DNA of 43,840 nucleotides, from IMG/VR virus record IMGVR_UViG_3300012923_000009, positions 1-43,840 of that record. One strand, written 5' to 3'. Position numbers and translations under genes: made by a program. Source of the stretch: a virus. Each line of letters begins with the position of its first letter. The first letter of the stretch is position 1. Below the pieces are notes generated by a model. That model made no database searches and had not been told where the DNA came from. It was given only the letters and a program-made list of their open reading frames with translations. Positions 1 through 43,840 of the stretch are shown one piece after another.

Positions 1-10
1 AGGCCAGTCG
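1..10. repeat. 10-bp terminal direct repeat (circular junction)
   Basis: The first ten bases, aggccagtcg, are identical to the last ten (43831-43840). Joining the ends over this repeat restores a methylase reading frame, so it marks circularity or terminal redundancy of the molecule. It lies inside a coding region far from the terminase genes, so it is more likely an assembly overlap than a cohesive end. Confidence 0.85.
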
Positions 11-803
11 CGGGGCTCACGCCGCCCAACGCGGTGTAGGCGGTCGACCCGATCCCCATGTACGGGTCGAGCACCAACTCGCCCGGGTTGCTGTAGAGCA
101 TCACGCAGCGGCGGATCACCTCGAGCTGCAACGGACACACATGCTTCTCGTCCTCGTCCTCGCGGGCCGTCTTCCAGCCTTCGAGGACGTCGGTCTCGCG
201 GATGTCGTCCCAGGTGCCGCGCGCCCACCTAATCCAATCGGAGCCGGTGATCCAGCCGTCAGGGTTGCCCTCATGGCGCATCGCCTTCACCGGGACGGCC
301 TCGCCGGGCTTCTGGAAGATCAACAGGAAGTCGTTGACGGCCGGGGCGAGGTTGCGCGCGTTCGTCTTAGCCGTCTTGAACAGCAACGAATGCAGCTTCT
401 GACGGCGCGCGATCACCTGCGGGTTCTTCGGGATCGACACCTCGCCCTTCCACTCAAACCCCGCGCACTCGAACAGATCGATCACCGCACCCCGGAAGTC
501 ACGGCGGCCCATGTAGCCGTGTTGCACCCGGTACGTCACAAGCTGCTGAATGTGAACGCACACGTTCGTGCCCGGCTTGTGAGCGCGCAACAGCTGCGCG
601 CAGAAGAACCGCATGTGCAGCCCGAACATGTCGGACTTCATGTCGACGCCGTCGACGTTGTTGCCGACGTCCTCGTTCTTCCCCGAGTACATGAACAACG
701 AGCCGAACGGGATCGACGTCACCGTCAGGTCGACCGAGTCGTCACCCAGCTCGGTGGGCATCCCGGCAATGCAGTCGCCCATGTGGATCGCGAACTCGCT
801 CAC
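1..803 (-). CDS. Site-specific DNA methyltransferase (N4-cytosine/N6-adenine type), N-terminal 267 residues; continues at 43830
   Basis: This is the N-terminal part of an amino-methyltransferase whose last 56 codons are at the other end of the window (43662-43830). Joined over the 10-bp repeat it is a 323-residue protein. Start is GTG at 803, in a GTGA overlap with the preceding gene's stop. Motif IV is TSIPFG at residues 29-34, a variant of the usual SPPY, and the SAM-binding motif DPYMGIGS is at 246-253; this order (IV before I) fits the beta class. The role is presumably protection from restriction or epigenetic marking. Target base and sequence cannot be read from sequence alone. Confidence 0.85.
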   Translation of the reverse strand, partial: MSEFAIHMGDCIAGMPTELGDDSVDLTVTSIPFGSLFMYSGKNEDVGNNVDGVDMKSDMFGLHMRFFCAQLLRAHKPGTNVCVHIQQLVTYRVQHGYMGRRDFRGAVIDLFECAGFEWKGEVSIPKNPQVIARRQKLHSLLFKTAKTNARNLAPAVNDFLLIFQKPGEAVPVKAMRHEGNPDGWITGSDWIRWARGTWDDIRETDVLEGWKTAREDEDEKHVCPLQLEVIRRCVMLYSNPGELVLDPYMGIGSTAYTALGGVSPATG

Positions 804-1294
804 AGCCGCTCCCACACGACGTCCGGGATCGGCTCCGGCGCGCAGCCGCGGTCGGCGTCAAGCGCCCCGAGCACGCGCTCCCACTCGGCGGCCGTCTCAC
901 CGCGCGCGACGAAGATCGCGACGTCGTCCCTGCGAGCTGCAACGCAGTTGTTGCCCTCGAGGAGACGATGCGCCTGCTTCAACGTCCGGAGGACGTGGGG
1001 CGACAGCTCGTGCATCACTGCGATGCGCCGATCCTCCTCGCGGAGCTCGGCGAAGGCCTCGTCGACGGCGAGCTCCTGCTCGGTCATCGGCCGGCCGATC
1101 AGGACGCCCGGCTCATCAGCGCTGAACTCGTAGATCCATCCCTCGCCGGAAATCTTCGCGTTCGTCGGGTCGTAGCTCGCCCCAAATCTCTCCGCCAGAT
1201 CCTCTGTAACGGTGTGAAGCACCGAAGGCGGCGGATCGACCTCCTTACCGTCAAACGGCCCGCCGCGGAGCAAGTACTTCGCCGTATCGGTCAA
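800..1294 (-). CDS. Conserved phage protein with N-terminal LRGGPFDGKEV motif
   Basis: A 164-residue soluble protein with overlapping starts and stops on both sides (1291-1294 with the helicase, 800-803 with the methylase), so it is cotranslated with both. The N-terminal LRGGPFDGK segment is a recurrent motif in small actinobacterial and phage proteins of unknown function. The middle is acidic and helical (residues 70-110). No catalytic motif is visible and I do not assign a function. Confidence 0.7.
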   Translation of the reverse strand: MTDTAKYLLRGGPFDGKEVDPPPSVLHTVTEDLAERFGASYDPTNAKISGEGWIYEFSADEPGVLIGRPMTEQELAVDEAFAELREEDRRIAVMHELSPHVLRTLKQAHRLLEGNNCVAARRDDVAIFVARGETAAEWERVLGALDADRGCAPEPIPDVVWERL

Positions 1295-2991
1295 GCTGCG
1301 ATCTCCTCTCGGATGGGAAGCGCGTCCGCGAGCGCGGCGCGATAGTTGACCTCCTGCACGGAGACGTCGCTCTCGAAGAGCGCCTGCTTCCGCGCAAGGT
1401 TCGTGAGCATCAGCCCCTCGAGCTCGGGCACGAACGGCACATGCACATGCACCGTCTCGGTCTGGCCGAACCGGTACGCACGACGGATCGCCTGATACAT
1501 CCGCTCGAAGCTGTCGTCGAAGCCGGAGAACACCATCGCCCGGGCGTGCTGCAAGTTCAGGCCGTAGCCGATCAGCGACGCCTTCGACACGAGCACCTCG
1601 GCACGGCCGCGGCGGAAGCTGTCGAGCGCGTCCGCGCGGGCGTCGTCGGTCATCGCCCCGTGCAGCGCGGCGACCTTGCGGAAGTTGCCGTCGCGGAGCA
1701 GCTCGACGATGATCTCCGACTCTTCGTCGAACACCGTCCAGACGATCGTCGGCCGGCCAGCTTCAACCTCCGCGGCGACGAGCTCCGCAACGAGCCGCGG
1801 CTTCCGCGACTCGACACGGGTCACCGTGCGGGCGTTCGAGGAGACGGCGACTCGCTCGGGTTCACCGTTGATGGCGGCAGCGCCCGACCCGGCAGTCTCA
1901 CCCACGGCCGCCGTCCCCTCCAACGCCTTCTCGTAGACGAAGCCCTTCGCGATCTGCGACAACTTCGACCGCTCACGCACACCCAACCGCTCATCGAACA
2001 AACCGCGGCCTTCGTGGGCGAGCAGCTCCTGCATCAGCGCCCGCTGCTCCTCCGTGATCTCGACGGTGTGCTCGTGGATCACCGGATCCGGCAGCGACGA
2101 CAGAATGTCCGCGAAGCCGTAATGCGACGGGTCACGGAGATAGATCGACCACGACGACATGAACCGGAAGAACGCCTCCCGGGCATGCGGCTTCACCGAC
2201 CACTGATTCGTCTTGTTGTCCCGCGTGAAGTACGTCCAGAGGATCTCGCCCTCGCTGCGCAGCTTCTCCAGGAACGCCGCCTGCGACGCGTACTCCATCG
2301 TGTCGTTCGGCGCCGGCGTCGCCGTGCAGCTGAGCTTGTACTCGATGCCCTTCGCCGAATGGATGACGTTCCACTTGATCGTGCCGCCGCCCGACTTCAG
2401 CAGCGACGACTCGTCGAGCACGAGGCCTGCGAGCTTCCGGAGCTCGGGCAACTCGCCCGGCACCATCAACGCGTACGTCGCGATCCCGATCCCCGGTCCG
2501 TCGACGGCACACCAATCCGTCAAAGCCGCCCGTGTCGTCAGCCGCTCAAGAGGATCCTCGTCCGGGTAGAAGCTCGCCCACTCATCGCACGTCTGCGCGA
2601 TCAGCTCATGCGTCGGCGAGAACACCAACACGCGCCCGCCGGTCAGGGCCTGCACGTGCCGGGCCCACTCCAAAAACATCAGCGTCTTGCCAAGGCCGGT
2701 GTCCGCCCAAATCGCGAACCGACGAGCCGCCAACGCCTGACCGACGATGAACGACTGATAGTCGAACAGATGCTCGACGAGAGGCTCGGCGGCGACGGCG
2801 TGAACCGCGAGCCCCTCGTCGAGCATCCCCGCGTACCGCGCGGCCGTCGACAACGTGTAGGTGTCCGTCTGCCAGTCGTACGAAAGTTCGCGCTCCGGCA
2901 GCTTCTTCGCCTTCAGGAACAGGTCGTAGGCGGCCAGGTCGAAGCGGTCGAACGTCACGACGGCCCGGCCGTTCTCGACGACGACCGTCAC
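1291..2991 (-). CDS. SNF2-like superfamily 2 DNA helicase/ATPase
   Basis: A 566-residue two-lobe ATPase. Motif I (Walker A) is ADTGLGKT at residues 96-103, motif II is DESS at 193-196 (SNF2/DEAD-like), and motif VI is QAIRRAYRFGQ at about 500-510, whose RxGQ ending is typical of SNF2 proteins. An N-terminal region of about 75 residues precedes the helicase core. Phages often carry such an ATPase with a VRR-NUC nuclease, which is present here at 40803-41087, so a role in recombination, repair or replication-fork processing is likely. Start GTG/ATG region overlaps the upstream gene by four bases. Substrate is not known. Confidence 0.88.
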   Translation of the reverse strand: MTVVVENGRAVVTFDRFDLAAYDLFLKAKKLPERELSYDWQTDTYTLSTAARYAGMLDEGLAVHAVAAEPLVEHLFDYQSFIVGQALAARRFAIWADTGLGKTLMFLEWARHVQALTGGRVLVFSPTHELIAQTCDEWASFYPDEDPLERLTTRAALTDWCAVDGPGIGIATYALMVPGELPELRKLAGLVLDESSLLKSGGGTIKWNVIHSAKGIEYKLSCTATPAPNDTMEYASQAAFLEKLRSEGEILWTYFTRDNKTNQWSVKPHAREAFFRFMSSWSIYLRDPSHYGFADILSSLPDPVIHEHTVEITEEQRALMQELLAHEGRGLFDERLGVRERSKLSQIAKGFVYEKALEGTAAVGETAGSGAAAINGEPERVAVSSNARTVTRVESRKPRLVAELVAAEVEAGRPTIVWTVFDEESEIIVELLRDGNFRKVAALHGAMTDDARADALDSFRRGRAEVLVSKASLIGYGLNLQHARAMVFSGFDDSFERMYQAIRRAYRFGQTETVHVHVPFVPELEGLMLTNLARKQALFESDVSVQEVNYRAALADALPIREEIAA

Positions 2992-3317
2992 GCAGCCGCC
3001 TCACGAGACGGCGGCGGCCCGTACTTCCGAACCGTCGCGATCATCGTGTCGCCGCCCGCGAGCGACCCGCGGATGATCTCCTCGAGCGTGCTCAGCGGAA
3101 GTCGACAGCAGAGAGGCCCGTACTCGCGCAACACCGCCGACAGCGCCTCACCGCGGCCACCCGACGCAGCAATGATCTCCTCGTCGTGGTTCAACGCCTG
3201 GTGGACGAGGCAGAGCGTCGCCGGCAGATAGCCCTCGGGCCAGCGAGCGCGGAAGTTCTTGAGGTGCCGGGCGCACCAAGTCGCGGTCGGCTCGACCGTG
3301 ATCATCGGTTCGGTCAC
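2988..3317 (-). CDS. Hypothetical protein (109 aa)
   Basis: The GTG start at 3317 is chosen because GGAGGT lies six bases upstream; a longer upstream form is less likely. The upstream small gene stops in the same GTGA overlap. The protein has a Cys/His pair near the N terminus (WCARH) and further Cys residues (TLCLVH, LCCRL), possibly metal-binding, but no recognisable domain. Confidence 0.65.
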   Translation of the reverse strand: MTEPMITVEPTATWCARHLKNFRARWPEGYLPATLCLVHQALNHDEEIIAASGGRGEALSAVLREYGPLCCRLPLSTLEEIIRGSLAGGDTMIATVRKYGPPPSREAAA

Positions 3318-3487
3318 GCGGACACCTCCGACCACACCGGAGCAATCCAGAAATCACCGACAGGCCCGAGGTTCTCGTTCGCCCACGCATGCGCGACGTC
3401 GTCCGAGTCGAACGGCCCGTAAAGCGTCAGCTCGGTGAGCGGGTGCGCACCACCGATCGCAACCCACGCCTTCACCTGGTCACTCAC
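3314..3487 (-). CDS. Small hypothetical protein (57 aa)
   Basis: A short gene with GTG start at 3487, GGAG seven bases upstream, eleven bases after the stop of the transglycosylase gene, and a GTGA overlap with the next gene. The product is rich in aromatic residues and contains YGPFDSDDVAHAW, similar in style to small phage proteins that fold as an alpha-beta unit around such a segment. Function unknown. Confidence 0.6.
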   Translation of the reverse strand: MSDQVKAWVAIGGAHPLTELTLYGPFDSDDVAHAWANENLGPVGDFWIAPVWSEVSA

Positions 3488-3500
3488 CAGGCGACTCCGG

Positions 3501-3980
3501 TCAGTACCAGTTGTTCGCGCGCCTGAACGCGAGCGCGTTCGACGGCGTCTTGTACCGGCGCTTCACATAGTCGATGAGCCATCGCACCTGTGCGCGCCAC
3601 GTCTTCCCGAGGTGTCCCTGCCACGCTGACGGGCACGGGTTCGCCTGCGGGATCCCGCACGAGTTCGAGCCTGCATAGCGGCAGTCCGTCGTCGACGGGT
3701 AGTGACGACACGGATTCCAACCGGACTCCGGCCGCACGATCGCGTCCAACGCCCGCCACTCGGCTTCCGAATGCCAGGTGACGATCGTCAATCTGTGCGC
3801 GTAGCCGCGCGGTGAGGTGCCTGAACGAGCGGCCGGTGTCGAGTACGCGATCGCGCACGCAACCACCGCCACGATGATGAGCAGCGAGCGAATAGGTCTC
3901 TCCGATGTGAGGGGACACGACCTCGGCCGCTTCGGCGGCCGGCGTGCAGACGGAGCCGAGAGGGCGCACGCGACCGGCAT
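3501..3980 (-). CDS. Membrane-anchored or secreted lytic transglycosylase-like protein (SLT domain)
   Basis: ATG at 3980 is preferred because GGAGGG sits eight bases upstream; a GTG at 4001 is in frame. The 159-residue product has one hydrophobic segment at residues 33-47 (signal anchor or signal peptide) followed by a compact lysozyme-like domain: PESGW with presumed catalytic Glu85, GIPQ at 109-112, and a C-terminal W..DYVKRRY...NNWY pattern. Four cysteines (91, 100, 108, 116) suggest disulfides outside the membrane. It would cleave peptidoglycan glycan strands. It lies directly across attP from the integrase, away from the holin/endolysin cassette, so it may serve entry, release, or cell-wall remodelling. 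Confidence 0.75.
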   Translation of the reverse strand: MPVACALSAPSARRPPKRPRSCPLTSERPIRSLLIIVAVVACAIAYSTPAARSGTSPRGYAHRLTIVTWHSEAEWRALDAIVRPESGWNPCRHYPSTTDCRYAGSNSCGIPQANPCPSAWQGHLGKTWRAQVRWLIDYVKRRYKTPSNALAFRRANNWY

Positions 3981-4125
3981 CGCGGACGCCCTCCGCTCCA
4001 CTCGCCACGTTCGCGAGCCTCCCGTAGGTGCCGGGGGAGCTGTTACAAAGTCGTGGTCGAGGCTTGTCGCAGGTCGCGAGTTCGCGATCTCCCTGCACAG
4101 CCGACGCTTCGGGTTGTGACGTTAC

Positions 4126-4150
4126 GCGGGTTCGATTCCCGCCGCCTCCA
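4126..4150 (+). other. attP: Presumed attP core: 3' end of a tRNA-Ala/tmRNA-type gene
   Basis: A perfect T-arm (5-bp stem 4126-4130/4138-4142 around the seven-base loop ttcgatt) is followed by a seven-base acceptor strand cgcctcc and discriminator a. The acceptor strand would pair with ggggggcg-like 5' ends through the G3-U70 wobble that marks tRNA-Ala and tmRNA. No matching 5' half lies upstream, so this is not a complete tRNA; it fits the tRNA-end identity block used by phage integrases, and the integrase gene is about 530 bp away. The whole 3981-4286 gap otherwise holds no convincing gene; inverted and direct short repeats in it could be integrase arm sites. Confidence 0.78.
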
Positions 4151-4286
4151 TTCTCCCCGCAAATAGCGATTTCGGGCAGGAACGATTGCAGCAGAGCCGT
4201 GAGAACGCGGAAGAAGAACGGGAGCCACGCGCCGCAGCGCTGACAGTGGCTCGATCCGGCCTTCGTGACGTGCGGGTAGCAGCGAG

Positions 4287-4676
4287 TCACGCAGCGGCCT
4301 CAACGGGTGCGTAGACGGCTGGGCACTCCGGGCCGTGCATCCCGCACGGCGCCGTGATCTTCGTCCAGTCCTCCTGCTTACAGGCAGTGCAGGGGCAGTG
4401 GCGGCCGTGGGTAACCCGGGGCTGGCACAGGTCGACGACGTAGCGCACGGCCATCGCGGCGAGTTGGATCGCCTCAGCGCGAGCCGCGGCCGACTGGCCA
4501 GTGTCCGCCTTGACGTGCTCCCAAAGCTCCTCGAACTCCTCGCGGATGACCGAGTGACCTTCGTGGGGAGACGCCATCGCGGCGTGCGCCCGGCGAGCTG
4601 CGTCGAGCTCGCGCCCGACTTCCCGTAGCGTCCGCTCGGCGAGCGTGCTGTCTGCGATCTTGAGCTCGACGCGCAC
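4287..4676 (-). CDS. Hypothetical Cys-rich protein (129 aa)
   Basis: GTG start at 4676, six bases after the integrase stop. The N-terminal 85 residues are helical; the C-terminal part has a likely zinc site (HGRHCPCTACK followed by CGMHGPEC). Its position between integrase and attP is where excisionases are sometimes found, but it is larger than most and shows no clear winged-helix, so an Xis role is only a possibility. Confidence 0.65.
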   Translation of the reverse strand: MRVELKIADSTLAERTLREVGRELDAARRAHAAMASPHEGHSVIREEFEELWEHVKADTGQSAAARAEAIQLAAMAVRYVVDLCQPRVTHGRHCPCTACKQEDWTKITAPCGMHGPECPAVYAPVEAAA

Positions 4677-4682
4677 GAGCCC

Positions 4683-5759
4683 TCAGTCCTCGTCCGTGCC
4701 CAGGTTGTAGACCCGTGTGAGCGCCTCAGCGAGGTCACCGGTCTCGAGGTGCGAGTAGGCGTCGGTCGAGCTGATGTCAGCATGGCCGGCAAGTTGCTTC
4801 GCGACGGCGATCCCGGAGTCCCGGATGATGGCGGTGATCGATGTGTGGCGGCCACGGTGCATGTTCAGCCCGGCGGTCGTCCCTGCGGGCACGAGCTCGG
4901 CGGTCTCCAAGCAGCGGTACCACCAGCGGTGAACCGAGTTGCCGGCCAAGTGACGATCGTGGAAGCGGTTCGTGACCCAGGCGTAGCCCTGCTGCTTGCC
5001 AGTGCCGAGCTCGAGGATCTCCGTCGCGTCGTCCAGGTCGACCTTCCGCCTTCGCGAGTCGCGCCGGTAGAGGAGATATGAGTCGGGGCCGAGACCTTGA
5101 GCCTGCAGCGCGAGCAGCTTCGCCCAGAACACCCGATCGGGGAGCGGCAGCGTGTGAACCCGGCCGCCCTTGGTGTGCACAGTGAGGATCCGGCGGTCCC
5201 AGTCGAAATGCTTCATCTGGACGTTCGCGACTCCGCCGCGGCGCATCCCGTACATGCAGATCAACATCAGCGCGAGCAAGTCGGCCTCGTACGGGTTCGC
5301 GGCGAGCACCCGTTCGATCAGCGATTCGGTCAGCAGTTCCTTCTCGGTGTCCCGAACCTTCGTCCGTGCGATCGCCCGGGCCGGGTTGCCGTGGATACCC
5401 CTGCCTTCACGGATCGCCCACTCGAAGAAGTCGATGTAGGTGGAGCGAACCTTGTTCTTCGTCCTTGGCGCCGCGGTGCCCCAGAAGAAGTCGACCGCCT
5501 CACGGATCCGTTCGATGCCGACCGGAGGGGAGAAGTCGGAAAGCTCGAGATCGGCGAAATGGACGCACAGGTTCCGAAGGTGTGCCTCGTAATCGCGGAT
5601 CGTGCTATCCGTTGCGCCCCACTCATTCCGCTTCCAGCGGATGTAACGCGCGACCTCGAGGCCGAGTGGGGTCGCTCTATACGAGCGATCCTTCACGGCG
5701 TCGCGCATCATCCTTGCCGCGGCGGCGAGGGTCAAGTCGGGACTGGCCATCACGGTCAC
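4683..5759 (-). CDS. int: Tyrosine recombinase, phage integrase
   Basis: A 358-residue integrase that would join attP to the host attB. The N-terminal SAM-like core-binding domain spans about residues 35-130. The catalytic residues are all visible: Arg in GMRRGG (173/174), Lys197 in HTKGG, His301 and Arg304 in HRGRHT, His326 in LAGHAD, and nucleophile Tyr335 in TDAYSHL. No large N-terminal arm-binding domain is evident beyond 35 residues. Start is GTG at 5759 in a GTGA overlap with the upstream gene, so it is the last but one gene of the early leftward series. The tRNA-like attP is immediately downstream. Confidence 0.95.
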   Translation of the reverse strand: MTVMASPDLTLAAAARMMRDAVKDRSYRATPLGLEVARYIRWKRNEWGATDSTIRDYEAHLRNLCVHFADLELSDFSPPVGIERIREAVDFFWGTAAPRTKNKVRSTYIDFFEWAIREGRGIHGNPARAIARTKVRDTEKELLTESLIERVLAANPYEADLLALMLICMYGMRRGGVANVQMKHFDWDRRILTVHTKGGRVHTLPLPDRVFWAKLLALQAQGLGPDSYLLYRRDSRRRKVDLDDATEILELGTGKQQGYAWVTNRFHDRHLAGNSVHRWWYRCLETAELVPAGTTAGLNMHRGRHTSITAIIRDSGIAVAKQLAGHADISSTDAYSHLETGDLAEALTRVYNLGTDED

Positions 5760-6034
5760 GTGCCCTGTGTCTCCTGGAGCTTCGCGCCAAGGATCAGCGC
5801 GGCTGAGAGAGCGCCGATCAGGCGTCCCTCAAGAGCGAACCGGCTCGGGGCCGAGATCAGCGCCGCGAGCGCGGGTTGCGCCCACTCGCCGACGTCCTCG
5901 AGCGTCACCTCACCCGGCAACGCCTCGCTCAACGCGAGACGAACACCGGAGAGATCAGGGTCGTTGACCGGGGCGTCGATCCCGAGCCACGCACGCTGCG
6001 CGAGCTCCGCCGCAACCGTGTCCGCAAGCCTCAC
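5756..6034 (-). CDS. Small hypothetical protein (92 aa)
   Basis: GTG at 6034 overlaps the preceding stop (GTGA), and the stop overlaps the integrase start, so translation is coupled to the integrase. The sequence is alanine- and leucine-rich and mainly helical with a mildly hydrophobic C-terminal half. No domain recognised. Confidence 0.6.
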   Translation of the reverse strand: MRLADTVAAELAQRAWLGIDAPVNDPDLSGVRLALSEALPGEVTLEDVGEWAQPALAALISAPSRFALEGRLIGALSAALILGAKLQETQGT

Positions 6035-6249
6035 TGCAACGCCCCATCCACGTCCAACACGTCCCAATGAGCCAGGTGAAGAAAGCAGCCGTTCGGCCGG
6101 CGGAACACCCGGAGGAAGCCGACCCGCTCAAGCTCTTCGACGACAGGTGCAGTGACCGCCAGGTCGAGCGGACCGCGCCGGTACGTCACCGTCAGCGGTG
6201 CCGTGGACGGCACCGACGGCCCGGTTCCGTGCCCTACGTCACTCGTCAT
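6031..6249 (-). CDS. Small hypothetical protein (72 aa)
   Basis: ATG at 6249 is chosen because it overlaps the stop of the 36-residue gene upstream. The product has a Pro/Ser/Thr-rich N terminus carrying the repeated GTG peptide seen in its neighbours, then a winged-helix-like stretch (VVEELERVGFLRVFRRPNG). A small DNA-binding role is conceivable but unproven. In-frame upstream extension to 6393 is possible but would run through two other small genes. Confidence 0.55.
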   Translation of the reverse strand: MTSDVGHGTGPSVPSTAPLTVTYRRGPLDLAVTAPVVEELERVGFLRVFRRPNGCFLHLAHWDVLDVDGALQ

Positions 6250-6349
6250 CGCAGCACCACGGGCAGTTCGGATGAGGGCCGAATCGCCACGCCTTGTTCC
6301 AGAAGCACCAGCGCCAACGACGCCCGGTTCCAGTGCGGCCATTAGGCAC
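6239..6349 (-). CDS. 36-aa Trp/Cys-rich miniprotein
   Basis: GTG at 6349, stop at 6239; overlaps the gene before it by 8 bases and the gene after it by 11. The peptide contains WRWCFWNKAW and NCPWCCDDE, an extreme density of Trp and Cys that non-coding frames rarely give, and suggests a tiny zinc knuckle or inhibitor. It shares the TGTG peptide near its start with its neighbours. Too short for firm family assignment. Confidence 0.55.
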   Translation of the reverse strand: MPNGRTGTGRRWRWCFWNKAWRFGPHPNCPWCCDDE

Positions 6350-6512
6350 GATTCGTCCTCCGGTTCGGGTCGGTGGCGGCGAACCCCGTCCACTTCTCAG
6401 GTCGGCCCGGAGGCCAAGTACGACCGCAGAAGAAACACAACACGGCCCCTCGGTTCAAGGCGCAGTCGTCGCCCTTCGGACACGGATGCTGCCCGGTTCC
6501 AGTCTCAGACAC
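6342..6512 (-). CDS. 56-aa zinc-ribbon protein
   Basis: GTG at 6512 within an 8-base overlap with the upstream membrane-protein gene; TAA stop at 6342. Two cysteine pairs (CPKGDDC and CFFCGR) form a probable zinc ribbon; the C-terminal tail is basic. Likely a small nucleic-acid- or protein-binding accessory protein of the early region. Confidence 0.6.
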   Translation of the reverse strand: MSETGTGQHPCPKGDDCALNRGAVLCFFCGRTWPPGRPEKWTGFAATDPNRRTNRA

Positions 6513-6687
6513 CGAGCCACCTCAGCCAAGTCGTCACAACGGCCCACGCCATCCAGCAGCCAAGTCCGGCGAGAATCGCCCTTGGAATCCAAAGCGAGTA
6601 CCAGGGCGTATGGCCGCGCCAATAGGCGTCAACCTCGGCCTGCGTCAGGTCGTCTTTAAGCCCGGCTCCAGTGCGTCCGTCAGTCAC
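6505..6687 (-). CDS. Small membrane protein (60 aa)
   Basis: GTG at 6687 overlaps the upstream stop. A soluble 30-residue N terminus containing GRTGAG precedes a Trp-rich hydrophobic segment (about residues 34-54), giving one membrane span. Function unknown; early phage membrane peptides often affect host envelope or superinfection, which is inference only. Confidence 0.6.
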   Translation of the reverse strand: MTDGRTGAGLKDDLTQAEVDAYWRGHTPWYSLWIPRAILAGLGCWMAWAVVTTWLRWLGV

Positions 6688-7015
6688 AGGACACCTGCCA
6701 GTACGGGACAGCCTCGGGATGGTCTGCTTCGCACCGCCACCACGTTTCGCCGTCTCCTGCCCATCCATTTCCAGGACGGAGGGGAACCGGCTCAGTAGTC
6801 ACGTCGATGCACTCGTAGTCATAGCGAGAGCCGCCTAGGATGGTTTCGGGCAGCACCACACGCTTCGCAGGGTCGCGGCCAACGAACGCAATCCGCTTCG
6901 CCCGCTCGGGCGTTGGTACGAGGTCGGCGCGAATCCAAAGCGTCTCACCGCCCTCGTCCCACAGGTCAACCGGGGCGTCTTGGAACAGCGATGGGAGTGC
7001 TCCGCGTTCAGCCAC
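6680..7015 (-). CDS. Hypothetical protein (111 aa)
   Basis: GTG at 7015 sits in an 8-base overlap with the stop of the HNH-like gene. The protein looks like a compact beta-rich fold (LWIRADLVPTPERAKRIAFVGRDP), ending in a Trp/Cys-containing tail. No domain recognised. Confidence 0.6.
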   Translation of the reverse strand: MAERGALPSLFQDAPVDLWDEGGETLWIRADLVPTPERAKRIAFVGRDPAKRVVLPETILGGSRYDYECIDVTTEPVPLRPGNGWAGDGETWWRCEADHPEAVPYWQVSCD

Positions 7016-7670
7016 GGTCGGCCTCCCGGATCTCGCGCACGGCGTCGCCGAGTGTCGCGGCGAGTCCGTGGATCGGGCAGCAGAGGTCGTACGCGTCGAG
7101 CGCCAACATGACGTCGTCGCAGATGCAATGGCGCGGGGCGTCCTGGTTCGCCGACAAAGACGGTGATGTCGCTGTGTCGTCGCCCGCCGCGGCAGTCGCC
7201 CCGCTGCGGCGATCCTCAAGAGGTTCGGGCCAGTGGCGCTCGAGCGCGTCAAGGACGCCGTGCTCGTTCGCCCACCTGATACACCGCGCCGGCAGAAGGG
7301 AGCGAGGGATCAGCTCGACCTTGTTGTCGTGGCGCCGGTGGATCTCGTAGCAGCCGGGGATCCCGTTCGACGGGTCGTACATCAGGTGCCACAGCCGCCG
7401 CTTCTTCAGCGTCGCCTTCGGCACCACGTGCATCGCTTGCAGCGGACCGTCGCACACATGACCGGGGATCTGGGCGCCGATGCACGACTCCGAGCAGACG
7501 ACCTCCTTGAAGATCCCGGCGGCGACGGTGTCCGGGGTGTAGTCGCCCGGCGCGCGCGACTGGCTTCGCGTGCCGCCGGGCTTCTTCTTCCCGATCCCAC
7601 CGGGGGACGGGGCAGGCTTCGGATCCGGCCGGCAGACCGTCAGGTCGCCGAGCTGGCTCAGATCGGTCAT
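7008..7670 (-). CDS. HNH-like nuclease-fold protein
   Basis: A 220-residue protein. Residues about 55-125 carry Cys pairs and a Q-A-M-H-V-V-P segment, then YDPSNGIPGCYEIHRRHD, the order of an HNH/beta-beta-alpha-metal nuclease core of the kind in phage recombination proteins that read His-Val/His...Asn...His. The N-terminal 45 residues are a Pro/Gly/Lys-rich linker and the C terminus has a second Cys group (CICDD...CCPIHG). A DNA-nicking or structural zinc role is plausible. First gene with a clear domain downstream of the switch. Confidence 0.6.
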   Translation of the reverse strand: MTDLSQLGDLTVCRPDPKPAPSPGGIGKKKPGGTRSQSRAPGDYTPDTVAAGIFKEVVCSESCIGAQIPGHVCDGPLQAMHVVPKATLKKRRLWHLMYDPSNGIPGCYEIHRRHDNKVELIPRSLLPARCIRWANEHGVLDALERHWPEPLEDRRSGATAAAGDDTATSPSLSANQDAPRHCICDDVMLALDAYDLCCPIHGLAATLGDAVREIREADRG

Positions 7671-7822
7671 GCGCCGATGCGCTTCCGGTCGAAGTTGATC
7701 CGGTGGCCGCCGTGCGCGTAGTCGTACGCGTGGCGCTTCACACGCACCTCGTTCCGCAACAGCACCACGATCAGCGCCGCGAGCAGCACGGCCGCGACGA
7801 CGAGGAGCACCATCAGCAACAT
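7667..7822 (-). CDS. Small membrane protein (51 aa)
   Basis: ATG at 7822 overlaps the preceding stop (TGATG). Residues 1-23 form one strongly hydrophobic span, followed by a basic tail (RVKRHAYDYAHGGHR). Single-span inner-membrane peptide, function unknown. Confidence 0.6.
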   Translation of the reverse strand: MLLMVLLVVAAVLLAALIVVLLRNEVRVKRHAYDYAHGGHRINFDRKRIGA

Positions 7823-7929
7823 CACCGGCGTCCCCAACTTCCCCAGCCGGACGCGGCGACGAAGCCGGCGCCGATCATCGCGACCGACACGCCGAACCAC
7901 AGACCCGGATGCTCGAACACGAACAACAT
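7822..7929 (-). CDS. 35-aa membrane miniprotein
   Basis: ATG at 7929 and stop at 7822 both lie in TGATG overlaps with neighbours, which supports it being translated. The peptide is almost entirely one hydrophobic, Gly/Trp-containing span ending in GRR. It pairs with the following 51-residue membrane protein and could act with it. Confidence 0.5.
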   Translation of the reverse strand: MLFVFEHPGLWFGVSVAMIGAGFVAASGWGSWGRR

Positions 7930-8156
7930 CAGGCGACCGCCTTCCTCTCGACGACACGAAGCTCAGACGCAGACCGGAACGAACGAACGCCGCCGTGCTC
8001 GACAATCACCCACGAAGTGCGGAGGGGACGGCGGAACGCCCAGGTGAGCGTCGACTTGAATCCGACGATCTCGCCTTCGACACCGATCGCGTCGACCACG
8101 GTCTGTCCCTTGCGGAGCGACTTCGAGAGCGGCGCATGTACGACCTGGCCGTTCAC
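7929..8156 (-). CDS. Small basic hypothetical protein (75 aa)
   Basis: GTG at 8156 is preferred over 8159 because it forms the GTGA overlap used by most neighbours. The sequence alternates hydrophobic and polar residues (GQTVVDAIGVEGEIVGF) like a small beta-barrel such as an SH3- or KOW-like fold. No family assigned. Confidence 0.6.
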   Translation of the reverse strand: MNGQVVHAPLSKSLRKGQTVVDAIGVEGEIVGFKSTLTWAFRRPLRTSWVIVEHGGVRSFRSASELRVVERKAVA

Positions 8157-8332
8157 CACGTGCCGGCCGTCCGACGCTCGTCGCGACGCTCAGAACCGGC
8201 GAACAGGGCCTCGTTCAGCGCACGCTCATAGTCGACCTGCATCTGCTCGCGCTCGTCGTCGTCCTCGATCACGTTCAGCTGCGCCGCGACCTCGCAGGCG
8301 AACTCGAGCAGACGTGCGCGGATCTCTTCCAT
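8153..8332 (-). CDS. Small acidic helical protein (59 aa)
   Basis: ATG at 8332 in a TGATG overlap; stop at 8153 in a GTGA overlap. Highly charged helix with an acidic middle (IEDDDEREQ). Function unknown. Confidence 0.6.
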   Translation of the reverse strand: MEEIRARLLEFACEVAAQLNVIEDDDEREQMQVDYERALNEALFAGSERRDERRTAGTW

Positions 8333-8577
8333 CAGAACCGGTACCCCAGGCGCTCACACGCCGCGCTGAGCTTCTCGCTCTTCGCCATGATCGACTCGCA
8401 CGCAGGACAGCCGGGCTTCCAGAACCCACGATTGACGTCGGGGCCGTGGTGGCATGGCGGTGTGCCCGGAAGCGTCTCGCCCACGACGGCCAGCATGTGC
8501 AGGAACTCGTCGCCCGTCAGTTCGACGTCCGGGATCCGGATCGTCTCGTTGGGATCGCGGTAACCGACGGCAGTCAT
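8332..8577 (-). CDS. Small zinc-binding hypothetical protein (81 aa)
   Basis: The C-terminal half has a Cys-His-His and CPAC arrangement (PPCHHGP...GCPACES), a likely zinc site, followed by a helix. The N-terminal half is an acidic strand-turn-helix. Coupled on both sides. Function unknown. Confidence 0.6.
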   Translation of the reverse strand: MTAVGYRDPNETIRIPDVELTGDEFLHMLAVVGETLPGTPPCHHGPDVNRGFWKPGCPACESIMAKSEKLSAACERLGYRF

Positions 8578-8786
8578 CAGCGAGCCACCGGCTCATAAGA
8601 CGCGAGGACACAGACCGTGCAGATCCCCTGATTCGGATCGCCCGTCGTGTTACCGCACGTGCAGGAAGGGATCGGTGCGAGCGGAGTCGGATGCTGCGTC
8701 GACGCGAGCGGCGCCAACGCCTCGCCGCACTCGCACATCGTCGCAGACTCCGGCTGAAGATCATGGCACCGCGAGCACTCGCGCAT
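8577..8786 (-). CDS. Double zinc-ribbon protein (69 aa)
   Basis: ATG at 8786 overlaps the previous stop. Two ribbons are visible: CSRCHD...CECG and CTCGN...CTVC, separated by a Pro-rich linker. Such small ribbons bind nucleic acid or other proteins; the partner is unknown. Confidence 0.65.
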   Translation of the reverse strand: MRECSRCHDLQPESATMCECGEALAPLASTQHPTPLAPIPSCTCGNTTGDPNQGICTVCVLASYEPVAR

Positions 8787-9007
8787 CAGAGCGTCGCCTC
8801 CGCGAATGGGTTCGTCGGGATCCGCTTCGCGGCCATTGCGACCGCGGCAACGTGCAACACGTGCTCCATCCGCCGCGGATACGTCGACGGGACCGCCTCG
8901 CCGATCCGCTTGATGACCGCCTGCGCCTCCGGAAGATCGAGCAGCCGAAGGTCTGCGATCGGGATCCCGGAACGGTGCCGCGCGTGACGTACGTCGAGCA
9001 CGCTCAT
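8786..9007 (-). CDS. Small hypothetical protein (73 aa)
   Basis: ATG at 9007 in an ATGA overlap with the membrane protein upstream. Mostly helical (LDLPEAQAVIKRIGEAV and EHVLHVAAVAMAAK). No domain recognised. Confidence 0.6.
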   Translation of the reverse strand: MSVLDVRHARHRSGIPIADLRLLDLPEAQAVIKRIGEAVPSTYPRRMEHVLHVAAVAMAAKRIPTNPFAEATL

Positions 9008-9180
9008 GCGCGCCTACTGATCCTGATCTTGTACCGCTGGTTCGTCCGGACACATACGCGAACGAGCGAGTCCGCAAAGAACAACGAAGCGAGCACGTAA
9101 TCCGTCACAACCAAAAAGCCGTGGTCGTACTTCGCGAGGTTGCAGATCAGCAACCCAAGCAGCACGCCGCGGACGATCAC
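9004..9180 (-). CDS. Small membrane protein (58 aa)
   Basis: GTG at 9180 in a GTGA overlap. Two hydrophobic stretches (residues 1-15 and 21-43) precede a basic C-terminal tail, suggesting one or two spans with the tail in the cytoplasm. Function unknown. Confidence 0.6.
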   Translation of the reverse strand: MIVRGVLLGLLICNLAKYDHGFLVVTDYVLASLFFADSLVRVCVRTNQRYKIRISRRA

Positions 9181-9779
9181 GCGGCTTCACCGAGGTCAAG
9201 CTGAGAGTCGGACGGCCCGGCAGCCTCTGTCAGGAGGGGATCAGCATCCGGGGAGAGCTGCGCTGCCGGGCCGTCCGAGGCAGCCGACTCGCCGCGGGGC
9301 GCCTCAACGCCACCGGTCAACGTGTCGGCTGCCTCCGACGCCTCGGAAGCCGTCCCGATCAGCCGGTACTCGTACGCGTTCGGGCCAGAGTGCTCGCCGT
9401 CGACGTGGCGGCAATCGATCACCATGCCGCGGCGCTTCCGCAGATCCGCGACCCTTGAGTTCAGCCTGCTGAACCCGCAGCGGTGATGGATCTCCGCGGT
9501 GGTGTGCCATTCCCGATCAGCGAGAACCGCGGCGATCAGGTCACACTGAGTGCGCCTCTGCCGCAGGCCCAAGCCGTCCGCGCCCCCCGGAGCCAACCGG
9601 TACACCTGCGGCGACCTGTGCTCGTTCTCGTCCCTCACGGACGCCGAGAAGCGCTCCGACGACAGAATGTCGCGGATCGCCCCATCGCGGGCACGCACAC
9701 CGCGGGCGATCTCCGGCAACGTCTGCGCCGGGTTCGCCACCACGAAGTCGATCACCCGCTCAAGCAGCGTCTTTACCAC
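9177..9779 (-). CDS. Helix-turn-helix protein with two winged-helix-like segments
   Basis: GTG at 9779 overlaps the stop of the membrane peptide upstream; about 200 residues. Residues 1-60 (LLERVIDFVVANPAQTLPEIARGVRARDGAIRDIL taken in pieces) and about 80-135 (WHTTAEIHHRCGFSRLNSRVADLRKRRG) each look like winged helices with a recognition helix, and the C-terminal 60 residues are an acidic, Ala/Ser-rich tail. A DNA-binding regulator or replication accessory protein of the early operon is likely. Confidence 0.65.
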   Translation of the reverse strand: MVKTLLERVIDFVVANPAQTLPEIARGVRARDGAIRDILSSERFSASVRDENEHRSPQVYRLAPGGADGLGLRQRRTQCDLIAAVLADREWHTTAEIHHRCGFSRLNSRVADLRKRRGMVIDCRHVDGEHSGPNAYEYRLIGTASEASEAADTLTGGVEAPRGESAASDGPAAQLSPDADPLLTEAAGPSDSQLDLGEAA

Positions 9780-9901
9780 CGACGCGCACCCCGAGTCGTC
9801 GCGATCGCGTGCAGCAGCATCACGATCACCCAGACCAGGAACAGCGCCGCACCGATCAGCAGACCGACGTGAGCAAGCTGCGCGTGAACCTCGGGGGTCA
9901 C
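9773..9901 (-). CDS. 42-aa membrane miniprotein
   Basis: GTG at 9901 in a GTGA overlap, TAA stop overlapping the next start. One hydrophobic span (about residues 12-34), basic C terminus. Function unknown. Confidence 0.5.
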   Translation of the reverse strand: MTPEVHAQLAHVGLLIGAALFLVWVIVMLLHAIATTRGARRW

Positions 9902-10059
9902 AGCCGCGGCCCCGCAAGCTCGTCGATCTTCGAGTTGATCCGGACAGCTACCCGAGCGAACGCCGCGAGCGTCCCCTCGATGTCTTCACGCTCAATGGCC
10001 GCCGCAGCCTCGCCGAGGTCGGCGCGCAGATGCTCCACGAAAGCGAGGAGCTCCTTCAC
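9898..10059 (-). CDS. Small helical protein (53 aa)
   Basis: GTG at 10059 overlaps the stop of the HTH regulator. Amphipathic helices with heptad-like hydrophobics (LLAFVEHLRADLGEA). Because it is cotranslated with the regulator it could be a partner or antagonist, but nothing in the sequence proves it. Confidence 0.55.
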   Translation of the reverse strand: MKELLAFVEHLRADLGEAAAAIEREDIEGTLAAFARVAVRINSKIDELAGPRL

Positions 10060-10451
10060 GACACAACCTCGTCGCCTTCGAGCGCTACGGATTCGATCCC
10101 GGCGAGACGTGCCTGGTTGTTCAGCACGTCAACGAGCCCCAGCTCTTCGAAGCCCTCCGCGATCTTCCCGAGCGCCTTCGAGATCCGCTCCCGGTTCGCC
10201 AACACCGGGTCGAGCAACTCAGCTTCACCGAGCAGCCACTCCTTCGAGCGGCCGGTGAAAGCCGCCAGGCGCTCGAGGAGATCCAACGAGACCGGCGCCT
10301 TACCATTCTCGATCCGGTTCAGCGTGACGACATGGATGCCGAGCGCGTCAGCGGCCTCAACCTGCTTCATCGGCCTGCCCTCGTCGTTCCGGAGTGCCTG
10401 CCGGGCCTGACCAACTCTCGCGCCGTTCACCGTGTAGCTCTTCATTAGCAT
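10056..10451 (-). CDS. XRE-family HTH transcriptional regulator, first gene of the leftward early operon
   Basis: A 131-residue protein (129 if started at ATG 10445). The HTH lies at about residues 25-65 (MKQVEAADALGIHVVTLNRIENGK), followed by a helical dimerisation region. Both candidate start codons lie inside an 18-bp palindrome, so binding there would block both transcription and translation and implies autoregulation. It is divergent to a second HTH gene at 10539. It may be the lysogenic repressor or the Cro-like early regulator; its place at the head of the early operon favours an autoregulated early role. Confidence 0.85.
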   Translation of the reverse strand: MLMKSYTVNGARVGQARQALRNDEGRPMKQVEAADALGIHVVTLNRIENGKAPVSLDLLERLAAFTGRSKEWLLGEAELLDPVLANRERISKALGKIAEGFEELGLVDVLNNQARLAGIESVALEGDEVVS

Positions 10452-10461
10452 GCAAGCTAAT
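10444..10461. promoter_or_regulatory. Operator-like 18-bp palindrome over the start of the leftward HTH gene
   Basis: attagcatgcaagctaat is a palindrome except for the central A/A pair positions (arms attagc and gctaat around tgca). It overlaps both possible ATGs and the -10 of the leftward promoter. A related site lies at 10486-10500, sharing the TGCA centre. Confidence 0.7.
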
Positions 10462-10482
10462 AGATCACGCTATTAATGTCAA
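10454..10482 (-). promoter_or_regulatory. Leftward early promoter
   Basis: A perfect -35 TTGACA (10482-10477 on the minus strand) is followed after 17 bases by TAGCTT as -10 (10459-10454). Transcription would begin at or within a few bases of the ATG, giving a leaderless or nearly leaderless message. The operator at 10444-10461 covers the -10. No equally clear promoter is seen for the rightward gene. Confidence 0.6.
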
Positions 10483-10485
10483 GGC

Positions 10486-10500
10486 TAAGCGTGCAGCTTA
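10486..10500. promoter_or_regulatory. Second operator-like palindrome
   Basis: taagcgtgcagctta has 5-bp arms taagc/gctta around gtgca. It lies just upstream of the leftward -35, between the two divergent regulators; a further half-site gctta occurs at 10534-10538, beside the rightward start codon. Confidence 0.6.
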
Positions 10501-10538
10501 TCGATCTAGCCTTTCCATCACCGTAGCGTCAGGGCTTA

Positions 10539-10946
10539 GTGGCAGAGAAACGCAGCGAGCAGGAACGCTCGGAGCTTGGCGCGTTCATTCGTGAGCTCTA
10601 TGTGATCGGCGGCTACGCCAGGTGGGCGGAGTTCGCTGATGACGCGCGCGTGCATCCGGTCAGCCTGAGTAACTGGCAGAACGGCGAAAAAACGCCTGAC
10701 GGCGTCAACGTGCTCAAGCTGATTCGGGCAGCGGCGGCACGGACGAATCGCGAAGCTCGGGAGCTGGCGACGTCACTAGCCGTAGCTGACCGTGAGCGGC
10801 TGGCCGATCGGCTGGAAGACGTCGAGCGTGGGATGACCGAACTTGCTGGGCTCCTGCGTGAGTCGCTCGGAGAGCAAGAAGCCGACGAATCTCCTGCACC
10901 TCAGCCCAAAACGTCGACAGCGGCACTTGAGGGCGAGCGGCAGTGA
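10539..10946 (+). CDS. HTH regulator of the rightward operon (candidate immunity repressor or Cro)
   Basis: GTG start at 10539. The 135-residue product has an XRE-type HTH at about residues 22-60 (RWAEFADDARVHPVSLSNWQ) and a charged, coiled-coil-like segment at 70-115 followed by a loose acidic tail. No Shine-Dalgarno is obvious, so the message may be leaderless. It is the only regulator not transcribed with lytic genes and is followed in a GTGA overlap by a lipoprotein gene, so this two-gene unit is what a lysogen could keep switched on. Confidence 0.8.
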   Translation: MAEKRSEQERSELGAFIRELYVIGGYARWAEFADDARVHPVSLSNWQNGEKTPDGVNVLKLIRAAAARTNREARELATSLAVADRERLADRLEDVERGMTELAGLLRESLGEQEADESPAPQPKTSTAALEGERQ

Positions 10947-11377
10947 CTTCGGAGGTGCTCTCGGTCGCGGACAGCAGCAGCGCCTACCTTCCTCGTTCGG
11001 TGGTGGTTCGCCGTCCGCCCCGGCTGAACAACCGTAAACTACAGGCTGAGTCGCGCACAAGTCCGCCGACTCAAGTTCACTCAAAGCGGTTACCTCTTGC
11101 CCTCATTCTCGTCTGCGCAACCGTCGGACTCACCGGGTGCGGCACGAGCGTCTCAGGGAAAGTGGCAAACGTCACCGGCAACACGAACGCGGACTGCTCG
11201 TTCACCGGCCGGATGCTCGTCGGCGGCACCTCGGAGAAGGTCTACCAGTGCTCCGACAAGAGGTACGACACGACGATCGGCTGCTATGCGATCCACGGCG
11301 ACGAGGTCGCCGACGTCTCGAAGCCGTTCCAGTCGCTGATCAAACTGCAAGGCCAAACGATCGACTGTGGGTTCTAG
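10943..11377 (+). CDS. Lipoprotein, possible superinfection-exclusion factor
   Basis: The GTG at 10943 overlaps the upstream stop; the signal peptide begins much later, since the hydrophobic stretch (LPLALILVCATVG) and lipobox LTGC put the lipidated Cys at residue 66. The true start is therefore uncertain, yet no standard start codon is close to residue 44. The mature domain of about 79 residues has four further cysteines. Prophage-expressed lipoproteins next to repressors are known to block infection by related phages; that role here is inferred from position. Confidence 0.7.
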   Translation: MTSEVLSVADSSSAYLPRSVVVRRPPRLNNRKLQAESRTSPPTQVHSKRLPLALILVCATVGLTGCGTSVSGKVANVTGNTNADCSFTGRMLVGGTSEKVYQCSDKRYDTTIGCYAIHGDEVADVSKPFQSLIKLQGQTIDCGF

Positions 11378-11385
11378 CCCGCACA

Positions 11386-11426
11386 GAAAAATACCCCGCC
11401 GTCGTCCTTGCGGGACGACAGCGGGG
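11386..11426 (-). terminator. Rho-independent terminator ending the leftward late operon
   Basis: A GC-rich hairpin (11394-11399 with 11421-11426, and 11401-11407 with 11413-11419, one C/A mismatch, five-base loop) is followed on the minus strand by TATTTTT (11393-11387). It lies between the holin stop and the convergent lipoprotein stop. The plus-strand side lacks a T-run, so it is directed against minus-strand transcripts. Confidence 0.85.
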
Positions 11427-11453
11427 CTGAGAGAGCGTATGCGCAGCGGTGGT

Positions 11454-11648
11454 TCAGGTCTCGGTCGTTCTCGTTGCAGTGGGCGCGGCCCAGCCGCCGG
11501 CGAACGTGAGCGCGAGCACGATCGCGGCGGCAACCTCGTTCGGCACAGTGATGTGGCCCAGCGAGAACAGCCACACGACGATCAGTCCGAGCGCGCCGGC
11601 GAGCGACGCACCCGCGACCTTGGGATGCAGATCCAAACCGCCGTTCAT
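11454..11648 (-). CDS. Holin, two-span small membrane protein
   Basis: 64 residues; ATG at 11648 with GGAGGAAGG upstream and a TAATG overlap. Two hydrophobic segments (about 12-29 and 35-54) with a short turn and a polar tail; size, topology and place at the end of the lysis cassette fit a holin that permeabilises the membrane. The endolysin here has its own signal peptide, so the holin may act mainly to dissipate membrane potential. Confidence 0.75.
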   Translation of the reverse strand: MNGGLDLHPKVAGASLAGALGLIVVWLFSLGHITVPNEVAAAIVLALTFAGGWAAPTATRTTET

Positions 11649-11899
11649 TACCTTCCTCCTTCGGGTTGCACAACACGGAAGCCGCCGGTTGCTTGCACCG
11701 CGGCGGCGAAGTCGTGGGTCTCGTGGTAGCCGCCAGGGCAGCCCATCGATGCGTGGTCGACGGAGACACGGCCGTGCCACTGATCGTCGTCGAGCTCGCC
11801 CCGCCGGCCGCAGCCGGGGCACTCGAGCAGGTAGACGAACCGTTGATCACGGATCACGCGTCGGATGACTCCGAGGCGCGTGTTCGCGATGACGGTCAT
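11648..11899 (-). CDS. Zinc-ribbon protein in the lysis cassette (83 aa)
   Basis: CPGCGRRG near residue 27 and MGCPGGYHETH near residue 52 make a probable zinc site. Coupled to the holin and to the membrane/coiled-coil gene. Small zinc proteins of this type occur between lysis genes in actinophages with no known function. Confidence 0.65.
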   Translation of the reverse strand: MTVIANTRLGVIRRVIRDQRFVYLLECPGCGRRGELDDDQWHGRVSVDHASMGCPGGYHETHDFAAAVQATGGFRVVQPEGGR

Positions 11900-12348
11900 C
11901 CGCGGCTCGCGACGACGAGCTCCTTCAGCGTGTGGAGTGTGTCGTTCACCGATTTCTGCATATCGATCAGGCCGTTCACAGCGGCGACCAGCGCGACGTC
12001 GTTCCGCTGCGTTTCAGCGAGCTTCTGCAAGATCGGGGTCAGGTCGCGGAGCTTCTTCTCCGCCTCGAGCTCCGATCTCAGGCTGTGCTTCAGCTCGCGC
12101 TGCTCGTCGCGTTCCTTCTCGACACGCTCGACGCGGGCCCGGGCGGCTTCGGCTTCGTCTTTCCAGTACCGGATCGCGTTTGAGCGAACGGTGAGCACCG
12201 CGGTGCCGATGATGACCACCATCGCGCCGATTGCGCCCAGCAGCGAGTTCGAGTTGAAGATCGAGAAGTCGGCCACCAGGCCGGCCAGTCCGCCCGACCA
12301 GATCAGCGACAGCTTCGCTCCCCACACGACGAAGCCAACCGGCATCAT
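11896..12348 (-). CDS. Membrane protein with long coiled coil in the lysis cassette
   Basis: ATG at 12348, directly after the endolysin stop; TTG at 12357 would also be in frame. About 150 residues: two hydrophobic segments in the first 55 residues, then a highly charged coiled coil (about 60-105, ERVEKERDEQ) and a second helical region. It could be a holin partner, an anti-holin or a spanin-like envelope-disrupting protein; location and topology support a lysis role, the exact one is open. Confidence 0.65.
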   Translation of the reverse strand: MMPVGFVVWGAKLSLIWSGGLAGLVADFSIFNSNSLLGAIGAMVVIIGTAVLTVRSNAIRYWKDEAEAARARVERVEKERDEQRELKHSLRSELEAEKKLRDLTPILQKLAETQRNDVALVAAVNGLIDMQKSVNDTLHTLKELVVASRG

Positions 12349-12349
12349 C

Positions 12350-13270
12350 TCAGACAACGCCCGGCAGATAGATGAACGCGTACGGGCGAGCGCCGAAGTT
12401 GATGTAGCGCTCGTGGACGCCGTTCGCGTCGTTGCCGGCTATGTAGGCGAACCCGGACGCCGTCACCTTCGCGACGAATCCCATATGGCCGGTGCCCGGC
12501 ACACGGTTCCCGTTGCGGTCGTAGGTGATGAACGCGACGATCGCGCCGACCTTCGCCTTCGCGCCCAACCAGTTGCGTTGACGGGCGTAGTCGACGGCGT
12601 AGTAGACACCAGCGGTCCGGTCGGCGAACGTGCCGTACCCGACCTCCTTGAACGCCCACTGCTGCGTCGAGACGCACCATGCGACGTTGTAGGCGCCGGT
12701 CGACGACTGGTACGAAGGCCTCGAGCCGACCTGGTAGGAGATGTGCGGCCCTCGGTTCGACCCGTCAGGCTGCTCCTGCACACCGAGCTGCGACACGAGG
12801 AGCGCCTTTACCTTCAACGCCAGCTCGGTCGCTCCCGGCTCGATCGCCGCCACACGCGACGCAGCGAGCGTGACCCAGGTAGCCGGGCGTGTCTTCGTGC
12901 CCCTGAGCAACGAGAAGAAGTACGCGCCGGCGACCGGGTGTGTCTTCGAGTTCCACTTCGCCGGGTAGCCGAGCCGGTACTTGTAGGCGAAGAGCGCCGC
13001 GCCGGCAGCATTGCCGAGGTAGCCGGCGTTGCGGGTCGGGCAGAGCGCCCCGGTGTACGTGCCGGCGATCTTCGTCAGAACGTTCGGTCGGTGGCCGTGC
13101 GGCCCGGAGATCATCCACTTGAGCCCGCACACGCGGGCACCGCTCGAGCCGACATGCAACGGCAGCTGATCGCTCGCACGCGCGGGCGTCGCGAGGAACG
13201 TCGCCGCGGCGACGGCGAACACGAGCAGAAGAACACGGGCAGGCCGAAGCCCGCCGATCGGCGTACGCAT
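12350..13270 (-). CDS. lysA: Secreted endolysin with CHAP domain
   Basis: A 306-residue peptidoglycan hydrolase. The N-terminal signal peptide (basic start, hydrophobic 12-28, cleavage near ATPARA) suggests Sec export independent of the holin. Residues 35-155 form a substrate-binding-like region, and residues 165-306 a CHAP amidase/endopeptidase with presumed catalytic Cys199 (AWCVSTQQW), His262 (GTGHMGF) and Asn280. AAGGAG lies seven bases before ATG 13270. It would cleave peptide cross-links or the amide bond of host peptidoglycan. Confidence 0.85.
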   Translation of the reverse strand: MRTPIGGLRPARVLLLVFAVAAATFLATPARASDQLPLHVGSSGARVCGLKWMISGPHGHRPNVLTKIAGTYTGALCPTRNAGYLGNAAGAALFAYKYRLGYPAKWNSKTHPVAGAYFFSLLRGTKTRPATWVTLAASRVAAIEPGATELALKVKALLVSQLGVQEQPDGSNRGPHISYQVGSRPSYQSSTGAYNVAWCVSTQQWAFKEVGYGTFADRTAGVYYAVDYARQRNWLGAKAKVGAIVAFITYDRNGNRVPGTGHMGFVAKVTASGFAYIAGNDANGVHERYINFGARPYAFIYLPGVV

Positions 13271-13305
13271 CTGAATCTCCTTCAGTCGTCTAGAGGGCGG
13301 GGCTA

Positions 13306-14331
13306 GTGACCAGGCTCGGCCACGTGAAAGCGCTCGACGGGATCCGCGGCATCGCGATCGTCTCCGTCGTCGGGTTCCATCTCTTCAACTGGCCGCACGG
13401 CGGACAGTTCGGCGTCGACTTGTTCTTCGTCCTCTCCGGCTTCCTGATCACGACGCTGCTCCTCGAGGAGCACGAGCGGCACGGGCGCATCGGTCTGCGA
13501 GCGTTCTATGTGCGTCGTGCGCGACGGCTGCTGCCAGCGCTCGGTGTGTTGCTGATCGCGATCGCGGCGATCGGCGCGCTGGTCTACCCGACCAGGCGGC
13601 TCGTTGAGATCCTCGCCGCGAGCGCGTTCTACGCTGCGAACTTCGTCCGAGGCTTCGCCACCTACGACGTCTTCTGGGCGAGCCCCGCCGACCACCTCTG
13701 GTCGCTCGCCCAGGAGGAGCAGTTCTACTTGCTGTGGCCGCCACTGCTGATCGTGCTGCTTCACCGCACAACGGTGAAGAGGATCCTGACCGGCACGCTC
13801 GCGCTCTTCGTCGCCCTATGCGTCTACCGGTGGGCGCTCGCCACCGGCGGCGCACGGTTCCAGCGCATCTACTTCGCACCTGACGTCCACGCCGACGGAC
13901 TCGTGATCGGCTGCGCGGCTGCGTTCGCGCGCGCCCACGGGATCCGCCTACCGGCCGGGACCGGGTGGGTGGGACTCGTCGTCTTCACGGCCGCGGCGTT
14001 GGCGGCGACTGAGTCAATCGACACCCAGGTCTACGTGCTCCCAATCGTCGAACTCGGAGCCGCGGCGCTCGTGCTGCACGCCGCCAATCCGGGGCTGCTT
14101 TCACGGTGCCTATCGCTGAGACCGCTCCCGTGGCTCGGTGCGATCTCGTACAGCGTCTACCTGTGGCATCAGATGGCCGGCTGGTTCGTCGGCTGGAAAC
14201 ACCCGTGGTACGCGCTCGCGGCGACAATGATCCTCAGTATCGGCTCGTACTACCTCGTCGAGCGTCCGTTCAGAAGACGCAACACGGTGAAGGCAAAGCC
14301 TCTCCCGGCGTTGGCTCCCGCTGAGGCGTGA
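13306..14331 (+). CDS. Integral-membrane acyltransferase (acyltransferase-3/OafA family), lysogenic-conversion candidate
   Basis: A 341-residue protein of about ten membrane spans. The family signature is present: LDGIRGIAI near the start, VGFHLF with the conserved His23, FGVDLFFVLSGF at about 35-46, FYVRRARRLLP at 67-77 and a terminal VERPFRR. Such enzymes transfer acetyl or other acyl groups to cell-surface glycans, as in phage-driven serotype conversion. It lies alone on the plus strand between the endolysin and a fibre gene, with only 35 bp before it; its stop abuts the convergent fibre stop (TGATCA). No clear promoter is seen, so it may lie inside the endolysin gene. Confidence 0.88.
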   Translation: MTRLGHVKALDGIRGIAIVSVVGFHLFNWPHGGQFGVDLFFVLSGFLITTLLLEEHERHGRIGLRAFYVRRARRLLPALGVLLIAIAAIGALVYPTRRLVEILAASAFYAANFVRGFATYDVFWASPADHLWSLAQEEQFYLLWPPLLIVLLHRTTVKRILTGTLALFVALCVYRWALATGGARFQRIYFAPDVHADGLVIGCAAAFARAHGIRLPAGTGWVGLVVFTAAALAATESIDTQVYVLPIVELGAAALVLHAANPGLLSRCLSLRPLPWLGAISYSVYLWHQMAGWFVGWKHPWYALAATMILSIGSYYLVERPFRRRNTVKAKPLPALAPAEA

Positions 14332-15144
14332 TCAGGCAAGCCCGAGCACCGTCTTCACAGACGCCATGTTGAGGCCCTCGACGGTCTTGACGCTTGCGCG
14401 GGCGAGCCCCTCGACGGTCTTGATCGCCGACGTGATCCCGCTGCCCGTGCCGCCGCGGACGAGCGGAACCCAGAGCTGCGGCGTGTAGACCTGGGCACGC
14501 CCCGGAACCTCGATCGATCCCTTCGGTGACGTGCCGCTGCCCGACGGAATGTCGAACAGCGGGATCGGCCGAGGCCCGAACCCGAAGTCTGGTTCTAGAG
14601 TCGTCTCGAGGAGCGGCCAGTAGTGGTCGGGCCGGAAGTTCGCGATCGGCATCCCGCCACCGAGCGCAAGCGCTTCGCCTTTCGTCAGTGCGCGCGAGAA
14701 AAACGCGACCTCGGCCATCAGACCGCCGAACACCGAGTTTGAGACGCCCGGGATTTGGCTTCCGACCGCCAGGTTCGAGTTGAAGGGAGTGTTGCCGGCA
14801 GCCTGGGCGCTCGACGTCTCGGCGGTCGTGTCGATGAACAGCGATCCGACGCTGCCGTCGTACATGCCGATCACGCGATGCCACTTGTTGTCGTTGACCG
14901 ACGCGGCGCTCGTCCAGAAGGACGCGCTGCCGCCGCCGGCAGTGAACAGGATCATCTGCAGCTTCGCGGTCACGACCTTGTATTGCATGACGCGGCCGCC
15001 GCCGGAGCCGGTGTCCATGCCGACGATCGTGCCGTCGCCGCCGGTTTTGATCGACGCGACCCAGGTGAACTTCATGCCCGGATGGAGCATCGTCAGGCCG
15101 TTGAGAAACAGCCTGTCGGTGGAGCCGTTGAAGCTGCGCGCCAT
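14332..15144 (-). CDS. LamG-domain tail protein with C-terminal KTVEGL repeats
   Basis: A 270-residue protein, last of the tail-fibre set. Residues 1-165 look like a concanavalin/LamG jelly roll (NGSTDRLFL, TWVASIKTGGDGTIVGM, KWHRVIGMYDGS, EVAFFSRALTKGEA), likely carbohydrate-binding. After a Pro/Gly linker the last 32 residues (239-270) are three copies of an 11-residue unit (SAIKTVEGLAR, ASVKTVEGLNM, ASVKTVLGLA). This likely contributes to receptor recognition at the tail tip. Confidence 0.75.
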   Translation of the reverse strand: MARSFNGSTDRLFLNGLTMLHPGMKFTWVASIKTGGDGTIVGMDTGSGGGRVMQYKVVTAKLQMILFTAGGGSASFWTSAASVNDNKWHRVIGMYDGSVGSLFIDTTAETSSAQAAGNTPFNSNLAVGSQIPGVSNSVFGGLMAEVAFFSRALTKGEALALGGGMPIANFRPDHYWPLLETTLEPDFGFGPRPIPLFDIPSGSGTSPKGSIEVPGRAQVYTPQLWVPLVRGGTGSGITSAIKTVEGLARASVKTVEGLNMASVKTVLGLA

Positions 15145-15630
15145 CTAGAGGATCGTCGCTTGGACGCCCTGATATGTGAGCGCGTGATCGCCGCCGGTCG
15201 CTGACAGCGCGACGCCGCACTGATTGAGCGCGATGATCGACCACTTCTGCGGGATCGCCAAACCACCGAACGCCCTGAGCAGCGAGAACGGCCCGCCCTT
15301 GTACGCGGTCGAAGCCGCTGCGAGGTTGACAGCGCCGAGGAGGACCGCCTTGGCGTTCAGACCGGCGGTGATCGCCGCATCGGAGCCCGTGGCGGGTTCC
15401 GGCCAGGTCGTGCCGCTGTCGTCGGTGCCGAGTGCGTACAGATAGATGTAGGGGTCGCCGCTGATCGTGCCGGCGGCGGTCTTCGTCTTCAGCATCACGA
15501 GCACGTCGAGGAACAGGTCGGACGTGTTGTCGATCGCCGTGGCTTCGCGTGCGGAGCCGCTCGAGAGCGACGTCAACGTGATCGTGATCGCTTGCCCGCC
15601 GCTGCCGTACTTCGGTTTGACGTCGGACAT
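15145..15630 (-). CDS. Tail-tip or fibre-associated structural protein (161 aa)
   Basis: A beta-rich, Thr/Ser/Ala-rich protein with little charge, no signal peptide, in the block of minor tail genes. Residues 15-25 (AITITLTSLSSG) and DNTSDLFLDVLVMLKT suggest a jelly-roll-like fold of a virion attachment protein. ATG start at 15630 follows GGAG. Confidence 0.65.
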   Translation of the reverse strand: MSDVKPKYGSGGQAITITLTSLSSGSAREATAIDNTSDLFLDVLVMLKTKTAAGTISGDPYIYLYALGTDDSGTTWPEPATGSDAAITAGLNAKAVLLGAVNLAAASTAYKGGPFSLLRAFGGLAIPQKWSIIALNQCGVALSATGGDHALTYQGVQATIL

Positions 15631-15633
15631 CGC

Positions 15634-15792
15634 TTACTCCGCTTCAGGTGCATGCACCTGAGCGTCGTGGTCGCGCGCCTGATCCTTCGCGTGCTGCTCG
15701 TCCGGGGTCGGATTGCCCTCCCAGCCGCAATCCCGCACGGGACAGTAAGCGATGAACCATTTGAGGGTGACTTGCTTCGTCTTCGCGGCCAT
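15634..15792 (-). CDS. Small zinc-finger-like protein (52 aa)
   Basis: ATG at 15792 with GGAGG eight bases before. A CPVRDC pair and HAKDQARDH after a short loop give a C2H2-type spacing. Such short proteins occur among tail genes of actinophages; function unknown. Confidence 0.65.
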   Translation of the reverse strand: MAAKTKQVTLKWFIAYCPVRDCGWEGNPTPDEQHAKDQARDHDAQVHAPEAE

Positions 15793-15803
15793 TGACGAGC
15801 CTC

Positions 15804-17507
15804 CTAGGTGTGCGTGATGTAGACGAGCTGCGGGTTGACGAGCAGACGTGTGGTGGCCTCTGCTATCCCGAGCACCTGAATCGCGTTGTCGGTCGCCGAC
15901 GGCTGCACCTGAGTGAGCCCGGAGGCGGTGGAGAGGTAGACGATCCCGCCGACCGTCCACGCCCACGCATCGTTACGGGCAACGCCGAGCAGCAACACAG
16001 TCACGGTGGCGTTCGCGGCGGCCGTGTTCAGTGCGATGCCGACGGCCGGGAACTTGCCGGCGGTGTCTGCATCGGCCTTCCAATATTTGCCGTCGCTCTT
16101 GATGTAGACCGGATCGCCGAAGGCGAGTGCTTCTCCGGCGGTGACGTCGAATGTGAGGCCCGTTGCGGTCAGGTCGGCGCCTGGTGCTTCGGTGACCGCT
16201 TGCGCGGCGCCGAGCGTCGCGCGAGCCGTCGCCGCGTCGGCGTCGTCCAGCAGGGTTCGTGCGTACGCCGTCAGGTCTGCGAGCGCCGCCATCCCCGAAC
16301 CGGTGAAGTAGGGCAGCTTGTTCGCGGCTGAGACGAGGGCGGCGAGCGCGGCGAGCTCGGCGTCTTGCGCCTGAACGTCCGTGCCGATCACGAGCCCGGC
16401 GAGCGTGCGGAGCGCAGCGGCGTTGGCTTGTGTGAGCACCGAGCGGCCGTAGGCGGTGGTCGCGAGCGCGGCGATCGCCGTGAGGTCGGCATCGAGCGGT
16501 TGCGTGCCCGCGATGGCCGCCGTGAGTTGCGCACCCGTGGCGACGTTCGCGATCGGCGCTCCCCACGAGCCTCCAGACTTGTGGTAGATGTCGCCGTTCG
16601 TGGTGTTCTCGTAGAAGTCGCCGTTGTTGCCGAGCGCGGTCGGCGGTACGCCGGCGCCGTAAAACCACTGCGATCCGGCCGCAAGCGTCGTCTCGAACGT
16701 GGCGGTGTATTGGGCCGTCAGCGTCGCGTCGGGAAGCGGGACGGCGTACACCGCGGTCTCGTCCTGCGTGCCGTTGAAAAAGTTCGAGAAAATGCCGGTT
16801 CCGCGCACGCCACCAACCTCACGTGCGCCAATGATCAAGTCGCCCATCCGAAGTGAGGGGCCGAGGATGCCCGGCCCCGCCACGGCCGCACCGTCCTGCG
16901 CACCGTCGACCCACACACTCACTAGGTTGGTCGCGACGTTGAACCGGCCCGCAACGCGGTGACGCAGACCGTCGTTGACGACGATCGCGCCGACCTTGGA
17001 AAAGCTGTTCGCGTTTCCGGCATCGAACACGATGAACTCGACGACACCGGCCGCCGTCATCCTGAACTGGAAATAACGGAAGTTGTTGTCGTCGGCGCAG
17101 ACGAACATCGCGGTCGCGCCCGACTGCGTCGTCTCGATCGACGTCGAAACTGTGATATCGCCGCTGTCGACGAACCGTGCGGCGTCGCCGAAGACGATTC
17201 CGTACTGGCTCGAGGCGGAGTGGAACGCGACGGCCTTACCGGTGCCGATCAACGGCGCGACCTGCAGCGTCGGGCCGTTCACGTAGGAGCCGTTGAGGCC
17301 GTTCGGGCCGAGGTCGGCCATCAGCGCGAGGTCGGCATCGTCGTGCGGCCAGTAGCCGCCGAAGATGCCCATCGGCTCGAGGATCAGGTCGTTGAACGAC
17401 GATGTCGGCAACGTCTGGTCGATGTAGCGGCGCTCGAGGTTGCGGGTGCGCCCGAGACCGCGCGCGAGGCTGCGCTGCGTTCCGGCCGGACGGAGCGGTC
17501 TATCCAT
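15804..17507 (-). CDS. Tail fibre with LamG domain and ADLTAIAAL segment
   Basis: A 567-residue fibre. The first 45 residues link to the minor tail protein upstream, with which its start overlaps. Residues 50-280 form a LamG/concanavalin-like domain ([43 protein letters not shown]), then short glycine-rich and shaft-like parts including [13 protein letters not shown] and [17 protein letters not shown], which resemble repeats of trimeric phage fibre shafts, and a beta-rich C terminus. It likely binds host surface glycans. Confidence 0.85.
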
Positions 17508-18795
17508 AGGTGTTCTCCGCCGAGGTGAGGAGCTCAGAAACCTGCGAGACGTTCTCGCGGCTCCACGTCTTCGTGAACCCGTACAGGCGCTGCGTGGCCG
17601 TGAGGTCGAGTCCGAGGCTGCCGCCGGCGTTAACGGCGACGTCGTCGCCTGCGTCGTAGTCCTTCAGCGCGTCGTACAGCGCTTTGTCGCCTTTCGACGG
17701 GGTGATGTAGAGCAGGTCGCGCGGGAAGACACGGAAGCCCTGTTCGGCGTTCCAGAGGGCGAGGTAGAGCGGCCGGCTGCTGTTCTCGGTGCCGACGCTG
17801 TCGTAAATCCGGATCCACATGAACTGGCTGCCGTACAGCACACGGCTCGCCGTCGGGTCAACGGTTGTGCCGGGCGATCCGGGCGTGATGTTGCCGGCCC
17901 AGCGTGTCTTCGTCTTGCGCGGCCCGAGGTAGTCGTAGAGCTTGTTGCAGATCTTCGAGAAGTCCTGCAGGTGCCTGATGCCGCTCGCGTTGCGTGCGCC
18001 GGTGTCGTAGTCGAAATGCACCGTCGCTGATCGGTCGGTGCCGATCCTGGAGCGGGCCGACAGCTCTTCCATCACGAACGGGTCGAGGACGCCGGCGAGG
18101 TTCTTGCCGGTGCCGGGCGCGAGCGGCCGGAGGTTGTAGTCGCAGACACCGGTCTGTACGAGCTGCTGCACGAAGTCACCACAGAGGACAGGCCAGTCCA
18201 TTGAGTCGACACAGCTCAGATCGACGGCCGGAGGCACCGCCAGGTCGAAGGTGCCGCTGACGAGGTCGATCTCAAGCGGCCCCTCACCCGGGTGCGCGCC
18301 CGACTCGGGATCCGGGCCTTGGCTGTAGGTCAGCGCCTGCTTGATCAGGTCGGGCCCGCTGATCGCGGCGCCGCCGTCGACGCTCGACACGAACGTCGGG
18401 TTGATGAAGTTGCCGGTGTGGTCACGGACGGGACGTCCGGCGCGCTCGTCGGCCTCGAAGCCGAGCCCCATGTCAGACGAGAACGCGGTGATCGTAATCG
18501 GCACGTTCCGCCCGCCGGTGCCGACGCGTTCGGCGTTGAAGACGCGGCCGTGGAAGATCGGATCTGTGATGCCGGCTTCCCAGACGACGAGTTTGCGGTT
18601 GCCTGACCAGAGGTTCGGGTATCCGTCGCCGCCCATCGGCACCGTCTTGAGTAGCGGGTGTCCGGCGATCGACTCGATCGTGAACGTGCGCGGCCCGGCG
18701 TGGAGACGCTTGAGGCTCTTCTCCAGCGCGATCGGGCTGATGTCAGCGAGCAGGTTCGACTGGAGGTCGTACAGCTTCGCGGTGATCGTGCCCAT
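17500..18795 (-). CDS. Minor tail protein, ReqiPepy6 Gp37-like type
   Basis: ATG at 18795 in a TGATG overlap with the upstream tail gene. The 431-residue protein has the make-up of the tail-associated hub/baseplate proteins of actino-siphoviruses: an N-terminal beta domain ([21 protein letters not shown]) and a central part with [12 protein letters not shown] and the [11 protein letters not shown] ending typical of that family. It lies right after the tape-measure and distal tail genes, where the tail-tip hub is expected. Confidence 0.72.
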
Positions 18796-19241
18796 CAGGC
18801 GAACGCGTCCACGACGAGTCCGAAGGTGACGGTGCAGATGTGGTAGTTCGACCAGGTCGGATCGAGCTTCGAGTAGAGCCAGACTTTTTCGGTGCCGCCC
18901 GAATGTGTGAGGTTGTTTGGTGCCGCCTTCAGCGCGTCGAGCGCGGTCTTCAGCGACGCGAGGAGCGTGCGCACGGCGGGTCGGTAGCCGGCCTCGCTGC
19001 TCGGTCCGGTCGACGTGACGACGAGGTCGCCGGCGAGCGTGATGATCCATGCGCCGTCGAACGGCGGGAAGATCAAGGCGTTGTTCTGAGCGGGTGCGTC
19101 CTCGATCGTTGTGCGTAGGTCGGGGCCGCCGAGTCCGGTGCAGCGGTCCGGATCCAACGCGAGGTAGTCGGCGGTCGCGTTTGTGAGCGCGGTGAACCCG
19201 CCGATCACGCTGATCGTGGTCGGGTCGATAGGCGCACTCAT
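18795..19241 (-). CDS. Tail protein (probable distal tail/adaptor), 148 aa
   Basis: Located between tape measure and tail hub, with overlapping junctions on both sides. Mixed alpha-beta protein with hydrophobic strands (AWIITLAGDLVVTST, HICTVTFGLVVDAF). Position suggests a distal tail or tail-tip component, although the sequence carries no diagnostic motif. Confidence 0.65.
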   Translation of the reverse strand: MSAPIDPTTISVIGGFTALTNATADYLALDPDRCTGLGGPDLRTTIEDAPAQNNALIFPPFDGAWIITLAGDLVVTSTGPSSEAGYRPAVRTLLASLKTALDALKAAPNNLTHSGGTEKVWLYSKLDPTWSNYHICTVTFGLVVDAFA

Positions 19242-22189
19242 CCGACAGCCGCCTCAGCCGACGCGACCGCGAACCCCGACCCGGGGAACGTGTTCGTCTT
19301 CTTCAGATCCTTGAGGTGCGCGTTCGTCTGCCGGGTCTCGTGGACGAGCTCGTAGAGATGTGTGTCGCCGCGTCCGCCCGACGGTGCCGGCTGCGCGTTC
19401 GGCGCGAATCCCTTGATGATCGCCTGGAACGACGCGAGGAACTGCGCCTCGTTCGCACCGGCCGTCGACGCCGCCGCCGGGCCGAGAAGCGACTTAAGCT
19501 CACGCTCTGCGGTCAACTCTTCGCTGAGAGCCCTCTTCCGCTCGTCCAGCGACAGCTTCGTGTTCTTCCGGCGCTTGTCGAGGTACGCGATCTCGGCGCG
19601 CAGCATCTTCGCTTCGAAGCTGACGGCCTTGTCGTAGGCGGCTGTGCCCTCGGTGGCGTTCAGGACGGCGAGCTTGGCTTGGTCGACGGCGAACTGCAGC
19701 TGCTCGAGCCGGCTCTTCTTCAACGCGTTCGAGATCTGCTTCCGCACGGTGCGGATCTGGTTGTCGACGCGGGTGAGCGCCGCGAACAGCTGTGTGCGGA
19801 GCTTGCCGGTCGCGTTCTGCCACTTCGCGCGGATCGCCTTGTCGGCGACCTGGAGGTCGGCGAGCTCGTTCTCGAGGTACCGCTTCGCGGTCTGGCCGAC
19901 GTTGCCGAGCACCGAAGCCTTGCTCTTGTTCGCCGACGCGAGCGCCTCAGCGTGCGCGGCGAGCGGCGGGATCAGCGGCGGCTTCGCGGCCTTCTTCCCC
20001 TTCGGCCCGAGGTTCTTCGTGAACGCCGGATCCGCACCGAACGGCGACGAGCTCAGCGCGGCGAGTTGCGCCACGTAGTTGTTGAGCGCGTCCTGCAGTG
20101 CGGACTTGGTGTCGAGCGAATGGGCGCGCGCGAGGCGCGACTTCAAAGTGGCGACGATCCGATCAAGCACCGACCGGTCATCAGTCGTCGTCTTTGTGCC
20201 CTCCGCAACCTTCAGCAGATAGCTGAGGTACGGCGTCGCGGTGCCGGGCTCCTTGAACTGCGGCGGAAGAGCACCCTTGCCGTGCGCGGCTTTCGCGGCG
20301 GCCTCCGCGCCCGCACCGCCGGCGGCGGTGCCGATGAGCCCGTGTGCCTTCGCCCACGCGTAGATGTAGTCAACGACCGTCTTGTTCTTGAGCGCGTTCC
20401 CGGCCGGGGTGTTCGGATCGATGCCGCCAGCCTTCGCTGCCGCGCGCAGCACGTTCTGCGGGATCTTCCCGCCGGCGCCGAGCTCGGCCACGGCGGCTGC
20501 CTTTCCGGACTCCGGGATCTTCGAGACGTTCGGTGCGCTGCCGCTGGAGGCGAGCACCGCGGCAACTGACGCGGCTGCGGCACCGAGAGCGGCGAGGACG
20601 CTTGCGCCACCGAGCCGGAGGAGAGCGGCCTCGAGCAGACCGACCTTGCCTACGGAGCCCTCCGCCGCGGTGCCGATCGTCCGGATCTTCAGCACGGTCT
20701 TGCCGATCGCGAAGGCGAGCTTGGCGAACCGAGCGGCGAGGATCCCGCCGATCACGAACTCGAACGCGACCTTCCAACCGCCGATCGCGTGCGCGACGGA
20801 GTCGAGTGCGCGTGCGAGCGCGCCGACGATCGGCGTCAACGTCTTCACGGTCGAAACGAGAGCGGCGAGCGCGCCGCCGACGATCTCCCGGATCGTCTGC
20901 TGGTTGCGCTGAATGATCTTGGAGAGCTCGTTGAAGCCGTCCGTCAAATCCTTGACCGCGATCTTCGAGACCGGGTAGAGCGCGCGGCCCAACGCGAACA
21001 CCGCCCGGCCGATCGACGCGAAAAGGCCGCCGACGAGGCGCAGCGAAGTTTGCGCCTCGTCCATGGCGTGCGCGAGTCCGCCGGAGGCGTCCTTCGCGTG
21101 TAGCCATGAGTCGGCGAGCTTCGCGCCCTTGTCGGCGGCGACGGTCAACCAGTTCGTGAACGGGATCGCGGCGCGGCCGATGACACCGACCGCGTCGAAG
21201 AGTGAGAGGAGGGCGCTCGACAGGCGGGTCAGGTTGTGCGCACCGGCTGCCATCAGCGGCCCGAAAATGCTTTGGAACTCCTGCGATCCGAAGTATTTGC
21301 CCCACGCAACACCGGCCTGGCCGATCGCGCGTGCGAACTCGGCGACGGCGTTCGTGATCGCCCCGACGGTCTCCGGCGACAGCGCCGAGTGGAGCGCCTT
21401 CGTCAGTTGCGGGAAGAGGTTCGCTCCGGCGGTCTGCTTCAGCTTGTCGAGCCAGCCGTCCAATGATCGGACGGTGAGCACGAACTGCTTCTGCGACGCC
21501 TCCAGCCCCTTGAAGGCCTTCAGATCGCCGCCGATCGCCTTGCCGACACCCTGGAACGCCAGCGCGAGCGTGCCAAGCGCCCCGACGCCGCCAGCGGCGA
21601 GCGTCGGGATAGCACCGAGCAGACCGACCGCGCCGGGACCGGCTGCAGGCCCGAGCAGTGTCCCCGCACCAACGGCGGCACCGAGCAGTCCGATCCGGCC
21701 GAAGCCGGAGCCGAACGGGCCGACACCGGCGCCGGGGTTCCGCCGGCCTGCGGCTCCGCCGACGCCGCCGACGTTGACGCCCGCGAGGCGCAGACGGTCG
21801 AGTGCGCGGCGTGCCTCGTTGGCGTTCCGGGTGATGTCATTGAGCTTGTGGTCGATGACATCGCCGGACGCGGTCGTCTCGGCCGCGTTCGAGGCGTCGA
21901 GCTTGACCTTTTCGAGGTGCCGCGACGCTTCGGCCGCGGCACGGCCGACCCGGCCGACGGAGCCTTCGATCCGGTCGGCGATCGCGGCAGACTCGGTGGC
22001 CTGTGCAGCGTCCAGTTTGACGCGGTTCAGCGCCTTCTCTGACAGTTCGGCGATTCGCGCGACCGACTCGAGCGACGATTCCATGCGGCCGGCGCCGCGC
22101 TCCCCGGCCTCCATGTTCCGCAGGAACTCGCCGAGGTTCGCCTCGAGGTCGAGTACGGCTTTGCCGAGCGATTCGCCTTCAACGGTCAT
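19238..22189 (-). CDS. Tape measure protein
   Basis: 983 residues, the longest gene in the window, ATG overlapping the chaperone stop. The first 150 residues are coiled coil, then a Gly/Ala-rich hydrophobic region (about 150-215, GLLGAIPTLAAGGVGALG), helical segments, a hydrophobic stretch at about 475-555, and a coiled-coil C-terminal half rich in Lys and Arg. At about 1.5 angstrom per residue the tail would be near 150 nm. It sets tail length and may aid DNA passage. Confidence 0.92.
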   Translation of the reverse strand: MTVEGESLGKAVLDLEANLGEFLRNMEAGERGAGRMESSLESVARIAELSEKALNRVKLDAAQATESAAIADRIEGSVGRVGRAAAEASRHLEKVKLDASNAAETTASGDVIDHKLNDITRNANEARRALDRLRLAGVNVGGVGGAAGRRNPGAGVGPFGSGFGRIGLLGAAVGAGTLLGPAAGPGAVGLLGAIPTLAAGGVGALGTLALAFQGVGKAIGGDLKAFKGLEASQKQFVLTVRSLDGWLDKLKQTAGANLFPQLTKALHSALSPETVGAITNAVAEFARAIGQAGVAWGKYFGSQEFQSIFGPLMAAGAHNLTRLSSALLSLFDAVGVIGRAAIPFTNWLTVAADKGAKLADSWLHAKDASGGLAHAMDEAQTSLRLVGGLFASIGRAVFALGRALYPVSKIAVKDLTDGFNELSKIIQRNQQTIREIVGGALAALVSTVKTLTPIVGALARALDSVAHAIGGWKVAFEFVIGGILAARFAKLAFAIGKTVLKIRTIGTAAEGSVGKVGLLEAALLRLGGASVLAALGAAAASVAAVLASSGSAPNVSKIPESGKAAAVAELGAGGKIPQNVLRAAAKAGGIDPNTPAGNALKNKTVVDYIYAWAKAHGLIGTAAGGAGAEAAAKAAHGKGALPPQFKEPGTATPYLSYLLKVAEGTKTTTDDRSVLDRIVATLKSRLARAHSLDTKSALQDALNNYVAQLAALSSSPFGADPAFTKNLGPKGKKAAKPPLIPPLAAHAEALASANKSKASVLGNVGQTAKRYLENELADLQVADKAIRAKWQNATGKLRTQLFAALTRVDNQIRTVRKQISNALKKSRLEQLQFAVDQAKLAVLNATEGTAAYDKAVSFEAKMLRAEIAYLDKRRKNTKLSLDERKRALSEELTAERELKSLLGPAAASTAGANEAQFLASFQAIIKGFAPNAQPAPSGGRGDTHLYELVHETRQTNAHLKDLKKTNTFPGSGFAVASAEAAVG

Positions 22190-22889
22190 CCGGTCTCACC
22201 TCGCCTCGGGACTTCGACAACGGTGATTCCGGACGCAGCGAGCGCGAGCCGGATCTCCTCCGGGGTGGTCGGACGCTGCTGCCGCTGTTGCGGCCCCTGT
22301 GCACGGCGATGCCAGCTGCGGATGATCTTTTGCCGGGCGGCGTCGGTCATGTGCGGCACCGACGCAGCCTCGATCGAGAGGTACTGCTGTTCGGCCTGCA
22401 GCTCGGGGAGCATCTCGATGAACGCGTTTAGCGCGTAGCCCGGGAGGTGGAACCACGCCTCCGGGTTGCCGCCGTAGAACGCTTGGAGGCGGGGGACGAG
22501 TCGCCCGTAGTCGATGCGCTCGCCTGTCCGTCTTCCCCCTCAGCCGCTCCGTCGTCGGTCGCGTGCTTGATCGACCACGCAGTGACGATCTTCGCGCGCT
22601 GTGTGTCCTCGATCTCGGCGAGCACGCGCGGCTCGAGCGTCGGGATGATCAGCTTCAGAATGTCGCCGAGCGCCTTCGAGAGCTGCCGCTCCTGCGCAGC
22701 CGTCGGCTTCTTCTTCAGCTGCGAAAGCGTCTGAACGATCCCGTGGCAGTTGACGATCGCCTGGTGCTCGAACGAGCCGAGCTCGTCGATGTTCAACAGC
22801 TCGTACAGCTTCCCAGCCGGGTTCTTCTTCGTGCGGATGTTGACGGTGTCGCGCTGAACGACGGTTGTGATGTCGAGAAGTTCGGTCAC
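22186..22889 (-). CDS. Tail assembly chaperone GT fusion made by -1 frameshift
   Basis: Reading starts at GTG 22889 and shifts to the -1 frame at GGGGGAA (22539-22533), giving about 234 residues. The T part reads RRTGERIDYGRLVPRLQ and ends in a TGA that overlaps the tape-measure ATG. The -1 frame has a TGA immediately before the slip site, so it can only be entered there. In tailed phages G and GT coat the tape measure during tail assembly; this order (major tail, G, GT, tape measure) is standard. The T part has no good start of its own. Confidence 0.8.
22428..22889 (-). CDS. Tail assembly chaperone G (unshifted product)
   Basis: 153 residues from GTG 22889 (GGAGGG seven bases upstream) to TAA 22428. 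Helical N-terminal domain (about residues 25-90, AGKLYELLNIDELGSF, SQLKKKPTAAQERQLS) and an acidic linker; residues after the slip site are low-complexity Ser/Arg/Thr and likely unimportant. Most ribosomes would make this form. Confidence 0.8.
   Translation of the reverse strand: MTELLDITTVVQRDTVNIRTKKNPAGKLYELLNIDELGSFEHQAIVNCHGIVQTLSQLKKKPTAAQERQLSKALGDILKLIIPTLEPRVLAEIEDTQRAKIVTAWSIKHATDDGAAEGEDGQASASTTGDSSPASKRSTAATRRRGSTSRATR
22533..22539 (-). promoter_or_regulatory. -1 programmed ribosomal frameshift heptamer GGGGGAA
   Basis: In the zero frame the codons read GAG GGG GAA; slipping back one base keeps GGG in the P site and places GGA in the A site. The new frame is open to 22186. The site is at codons 117-119 of G. 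Downstream sequence is GC-rich and could fold, but no clear pseudoknot was worked out. Confidence 0.75.
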
Positions 22890-23086
22890 TGTGACGCCCT
22901 CCTTGGGGTCTCTGTGATGGTCAGGTCGATCCCGAGGCGCGCGCACTCTTCGCGGAGCAGGTCAAGCTTCCCCATGAGTGCGCGCGCCTCGCGGCGATGG
23001 GCCTCCGCGATGCGCTTGTGCTCGCGCGCGGCGGAACGGATCGTGTCGGCTGCCTCCGCTAGCGCCCTGGCGGCCGGATGGGTCAT
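22886..23086 (-). CDS. Small coiled-coil protein (66 aa)
   Basis: Almost fully helical and charged (AADTIRSAAREHKRIAEAHRR), between major tail protein and chaperone G, with a GTGA overlap to G. Possibly a helper of tail assembly; weak ribosome site before ATG 23086. Confidence 0.6.
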   Translation of the reverse strand: MTHPAARALAEAADTIRSAAREHKRIAEAHRREARALMGKLDLLREECARLGIDLTITETPRRASQ

Positions 23087-23095
23087 GTCAGCCGC

Positions 23096-23680
23096 CTAGG
23101 ACGCGACTGCCGTCTGGATCTGGCACTCGACGATGTCCGCGGAGCTGTGGCGGATCGTCTCGATCTCCAAGGGCAGCGCGGCGACCTTGGTCTTGTCGAA
23201 GATGACGTCGCCGTTCACGGAGACGAACGCCTTCGAGATGACGTACTGCATCGTGAGGGTGTTGTCGACGGACGACATGCCGCGGGCGAGGACGGCGAAC
23301 GAGTTCACGATCGTGCCGCGGAACAGGCTGAACTTCTTCAGGCCGGCGACGCCGACGCCGGCGGCGATCGTCGTGACCGCGGCGTTGTTCATCGCCTTCG
23401 CGTAGACGGCCGGGCTGAGGTCGACCAGGTCGAGCTTCAACTTGAACTCCTCGCCGATGCGGAACCGCTTCGACGGCATCGTCGAACCGGACGGCTTGAA
23501 GTCGAACACCTCCTCGCCGTGCGAGGCGACGACGCCGCCGTCGTCGTAGTTGTTCGGGCCTTCGGTGCCGACCAGCACCCATGCAACGGCAGGGGCGGCG
23601 TCGATCAACGGGAACGCGGTGCCGACGTCGGCGAGCCAGAGCGTCAGCGGGGCCGCGAGGATCTCGTGCGGAGCGGGCAT
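23096..23680 (-). CDS. Major tail tube protein
   Basis: 194 residues, immediately upstream of the chaperone genes and downstream of the neck genes, preceded by AAGGAG. Beta-rich sequence with typical tube elements (ALTLWLADVGTAFPLID at the start, EEVFDFKPSGSTMPSKRF, GDVIFDKTKVAALPLEIETI). Size and position fit the tail tube subunit. Confidence 0.85.
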   Translation of the reverse strand: MPAPHEILAAPLTLWLADVGTAFPLIDAAPAVAWVLVGTEGPNNYDDGGVVASHGEEVFDFKPSGSTMPSKRFRIGEEFKLKLDLVDLSPAVYAKAMNNAAVTTIAAGVGVAGLKKFSLFRGTIVNSFAVLARGMSSVDNTLTMQYVISKAFVSVNGDVIFDKTKVAALPLEIETIRHSSADIVECQIQTAVAS

Positions 23681-23683
23681 CGG

Positions 23684-23890
23684 TTACTCCTTCTCTTTCG
23701 AATGGGTGCCCCTCGCCGCCGGCGGCCTCGGGCTGGGTTGTGCCGCCTCAAGGACGGTCACCTGGACGTTCGGGTCGGCGGCGAGCTGGGCGGCCTCCTC
23801 CTCCGTCATCTCGACGGACTTGCCGGCTTCGAGCTCGTAGCCGAACGCGATCAGACGGCCGGGATGGCCGTCGAAACGAACCTCGGGCAT
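23684..23890 (-). CDS. Small hypothetical protein (68 aa)
   Basis: ATG at 23890 with GAAGGAG nine bases before. Short beta-strand N terminus (VRFDGHPGRLIAFGYELEAGK) then an acidic helix and Pro/Lys tail. Lies between neck and major tail genes; may be a structural accessory. Confidence 0.65.
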   Translation of the reverse strand: MPEVRFDGHPGRLIAFGYELEAGKSVEMTEEEAAQLAADPNVQVTVLEAAQPSPRPPAARGTHSKEKE

Positions 23891-23911
23891 GTTCTCGCTC
23901 CTTCGGGTTTG

Positions 23912-24337
23912 TCAGGTCGCGGCGGCTTCGCCGGCGAACACGATCCAGCTGGAGAGCGCGGTCGGCCATTGCGTGACCGGGTCGCGCGCAAGCACTCCCT
24001 TCGACGCAACCGTCACCGTCTTCAGCGCGACGCCACCGACGATGTGTGAGCGCATCTGCTTCAGCGCCTCATAGGCGGCGAGGTAGACGTCCCATGCCTC
24101 GCCGAGCGTCACACCGTGGCACCACAGGTCGATGCGCTGCGCGCCGTACCGCTGGAAGCCGCCACCCGGGAAGGCAGAACCGCCAGCCGGGTTGACGACG
24201 ATCGCCGCCTGCGGCATCTCGTCAGTGACGCTCTCGGGGATCTCTGCGCCGTAGATTCGGGCCGCGACGAGCGCGGCGACGGCGGTGTCCGCAAGCAGCA
24301 CGGTTCGGATCGCGGCGACCGGATCGACTGCGCTCAT
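23912..24337 (-). CDS. Tail terminator/neck protein
   Basis: 141 residues. A helical start (VAAIRTVLLADTAVAALV), a beta region (IVVNPAGGS, YGAQRIDLWCHG) and a helix (AWDVYLAAYEALKQM) give the alpha-beta pattern of tail-terminator proteins that cap the tube and join it to the head. Position before the major tail protein supports it. Confidence 0.72.
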   Translation of the reverse strand: MSAVDPVAAIRTVLLADTAVAALVAARIYGAEIPESVTDEMPQAAIVVNPAGGSAFPGGGFQRYGAQRIDLWCHGVTLGEAWDVYLAAYEALKQMRSHIVGGVALKTVTVASKGVLARDPVTQWPTALSSWIVFAGEAAAT

Positions 24338-24690
24338 CGTGCAAGCCTCCCGCGGATCCGCGCCGCCAAAGTCGGGAACTGCCGGTCGGCCGCCGGCCTA
24401 AGCCACGGCAACCGGTACTCCAGGAACAGGCCGTAGAAGGCTGAGCGGACGCCCTTCTGGCCGCTGTTCGTGGCGCCGACACGGCCAACGACACGGTCAC
24501 CATGGAATCGGGCTCGGTCGACCAGGATCTTCCGCTCGAGGTAGCCGGTGCGGTTGTGCCACCAGTGCGACGTCGTCGCGTCCTCGTCGGTCGCGCGAAG
24601 CGTCTCGTTGATCGAGACGCGCGCGGCTTCGGCGACGTTGGCGATGACCTTGTCGCCATTCCAGTTGAGCTTGGCACGGCTTCTCGCCAT
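24334..24690 (-). CDS. HK97 gp10-like neck/tail-completion protein
   Basis: 118 residues in the slot where the gp10-like protein is normal. Features include an N-terminal amphipathic helix, WWHNRTGYLERKI and ending FYGLFLEYR, and an Arg-rich tail. The GxFLEYG-like ending matches this family. Stop overlaps the next start. Confidence 0.72.
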   Translation of the reverse strand: MARSRAKLNWNGDKVIANVAEAARVSINETLRATDEDATTSHWWHNRTGYLERKILVDRARFHGDRVVGRVGATNSGQKGVRSAFYGLFLEYRLPWLRPAADRQFPTLAARIRGRLAR

Positions 24691-25044
24691 CTACGCGACC
24701 CGGACGAGCACAAGCTCGAGGTGGTCGGGCCGGGCGAGCACGGCGCGTATGCCTAGCGGCCCGGCCTGCGCCGTCCCGCCGCGATACGTGATCGAGGCGA
24801 TGCGATCCGCCTCTGTGACGTCTGTGCCGAGAGGGACGATCACACGGACGTCCTCGACCACCGTGACGGTCGTCGTTCCCTCGACAATTTCGCGGCCGGC
24901 GTCGGCCCAGGTGCGGCAGCGGACGTTGGTGAGGTGTGTCTCCCACTCGGACGGCACCTGGCCCCACGCGTCTGCAGCACCGGCCGCCCGGCGCTCGATT
25001 GTGCAGCGGTGGGTCATCGTCAGTCCGGAGGAGGTGAGGCTCAT
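24691..25044 (-). CDS. Head closure protein (head-tail connector)
   Basis: 117 residues, mainly beta strands (HRCTIERRAAGAADAWGQV, TTTVTVVEDVRVIVPLGTDV, HLELVLVRVA). Barrel-like composition and position between adaptor and gp10-like genes fit the stopper/closure protein that seals DNA in the head. Confidence 0.72.
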   Translation of the reverse strand: MSLTSSGLTMTHRCTIERRAAGAADAWGQVPSEWETHLTNVRCRTWADAGREIVEGTTTVTVVEDVRVIVPLGTDVTEADRIASITYRGGTAQAGPLGIRAVLARPDHLELVLVRVA

Positions 25045-25046
25045 GG

Positions 25047-25970
25047 CTAGCCGGCGACCTGGACGCTCGTTGCGCGACCGCCGAAGAAGCGACGGAGCTC
25101 GTTCCGTTCGGTGTCGGTGAGCAGCAGTCCGGACGGGGAGAAGCGGTTGTTGTCGTACACCGTCTGGGTGTTGCCGACGGTTTCCCGCGCGACGGATCCG
25201 GGGTTGACCCAGACCCGGACGGCCATCTCCATGCAGATCGTCTTGACGAGCGACGGGATCGCGTCGTCGTCGTAGCCGTGCGTGTAGACGATCGTCAGGG
25301 GGAGCCCGGGCCAGCCGAAGCTGCGGCCGAGCAGATACGGCGCGTCGAGGAACCCGTCGAGGCTGCCGTTGCGCACATAGATCGAGGACAGACGGATGAT
25401 CTCGTCGCCTTTGAGGTACCAGTCGTGACCCTCCGCGAGGGCCTGGCCGCCGATCGTGACGGAGGCGACCTCGACGACGGGCCGCTCCGGGAGGCGGAAC
25501 CTGTCGCGGTTCGTGCCGGGCATCGTCAGTGTGTCGTCGGTGACGAGCGCGATCTGCTGCTTCGCGTGCTCGGCGATCAGACCGGAGGCGCTCGCGAGGA
25601 GAGCGTCGGCGCGCACGATCTCGTCGTCGGTGAACTCAAGGCCGAGACGAATCGCGAGCTCGGCCGCGGTCGCGAACTGTTTCTCGACTGATGGGTTCTG
25701 CACCGGCCGCGTTGGCTGGCCGACGCCGCCGGTCCCGTCGACGAACGTGAGGCGATACCAGAAGCCTGTGCCGTCGCTGCCGTGGACGGTCGTGACGTTC
25801 CGGACGATCGGATGCGCCGGGTCGGCATCGACCGGGATCAGCGCGATCGTGTCGATCAACGTCCACGGGCCCACGTTCGACACCGACTCTTCGACCTTGA
25901 CATTCGTCCACGGCGTCGCGTCATACCGCGCAGCAGGGACGTAGCCGACGAAGCTGACGACCTGGCTCAT
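25047..25970 (-). CDS. Head-tail adaptor with extra N-terminal beta domain
   Basis: 307 residues. Residues about 105-290 are a helical head-tail connector domain (TAAELAIRLGLEFTDDEIV, IVYTHGYDDDAIPSLVKTICMEMAVRVW), while the first 95 residues are beta strands with fibronectin-like features (TLIDTIALIPVDADP, GFWYRLTFVDGTGG). Adaptors are usually 100-200 residues, so the N-terminal domain is an addition and may decorate the neck. Confidence 0.75.
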   Translation of the reverse strand: MSQVVSFVGYVPAARYDATPWTNVKVEESVSNVGPWTLIDTIALIPVDADPAHPIVRNVTTVHGSDGTGFWYRLTFVDGTGGVGQPTRPVQNPSVEKQFATAAELAIRLGLEFTDDEIVRADALLASASGLIAEHAKQQIALVTDDTLTMPGTNRDRFRLPERPVVEVASVTIGGQALAEGHDWYLKGDEIIRLSSIYVRNGSLDGFLDAPYLLGRSFGWPGLPLTIVYTHGYDDDAIPSLVKTICMEMAVRVWVNPGSVARETVGNTQTVYDNNRFSPSGLLLTDTERNELRRFFGGRATSVQVAG

Positions 25971-27187
25971 CAGGTGATCCTTCCCTCGCGTAGGGCATCA
26001 ACGGCGCCGCCACGGCTGCCCGTCGTGACATGACCGTCGCTCGCTGGTGTAACCGAGCCTGTCTGCGGCGGGCCGCCGACGAGCCGCAAGACGAACGCCG
26101 TGATCGCTGATGTTGCGGCGGCGGCAGCGCCGGAGACGTGGCGGGCTCGTGTGAGCGTCGCAGTGACCGCGCTCGAACCGAGCAGCGCCGCGGGATGCAC
26201 CAGGTACAGAGTGTTGGTGTGTCCTGTCAGTCCGCTCGAGGCTGCGATCGCGGCTGGATGCAGCGCGTGGATCTCGACCAGGAAACCTGTGACGGTCGAC
26301 GTCGACGCGATCGCGGTCGGTAGCGCACGGACTCGCCGCGTGACCGTCGCGGTCATCGTGCTCGTTGCGGTGATCGCCGTGTCCGGGGAGAGCCGGCCAC
26401 CGGTCGTCTTCGTGACCGTCCCAGTGACCGTGGACGTCCCCGACACGCTTGCGGGATGCACACTGGCCCGGCGAACGATCGATGCTGCGGTGGCGCTTGT
26501 GATCGTGATTGCGGCGGGCGCGACGCGGCGGAGCGCAACCAGCGACGCCGTGATCGTGCTGGACGATCCGATCGACGCGGCGGCCAGGTTTCGTCGAGCG
26601 ACGACCGAAGAGCTAAGCAGCAGGCTTGATGCAGAGATCGCCGCCGCTGCGATCCGTCGCAAGGCCACGATCGTGCCGCTCATCAGGCTCGATGCGCTGA
26701 ACGCGACGGCCGCGATGTGCACGAGCCGCCGGACGGTGCCGATCACCGCGCTCGTGGAGCTAGCCGCGGCAGGTCGGACGGCAGCGAGATGTACGACCGA
26801 CCCCGTGACAGTGCTTGTGATGCTGATCGCTACGGGGGTCACACGCTTGAGCGCCTGCACCGTCCCTGTAACCGCGGACGTCGACGAGACCGCGGCGGGC
26901 GTGACGGGCCGAAGGCGAACGACCGAGCCACTGACGGCACTGGTGTCCGAGATCGCCGCCGGCGTCGCTCTCTTCAGCGCGATGACCGATCCCGACATGC
27001 CGCTCGACGCTGTGATCGCGGCAGGAACGACGGGGTTGAGGTTCGAGACCGATCCGGTGATCGAGCTCGTCGCCGTGATCGCATCCGTAGCGATCGGTGC
27101 GGCCGGGTGGGGGACGGGGGCGACCGCGAGCCGCCGGCGGAAAACGAGCGGCTGTGAAAGCCCGGGTGCGCGAGGCGGTACCGGCAT
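25970..27187 (-). CDS. Head-module protein built from about 15 tandem 21-residue repeats
   Basis: 405 residues; ATG at 27187 after GGGGGAGG, TGATG overlap with the adaptor gene. After about 30 residues the sequence is a run of 21-residue units of form TPAAISSTSAVTGTVVALRRV, each with two predicted beta strands separated by SxxTG turns, ending near residue 370. Composition is Ala/Ser/Thr/Val-rich with a periodic Arg. A beta-solenoid or extended fibre fits. Placed between capsid genes and connector, it may be a head fibre or decoration. I know no function for this repeat. Confidence 0.75.
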   Translation of the reverse strand: MPVPPRAPGLSQPLVFRRRLAVAPVPHPAAPIATDAITATSSITGSVSNLNPVVPAAITASSGMSGSVIALKRATPAAISDTSAVSGSVVRLRPVTPAAVSSTSAVTGTVQALKRVTPVAISITSTVTGSVVHLAAVRPAAASSTSAVIGTVRRLVHIAAVAFSASSLMSGTIVALRRIAAAAISASSLLLSSSVVARRNLAAASIGSSSTITASLVALRRVAPAAITITSATAASIVRRASVHPASVSGTSTVTGTVTKTTGGRLSPDTAITATSTMTATVTRRVRALPTAIASTSTVTGFLVEIHALHPAAIAASSGLTGHTNTLYLVHPAALLGSSAVTATLTRARHVSGAAAAATSAITAFVLRLVGGPPQTGSVTPASDGHVTTGSRGGAVDALREGRIT

Positions 27188-27203
27188 CCTCGCCTCCCCC
27201 TCG

Positions 27204-28004
27204 CTAGTTCAGTGACTTCACGACAGCGAGATGCGTCGTCAGCGACGCCGTCGTCAGTGACGGCTGATACGTCGGCGAGAGCGCCTTCGCGGCCGAGACG
27301 TCGATCGACGGAGACACCGCCGGTGTGTTGCTCGGGATCATCCGCGACTTCAGATGCGTCACCATGATCGTCGTCGACGCCGGCGTTGTTTCGAGCGTGC
27401 CCGGGCAGTCCCAGCGGCCCTGACACCACGCGGTCGCAGTCGTAAGCGTCGGCACGGTTCTGACCGTGACCAGGTACTGCAGCTCGAACCCGACCTTGGT
27501 GATCACCTGTGTGCCCGTCGGCGCGATCACGTCGCCGGCGGCTAGCAACACGCCCGCGAGTCCGCCGTAGCGGAGACGGAGCTGGAAGTTCCCCGGTGTC
27601 GTGACCGCCATCGACAGCTCGCCGAACAGCGAGTAGGTGTAGGTCACAGCGACCATCGACTGGCCGGGCCGCGGGATCGCAAGCAGGAAGTCGGGAACCA
27701 TGATCGCCTCGGCCGCGGCCGTGAGCGGCCCGCCGTCCGAGACGATCACGCCTTCGAGTTGTGCCCATCCCTGCCCGAGGTTCAGGAATGGCGACGACTT
27801 CGAGAAGTCCGCCGTCCGCGCCCGCTCGAGGTTGTCGAGGATGTGCTGCGGCAGCCGCTCGAAGTCCGGCTCGATCCGGGTGTATTCCGGCATCTCCCAG
27901 CCCGCCTCGAGGTTCCGCTCGACCCGCACCGGCAGACCTGACGGGCCGAGCAGCTCAGGCGGCGACTCGCGACGGCCGCGCTTGTCGAGCACCACACCGG
28001 TCAC
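27204..28004 (-). CDS. Head-associated structural protein (266 aa)
   Basis: GTG at 28004 just after the upstream stop (28010) with AGGGA before it. N-terminal 80 residues are basic and helical, then a beta-rich region (MVAVTYTYSLFGELSMAV, NFQLRLRYGGLAGVLLAAG, ELQYLVTVRTVPTLTT) that resembles surface modules of virion proteins. Possible capsid decoration or head-fibre base, paired with the repeat protein downstream. Confidence 0.65.
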   Translation of the reverse strand: MTGVVLDKRGRRESPPELLGPSGLPVRVERNLEAGWEMPEYTRIEPDFERLPQHILDNLERARTADFSKSSPFLNLGQGWAQLEGVIVSDGGPLTAAAEAIMVPDFLLAIPRPGQSMVAVTYTYSLFGELSMAVTTPGNFQLRLRYGGLAGVLLAAGDVIAPTGTQVITKVGFELQYLVTVRTVPTLTTATAWCQGRWDCPGTLETTPASTTIMVTHLKSRMIPSNTPAVSPSIDVSAAKALSPTYQPSLTTASLTTHLAVVKSLN

Positions 28005-28009
28005 CGTGC

Positions 28010-28609
28010 TCAGTCCCTCGTCTGGGACATCGCGTTTTGTGCGAGCTGCGGCGTGTCCCCGTTGTTGATCGTGACGGACGTGACCGAGCACCAGACCATG
28101 CCCTTGTCAGCAGAGGTACCGGCGTTACCGTTCAGGGCACCCAGGTAGGTGACCGTTGACGCGCCGCCGGTTGAGGCGGCGAACGACTTCGTCGCGTCCG
28201 AAGGCCACGTCTGCGTCCGCGTGGTTGTGCCGGTGCCAGCTGCGAAGATGGTCGTGTTGTTCGTCAACGCCAGCCGTGCATACGACGTGTAGGTGGCCTC
28301 GCTCGCGGTGTTCCCGAGGAACGTGTCGTCGAGTGCCGCCGTCCACAGGCCGACGTAGATCGTCGCCTCGCCCGCGTAGGCGGTCTTCCCGAACGCGAGC
28401 TCTCCGAGCACCTTCGAGAGGTAGTTCGCGTCCGAGCCCGCCATCATCAGGATCTTGTCCTTCAGCGACGGCAGCTTCAGCAGCCGATCGACGAGACGCC
28501 GTTCGACCTTGCCGAGCTCGTCCCAGATCACTTCGGCACCGAGACGCGTCGGCAGCCACGGCGAGGTCGGCAGGATCAGCCGCGGCCGTTCGATCGCGAT
28601 GGCGGTCAT
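28010..28609 (-). CDS. Structural protein with TYTSYARL-type domain (199 aa)
   Basis: The C-terminal half (about residues 80-190) has the pattern ATIYVGLWTAALDD...ATYTSYARLAL, common in phage virion surface and fibre proteins. N-terminal 75 residues are helical (ELGKVERRLVDRLLKL). Lies in the head-accessory block; overlaps the next gene by four bases. Confidence 0.7.
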   Translation of the reverse strand: MTAIAIERPRLILPTSPWLPTRLGAEVIWDELGKVERRLVDRLLKLPSLKDKILMMAGSDANYLSKVLGELAFGKTAYAGEATIYVGLWTAALDDTFLGNTASEATYTSYARLALTNNTTIFAAGTGTTTRTQTWPSDATKSFAASTGGASTVTYLGALNGNAGTSADKGMVWCSVTSVTINNGDTPQLAQNAMSQTRD

Positions 28610-28956
28610 TGGTTCGCCTCCGTGTGACTCGTGATGGTCGCCGCGACCGCGTCCGGATCGAACCGCACGCCGCCGAAGTGCTCGTCGTCCGGCTGAACCT
28701 CGAAGTGATGCGGCTCGACGAGCTCGGCCGCCTTCTCACGGCCGTGCTCGAGCTGCAACTCCAGCAGCTTGTTCGCCGTCGAGTCGATCACGGCGACGCG
28801 CTGCTCGTACCGAGCGTTGTGCGGACTGTCGGATTCGGTCGCGTACCGCCACGACGCCCCGTCGTCGTCGGTGACGACGTTCTCGCCGTCCTCGCCGATG
28901 TGGAAGCCGCTGTCGGGATCGAAGGCGAGCCTGCCCGCGTACGCGCCGGTGGCCAT
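28606..28956 (-). CDS. Hypothetical head-module protein (116 aa)
   Basis: ATG at 28956, three bases after the previous stop. Acidic protein with a beta N terminus and a helix (KLLELQLEHGREKAAELVE). No domain recognised. Confidence 0.65.
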   Translation of the reverse strand: MATGAYAGRLAFDPDSGFHIGEDGENVVTDDDGASWRYATESDSPHNARYEQRVAVIDSTANKLLELQLEHGREKAAELVEPHHFEVQPDDEHFGGVRFDPDAVAATITSHTEANQ

Positions 28957-28958
28957 CT

Positions 28959-29234
28959 CTACTCGTCCTGGCCCGGCGTGTGGCCGGCGGCTTCGAGCGC
29001 GGCGATCTTCTCGGCCACGGTCAGCTTCTTCTTGCCCTCTTCGGGGGCGGGGAAGGTGACGCCGAGCTTCTCGGCGAGCGCGTCGAGATCGGCGTGGCTG
29101 GTCGGCCACGTCGGCTCCTTGGCCTCTTCGGCTTCGGGCGCACGGGTGTACCCGAGGTCGAGGAAGGCCTCGAGACCGGTGTCGGTCGTGACGACCTCTT
29201 CGCCCGTTTCCGGGGTGATGAGCTTGTGCAACAT
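28959..29234 (-). CDS. Small acidic protein after the capsid gene (91 aa)
   Basis: ATG at 29234 with AAGGAG nine bases upstream; a TTG at 29255 is less likely. The C-terminal half (ADLDALAEKLGV and KLTVAEKIAALEAAGH) resembles HeH/Rho-N-like helical hairpins found in short proteins coded next to capsid genes. Probably a head accessory protein. Confidence 0.65.
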   Translation of the reverse strand: MLHKLITPETGEEVVTTDTGLEAFLDLGYTRAPEAEEAKEPTWPTSHADLDALAEKLGVTFPAPEEGKKKLTVAEKIAALEAAGHTPGQDE

Positions 29235-29272
29235 CTGGAACGTCTCCTTGTTCAAAGCGAGGAACGTCGAGA

Positions 29273-29307
29273 AGCGGCCCGCGTCGCACGAGGCGACACG
29301 GGCCGCT
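29273..29307 (-). terminator. Strong hairpin just downstream of the capsid gene
   Basis: Arms 29273-29281/29299-29307 (9 bp) and 29283-29287/29293-29297 (5 bp), one C/A mismatch, five-base loop. It starts 12 bases after the capsid stop on the minus strand and fills most of the 84-bp gap (29235-29318). There is no T-run, so partial termination or message stabilisation is more likely than full termination, which would raise capsid message over downstream genes. Confidence 0.6.
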
Positions 29308-29318
29308 CAGACGTCGGA

Positions 29319-30311
29319 CTACGAGACGGCGACCTTCACCGCGCGCACGAGGCGAGCGAGGTCGTTCTGCCACGGCTGGGCCTGGCCCACGAGCGGCGTC
29401 GCCGGGTCGGTGACCGGCACGAACCGTCCGCCGGCCGCCGGGTCGGCGTCGAAGTGCCCGGTGTCCTTGACCACTGCCGAGCCCATCCAGGCGTCGAGCA
29501 GCAGCCTGTCCTGGACGGCGTCGGGATCGAAGATCCGGACGGTGCGGAGCGCCATCCCCGCGTAGGCGAGCGACGCGCCGTACGGCGCGCCGGCCGGGAT
29601 GACCGGGGCCCGCGTCGAGAGGGCGTACGCCGTCTGGTGGAAGATGTAGCCCTCGGCCGACGCGATCGCCGGTGAGGAGTACACGTTGAACCCGGCGATC
29701 CGACCGATGAAGCCCTCCCGGACCGTCTGCTCGGCGCTCGCGCCGATGTGGTCGGCCCGGATGAACTGGTCGGACGTCAGGAACGCCGCCTCCAGCATCG
29801 ACCCGCAGACGATCGACCGGCCGCCCAGCGGCACGCGTGCCTGGTTCAGCAGCGTGCGGGCGGGCACCGCGACGTCCTTGTACGGATCCTGCGTCGTGTG
29901 GTTGAACGCGATCGTCGACTGGTAGGTCGCACCGGAGATCGTGGTGACGAGCTTGTCCTCGATCGTGCGGCCGATGCCTTCGACCATCGGGTTCAGCACC
30001 TGCTCACCGAACCTGCTGATGTCGAGCGTCAGCTGTTCGTCGGTGATCGGGACGTCGAGGTAGACGTCCGTGTCGAGCGTCAGGTCAACCTTCCGCTCGA
30101 ACAGGGCGTCCTGCGTGCGGGCAGTCCCGGCACGAAGCGTCCGCGAGCGGCCGTTGATGAACGCCGGCAGGCGGATCGAGATCGTGTCGTTGAACGCGCC
30201 CGCGAAGTCGCCGACCGGATCACGCCAAACAAGCGCGGGCAGGCTCAGTTCGCGGACGAGAAGGCCGAGCGCCGTCGAGACGATGACGGTCGGCTTGAGG
30301 AACGTGGACAT
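29319..30311 (-). CDS. Major capsid protein (P22 coat-like, HK97 fold)
   Basis: 330 residues; ATG 30311 with AAAAAGGAG upstream, a strong ribosome site. N-terminal helix, FINGRSRTLRAGTAR, VDLTLDTDVYLDVPITDEQLTLD, GRSIVCGSMLEAAFL, IAGFNVYSSPAI are elements of the P22-coat-type capsid family of actinophages. Lies between scaffold and accessory head genes. It assembles the icosahedral shell; no maturation cleavage site is obvious. Confidence 0.88.
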   Translation of the reverse strand: MSTFLKPTVIVSTALGLLVRELSLPALVWRDPVGDFAGAFNDTISIRLPAFINGRSRTLRAGTARTQDALFERKVDLTLDTDVYLDVPITDEQLTLDISRFGEQVLNPMVEGIGRTIEDKLVTTISGATYQSTIAFNHTTQDPYKDVAVPARTLLNQARVPLGGRSIVCGSMLEAAFLTSDQFIRADHIGASAEQTVREGFIGRIAGFNVYSSPAIASAEGYIFHQTAYALSTRAPVIPAGAPYGASLAYAGMALRTVRIFDPDAVQDRLLLDAWMGSAVVKDTGHFDADPAAGGRFVPVTDPATPLVGQAQPWQNDLARLVRAVKVAVS

Positions 30312-30357
30312 TCTGTGTTCTCCTTTTTCTCAGCCCGCGCGGCTCGGCCGGGGGCGC

Positions 30358-31068
30358 TTAGTACCGCCGCGGCACGAGGTCCGCGAGCTTGGCGGGGTCT
30401 GTGACCTCCGGTTCAGCGGAGGGGGCGGCACCTGGCCGGAGCCGCTCGCGCGGCCGGGGACGAAGCGGATCCGGTTCCTGCCGGTCGTCTTCGGTCTGGA
30501 ACGAGGCGAGGAGATCGTCGGCGTCTTGCTCGAGCTCCTCTTCGGTCTCGCCGACGAGGCGCTTGGCCTGCAGTTCGGTGAGGCCCTTCTTCAGCGCGAC
30601 ACGTAGCCGTGCCGCTTCGAGCGTCGCCGAGCTCGCGAGCCTTTCGGCTTCGGCTGCGCGCTCGGTGGCGCGCTCCTGCTCGGTCTTCGTCGCGTCCTCG
30701 TGCTCCTGCACCCTGGTGCGGAGCTGGTCGCGCTCGGTCTTGATCTTGTCGCGGTCGGCGCGCGTGTCGGTGATGAGCTTCCAGGCGCGCTCCGGATCGA
30801 AGTTCGTGTCGTCGCCCCACGGAGGTGCCGGGGCGGGCTTGTGCGCGTTCAGCGCGGCGACGATCGCGGCGCGGTCGGCGCCGTCGGCGATCTGCACTCC
30901 GAGCTCGGCGCTCTTCGCCGTCAACTGCTCGTCGGTGAGGTCTTCGTAGAGGCTCAGCGGCACGCCGGACGCGTGCAGCTCGGCGACCTTCGCTGACCAT
31001 TGGTCTTCGAGGATCTCCCGCAACTCGTCGAGTCCGGCGGGCATGGTGAACTTGGGCTCCTGGCCCAT
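30358..31068 (-). CDS. Scaffolding protein
   Basis: 236 residues, ATG after AGGAGGT. Charged, almost fully helical, with a long coiled coil (about 105-180, RADRDKIKTERDQLRTRVQ) and a Pro/Arg-rich tail, the usual build of scaffolds. It lies directly before the capsid gene. No protease domain is present. Confidence 0.82.
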   Translation of the reverse strand: MGQEPKFTMPAGLDELREILEDQWSAKVAELHASGVPLSLYEDLTDEQLTAKSAELGVQIADGADRAAIVAALNAHKPAPAPPWGDDTNFDPERAWKLITDTRADRDKIKTERDQLRTRVQEHEDATKTEQERATERAAEAERLASSATLEAARLRVALKKGLTELQAKRLVGETEEELEQDADDLLASFQTEDDRQEPDPLRPRPRERLRPGAAPSAEPEVTDPAKLADLVPRRY

Positions 31069-31113
31069 GATGTGACCTCCTGGGTCGTTGTGCGCGCCCG
31101 CCTCGGGCGGGTG

Positions 31114-31857
31114 CTACTGGTTCGTGGCGAGGTAGCGGCGGACGGCGTTGAGCCGTGCAGCAGTTGTGTTCTCGCCGTGCTGGAGCAAGCCGGTTTCGAT
31201 GCCGGCGCGCTGCGCGTCGTCGTAGACCTTCAGCCACCGCTTCGTCTCGGGAGGCAGCGTGCTGTCTTTCCAGAGCGGGACGGCCGCGCAGCCACAGTGG
31301 TCGTGCGCCTCGAAGCCCGCGGTCGCTTCGCTCTTGTAAACCGCACCGCGAGACGCGAGCGTCAAGCAGAAGTAGCAGGGGTTGCCGTCCGTGACGCGCG
31401 CCCAGCCGATCGCGTGGTGATCGGCGGCGACCGAGTCTAGGATCGTCTCGCGGCCGCCCGCGAGGACGTGTCGGGTAACCGCGCCGGACACACGAGTCAG
31501 CGCATCGCCGCGCGCGTGATCAGCTCGGCCTCCACCCAGCGCGTCACGTGCCGCGGCTTGGCCGGTGACGTACATCGACTTCGTGACCTGCTCGAGGTTC
31601 ACCTTCGCAGCGAGCCGTACCGTCGGGACACCCGGAGCGCGGTCGGCGGTACGCAACGCGCTGTAGTAGGTGCCTGCGAGGGACGCGGACGCCTGCCGGT
31701 ACACACGAAGCAGCGGCATCGTCGCGCTCACGAGGCGTGCGAACGACGTCGTGTCGCCTGTCCAGAGCGGCCAGAGCAGGAGGAAGTCGCGGAGTGCGTG
31801 CGATCGCACCTGCAGCTGCGCCTGGCGGTGCTGCTCCGTCAGATCGTTTGTGCTCAC
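31114..31857 (-). CDS. MuF-like head morphogenesis protein
   Basis: 247 residues, GTG 31857 overlapping the upstream gene. N-terminal helices, then a Cys/His module CYFCLTLASRGAVYKS...HDHCGCAA (about residues 160-195) that is the MuF hallmark in actinophages. The protein follows portal genes as expected. It assists head assembly or is injected with DNA. A 44-bp gap after it holds a small hairpin at 31095-31109. Confidence 0.8.
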   Translation of the reverse strand: MSTNDLTEQHRQAQLQVRSHALRDFLLLWPLWTGDTTSFARLVSATMPLLRVYRQASASLAGTYYSALRTADRAPGVPTVRLAAKVNLEQVTKSMYVTGQAAARDALGGGRADHARGDALTRVSGAVTRHVLAGGRETILDSVAADHHAIGWARVTDGNPCYFCLTLASRGAVYKSEATAGFEAHDHCGCAAVPLWKDSTLPPETKRWLKVYDDAQRAGIETGLLQHGENTTAARLNAVRRYLATNQ

Positions 31858-32141
31858 GCCTCATCGCCGTGTTCGTCGTCGCCATCGTCTTCGGGGTCGA
31901 CCGACATCGCGGCAAGTTGGCGTTCCGCGAGTTTCATGCTCGCGCGGAGCATTCCGAGGGCTGCCCAAGCCATCGGTCCGTCTGTGCCGTCGACGCCGCC
32001 TCCGGAGCGGTGCGCGAGGTAGCGGACGTCGTCCGGGCCAGCGACGTCGATCGTCAAACACCATGAGATCGCGATTTCGCCGTCATCCAGGTACTTCTTA
32101 AGAGCGTCGTGGACGGCGCGGGCGGCATCATCGGTGCTCAT
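31854..32141 (-). CDS. Small acidic hypothetical protein (95 aa)
   Basis: Overlaps both neighbours by four bases. Starts with a helix, then WCLTIDVAGPDDVRYLAHR (strand-turn), and ends in an acidic tail (PEDDGDDEHGDE). Unknown function; between portal and MuF genes. Confidence 0.65.
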   Translation of the reverse strand: MSTDDAARAVHDALKKYLDDGEIAISWCLTIDVAGPDDVRYLAHRSGGGVDGTDGPMAWAALGMLRASMKLAERQLAAMSVDPEDDGDDEHGDEA

Positions 32142-32410
32142 AGTCCGCGGCTCCGTTTCTGCCTGTCTCGGTCTTCGCGGTATCGCTGGACGGCGAGCTT
32201 GATCGCTTCGAGTGCCAGCCCCGGGATTTGTTCACCGGGCGTGTCGTCGTATAGGACTACCCGCAGCGCGAACTCGGTCTGCGTGTCGCAGCGCTTCGCG
32301 ATCTCGAACGCGAGCGGCACCCGGTAGCACGGCGACGTCGCCCATTCGTTGTCCTCACCGGGGACGCCGGTGAAAAGCGCACGTAGCTCTTCGAGCGGGG
32401 GAGCCGACAT
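32138..32410 (-). CDS. Small hypothetical protein (90 aa)
   Basis: Three bases after the portal stop on the minus strand. Mixed alpha-beta (CYRVPLAFEIAKRC, FALRVVLYDD, ALEAIKLAVQRYRED) and basic end. Function unknown. Confidence 0.65.
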   Translation of the reverse strand: MSAPPLEELRALFTGVPGEDNEWATSPCYRVPLAFEIAKRCDTQTEFALRVVLYDDTPGEQIPGLALEAIKLAVQRYREDRDRQKRSRGL

Positions 32411-32413
32411 TGC

Positions 32414-33790
32414 TCACCCGGTCGGGTTGCCCTGCCGGTCGAGGAGCGCGGTGAGTTGTGCGAACGAGTCGCCGGTCTGCGCGGCTGCCTTCCACCGTTC
32501 GACGTCTTGCTGCGTGACACCCGGGATGAGCTGCCAGAGCTCGGGGTAGGGCACGTTGAGCATCGTCGCGAGCTTCCCGAGTCCGTCGACGGTCGCGGCG
32601 AACGTGCGCGCGCTGACGTCACGCCAGATGACTTCGGCGTCTTGCGGCACGTCCTGCTTCATCAGCTGGCCGGTGAGGCGGAGCGTCTGCTCGTGCGACT
32701 CGCCGAGCAGCGTCTTGCGCTCGCCGACCTTGCGATCGTGGCCTGACTCGGCTGCGGCGAGAGCCTCGGCGGAAAGGTTCACGAGGTCGCCGAGCAGCTC
32801 GTGCACAGGCGTCTGTGAGAGCGTCGCTGCATGCTTGAGCGATGATTCGCGGCTCTTGATGTAGCCGTCGAGGTTTGTCTGGCCGAACTCGCCGACCGAC
32901 AGGCCATCACCGCCACCGCCCTCGTTCTCGAACGCCCAGATCGACGATGCGGTCGCCTTGAACTTCTCAGCTTCGCTCTCCGGGAGCCAGCCGAGCACGT
33001 ACCGCTGACGGAAGGCTGAGTAGTGCTGGGCGACGAGGAGACCGAACGTCGTCAGGTCGATCTGATCCTGGATCGCCATCAGCGGCGAAATCTGACCGCG
33101 AGTCGGCGCTTCCTCCCAACCCATGATCGCGCCGGCGGAACTGACCTCGTCGTCGGCGTCGAGATCGTCCTCGTCGAGGTAGCGGATCACCGGTACGACG
33201 CCCGCGTCGTGGGCCTCCGAAGACACGAACACCCACGCGGTGTCGACGGTGTTGTCCGGGCCCTTGCGCTGCTCCTCAGCGACGTAGTAGACCGCCTGCT
33301 CGTCGTAGAGCTTCCACAGTCCGCCACCGAGGCGCTCGAGCGCCCACATCGGCCAGTCGGGATCCTCGCCATAGATCGCCGTGAGGCTCCGCGGCGATGC
33401 GCACCGGATGACCGGCACCGGGTCGCCCGGCATGACGATCGCGTACGACGCACCGTAGGCGTGCGCGGCGCGGTGAAGGCCCGTCTGACGGGCGTCCATC
33501 TTGTTCGCCTGCCACGCCTGCCAGACGGACACTTGCTCGTTGTCCGTGGTGAGGCGGAAGCCGTCGACGAAGAGCGACTGCGCGAGCGAGTCGACGACGA
33601 TCGGGCAGACGTTGACGCGCGCGATCCGTGCCATCGCTTTGACGGCTTGGGGCGACGCGTCGTCGAGCACCATCGGTGCGCGCTGCCGGCCTTTCCAATA
33701 GCGGCGCACGACGTCGAGTTGTGCGCGCTCGGCTTCGGCGTAGTCGCGGAGAATGCGCACCTGGTCGCGTGCGTCTCTTGGAGTCAGCAC
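32414..33790 (-). CDS. Portal protein
   Basis: 458 residues, between large terminase and head genes. Typical portal elements: VNVCPIVVDSLAQSLFVDGF near residue 80, AHAYGASYAIVMPGDPVPV, ISPLMAIQDQIDLTTFGLL at about 240 and a helical C-terminal crown. It forms the dodecameric vertex for DNA entry. Ends before a GC-rich overlap region with the next genes. Confidence 0.92.
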   Translation of the reverse strand: MLTPRDARDQVRILRDYAEAERAQLDVVRRYWKGRQRAPMVLDDASPQAVKAMARIARVNVCPIVVDSLAQSLFVDGFRLTTDNEQVSVWQAWQANKMDARQTGLHRAAHAYGASYAIVMPGDPVPVIRCASPRSLTAIYGEDPDWPMWALERLGGGLWKLYDEQAVYYVAEEQRKGPDNTVDTAWVFVSSEAHDAGVVPVIRYLDEDDLDADDEVSSAGAIMGWEEAPTRGQISPLMAIQDQIDLTTFGLLVAQHYSAFRQRYVLGWLPESEAEKFKATASSIWAFENEGGGGDGLSVGEFGQTNLDGYIKSRESSLKHAATLSQTPVHELLGDLVNLSAEALAAAESGHDRKVGERKTLLGESHEQTLRLTGQLMKQDVPQDAEVIWRDVSARTFAATVDGLGKLATMLNVPYPELWQLIPGVTQQDVERWKAAAQTGDSFAQLTALLDRQGNPTG

Positions 33791-33817
33791 TCGGCGAGCC
33801 TCCGGATGTTTTGGGGA

Positions 33818-35473
33818 CTAGAAGAACGCGGCCTTGGCTTTGCCGCGGCGGCGCTTCCCGCTTCCGAGCACGAGACGACGCACCATGCGGACGCCGATCA
33901 CACAGACCGCGGCGTCGATCTTGCGTGGCGAGTCCGGCGATTCTTTGCTGATCGAAACAAAGGCCTGGTGCGGGCGCCGGCGTGCGTTTCCTACGTGGCG
34001 CGCAACGCGGGGATCGCCGTCATGGGTGAACTCGCCTTCGATGATCTCGGCGTGGCAAGCCTCTGCTGCGCGAGCGAACTCGACGACGTGCGAGCGCATG
34101 TCCCACGCGATCGCCTGCGGCGGCTTCCCCTGCGGCACGGCCCAGAGGAGCAATCGCTCCTTGTACCTGTCCGGCCACGTCGTCAGCGCGAACGATTCCC
34201 ACTCGCGAACGTCAGCGAAGAACGCGACGATGTCGTACTCCTCGAACGCAAGCTGCACGACGCGATCGACGTCGGCCGCATCGACGGTCTCGTCATCGTC
34301 GTTCGGGTCGGGTTCCCAGACGCCGAGCGTGAAGACGTGGCCGCTGTCCATCTCGCAGCCCATCAACGCAGTCGCGTCCCGCGACTTCGACCCGTCGAAG
34401 AAGAGCACAATCTGCGCGTGCTTCTTGACCTGCTTTTCTCGATCGACGCGCATCGACCACTGCTCGGGTGCCACCCAGGCGTCCTCTGCCGCGGTCGGCC
34501 AGTTCAGGTACTTGCGCTTCGAATCGTCCGGGCGGGCGCGCGGTGACCAGATCCGCTCGATGATCGCCCTGATGTCGACCCATGGGCAATCGTCGTAGAC
34601 GTGTTCGAGACCGCGCTCGAGCGACTCGCGATCGGCGAGGTCGGTGTCGGGCGGCGCGATCGTCGCGTCATAGAGGATCTTCGTCTCGCCCCGAGTGCGG
34701 CCCTCTTCCTGAGCGAGCCACGCGTCCCAAGTATCTTCCGCGACAGATTCGATCCCGGGCACCCACGCATTGCTCGTCTCGAGCATCCGCGAACCCGACT
34801 TCGCGAGGTTGTCCGCGAGCGTCGCCGCGAGCTCGACGCCACCGTTCGCCGGCTTCCAGTGCTCTGTCTCGTCAGCGACGATGAATGAGCCCTCGCCGCC
34901 TTCAGCCGCGGTGGCCGATGAGGTGATGACCTCGAGTGTCCCCTCGGGGATCTTGTAGTAGCGCGTCTTGCCCGGGTCGAGCTCGTAACGCACGACGAGC
35001 TCGGAGCCCTTCGGGGCGAACGCGCGAACCATCCGCATCGTGTTCGCGGTCTGCGACTCCGCGGTCGCGGCGATCTGCACGAGCGGCATGTCGACAGCTC
35101 TGCCGATGCAGCCACCGGCGACCTTTGGGTTGAAGTCGACGAGTCGAACGGGGCCGCAGAACTCGGCGAGCGCGAGCACGGCCGCGAACGGCGACTTTCC
35201 GGATCCCTTCGCGCGACGGCGGACGCCATGGTTGAACAGCCAGCGGCCGTCTTCGTCGAGCGCATACCACCAGACCATGAAGCGCAGCTGGTCATTGGTC
35301 AGACGGAACGACGCCCCGGCGCGCGGTCCGTTCGGCTGAACGAGGCCTCGGAATGGATCACCCGGGCGGTTGCCCTCAATCCAAGCGGCGACCTCGAACC
35401 CGAGCGTGAGATCGGGGATGCCCTCGGGGAGGGTGGTTAGACGATCAGCCGGTGAGGCGATCGCGGTAGTCAC
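33818..35473 (-). CDS. terL: Terminase large subunit
   Basis: 551 residues from GTG 35473 (GAGG five bases upstream), overlapping the small-subunit gene by 29 bases; no nearer start exists. ATPase: Walker A KGSGKS at about residue 90, Walker B FIVADETEHW at about 195. Nuclease: FFDGSKSRDATAL at about 365, IVAFFADVREWES at about 415 and KIDAAVCVIG near the end give the acidic triad. It packages DNA into the head through the portal. Confidence 0.93.
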   Translation of the reverse strand: MTTAIASPADRLTTLPEGIPDLTLGFEVAAWIEGNRPGDPFRGLVQPNGPRAGASFRLTNDQLRFMVWWYALDEDGRWLFNHGVRRRAKGSGKSPFAAVLALAEFCGPVRLVDFNPKVAGGCIGRAVDMPLVQIAATAESQTANTMRMVRAFAPKGSELVVRYELDPGKTRYYKIPEGTLEVITSSATAAEGGEGSFIVADETEHWKPANGGVELAATLADNLAKSGSRMLETSNAWVPGIESVAEDTWDAWLAQEEGRTRGETKILYDATIAPPDTDLADRESLERGLEHVYDDCPWVDIRAIIERIWSPRARPDDSKRKYLNWPTAAEDAWVAPEQWSMRVDREKQVKKHAQIVLFFDGSKSRDATALMGCEMDSGHVFTLGVWEPDPNDDDETVDAADVDRVVQLAFEEYDIVAFFADVREWESFALTTWPDRYKERLLLWAVPQGKPPQAIAWDMRSHVVEFARAAEACHAEIIEGEFTHDGDPRVARHVGNARRRPHQAFVSISKESPDSPRKIDAAVCVIGVRMVRRLVLGSGKRRRGKAKAAFF

Positions 35474-35969
35474 TGAGCCTCGGGACGTCGCTCGCGGCCG
35501 GGACGTCGGTGCCCACACTCGCGCGCTCCAGCTCGAGGCCAGCGCGGCGGCGGTCACCCTCGGTTGCGAGCAGCGCGGTCATCGCCTTGAGGTAGGCGGC
35601 GAGCGATGCGCCCTTCATCGGGATGATCGCGAAGACGGGCTCGCCGGTCTCCTCGTTGACCCCGACGACTTGCGGCTTGAGGTCGCGGCTGATGCTCTCG
35701 GCGATCAGCCATGCCATCGCCCAATCCGAGGGCTCATAGAAGCTCGACTGGCCAGACTTCTGCAGCGAGGCATACCACCGCTGAGCCCCCGCATGCCATT
35801 TCGGATCCGCCTTCGGGATCGCAACGTTGGCGGCGCGGCGAGGGGGCTTCGCATTCGTCGCTCTCGCGGACGTCGTCTTCTTGGCCGCAGTCTTTTTCGT
35901 GGCCGTGGCGGTCTTGTTGCGCCGGCGGCGCTGAGCTTCCCGTTTCGGGATCGGGCCGCGTGCTCCCAC
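35445..35969 (-). CDS. terS: Terminase small subunit
   Basis: 174 residues, GTG 35969 after AGGAGGT. Begins MGARGPIPKREAQRRRRN, the usual N terminus of actinophage small terminases, then a Lys/Ala/Arg tail region, and PKWHAGAQRWYASLQKSGQ...PSDWAMAWLIAES, the typical core. It recognises the packaging site. The 108-bp gap upstream (35970-36077) has a 5-bp stem hairpin (gtcgc/gcgac) and could hold that site. Confidence 0.88.
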   Translation of the reverse strand: MGARGPIPKREAQRRRRNKTATATKKTAAKKTTSARATNAKPPRRAANVAIPKADPKWHAGAQRWYASLQKSGQSSFYEPSDWAMAWLIAESISRDLKPQVVGVNEETGEPVFAIIPMKGASLAAYLKAMTALLATEGDRRRAGLELERASVGTDVPAASDVPRLSDYRDRLTG

Positions 35970-36077
35970 TGTGAACCTCCTGGGTTCAAGGCCACCTGGG
36001 CCGTTTGGGGCGATGCAAAATGCGGCGTCGCGAGCTTGCGACCCCGAAACTTCAAAACCCGTACCGATTGTCAGCCG

Positions 36078-36461
36078 CTATGCCAACGGTATTTCGGCGT
36101 CGGCGGCGAGGGGGGCTCCCCCCACCCCGTGTGCGAGCAGTCCCGGGTGCGGCTCCCGCGGGCGTCGGCGTGGCGGCTGATGCGACTTCGTCGCACGGTT
36201 ACACGCTGCGTGCTCCGGCCCGCTGTAGCGCGTCGGATCGCCGTCGACGTGACCAAGATCCCAAGCCTCGCCGGGATCGATCAGTCCACCTTGACCGTCC
36301 TCCGCTCGCCGGCAGTCAGCACCACGCGCACAACGCACCGTGCCAGTGGCAACACGTCGCGCCTCGATGCGACGGCGGTGACGGTGGTTCGCATCGTAGA
36401 CCGGGCCCGTCACGAGGAGAGGTAGCGGGTCGTGGTAACGCTCCACGAAGTCCAGGCGCAT
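36078..36461 (-). CDS. HNH endonuclease
   Basis: 127 residues, just upstream of terminase, as in many cos-type phages where an HNH protein joins DNA cutting or packaging. The motif is WDLGHVDGDPTRYSGPEHAACNRAT (first His, Asp pair, then His and Asn), with Cys residues upstream (RCARGADC). The last 30 residues (Pro/Arg/Gly-rich) are an unstructured tail. ATG/GTG 36461 is 10 bases after the LuxR gene. Confidence 0.82.
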   Translation of the reverse strand: MRLDFVERYHDPLPLLVTGPVYDANHRHRRRIEARRVATGTVRCARGADCRRAEDGQGGLIDPGEAWDLGHVDGDPTRYSGPEHAACNRATKSHQPPRRRPREPHPGLLAHGVGGAPLAADAEIPLA

Positions 36462-36470
36462 GAGGCCCAG

Positions 36471-36794
36471 CTAGCCACTTGGCAAACCCGCACGAATGTG
36501 TCCAGCGAGGAAACCCCGCGCTACGAGGTGCGCGCGGTTGCGCGCGCCTAGCTTCGCGGTCAGGTTCCGCAGATGACTCTTGACCGTCTCGACGGTGATC
36601 GTCAGACGGGCGGCGATCGCTTCGTTCGTGAGTCCGTCCGCGACCAGCACCAGGACTTCGACTTCGCGCGCGGTCGGCGGCAGATCAGCTCGGCGCGTGC
36701 GCTGAGGAAAGCACCAATGCACCCGACGTTCTTCGGGCGTCATCGCGCGAAGCGCTTCGATCTGCTCCCACTGCTCGCGCGTCAGGAACGACAC
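36471..36794 (-). CDS. LuxR/GerE-type HTH regulator, candidate late-gene activator
   Basis: 107 residues with a C-terminal LuxR HTH (LPPTAREVEVLVLVADGLTNEAIAARL then VETVKSHLRNLTAKLG, residues about 38-85). There is no receiver or ligand domain, so it is a stand-alone DNA-binding protein. It lies directly before HNH and terminase genes and is overlapped by a leader peptide gene. Both facts suggest a role in switching on late genes, or a host-derived regulator. Confidence 0.82.
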   Translation of the reverse strand: MSFLTREQWEQIEALRAMTPEERRVHWCFPQRTRRADLPPTAREVEVLVLVADGLTNEAIAARLTITVETVKSHLRNLTAKLGARNRAHLVARGFLAGHIRAGLPSG

Positions 36795-36910
36795 GACGGC
36801 GACTTCTTAAGCGACTGCAGTTGCGGCAGCGTCGCGAGGATCAGCCGATAGCGGAGAACCTCAAGCATCGACAACGGCGGCACCGCACAGGTACCTGTGA
36901 CGTCGGCCAC
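36782..36910 (-). CDS. 42-aa leader peptide before the LuxR-type gene
   Basis: GTG 36910 has the best ribosome site of the area (AAGGAGGG, six bases before). The 42 codons end in a TGA 13 bases inside the LuxR gene, so translation of the regulator is likely coupled. Product has a hydrophobic-helical middle (MLEVLRYRLILATLPQL). The 36911-37053 stretch upstream has no gene; it holds a small hairpin cggct/agccg and could contain the late promoter, but no strong -35/-10 is visible. Confidence 0.5.
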   Translation of the reverse strand: MADVTGTCAVPPLSMLEVLRYRLILATLPQLQSLKKSPSCRS

Positions 36911-37053
36911 GGCCGTCCCTCCTTACGCGAGCGATTCAGCCGAGAATCCGCGCTCTGAGAGCATGCGGCGGCTAAAGAAGCCGGGAGCCGAAGTCCGGTT
37001 ACGGCCTCGCCCGGAGGCGGAGACACGCACGGTAGAAGTCCTGTCGGACGGAC

Positions 37054-37743
37054 TCACGCCGCGTTGCGCCTGTCGCGCCGCTCGATCGCCGGATGCTTCT
37101 CGGCACCGGGCGCCCGGATCGGGTCGGGCATCCGCTCATCAATGAAGATCAACGCGCGCTCGACAAGCGCCTCCATCGTCGTCGACGGCTCAGACCACCC
37201 GTACACATACGCCGCGTGGAGCAGCGCGCACGCCGCCGGGTCACGGTCGCGGAGCAGCTCGAGCGCAGCCGTCAGCGGCGCGTAGTCGAACCGCTTCCGA
37301 CGTGCGTCGCGTTCGCGCTCCCAGATGTAGGGATCGGCGTTCGCCTGCTGAACAGCGTCGAGCTCCGACGCCGGCCGCTCACGGCCGAGCTTCTTCGCCC
37401 TGTCGATCTCCGCGTCACGCTCAGCGACGTGGCCCAGCTTCGCCGTAGCCGCGAACGCCGTCACACGGTCGTTCACCGCGTACGGGTCACGCAGCTGCCC
37501 GTCATCCGGCAACGCGTCGGCGAGCGCGATCTCCTCGAGGTGAGTGGGGGAGACGGTCCCGGAGCCATGGCACGTCTCACACGTCTTCATCACACGGCCG
37601 TTCGCGATGCAGTCCGGACACGTCCGCGACCGCGCCTCGTTCGAGAACCCCGACGTCGACTGCTCATACCGCGTCGGCTCCGGCAGGCCCTCGTTCAGCG
37701 TCTCGAGGAGCCGGATGATCTGCGAGCGACGCCTGTCGATCAT
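37054..37743 (-). CDS. DnaJ-type zinc-finger protein (229 aa)
   Basis: Residues about 40-62 hold two CxxC sets, CPDCIANGR and CETCHGSG, as in the DnaJ cysteine-rich domain. Remainder is helical and charged, with ALELLRDRDPAACALLHAAYVYGW and an acidic middle. No J domain, so it is not a cochaperone in the usual sense; could bind DNA or a host protein. Start overlaps the upstream stop. Confidence 0.7.
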   Translation of the reverse strand: MIDRRRSQIIRLLETLNEGLPEPTRYEQSTSGFSNEARSRTCPDCIANGRVMKTCETCHGSGTVSPTHLEEIALADALPDDGQLRDPYAVNDRVTAFAATAKLGHVAERDAEIDRAKKLGRERPASELDAVQQANADPYIWERERDARRKRFDYAPLTAALELLRDRDPAACALLHAAYVYGWSEPSTTMEALVERALIFIDERMPDPIRAPGAEKHPAIERRDRRNAA

Positions 37744-38195
37744 CAGGCCGCCACCGCATCCGAGCCCTGGAGGGCCTCGACCAGGGCGATGTTGTCGATC
37801 GGGATGTCACCGATCACCTTCGCCGCGTCGTCGAGCCACTCGATCGCCGCCGACTTCCCATCGACCGACTGCGCGTACGCCTCGATGAACTGAGCCGCTC
37901 TGACGAGCAGCTCGGTCTTGTCGCCGGCCGAGTCCGTGTAGCCGCGGTCGTACGGCGAACGCCGGTCGATCTCGAAGTGACGGCCATCACCGTGGAACGC
38001 GTCCACGAGGAAGCCGTACGCCTGCTTGCCGATCATCCGGCGCAACCCTGTCAGCGCGAGCGTGCCCTTCCGGGCGAATTCGACCTGCAGCGTTTGCATC
38101 CCATGAGCGAACCGGTAGACGTCGTGGGCGCCGGTCACCCGAATCGCCAACACCGGGTCGCCGGCCGCGTTTGAGCGAAGCTGCTTCGTGATCAC
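37743..38195 (-). CDS. Hypothetical protein (150 aa)
   Basis: Coupled on both sides. Mixed alpha-beta with DVYRFAHGMQTLQVEFARKG and an aspartate-rich C terminus (WLDDAAKVIGDIPIDN). No motif that identifies a function. Confidence 0.65.
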   Translation of the reverse strand: MITKQLRSNAAGDPVLAIRVTGAHDVYRFAHGMQTLQVEFARKGTLALTGLRRMIGKQAYGFLVDAFHGDGRHFEIDRRSPYDRGYTDSAGDKTELLVRAAQFIEAYAQSVDGKSAAIEWLDDAAKVIGDIPIDNIALVEALQGSDAVAA

Positions 38196-38569
38196 GACGG
38201 CACCGCCGCAGCGAGCCGGTCGATCTCAGCCGCGATGAGCGCGCCCGCCTTGACCAACTCGCGGATGCGTCCCTCGCGGAGATTCTGCCTATTCAGCACC
38301 ACCGTCGAATGCGGTGAGCCTCCCTGCTTGAATATCCACGCCCGCACGTCGCGGTCGGGCTTGAAATCCTCTGCATTCCAGGGCCAAGCGTCCTCCACTT
38401 TGACCACACGGTTGTTCACAGTTCCCTCGTAGACGTTCCCCGGAGCGGCGTAGCACGCAGCCGCGAGAGCGAGTTCCTCGAAGCCGTGCTGGTCGTCGTG
38501 TTCGGGCGTCCAGCCCTCGGCGACGAGCTGACGCTCGCGCTCGGCTGCGATCAGTTCGACTCCGGTCAT
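38192..38569 (-). CDS. Conserved phage protein, EHDDQH/ALIAAEIDRL family (125 aa)
   Basis: ATG 38569 in an ATGA overlap. The patterns AAERERQLVAEGWTPEHDDQH, AWPWNAEDFKP and KAGALIAAEIDRL define a family common in phages and prophages with no established activity. A helical, acidic, metal-binding fold is likely, and a nucleotide-hydrolase relationship is possible but unproven. Confidence 0.75.
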   Translation of the reverse strand: MTGVELIAAERERQLVAEGWTPEHDDQHGFEELALAAACYAAPGNVYEGTVNNRVVKVEDAWPWNAEDFKPDRDVRAWIFKQGGSPHSTVVLNRQNLREGRIRELVKAGALIAAEIDRLAAAVPS

Positions 38570-38715
38570 GCTGCCTTGCTCCTTTCGTCGATCGTTGACT
38601 GGTTGGCGCGCACCCGGCGGGCACATGCAGACTTGTCCTTGCACACCGGGCCGCTCGGCTTACGGAGCAGCTCGCACGTCGCCGACACGCGGTTGCAGAT
38701 CTCGCAGCGAGGCAT
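38566..38715 (-). CDS. Cys-rich miniprotein (49 aa)
   Basis: ATG 38715 overlaps the replication-gene stop, stop overlaps the next start. Five Cys (CEIC, TCELL, VCKDKSAC) and a basic tail suggest a zinc finger. Coupled translation supports reality. Confidence 0.6.
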   Translation of the reverse strand: MPRCEICNRVSATCELLRKPSGPVCKDKSACARRVRANQSTIDERSKAA

Positions 38716-39686
38716 CAAGCCGCGTCCTCACGGAGCGCGTCGAAGCGCTCATCGATCAGCCGGTGCCGGCGGGCACGCTCGTCGTCGTCGAGGTCGCGTG
38801 TCGAGTCGGCGGCGATCTCGTGGGCCGTGACGCGGTCGAAGCGGTCAGTCACATGCTCGAGCCACGCGTCGAAGCCGGACGACTTGACCTCGACCTCAGC
38901 GCCGAGCAGCGACCAGTGCTTGACGAGCGCGAACGGCGTCAGCTTCGCCTCCGGCCAGATCGTCCGGTAGACGTCGCAGCGCGCAGTGACGTCTGAGGCG
39001 GTCGCGCCGGCGTTCACGAGCTCGGCGATGCAGACCCGCCACTGAGTGCGCTCCCGGTTCGTCATGCCGTCCGGCTTGAGACCGAGCGCTGCGCTCAGCG
39101 CGACCTCGACCTCGAACCGAGCCGTGAAATCAGCATCGGGAACGTCCTCGCCGGGCTTGTCCGGCAAGAAAGGCTCTTCGTGATCTTCTGACGGTTCAAC
39201 TGACGGTTCCTCTATAGAGGGGTGCGTCGGAGTCACCCCCACGGGGTGCATGGATGCACTCCCTGAGCCGAAGTTGAGGGGGTGCACAGATGCACCCCCT
39301 CGAAGGAACGATCCCAACGCCTCGAGCGCGAGCAGCAGCTCGCGGCTCACGCCGACCGAACCCTTCCGGTTCGCGCCCTCAACGATCTGCCACAGCCGGT
39401 CCGCCGACGGGATCCCACGATGCGGAAGCACATACATCGACGACGTCTGCCGGCCGTTCGCGTCATGCCACGGCACCGAAATGATCAGGCCGAGGTCGCG
39501 CAGCTTCCGCAGCCGGCGCTTGATCGTGTCCTCATGACCCGCCTCGCACTCGCTCTGCAGCGTCTCGCGCTTCGGCCACGCGACACCGTCATCGTTCGCC
39601 GAGTCAGCCAGCTTGAGCAGCACGAGCTTGGCGCCGTCGTCGCCGATCTCCTGCTTCCACGCCCACGACGACACATGAACGCTCAC
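38715..39686 (-). CDS. Putative replication initiator (helix-turn-helix/phage O-like)
   Basis: 323 residues, GTG 39686 with GGAGG seven bases before. N-terminal winged helix (residues about 10-75: SWAWKQEIGDDGAKLVLLKLADSANDDG and EDTIKRRLRKLRDLGLI) typical of phage replisome organisers; then a Pro/Ser/Glu-rich linker; C-terminal helical domain (FEVEVALSAALGL, WPEAKLTPFALVKHWSLLG). Three palindromes in the linker-coding DNA (39219-39301) match the ori-in-initiator layout of lambda O. It probably melts the origin and recruits host helicase. Assignment is by fold pattern, not by a unique motif. Confidence 0.72.
   Translation of the reverse strand: MSVHVSSWAWKQEIGDDGAKLVLLKLADSANDDGVAWPKRETLQSECEAGHEDTIKRRLRKLRDLGLIISVPWHDANGRQTSSMYVLPHRGIPSADRLWQIVEGANRKGSVGVSRELLLALEALGSFLRGGASVHPLNFGSGSASMHPVGVTPTHPSIEEPSVEPSEDHEEPFLPDKPGEDVPDADFTARFEVEVALSAALGLKPDGMTNRERTQWRVCIAELVNAGATASDVTARCDVYRTIWPEAKLTPFALVKHWSLLGAEVEVKSSGFDAWLEHVTDRFDRVTAHEIAADSTRDLDDDERARRHRLIDERFDALREDAA
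39219..39301. repeat. Cluster of three palindromes inside the initiator gene (candidate origin iterons)
   Basis: Site 1 at 39219-39240: ggggtg with cacccc. Site 2 at 39243-39262: ggggtgca with tgcactcc (7 of 8). Site 3 at 39276-39301: a perfect 11-bp inverted repeat (gagggggtgca/tgcaccccctc) with a caga loop. The ggtgc cores start 24 and 36 bases apart. An AT-rich stretch (tctatagagg) lies just outside at 39211-39220. Confidence 0.65.
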
Positions 39687-39703
39687 CGGGTAGCCTCCGA
39701 CCG

Positions 39704-39883
39704 ATGGGGTTCCGCTACCAGCTGCGCACCGCCGCCACGGGCGACGACCTCGGCGAGGCCAGCTACGCGATGGAGATCCACACAGGCGACGTCATCCACT
39801 TCAACGGGGCACAACGCGCCCGAGTCATCGCCTCCGAATACGTCGACGACGAACACGGCCTCCTCGAGATCGAACCGCTGTAG
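39704..39883 (+). CDS. Small plus-strand protein (59 aa)
   Basis: ATG 39704, TAG 39881-39883, divergent from the initiator gene. Product MGFRYQLRTAATGDDLGEAS and on reads as a compact beta-barrel pattern with VIHFNGAQRARVIASEYVDDEHG, similar in style to short actinobacterial proteins of unknown function with a GEASYAM-like core. No promoter or ribosome site is evident. Its isolation among minus genes suggests separate control. Confidence 0.6.
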   Translation: MGFRYQLRTAATGDDLGEASYAMEIHTGDVIHFNGAQRARVIASEYVDDEHGLLEIEPL

Positions 39884-39885
39884 CG

Positions 39886-40248
39886 TCACGCCGCCAGCTC
39901 CCTGGCTTCAATGCCGAGCTGGATGTTCTCCATCAGCGACTTCATCCAGGGATCAGGGCGGCCCGCGTGCATCAGGGCGACCGCTATCCGTCCCGGATCG
40001 ATCCCGTCGGCCTTGGCCTTCTCGACCTTCGCGTCCCAATCAGCCGCCGCCTCCGGCCGCTCGGCGCGGATCCGCTCCTGATGGTCTTGCCAGCACGCCT
40101 GCCGGATCAGGCAGCGATCACAGAACACCGAACTTGCGCCAGGCGCGAAGCTCGCCGCGCGAGCTCGCCGCTCGTCTTCCGCCATGAAGAAGCCGCTGCC
40201 GTAGCCGAAGTACGAGCGGCACTCCTGCTTCGACGGATCCCAACTCAC
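39886..40248 (-). CDS. WhiB-like iron-sulfur protein
   Basis: 120 residues. Cys10, Cys43, Cys46 and Cys52 fit the WhiB spacing (C, then CxxC, then x5 C in CDRCLIRQAC). There is FFMAED before the pair, like the FF motif of WhiB. The usual GVWGG turn and basic tail are not obvious, so DNA binding may be weak. In actinobacteria WhiB proteins bind sigma factors and sense redox; phage copies can interfere with the host proteins. It supports an actinobacterial host. Confidence 0.82.
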   Translation of the reverse strand: MSWDPSKQECRSYFGYGSGFFMAEDERRARAASFAPGASSVFCDRCLIRQACWQDHQERIRAERPEAAADWDAKVEKAKADGIDPGRIAVALMHAGRPDPWMKSLMENIQLGIEARELAA

Positions 40249-40511
40249 TAGCGCACCTCCTCGGGCTCGAGCGCGCGCGTGACGGCAGCCACCGGGATCC
40301 GGGCGATCAGCTCCTCGAAGAGATCGGACACCTCGTCAAGAGCCGCAGGCACGACGGCGGGGCAGTGGAGCTCTGCGAGGCGCCGGGCGCCGGCGACCAG
40401 GCCGCCGATCAGCCACCGGTAATGCTCGACCTCCTCCGCCGTCAGAGGCGGCACGTAGCCGAGAACCTCTTGGAGGAACGCACGAGCGCGGTCGCCGTCT
40501 CCGTCATACAT
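40248..40511 (-). CDS. Hypothetical helical protein (87 aa)
   Basis: ATG 40511 within the previous gene's stop. Helical with HCPAVVPAALDEVSDLFEELIARIP. Coupled on both sides. Function unknown. Confidence 0.65.
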   Translation of the reverse strand: MYDGDGDRARAFLQEVLGYVPPLTAEEVEHYRWLIGGLVAGARRLAELHCPAVVPAALDEVSDLFEELIARIPVAAVTRALEPEEVR

Positions 40512-40806
40512 TTGCAGCCTCGTCCGCCGCCGTCCCTCGCCGTCCCGCCGCCTCAGCCGTCCCGTCTGGACTCTCCAACGGTTCAGGGACGAGACAGCCG
40601 CACACGACGCCTAGGAACGACGCAGGATCGATGTGCTCGAAGCACGGCCCAACCGCAATGTGCATCCCGCAACCGACGCACGTGAACACCCGCTCGATCT
40701 CCATGTTCGGATGCTCAAGCAGCTTCACCCGATCGCCCGTGCCGGACGGGTTCAGGAACGCCAGACGGTCATGCGACGTCTCGGGGCGCACGAACGGACT
40801 GCTCAT
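40504..40806 (-). CDS. Zinc-ribbon-like protein (100 aa)
   Basis: ATG 40806 in overlap with the VRR-NUC stop. Cys groups CVGCGMHI, GPCFEH and CGCLV in residues 40-75 indicate metal binding. C-terminal tail is low complexity. Unknown function. Confidence 0.65.
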   Translation of the reverse strand: MSSPFVRPETSHDRLAFLNPSGTGDRVKLLEHPNMEIERVFTCVGCGMHIAVGPCFEHIDPASFLGVVCGCLVPEPLESPDGTAEAAGRRGTAADEAANV

Positions 40807-41087
40807 CGCAGCGCCCTCTCGATCTCGCCGGACGTCCAGTGGTGAGGAAGCCACACCGCGACGGTCACGCGGCGCGTGTCCTGCAACGCCGCCAGCCAAG
40901 CATCCTGCTCAGGTGACAGCCGTCCAGCCTCCGACTTCAACTCGGCGAAGATCAGCTCACGGCCACGGACGAGCACGAGATCGGGGAAGCCGGATGCCGA
41001 ATGGCGCGAGTCATGCGTGTGATAGACGCGCCACCCGAACAGCTTCGCCATCGCGATAATCGCGTCCTGCAGCTGCGCCTCGGTCAC
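40803..41087 (-). CDS. VRR-NUC domain nuclease
   Basis: 94 residues, a stand-alone VRR-NUC (PD-(D/E)xK-type) nuclease. Catalytic motif GFPDLVLVRG...ELIFAELKSEAG with Asp, Glu and Lys, followed by Q41-type LSPEQDAWLAAL; helical start TEAQLQDAIIAMAK. Phage members act as Holliday-junction or branched-DNA nucleases, often alongside a SNF2 helicase such as the one at 1291-2991. GTG 41087 overlaps the upstream stop. Confidence 0.9.
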   Translation of the reverse strand: MTEAQLQDAIIAMAKLFGWRVYHTHDSRHSASGFPDLVLVRGRELIFAELKSEAGRLSPEQDAWLAALQDTRRVTVAVWLPHHWTSGEIERALR

Positions 41088-41797
41088 GCAGCCACCAACG
41101 TCGTAGGATTTAACGCATGGGATTCTGGGAGACCGCAGGTGCGTACTTCGTCGGCGCGTTGGGCGTAGCAGCGACGCTCGGCTTCGCCCGATTCATCGGT
41201 CGCAACCTTCGCGCTCGCTACACGGGCATCGGCCAGTACGAGACCGAGATCGGCCGACGCATCAACGAGTCCGCGGCCGAGATGGCGAAGCGGCTCCGGG
41301 ACGACCCGCCCGGTTAGTTCAGGTAGCACCAGCTGTAGAAGCTGTGCTCCCACAGTGTGTGACTCAGCACGGAGCCGGATCTTTCCGCGCCGACCGCGCG
41401 CCGGGCTCCAGTCGCGGTCGATCCACCATCCAGCCTTGAGGAAGCAGTAGCCGGGGTTCGTCGAGCGCACCTTGCGCGTGTCGACCCACGTCACCCAAGC
41501 GTCCGGTGCCGGGCCCCACCTCCGCTCGGTGATCTCCATCGCCTCAACGATCAGATCGGAACTGAGACCAGCGCCCTCGTTGCGGAAGATCGAACACCGG
41601 TAGGCGTCCAAGCCGTCCTGAGCAAGGTCAGGGCGCGGGTAATGCGTCAACCACAGCGCCCGGGCGCAAGCCGACAGCAGGACGATGCGACGGCCGGGAC
41701 CGCCGATCTGACCGCACCCCGGCGTCTGCCGGCTGTAGTGACGATCGGCGAGCGCGTTCGCGCGCACGTCGTACTCGCTCACGGCGCTCCAGGTCAC
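41084..41797 (-). CDS. Mom-like/GNAT-type DNA modification protein
   Basis: 237 residues; residues 1-150 match the family pattern seen with phage Mom-like proteins: ADRHYSRQTPG, PGRRIVLLSACARALWLTHYP, FRNEGAGLSSDLIVEA, WVTWVDTRKVRSTNPGYCFLKAGW. In Mu-type phages such proteins modify adenine to evade restriction. After about residue 160 the frame runs antisense to a good plus-strand gene (41117-41317) and looks less protein-like, but the stop is coupled (GTGA) to VRR-NUC. Either the frame is right and the plus gene is spurious, or a frameshift or extension alters the end. Confidence 0.75.
   Translation of the reverse strand: MTWSAVSEYDVRANALADRHYSRQTPGCGQIGGPGRRIVLLSACARALWLTHYPRPDLAQDGLDAYRCSIFRNEGAGLSSDLIVEAMEITERRWGPAPDAWVTWVDTRKVRSTNPGYCFLKAGWWIDRDWSPARGRRGKIRLRAESHTVGAQLLQLVLPELTGRVVPEPLRHLGRGLVDASADLGLVLADARVASAKVATDESGEAERRCYAQRADEVRTCGLPESHALNPTTLVAA
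41117..41317 (+). CDS. Small plus-strand membrane protein (66 aa)
   Basis: ATG 41117 to TAG 41317. Residues 4-26 form a hydrophobic span (AGAYFVGALGVAATLGF), then a basic stretch and an amphipathic helix (GIGQYETEIGRRINESAAEMAKRLRDD). TAGGAT lies eight bases before the start, possibly the -10 of a leaderless promoter. It overlaps the antisense end of the Mom-like gene. The residue pattern looks protein-like, but one of the two overlapping genes may be false. Confidence 0.55.
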   Translation: MGFWETAGAYFVGALGVAATLGFARFIGRNLRARYTGIGQYETEIGRRINESAAEMAKRLRDDPPG

Positions 41798-43665
41798 GCG
41801 ACACCGTTCGGCTCGAGAGACTCAGCGCACCGCTCGACGAGCATCCGCATGACCGGCGGCGTCACGGCGTTTCCGTACTGCGCTACCTGATCGCGCTTGT
41901 TGCCGAGCACGACGTACGGGGAGCCGTCGACGTGCTCGTGCATGACCATCGCCCTGGCGATCTCGTGCGGCTGCAGCATCCGGAACGTGCAGTCGTCGAT
42001 CGCCTCCTCGAGATCGACCAGTCCGAACCGGTCATGCGTCGTGACCGACCCGATCGGCTCAACCGTCGGCGTCGCCTCACCCGTCCGGTAGTACGGCACG
42101 ATCAGCGACTGATGCCCGGCGCCCGTCAGGGTGCGGAGCGGCTCCTCGACCGGGGTGGACATCTGTGCCGCGTCCCCGCGCGCAGTGTTGTTCCGCATGA
42201 CGAAAGCGCCGTCGGCGGGCTCGACGAGGGCTAGTTTGCCGCCGGTAGTGACGACGTGGGACGGCTCCGTCGCAGCGTCGCGAGGTGCGTTGCCCGCCAT
42301 GTTCGAGACGACGAGCGCGCGATGGTTCTCGGCAAGCACGGTGCCGATCGGCTCTTCGACCGACTTCGGGTTACGACCCTGGCCGGTCGGGCCGCCCGCC
42401 GGCACCAGGATCCGCAGCTGCGGAATCGTCGTCACGCACGGCAGCGCCTCGTCCGTCGAGCGTGGGGTGGAGCCGGAGCCCTTCGCGACGACAAGGCCGT
42501 GATGGTTGCCGGACGCGCAGACCGTCGGCAGCGACTCCTGACCGGTGTCGGCCGCGTTGCCGTTCTTCCGTAGCGGCACGATGAGCGCCAGGTCGCTCTG
42601 TGTCGTCCTCGTCGCCATCGGCTGCTCCGTCGTCCTGACACGCGCACCGGGTGTGCGTTCCGAGCGGTTACCTGCGACCGGCAGCAGCAGCCCGAGATCC
42701 TGACGGCCCGTCTGCGTGACCAGCGGGATCGTCAACGGGCGCGGCATCCCGTCCTGCAGCAACCGGAACGCCTGACCCTGCAGCCCGTACCGTTCGAGGC
42801 CGCGACGGATCCGCTCGCGCGTCGCCTGCGCCAACGCCTTCTTACGGTCACCGATCCGCTGGCCGAAGAGGCTCCAGTCGATCGCCGTCGCCGCCGGATA
42901 CGCACCCGGCCACGCCTGCGTCTGACAAGTCGGGCACTGGTAGACGTACTGCGCGCCGTACGAGCCCCACGGCCGGCCGCCGCTCTTCTTCATCGGCTTC
43001 CACGCCTGCACCGCCTGCACAATCTGCTCGCAGCGTGGGCACCACGACGGCACCACGAAGTCGAGATCCGGGGCGCGCTGCTCCTTCCGCCAAAACACGA
43101 CGTACATGCGGTCGCGTGACTGCGGCGTCGGCGGCGCGAACATCGAGTTCAGCAGCACGACGCGGTGGCGGTAGCCGAGCGCGTCCATCGCGTTCAACCA
43201 CGCGTTGAAGAGCTCGCCGTTCCCCATCTTGAAGCCGGGCAGCTTCGGCCCCCACCAAAACGCATCAACGACGTTCTCGACGATCACGATCTTGTACGCG
43301 TGGAACTCCGTGAACCTGACGACGTCCCACATCGTCGCCCGGGACCGCTCCGCGAGCTCGTCCGCCACCGGAGCCTCGTCGAGCAGCGACGGCGCGACCA
43401 CCGGCCGGCGGCGTGCGCCCTTCGCGAGCGTATGATTCGTGCACTCGGGCGACGTGATCAGAATGTCCGTCGACGGATACCGGCGCGGGTCACACGCCGA
43501 GATGTCCGTGCAGTCGTGATCCGCGCCCGGGAAGTTCGTGTTGTGCGTCTCGATCGCGAGCTTCGAATGGTTAAGCCCGAGCCGCAGCTCAACGCCCGCG
43601 ATCGCGGCGCCCAAGCTCGAACCGCCCGCACCGCAGAACTGGTCGGTCGCGGTCAGCCCGTTCAT
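41794..43665 (-). CDS. C5-cytosine DNA methyltransferase with repeat-built recognition region
   Basis: 623 residues. Motif I QFCGAGGSS at 9-17, catalytic Cys75 in TSPECTNH, ENV at 130-132, QSRDR at 182-186 and motif X YGNAVTPP at 597-604 define a C5 enzyme; the SPEC form replaces the usual PPC. A zinc ribbon (CPRC near 209 and CPTC near 244) is inserted. Residues 345-550 hold about seven imperfect repeats (EPxxTVTTxxxxALVVP type), the region that should choose the target sequence. Likely protects phage DNA from host restriction. ATG overlaps the methylase stop. Confidence 0.92.
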   Translation of the reverse strand: MNGLTATDQFCGAGGSSLGAAIAGVELRLGLNHSKLAIETHNTNFPGADHDCTDISACDPRRYPSTDILITSPECTNHTLAKGARRRPVVAPSLLDEAPVADELAERSRATMWDVVRFTEFHAYKIVIVENVVDAFWWGPKLPGFKMGNGELFNAWLNAMDALGYRHRVVLLNSMFAPPTPQSRDRMYVVFWRKEQRAPDLDFVVPSWCPRCEQIVQAVQAWKPMKKSGGRPWGSYGAQYVYQCPTCQTQAWPGAYPAATAIDWSLFGQRIGDRKKALAQATRERIRRGLERYGLQGQAFRLLQDGMPRPLTIPLVTQTGRQDLGLLLPVAGNRSERTPGARVRTTEQPMATRTTQSDLALIVPLRKNGNAADTGQESLPTVCASGNHHGLVVAKGSGSTPRSTDEALPCVTTIPQLRILVPAGGPTGQGRNPKSVEEPIGTVLAENHRALVVSNMAGNAPRDAATEPSHVVTTGGKLALVEPADGAFVMRNNTARGDAAQMSTPVEEPLRTLTGAGHQSLIVPYYRTGEATPTVEPIGSVTTHDRFGLVDLEEAIDDCTFRMLQPHEIARAMVMHEHVDGSPYVVLGNKRDQVAQYGNAVTPPVMRMLVERCAESLEPNGVA

Positions 43666-43840
43666 GCCGCAGCCTCGGTCACGGCGTGAATGTCGGCGCG
43701 GGCCGCGTCAAGCGTCAGCTGGTTGTCGTCACGGCCGCCGTCCAACGCCATCTGCGCGTTCTTCACCGCGGAGGCGTGGTAGCTCTCCTTCAACTCGAAC
43801 CCGACGACACGCCGCGGCGCACCCACCGCCAGGCCAGTCG
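43662..43840 (-). CDS. Site-specific DNA methyltransferase, C-terminal 56 residues (rest at 1-803)
   Basis: Continues the methylase from position 1, after removing the 10-bp repeat. Codons 268-323 encode LAVGAPRRVVGFELKES and a helical end, with motif X-like GFELKESYHASAVKNAQ (SAM pocket). Stop TGA overlaps the C5 methyltransferase ATG at 43665. Adjacent C5 and amino methyltransferases form one coupled operon. Confidence 0.85.
   Translation of the reverse strand, partial: TGLAVGAPRRVVGFELKESYHASAVKNAQMALDGGRDDNQLTLDAARADIHAVTEAAA

Follow-up and report, generated by a model that had tools for sequence, protein, structure and literature searches.

Introduction

Tyrosine integrases that enter tRNA or tmRNA genes restore the gene from the copy carried by the element (PMC4383910), and a crossover in the T-loop or T-stem is a known subsite (PMC4383910, PMC3203893). 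Among phages, the closest described system is that of the cluster K1 mycobacteriophages Adephagia, CrimD, Angelica and Anaya, which integrate at tmRNA through a 24-bp core equal to the 3' terminus of that host gene (PMC3203893). In these phages a tyrosine integrase gene is adjacent to the core, repeats surround it, and strand exchange has been placed at the T-stem. The K1 arm sites are 11-bp repeats in two pairs of opposite orientation, and are thought to be read by the N-terminal domain of the integrase (PMC3203893). In surveyed genomic islands, insertion divides the target gene, which is made whole again by a 3' fragment on the island, and the displaced fragment is found at the far end; tmRNA is the most enriched target. 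A third point of comparison is the Brujita integrase (PDB 5vfz), which has core-binding and catalytic domains only (PMC8138268); phage integrases of this simple kind are in the minority, with 27 versus 410 in one survey (PMC8138268).

Here we analyse a viral DNA stretch of 43,840 nucleotides (IMG/VR record IMGVR_UViG_3300012923_000009), referred to as the window. We are highly confident that the temperate tailed phage represented here, probably from soil actinobacteria, has its attP core at positions 4125-4150, and that its integrase (4683-5759, minus strand) would recombine this core with the 3' end of the host ssrA gene and restore that gene. This conclusion is drawn from three elements: a tmRNA-end block that is unique in the window, its co-inheritance with one integrase family, and integrated relatives in which tmRNA is intact and both attL and attR are present. 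The features of the locus are collected in Table 1.

Table 1. Features of the attachment region, in window coordinates
Feature	Position	Strand	Evidence or remark
Left direct-repeat copy CCCTGCACAGCCGACGCTTCGGGTTGTGACG, candidate accessory/arm site	4091..4121	+	Family-wide identity peak at shift 63
attP core, copy of the tmRNA 3' end	4125..4150	+	Invariant in 13 attachment sites; 103/118 exact genomic matches listed are tmRNA
T-loop TTCGATT between inverted T-stem GCGGG/CCCGC; probable 7-bp overlap region	4131..4137	+	Position and symmetry; host identity starts at the 5' T-stem strand
Right direct-repeat copy CCCCGCAAATAGCGATTTCGGGCAGGAACG	4155..4184	+	Motif CCC[CT]GC[AT]AAT[AC]GCG
Small ORF, 129 aa, phrog_25385 (unknown function)	4287..4676	-	Between integrase and attP; 81% identity in L238
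Tyrosine integrase, 358 aa	4683..5759	-	PF00589, E 2.6e-12; phrog_1 integrase

Results and discussion

The block matches the 3' end of tmRNA genes

An earlier sequence-only reading had interpreted 4126-4150 as an attP bearing the T-arm and acceptor strand of a tRNA-Ala or tmRNA gene without its 5' half; it had noted a tyrosine integrase alongside and had assumed an actinobacterial setting. The 25-mer is present on the plus strand as a single exact copy in the window, and zero occurrences with up to three mismatches are expected by chance (dinucleotide shuffles). The layout is as described: T-stem GCGGG, T-loop TTCGATT, T-stem CCCGC, acceptor strand CGCCTCC and discriminator A follow one another, and CCA is not encoded after the discriminator. 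ARAGORN called no tRNA or tmRNA in the window and Rfam profiles gave no match there at gathering cut-offs; for this reason a complete gene at the locus was rejected and the 5' half is considered missing from the window, where no further piece of tmRNA was found either. The extent of the block was slightly underestimated, since A4124 also matches host tmRNA and the common stretch covers 4124/4125-4150. The segment ACGCGGGTTCGATTCCCGCCGCCTCCA (4124-4150) thus comprises the T-arm, the acceptor 3' strand and discriminator A without a 5' half, and the length of the phage-borne copy is that of the terminal 26-27 bases of the host tmRNA gene. The announced G3-U70 signature was borne out with the help of contig L256, whose intact tmRNA ends in the same block: its 5' end GGGGGCG pairs with CGCCTCC, which has T at position 70. 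The spurious reverse-strand peptides GGGGNRTRV and RRRESNPR, taken in that reading as a hint of tRNA-like sequence, are also present in the window.

To which gene the block belongs was examined by an exact-match scan of bacterial genomes, followed by classification of the matched loci with ARAGORN. The 118 exact matches listed, which are a sample, comprised 99 tmRNA and 4 permuted tmRNA genes (103 in all), 15 uncalled loci and no tRNA. A tRNA 3' end, in particular that of tRNA-Ala, is therefore scarcely tenable as source and integration site of this phage: the G3-U70 pair and the T-arm would suit tRNA-Ala as well as tmRNA, and L261, a distant integrase relative, does use tRNA-Cys with its own T-arm copy, but tRNA accounts for 0/118 of the listed matches against 103/118 for tmRNA, and the integrated relatives that bear this block are located at tmRNA. 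The tRNA-Ala half of the earlier proposal was rejected on the same count, while its tmRNA half gained from the intact tmRNA genes found beside integrase relatives (see below). Judged by these sequence matches, the block stems from tmRNA (ssrA), of which it is the 3' end, and not from tRNA-Ala. The block does occur at actinobacterial tmRNA ends; among the matches listed, the genomes with the exact block are spread over many phyla, so that the block alone names no host.

The core is inherited with the integrase

A protein search for integrase relatives in viral contigs and an independent DNA scan for the block picked the same contigs. The exact block was present in 7/7 of the viral integrase relatives with enough sequence past the gene, a count from which L245 was left out because its contig ends about 0.3 kb past the integrase gene. 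When 13 attachment sites were aligned, exactly 26 columns (4125-4150) were invariant and divergence was immediate on both sides, a pattern to be expected where a host gene constrains the core. One viral contig, L239, starts in host tmRNA and passes into phage DNA at the block, and thus represents attL.

In one further contig, L063, the tmRNA called by ARAGORN at 2718-3059 was considered as an integrated attL and rejected, since the sequence to the left of the core in this contig matches the phage-type left flank of L241. This complete-tmRNA call, with an attP flank as its left part, is probably a false positive of relevance for provirus annotation.

The window is most likely a complete phage genome

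The window encodes a large terminase, portal, scaffold, capsid, tape measure, endolysin-like and replication proteins as well as tail genes, and both flanks of attP are phage-like. Positions 1-10 and 43831-43840 are identical (AGGCCAGTCG, 10 bases), joining the ends continues the reading frame of a DNA methyltransferase, and L238, the closest relative, holds the genes of both window ends in one piece, syntenic across the junction. On these grounds the window most likely represents an entire genome of about 43,830 bp, either circular or circularly permuted, whose attP is intact, rather than a prophage edge.

These observations also bear on whether the block might be a mere remnant, left by a decayed prophage edge or a broken phage-borne tmRNA, instead of a working attP. 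Phages can carry tmRNA genes or fragments, and many of the viral contigs matching the block hold complete tmRNA genes, although often as host flank. We nevertheless regard a remnant as very improbable: the window contains no other tmRNA pieces, all catalytic residues of the integrase are kept, independent phages have this core next to the integrase as well, again between flanks of phage type, and the genome is seemingly circular and equipped with terminase, portal, capsid and tail genes.

The window also encodes, at 13306-14331 (plus strand), an acyltransferase resembling O-antigen acetylases (phrog_6705, PF01757), possibly a lysogenic conversion gene that modifies the host surface.

Integrated relatives point to the host group

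In 399 genomes from the class of an actinobacterial MAG, integrase relatives were detected at six loci in five genomes, and all five belong to a single actinobacterial order (Actinomycetota) related to Thermoleophilia. The relatives listed for one of these genomes, G093, include a Thermoleophilia MAG, G004 (from L139). At 5/6 loci the matched integrase region ends less than 100 bp from an intact tmRNA that ends in the block. The core has an exact duplicate in G093 (5,517 bp away), in G236 (3,846 bp) and in G011 (about 42 kb); in G093 and G236 the intact tmRNA is at attL and the displaced fragment at attR, so that the attL/attR pairs which the sequence-only reading had proposed to look for do exist in relatives. 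In G311, sequence homologous to the G093 chromosome is present from 84 bp past attR onwards and stays out of the island; tmRNA was not found in the G311 assembly. No relative yielded a clean empty ssrA site beside the same flank; a search by means of the host flank of G236 gave no match in relatives. No lysogen of this exact phage was found among the 399 genomes, the closest chromosomal integrase being 43% identical.

Two of the tmRNA-associated loci have features of their own. The 5.5-kb island in G093 (L262, G093:C1, 9913-15454) carries an HTH gene and an additional methionyl-tRNA synthetase, which shares 43% identity with its chromosomal counterpart. In G011 (L270-L272, G011:C10) the core copies are at 1149 and 43190, 42 kb apart, and the far copy is followed by another attP-like flank, which suggests tandem elements in one ssrA site.

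The sixth chromosomal locus is at tRNA-Cys, not tmRNA, with a 24/25-base copy, which suggests that the integrase family can switch targets while the T-arm subsite is kept. At L282 (G186:C234, 8063-13247), where an integrase relative sits in tRNA-Cys and the 24/25-base duplicate is 5.2 kb off, the right flank has CCCGCAAATAGCG in common with the window.

The distribution of integrase relatives suggests that the host belongs to an actinobacterial order related to Thermoleophilia. The terminase and portal DNA resembles that of actinobacteriophages of Corynebacterium, Mycobacterium and Arthrobacter (about 65-70%), and these matches are consistent with an actinobacterial host. The actinobacterial setting proposed earlier thus gains support from the integrase relatives, but not from the block itself.

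Proposed mechanism of integration

In the mechanism that we propose, the integrase would recombine the attP core with its counterpart at the 3' end of host ssrA. Strand exchange would most likely take place in the T-loop, between the two T-stem half-sites; a position in or near the T-loop is suggested by the fact that host identity begins at the 5' T-stem strand. The phage copy would then replace the displaced gene end, yielding an intact host tmRNA at attL, and the original 3' fragment would mark attR, the far prophage end. Both the crossover position and the activity of this integrase are what we infer from sequence comparison. From the surveyed islands, which share this splitting and restoration of the target, the window phage would differ in host group and integrase subgroup only.

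The integrase and the repeats around the core

The adjacent tyrosine integrase of the sequence-only reading was confirmed. Its gene ends 532 bp from the attP core, the catalytic set R-K-H-R-H/W-Y of tyrosine recombinases is present, and the residues R173, K197, H301, R304, H326 and Y335 are invariant across 19 integrase relatives. The small ORF in the intervening stretch is also carried by L238. The attP-integrase region had no DNA match to described phages, and the only described phages matched in the integrase search were Sneeze, Rabbs and RitVan, at about 24%; K1 phages did not come up in it. Whereas attP lies on the 5' side of the integrase gene in K1, it lies past the 3' end of the gene in the window phage.

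In a profile alignment with lambda Int, about 44 integrase residues precede the position equivalent to lambda residue 89, and the AlphaFold2 model (pLDDT 87.7) has a single N-terminal helix; neither revealed a lambda-type N-terminal arm-binding domain. By model and profile alignment, the protein looks like a simple tyrosine recombinase devoid of an arm domain. It matched the Brujita integrase in one profile and one fold (Foldseek) comparison, in which XerC/XerD-like proteins and lambda Int core domains score as well as or better than 5vfz.

The core is bracketed by direct repeats at a spacing of 63-64 bp in most relatives. Judged from the window alone the repeat is weak (16/36 identical), and a clear signal is seen family-wide only, where identity at shift 63 reaches 45% against a mean of 25% and at most 40% in 300 shuffles, in a set that includes related sequences. 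The motif of the right copy was found only directly after the core in 2.33 Mb of loci, and a near-identical right-repeat stretch follows tRNA-Cys beside a relative integrase. A stem-loop occurs right after the core in some relatives; no terminator of the kind reported for K1 phages was detected at this position in the window (folding z -1.2).

One might expect the integrase to contact these repeats through an arm-binding domain, as at the arm sites of lambda, given that they bracket the core at constant spacing in most relatives and that arm-type sites are also predicted around the cores of K1 phages and L5. We find this rather unlikely, since the window repeat is weak by itself and the integrase, with so few residues ahead of the lambda core equivalent and a lone helix in its model, seems to lack the fold that would read them. 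In comparison with K1, the repeats of the window phage are longer (about 30 bp), direct and 63 bp apart, and the N-terminal domain thought to read the K1 sites appears to be absent. It is tempting to speculate, though we hold this only tentatively, that the integrase represents an undescribed subgroup of simple, arm-domain-less recombinases, found in phages and islands of deep-branching actinobacteria. Its core would be the T-arm of tmRNA (of tRNA-Cys in one relative), and the direct repeats, six helical turns apart, would be accessory sites read by another protein or by the short N-terminal helix, so that direction would be controlled without an arm-binding domain.

Conclusion

Integration that restores ssrA is a well-known strategy; in the present case it would operate in a phage and host group that have been little studied. 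An uncultured phage group without a close integrase relative among described phages is now tied to a host gene, and also to a probable host order in the Thermoleophilia-related actinobacteria. With no apparent arm-binding domain and with repeats that keep a fixed spacing, the system poses the question of how the direction of recombination is controlled, and the pair of attP and integrase may serve as an integration tool for such hosts.
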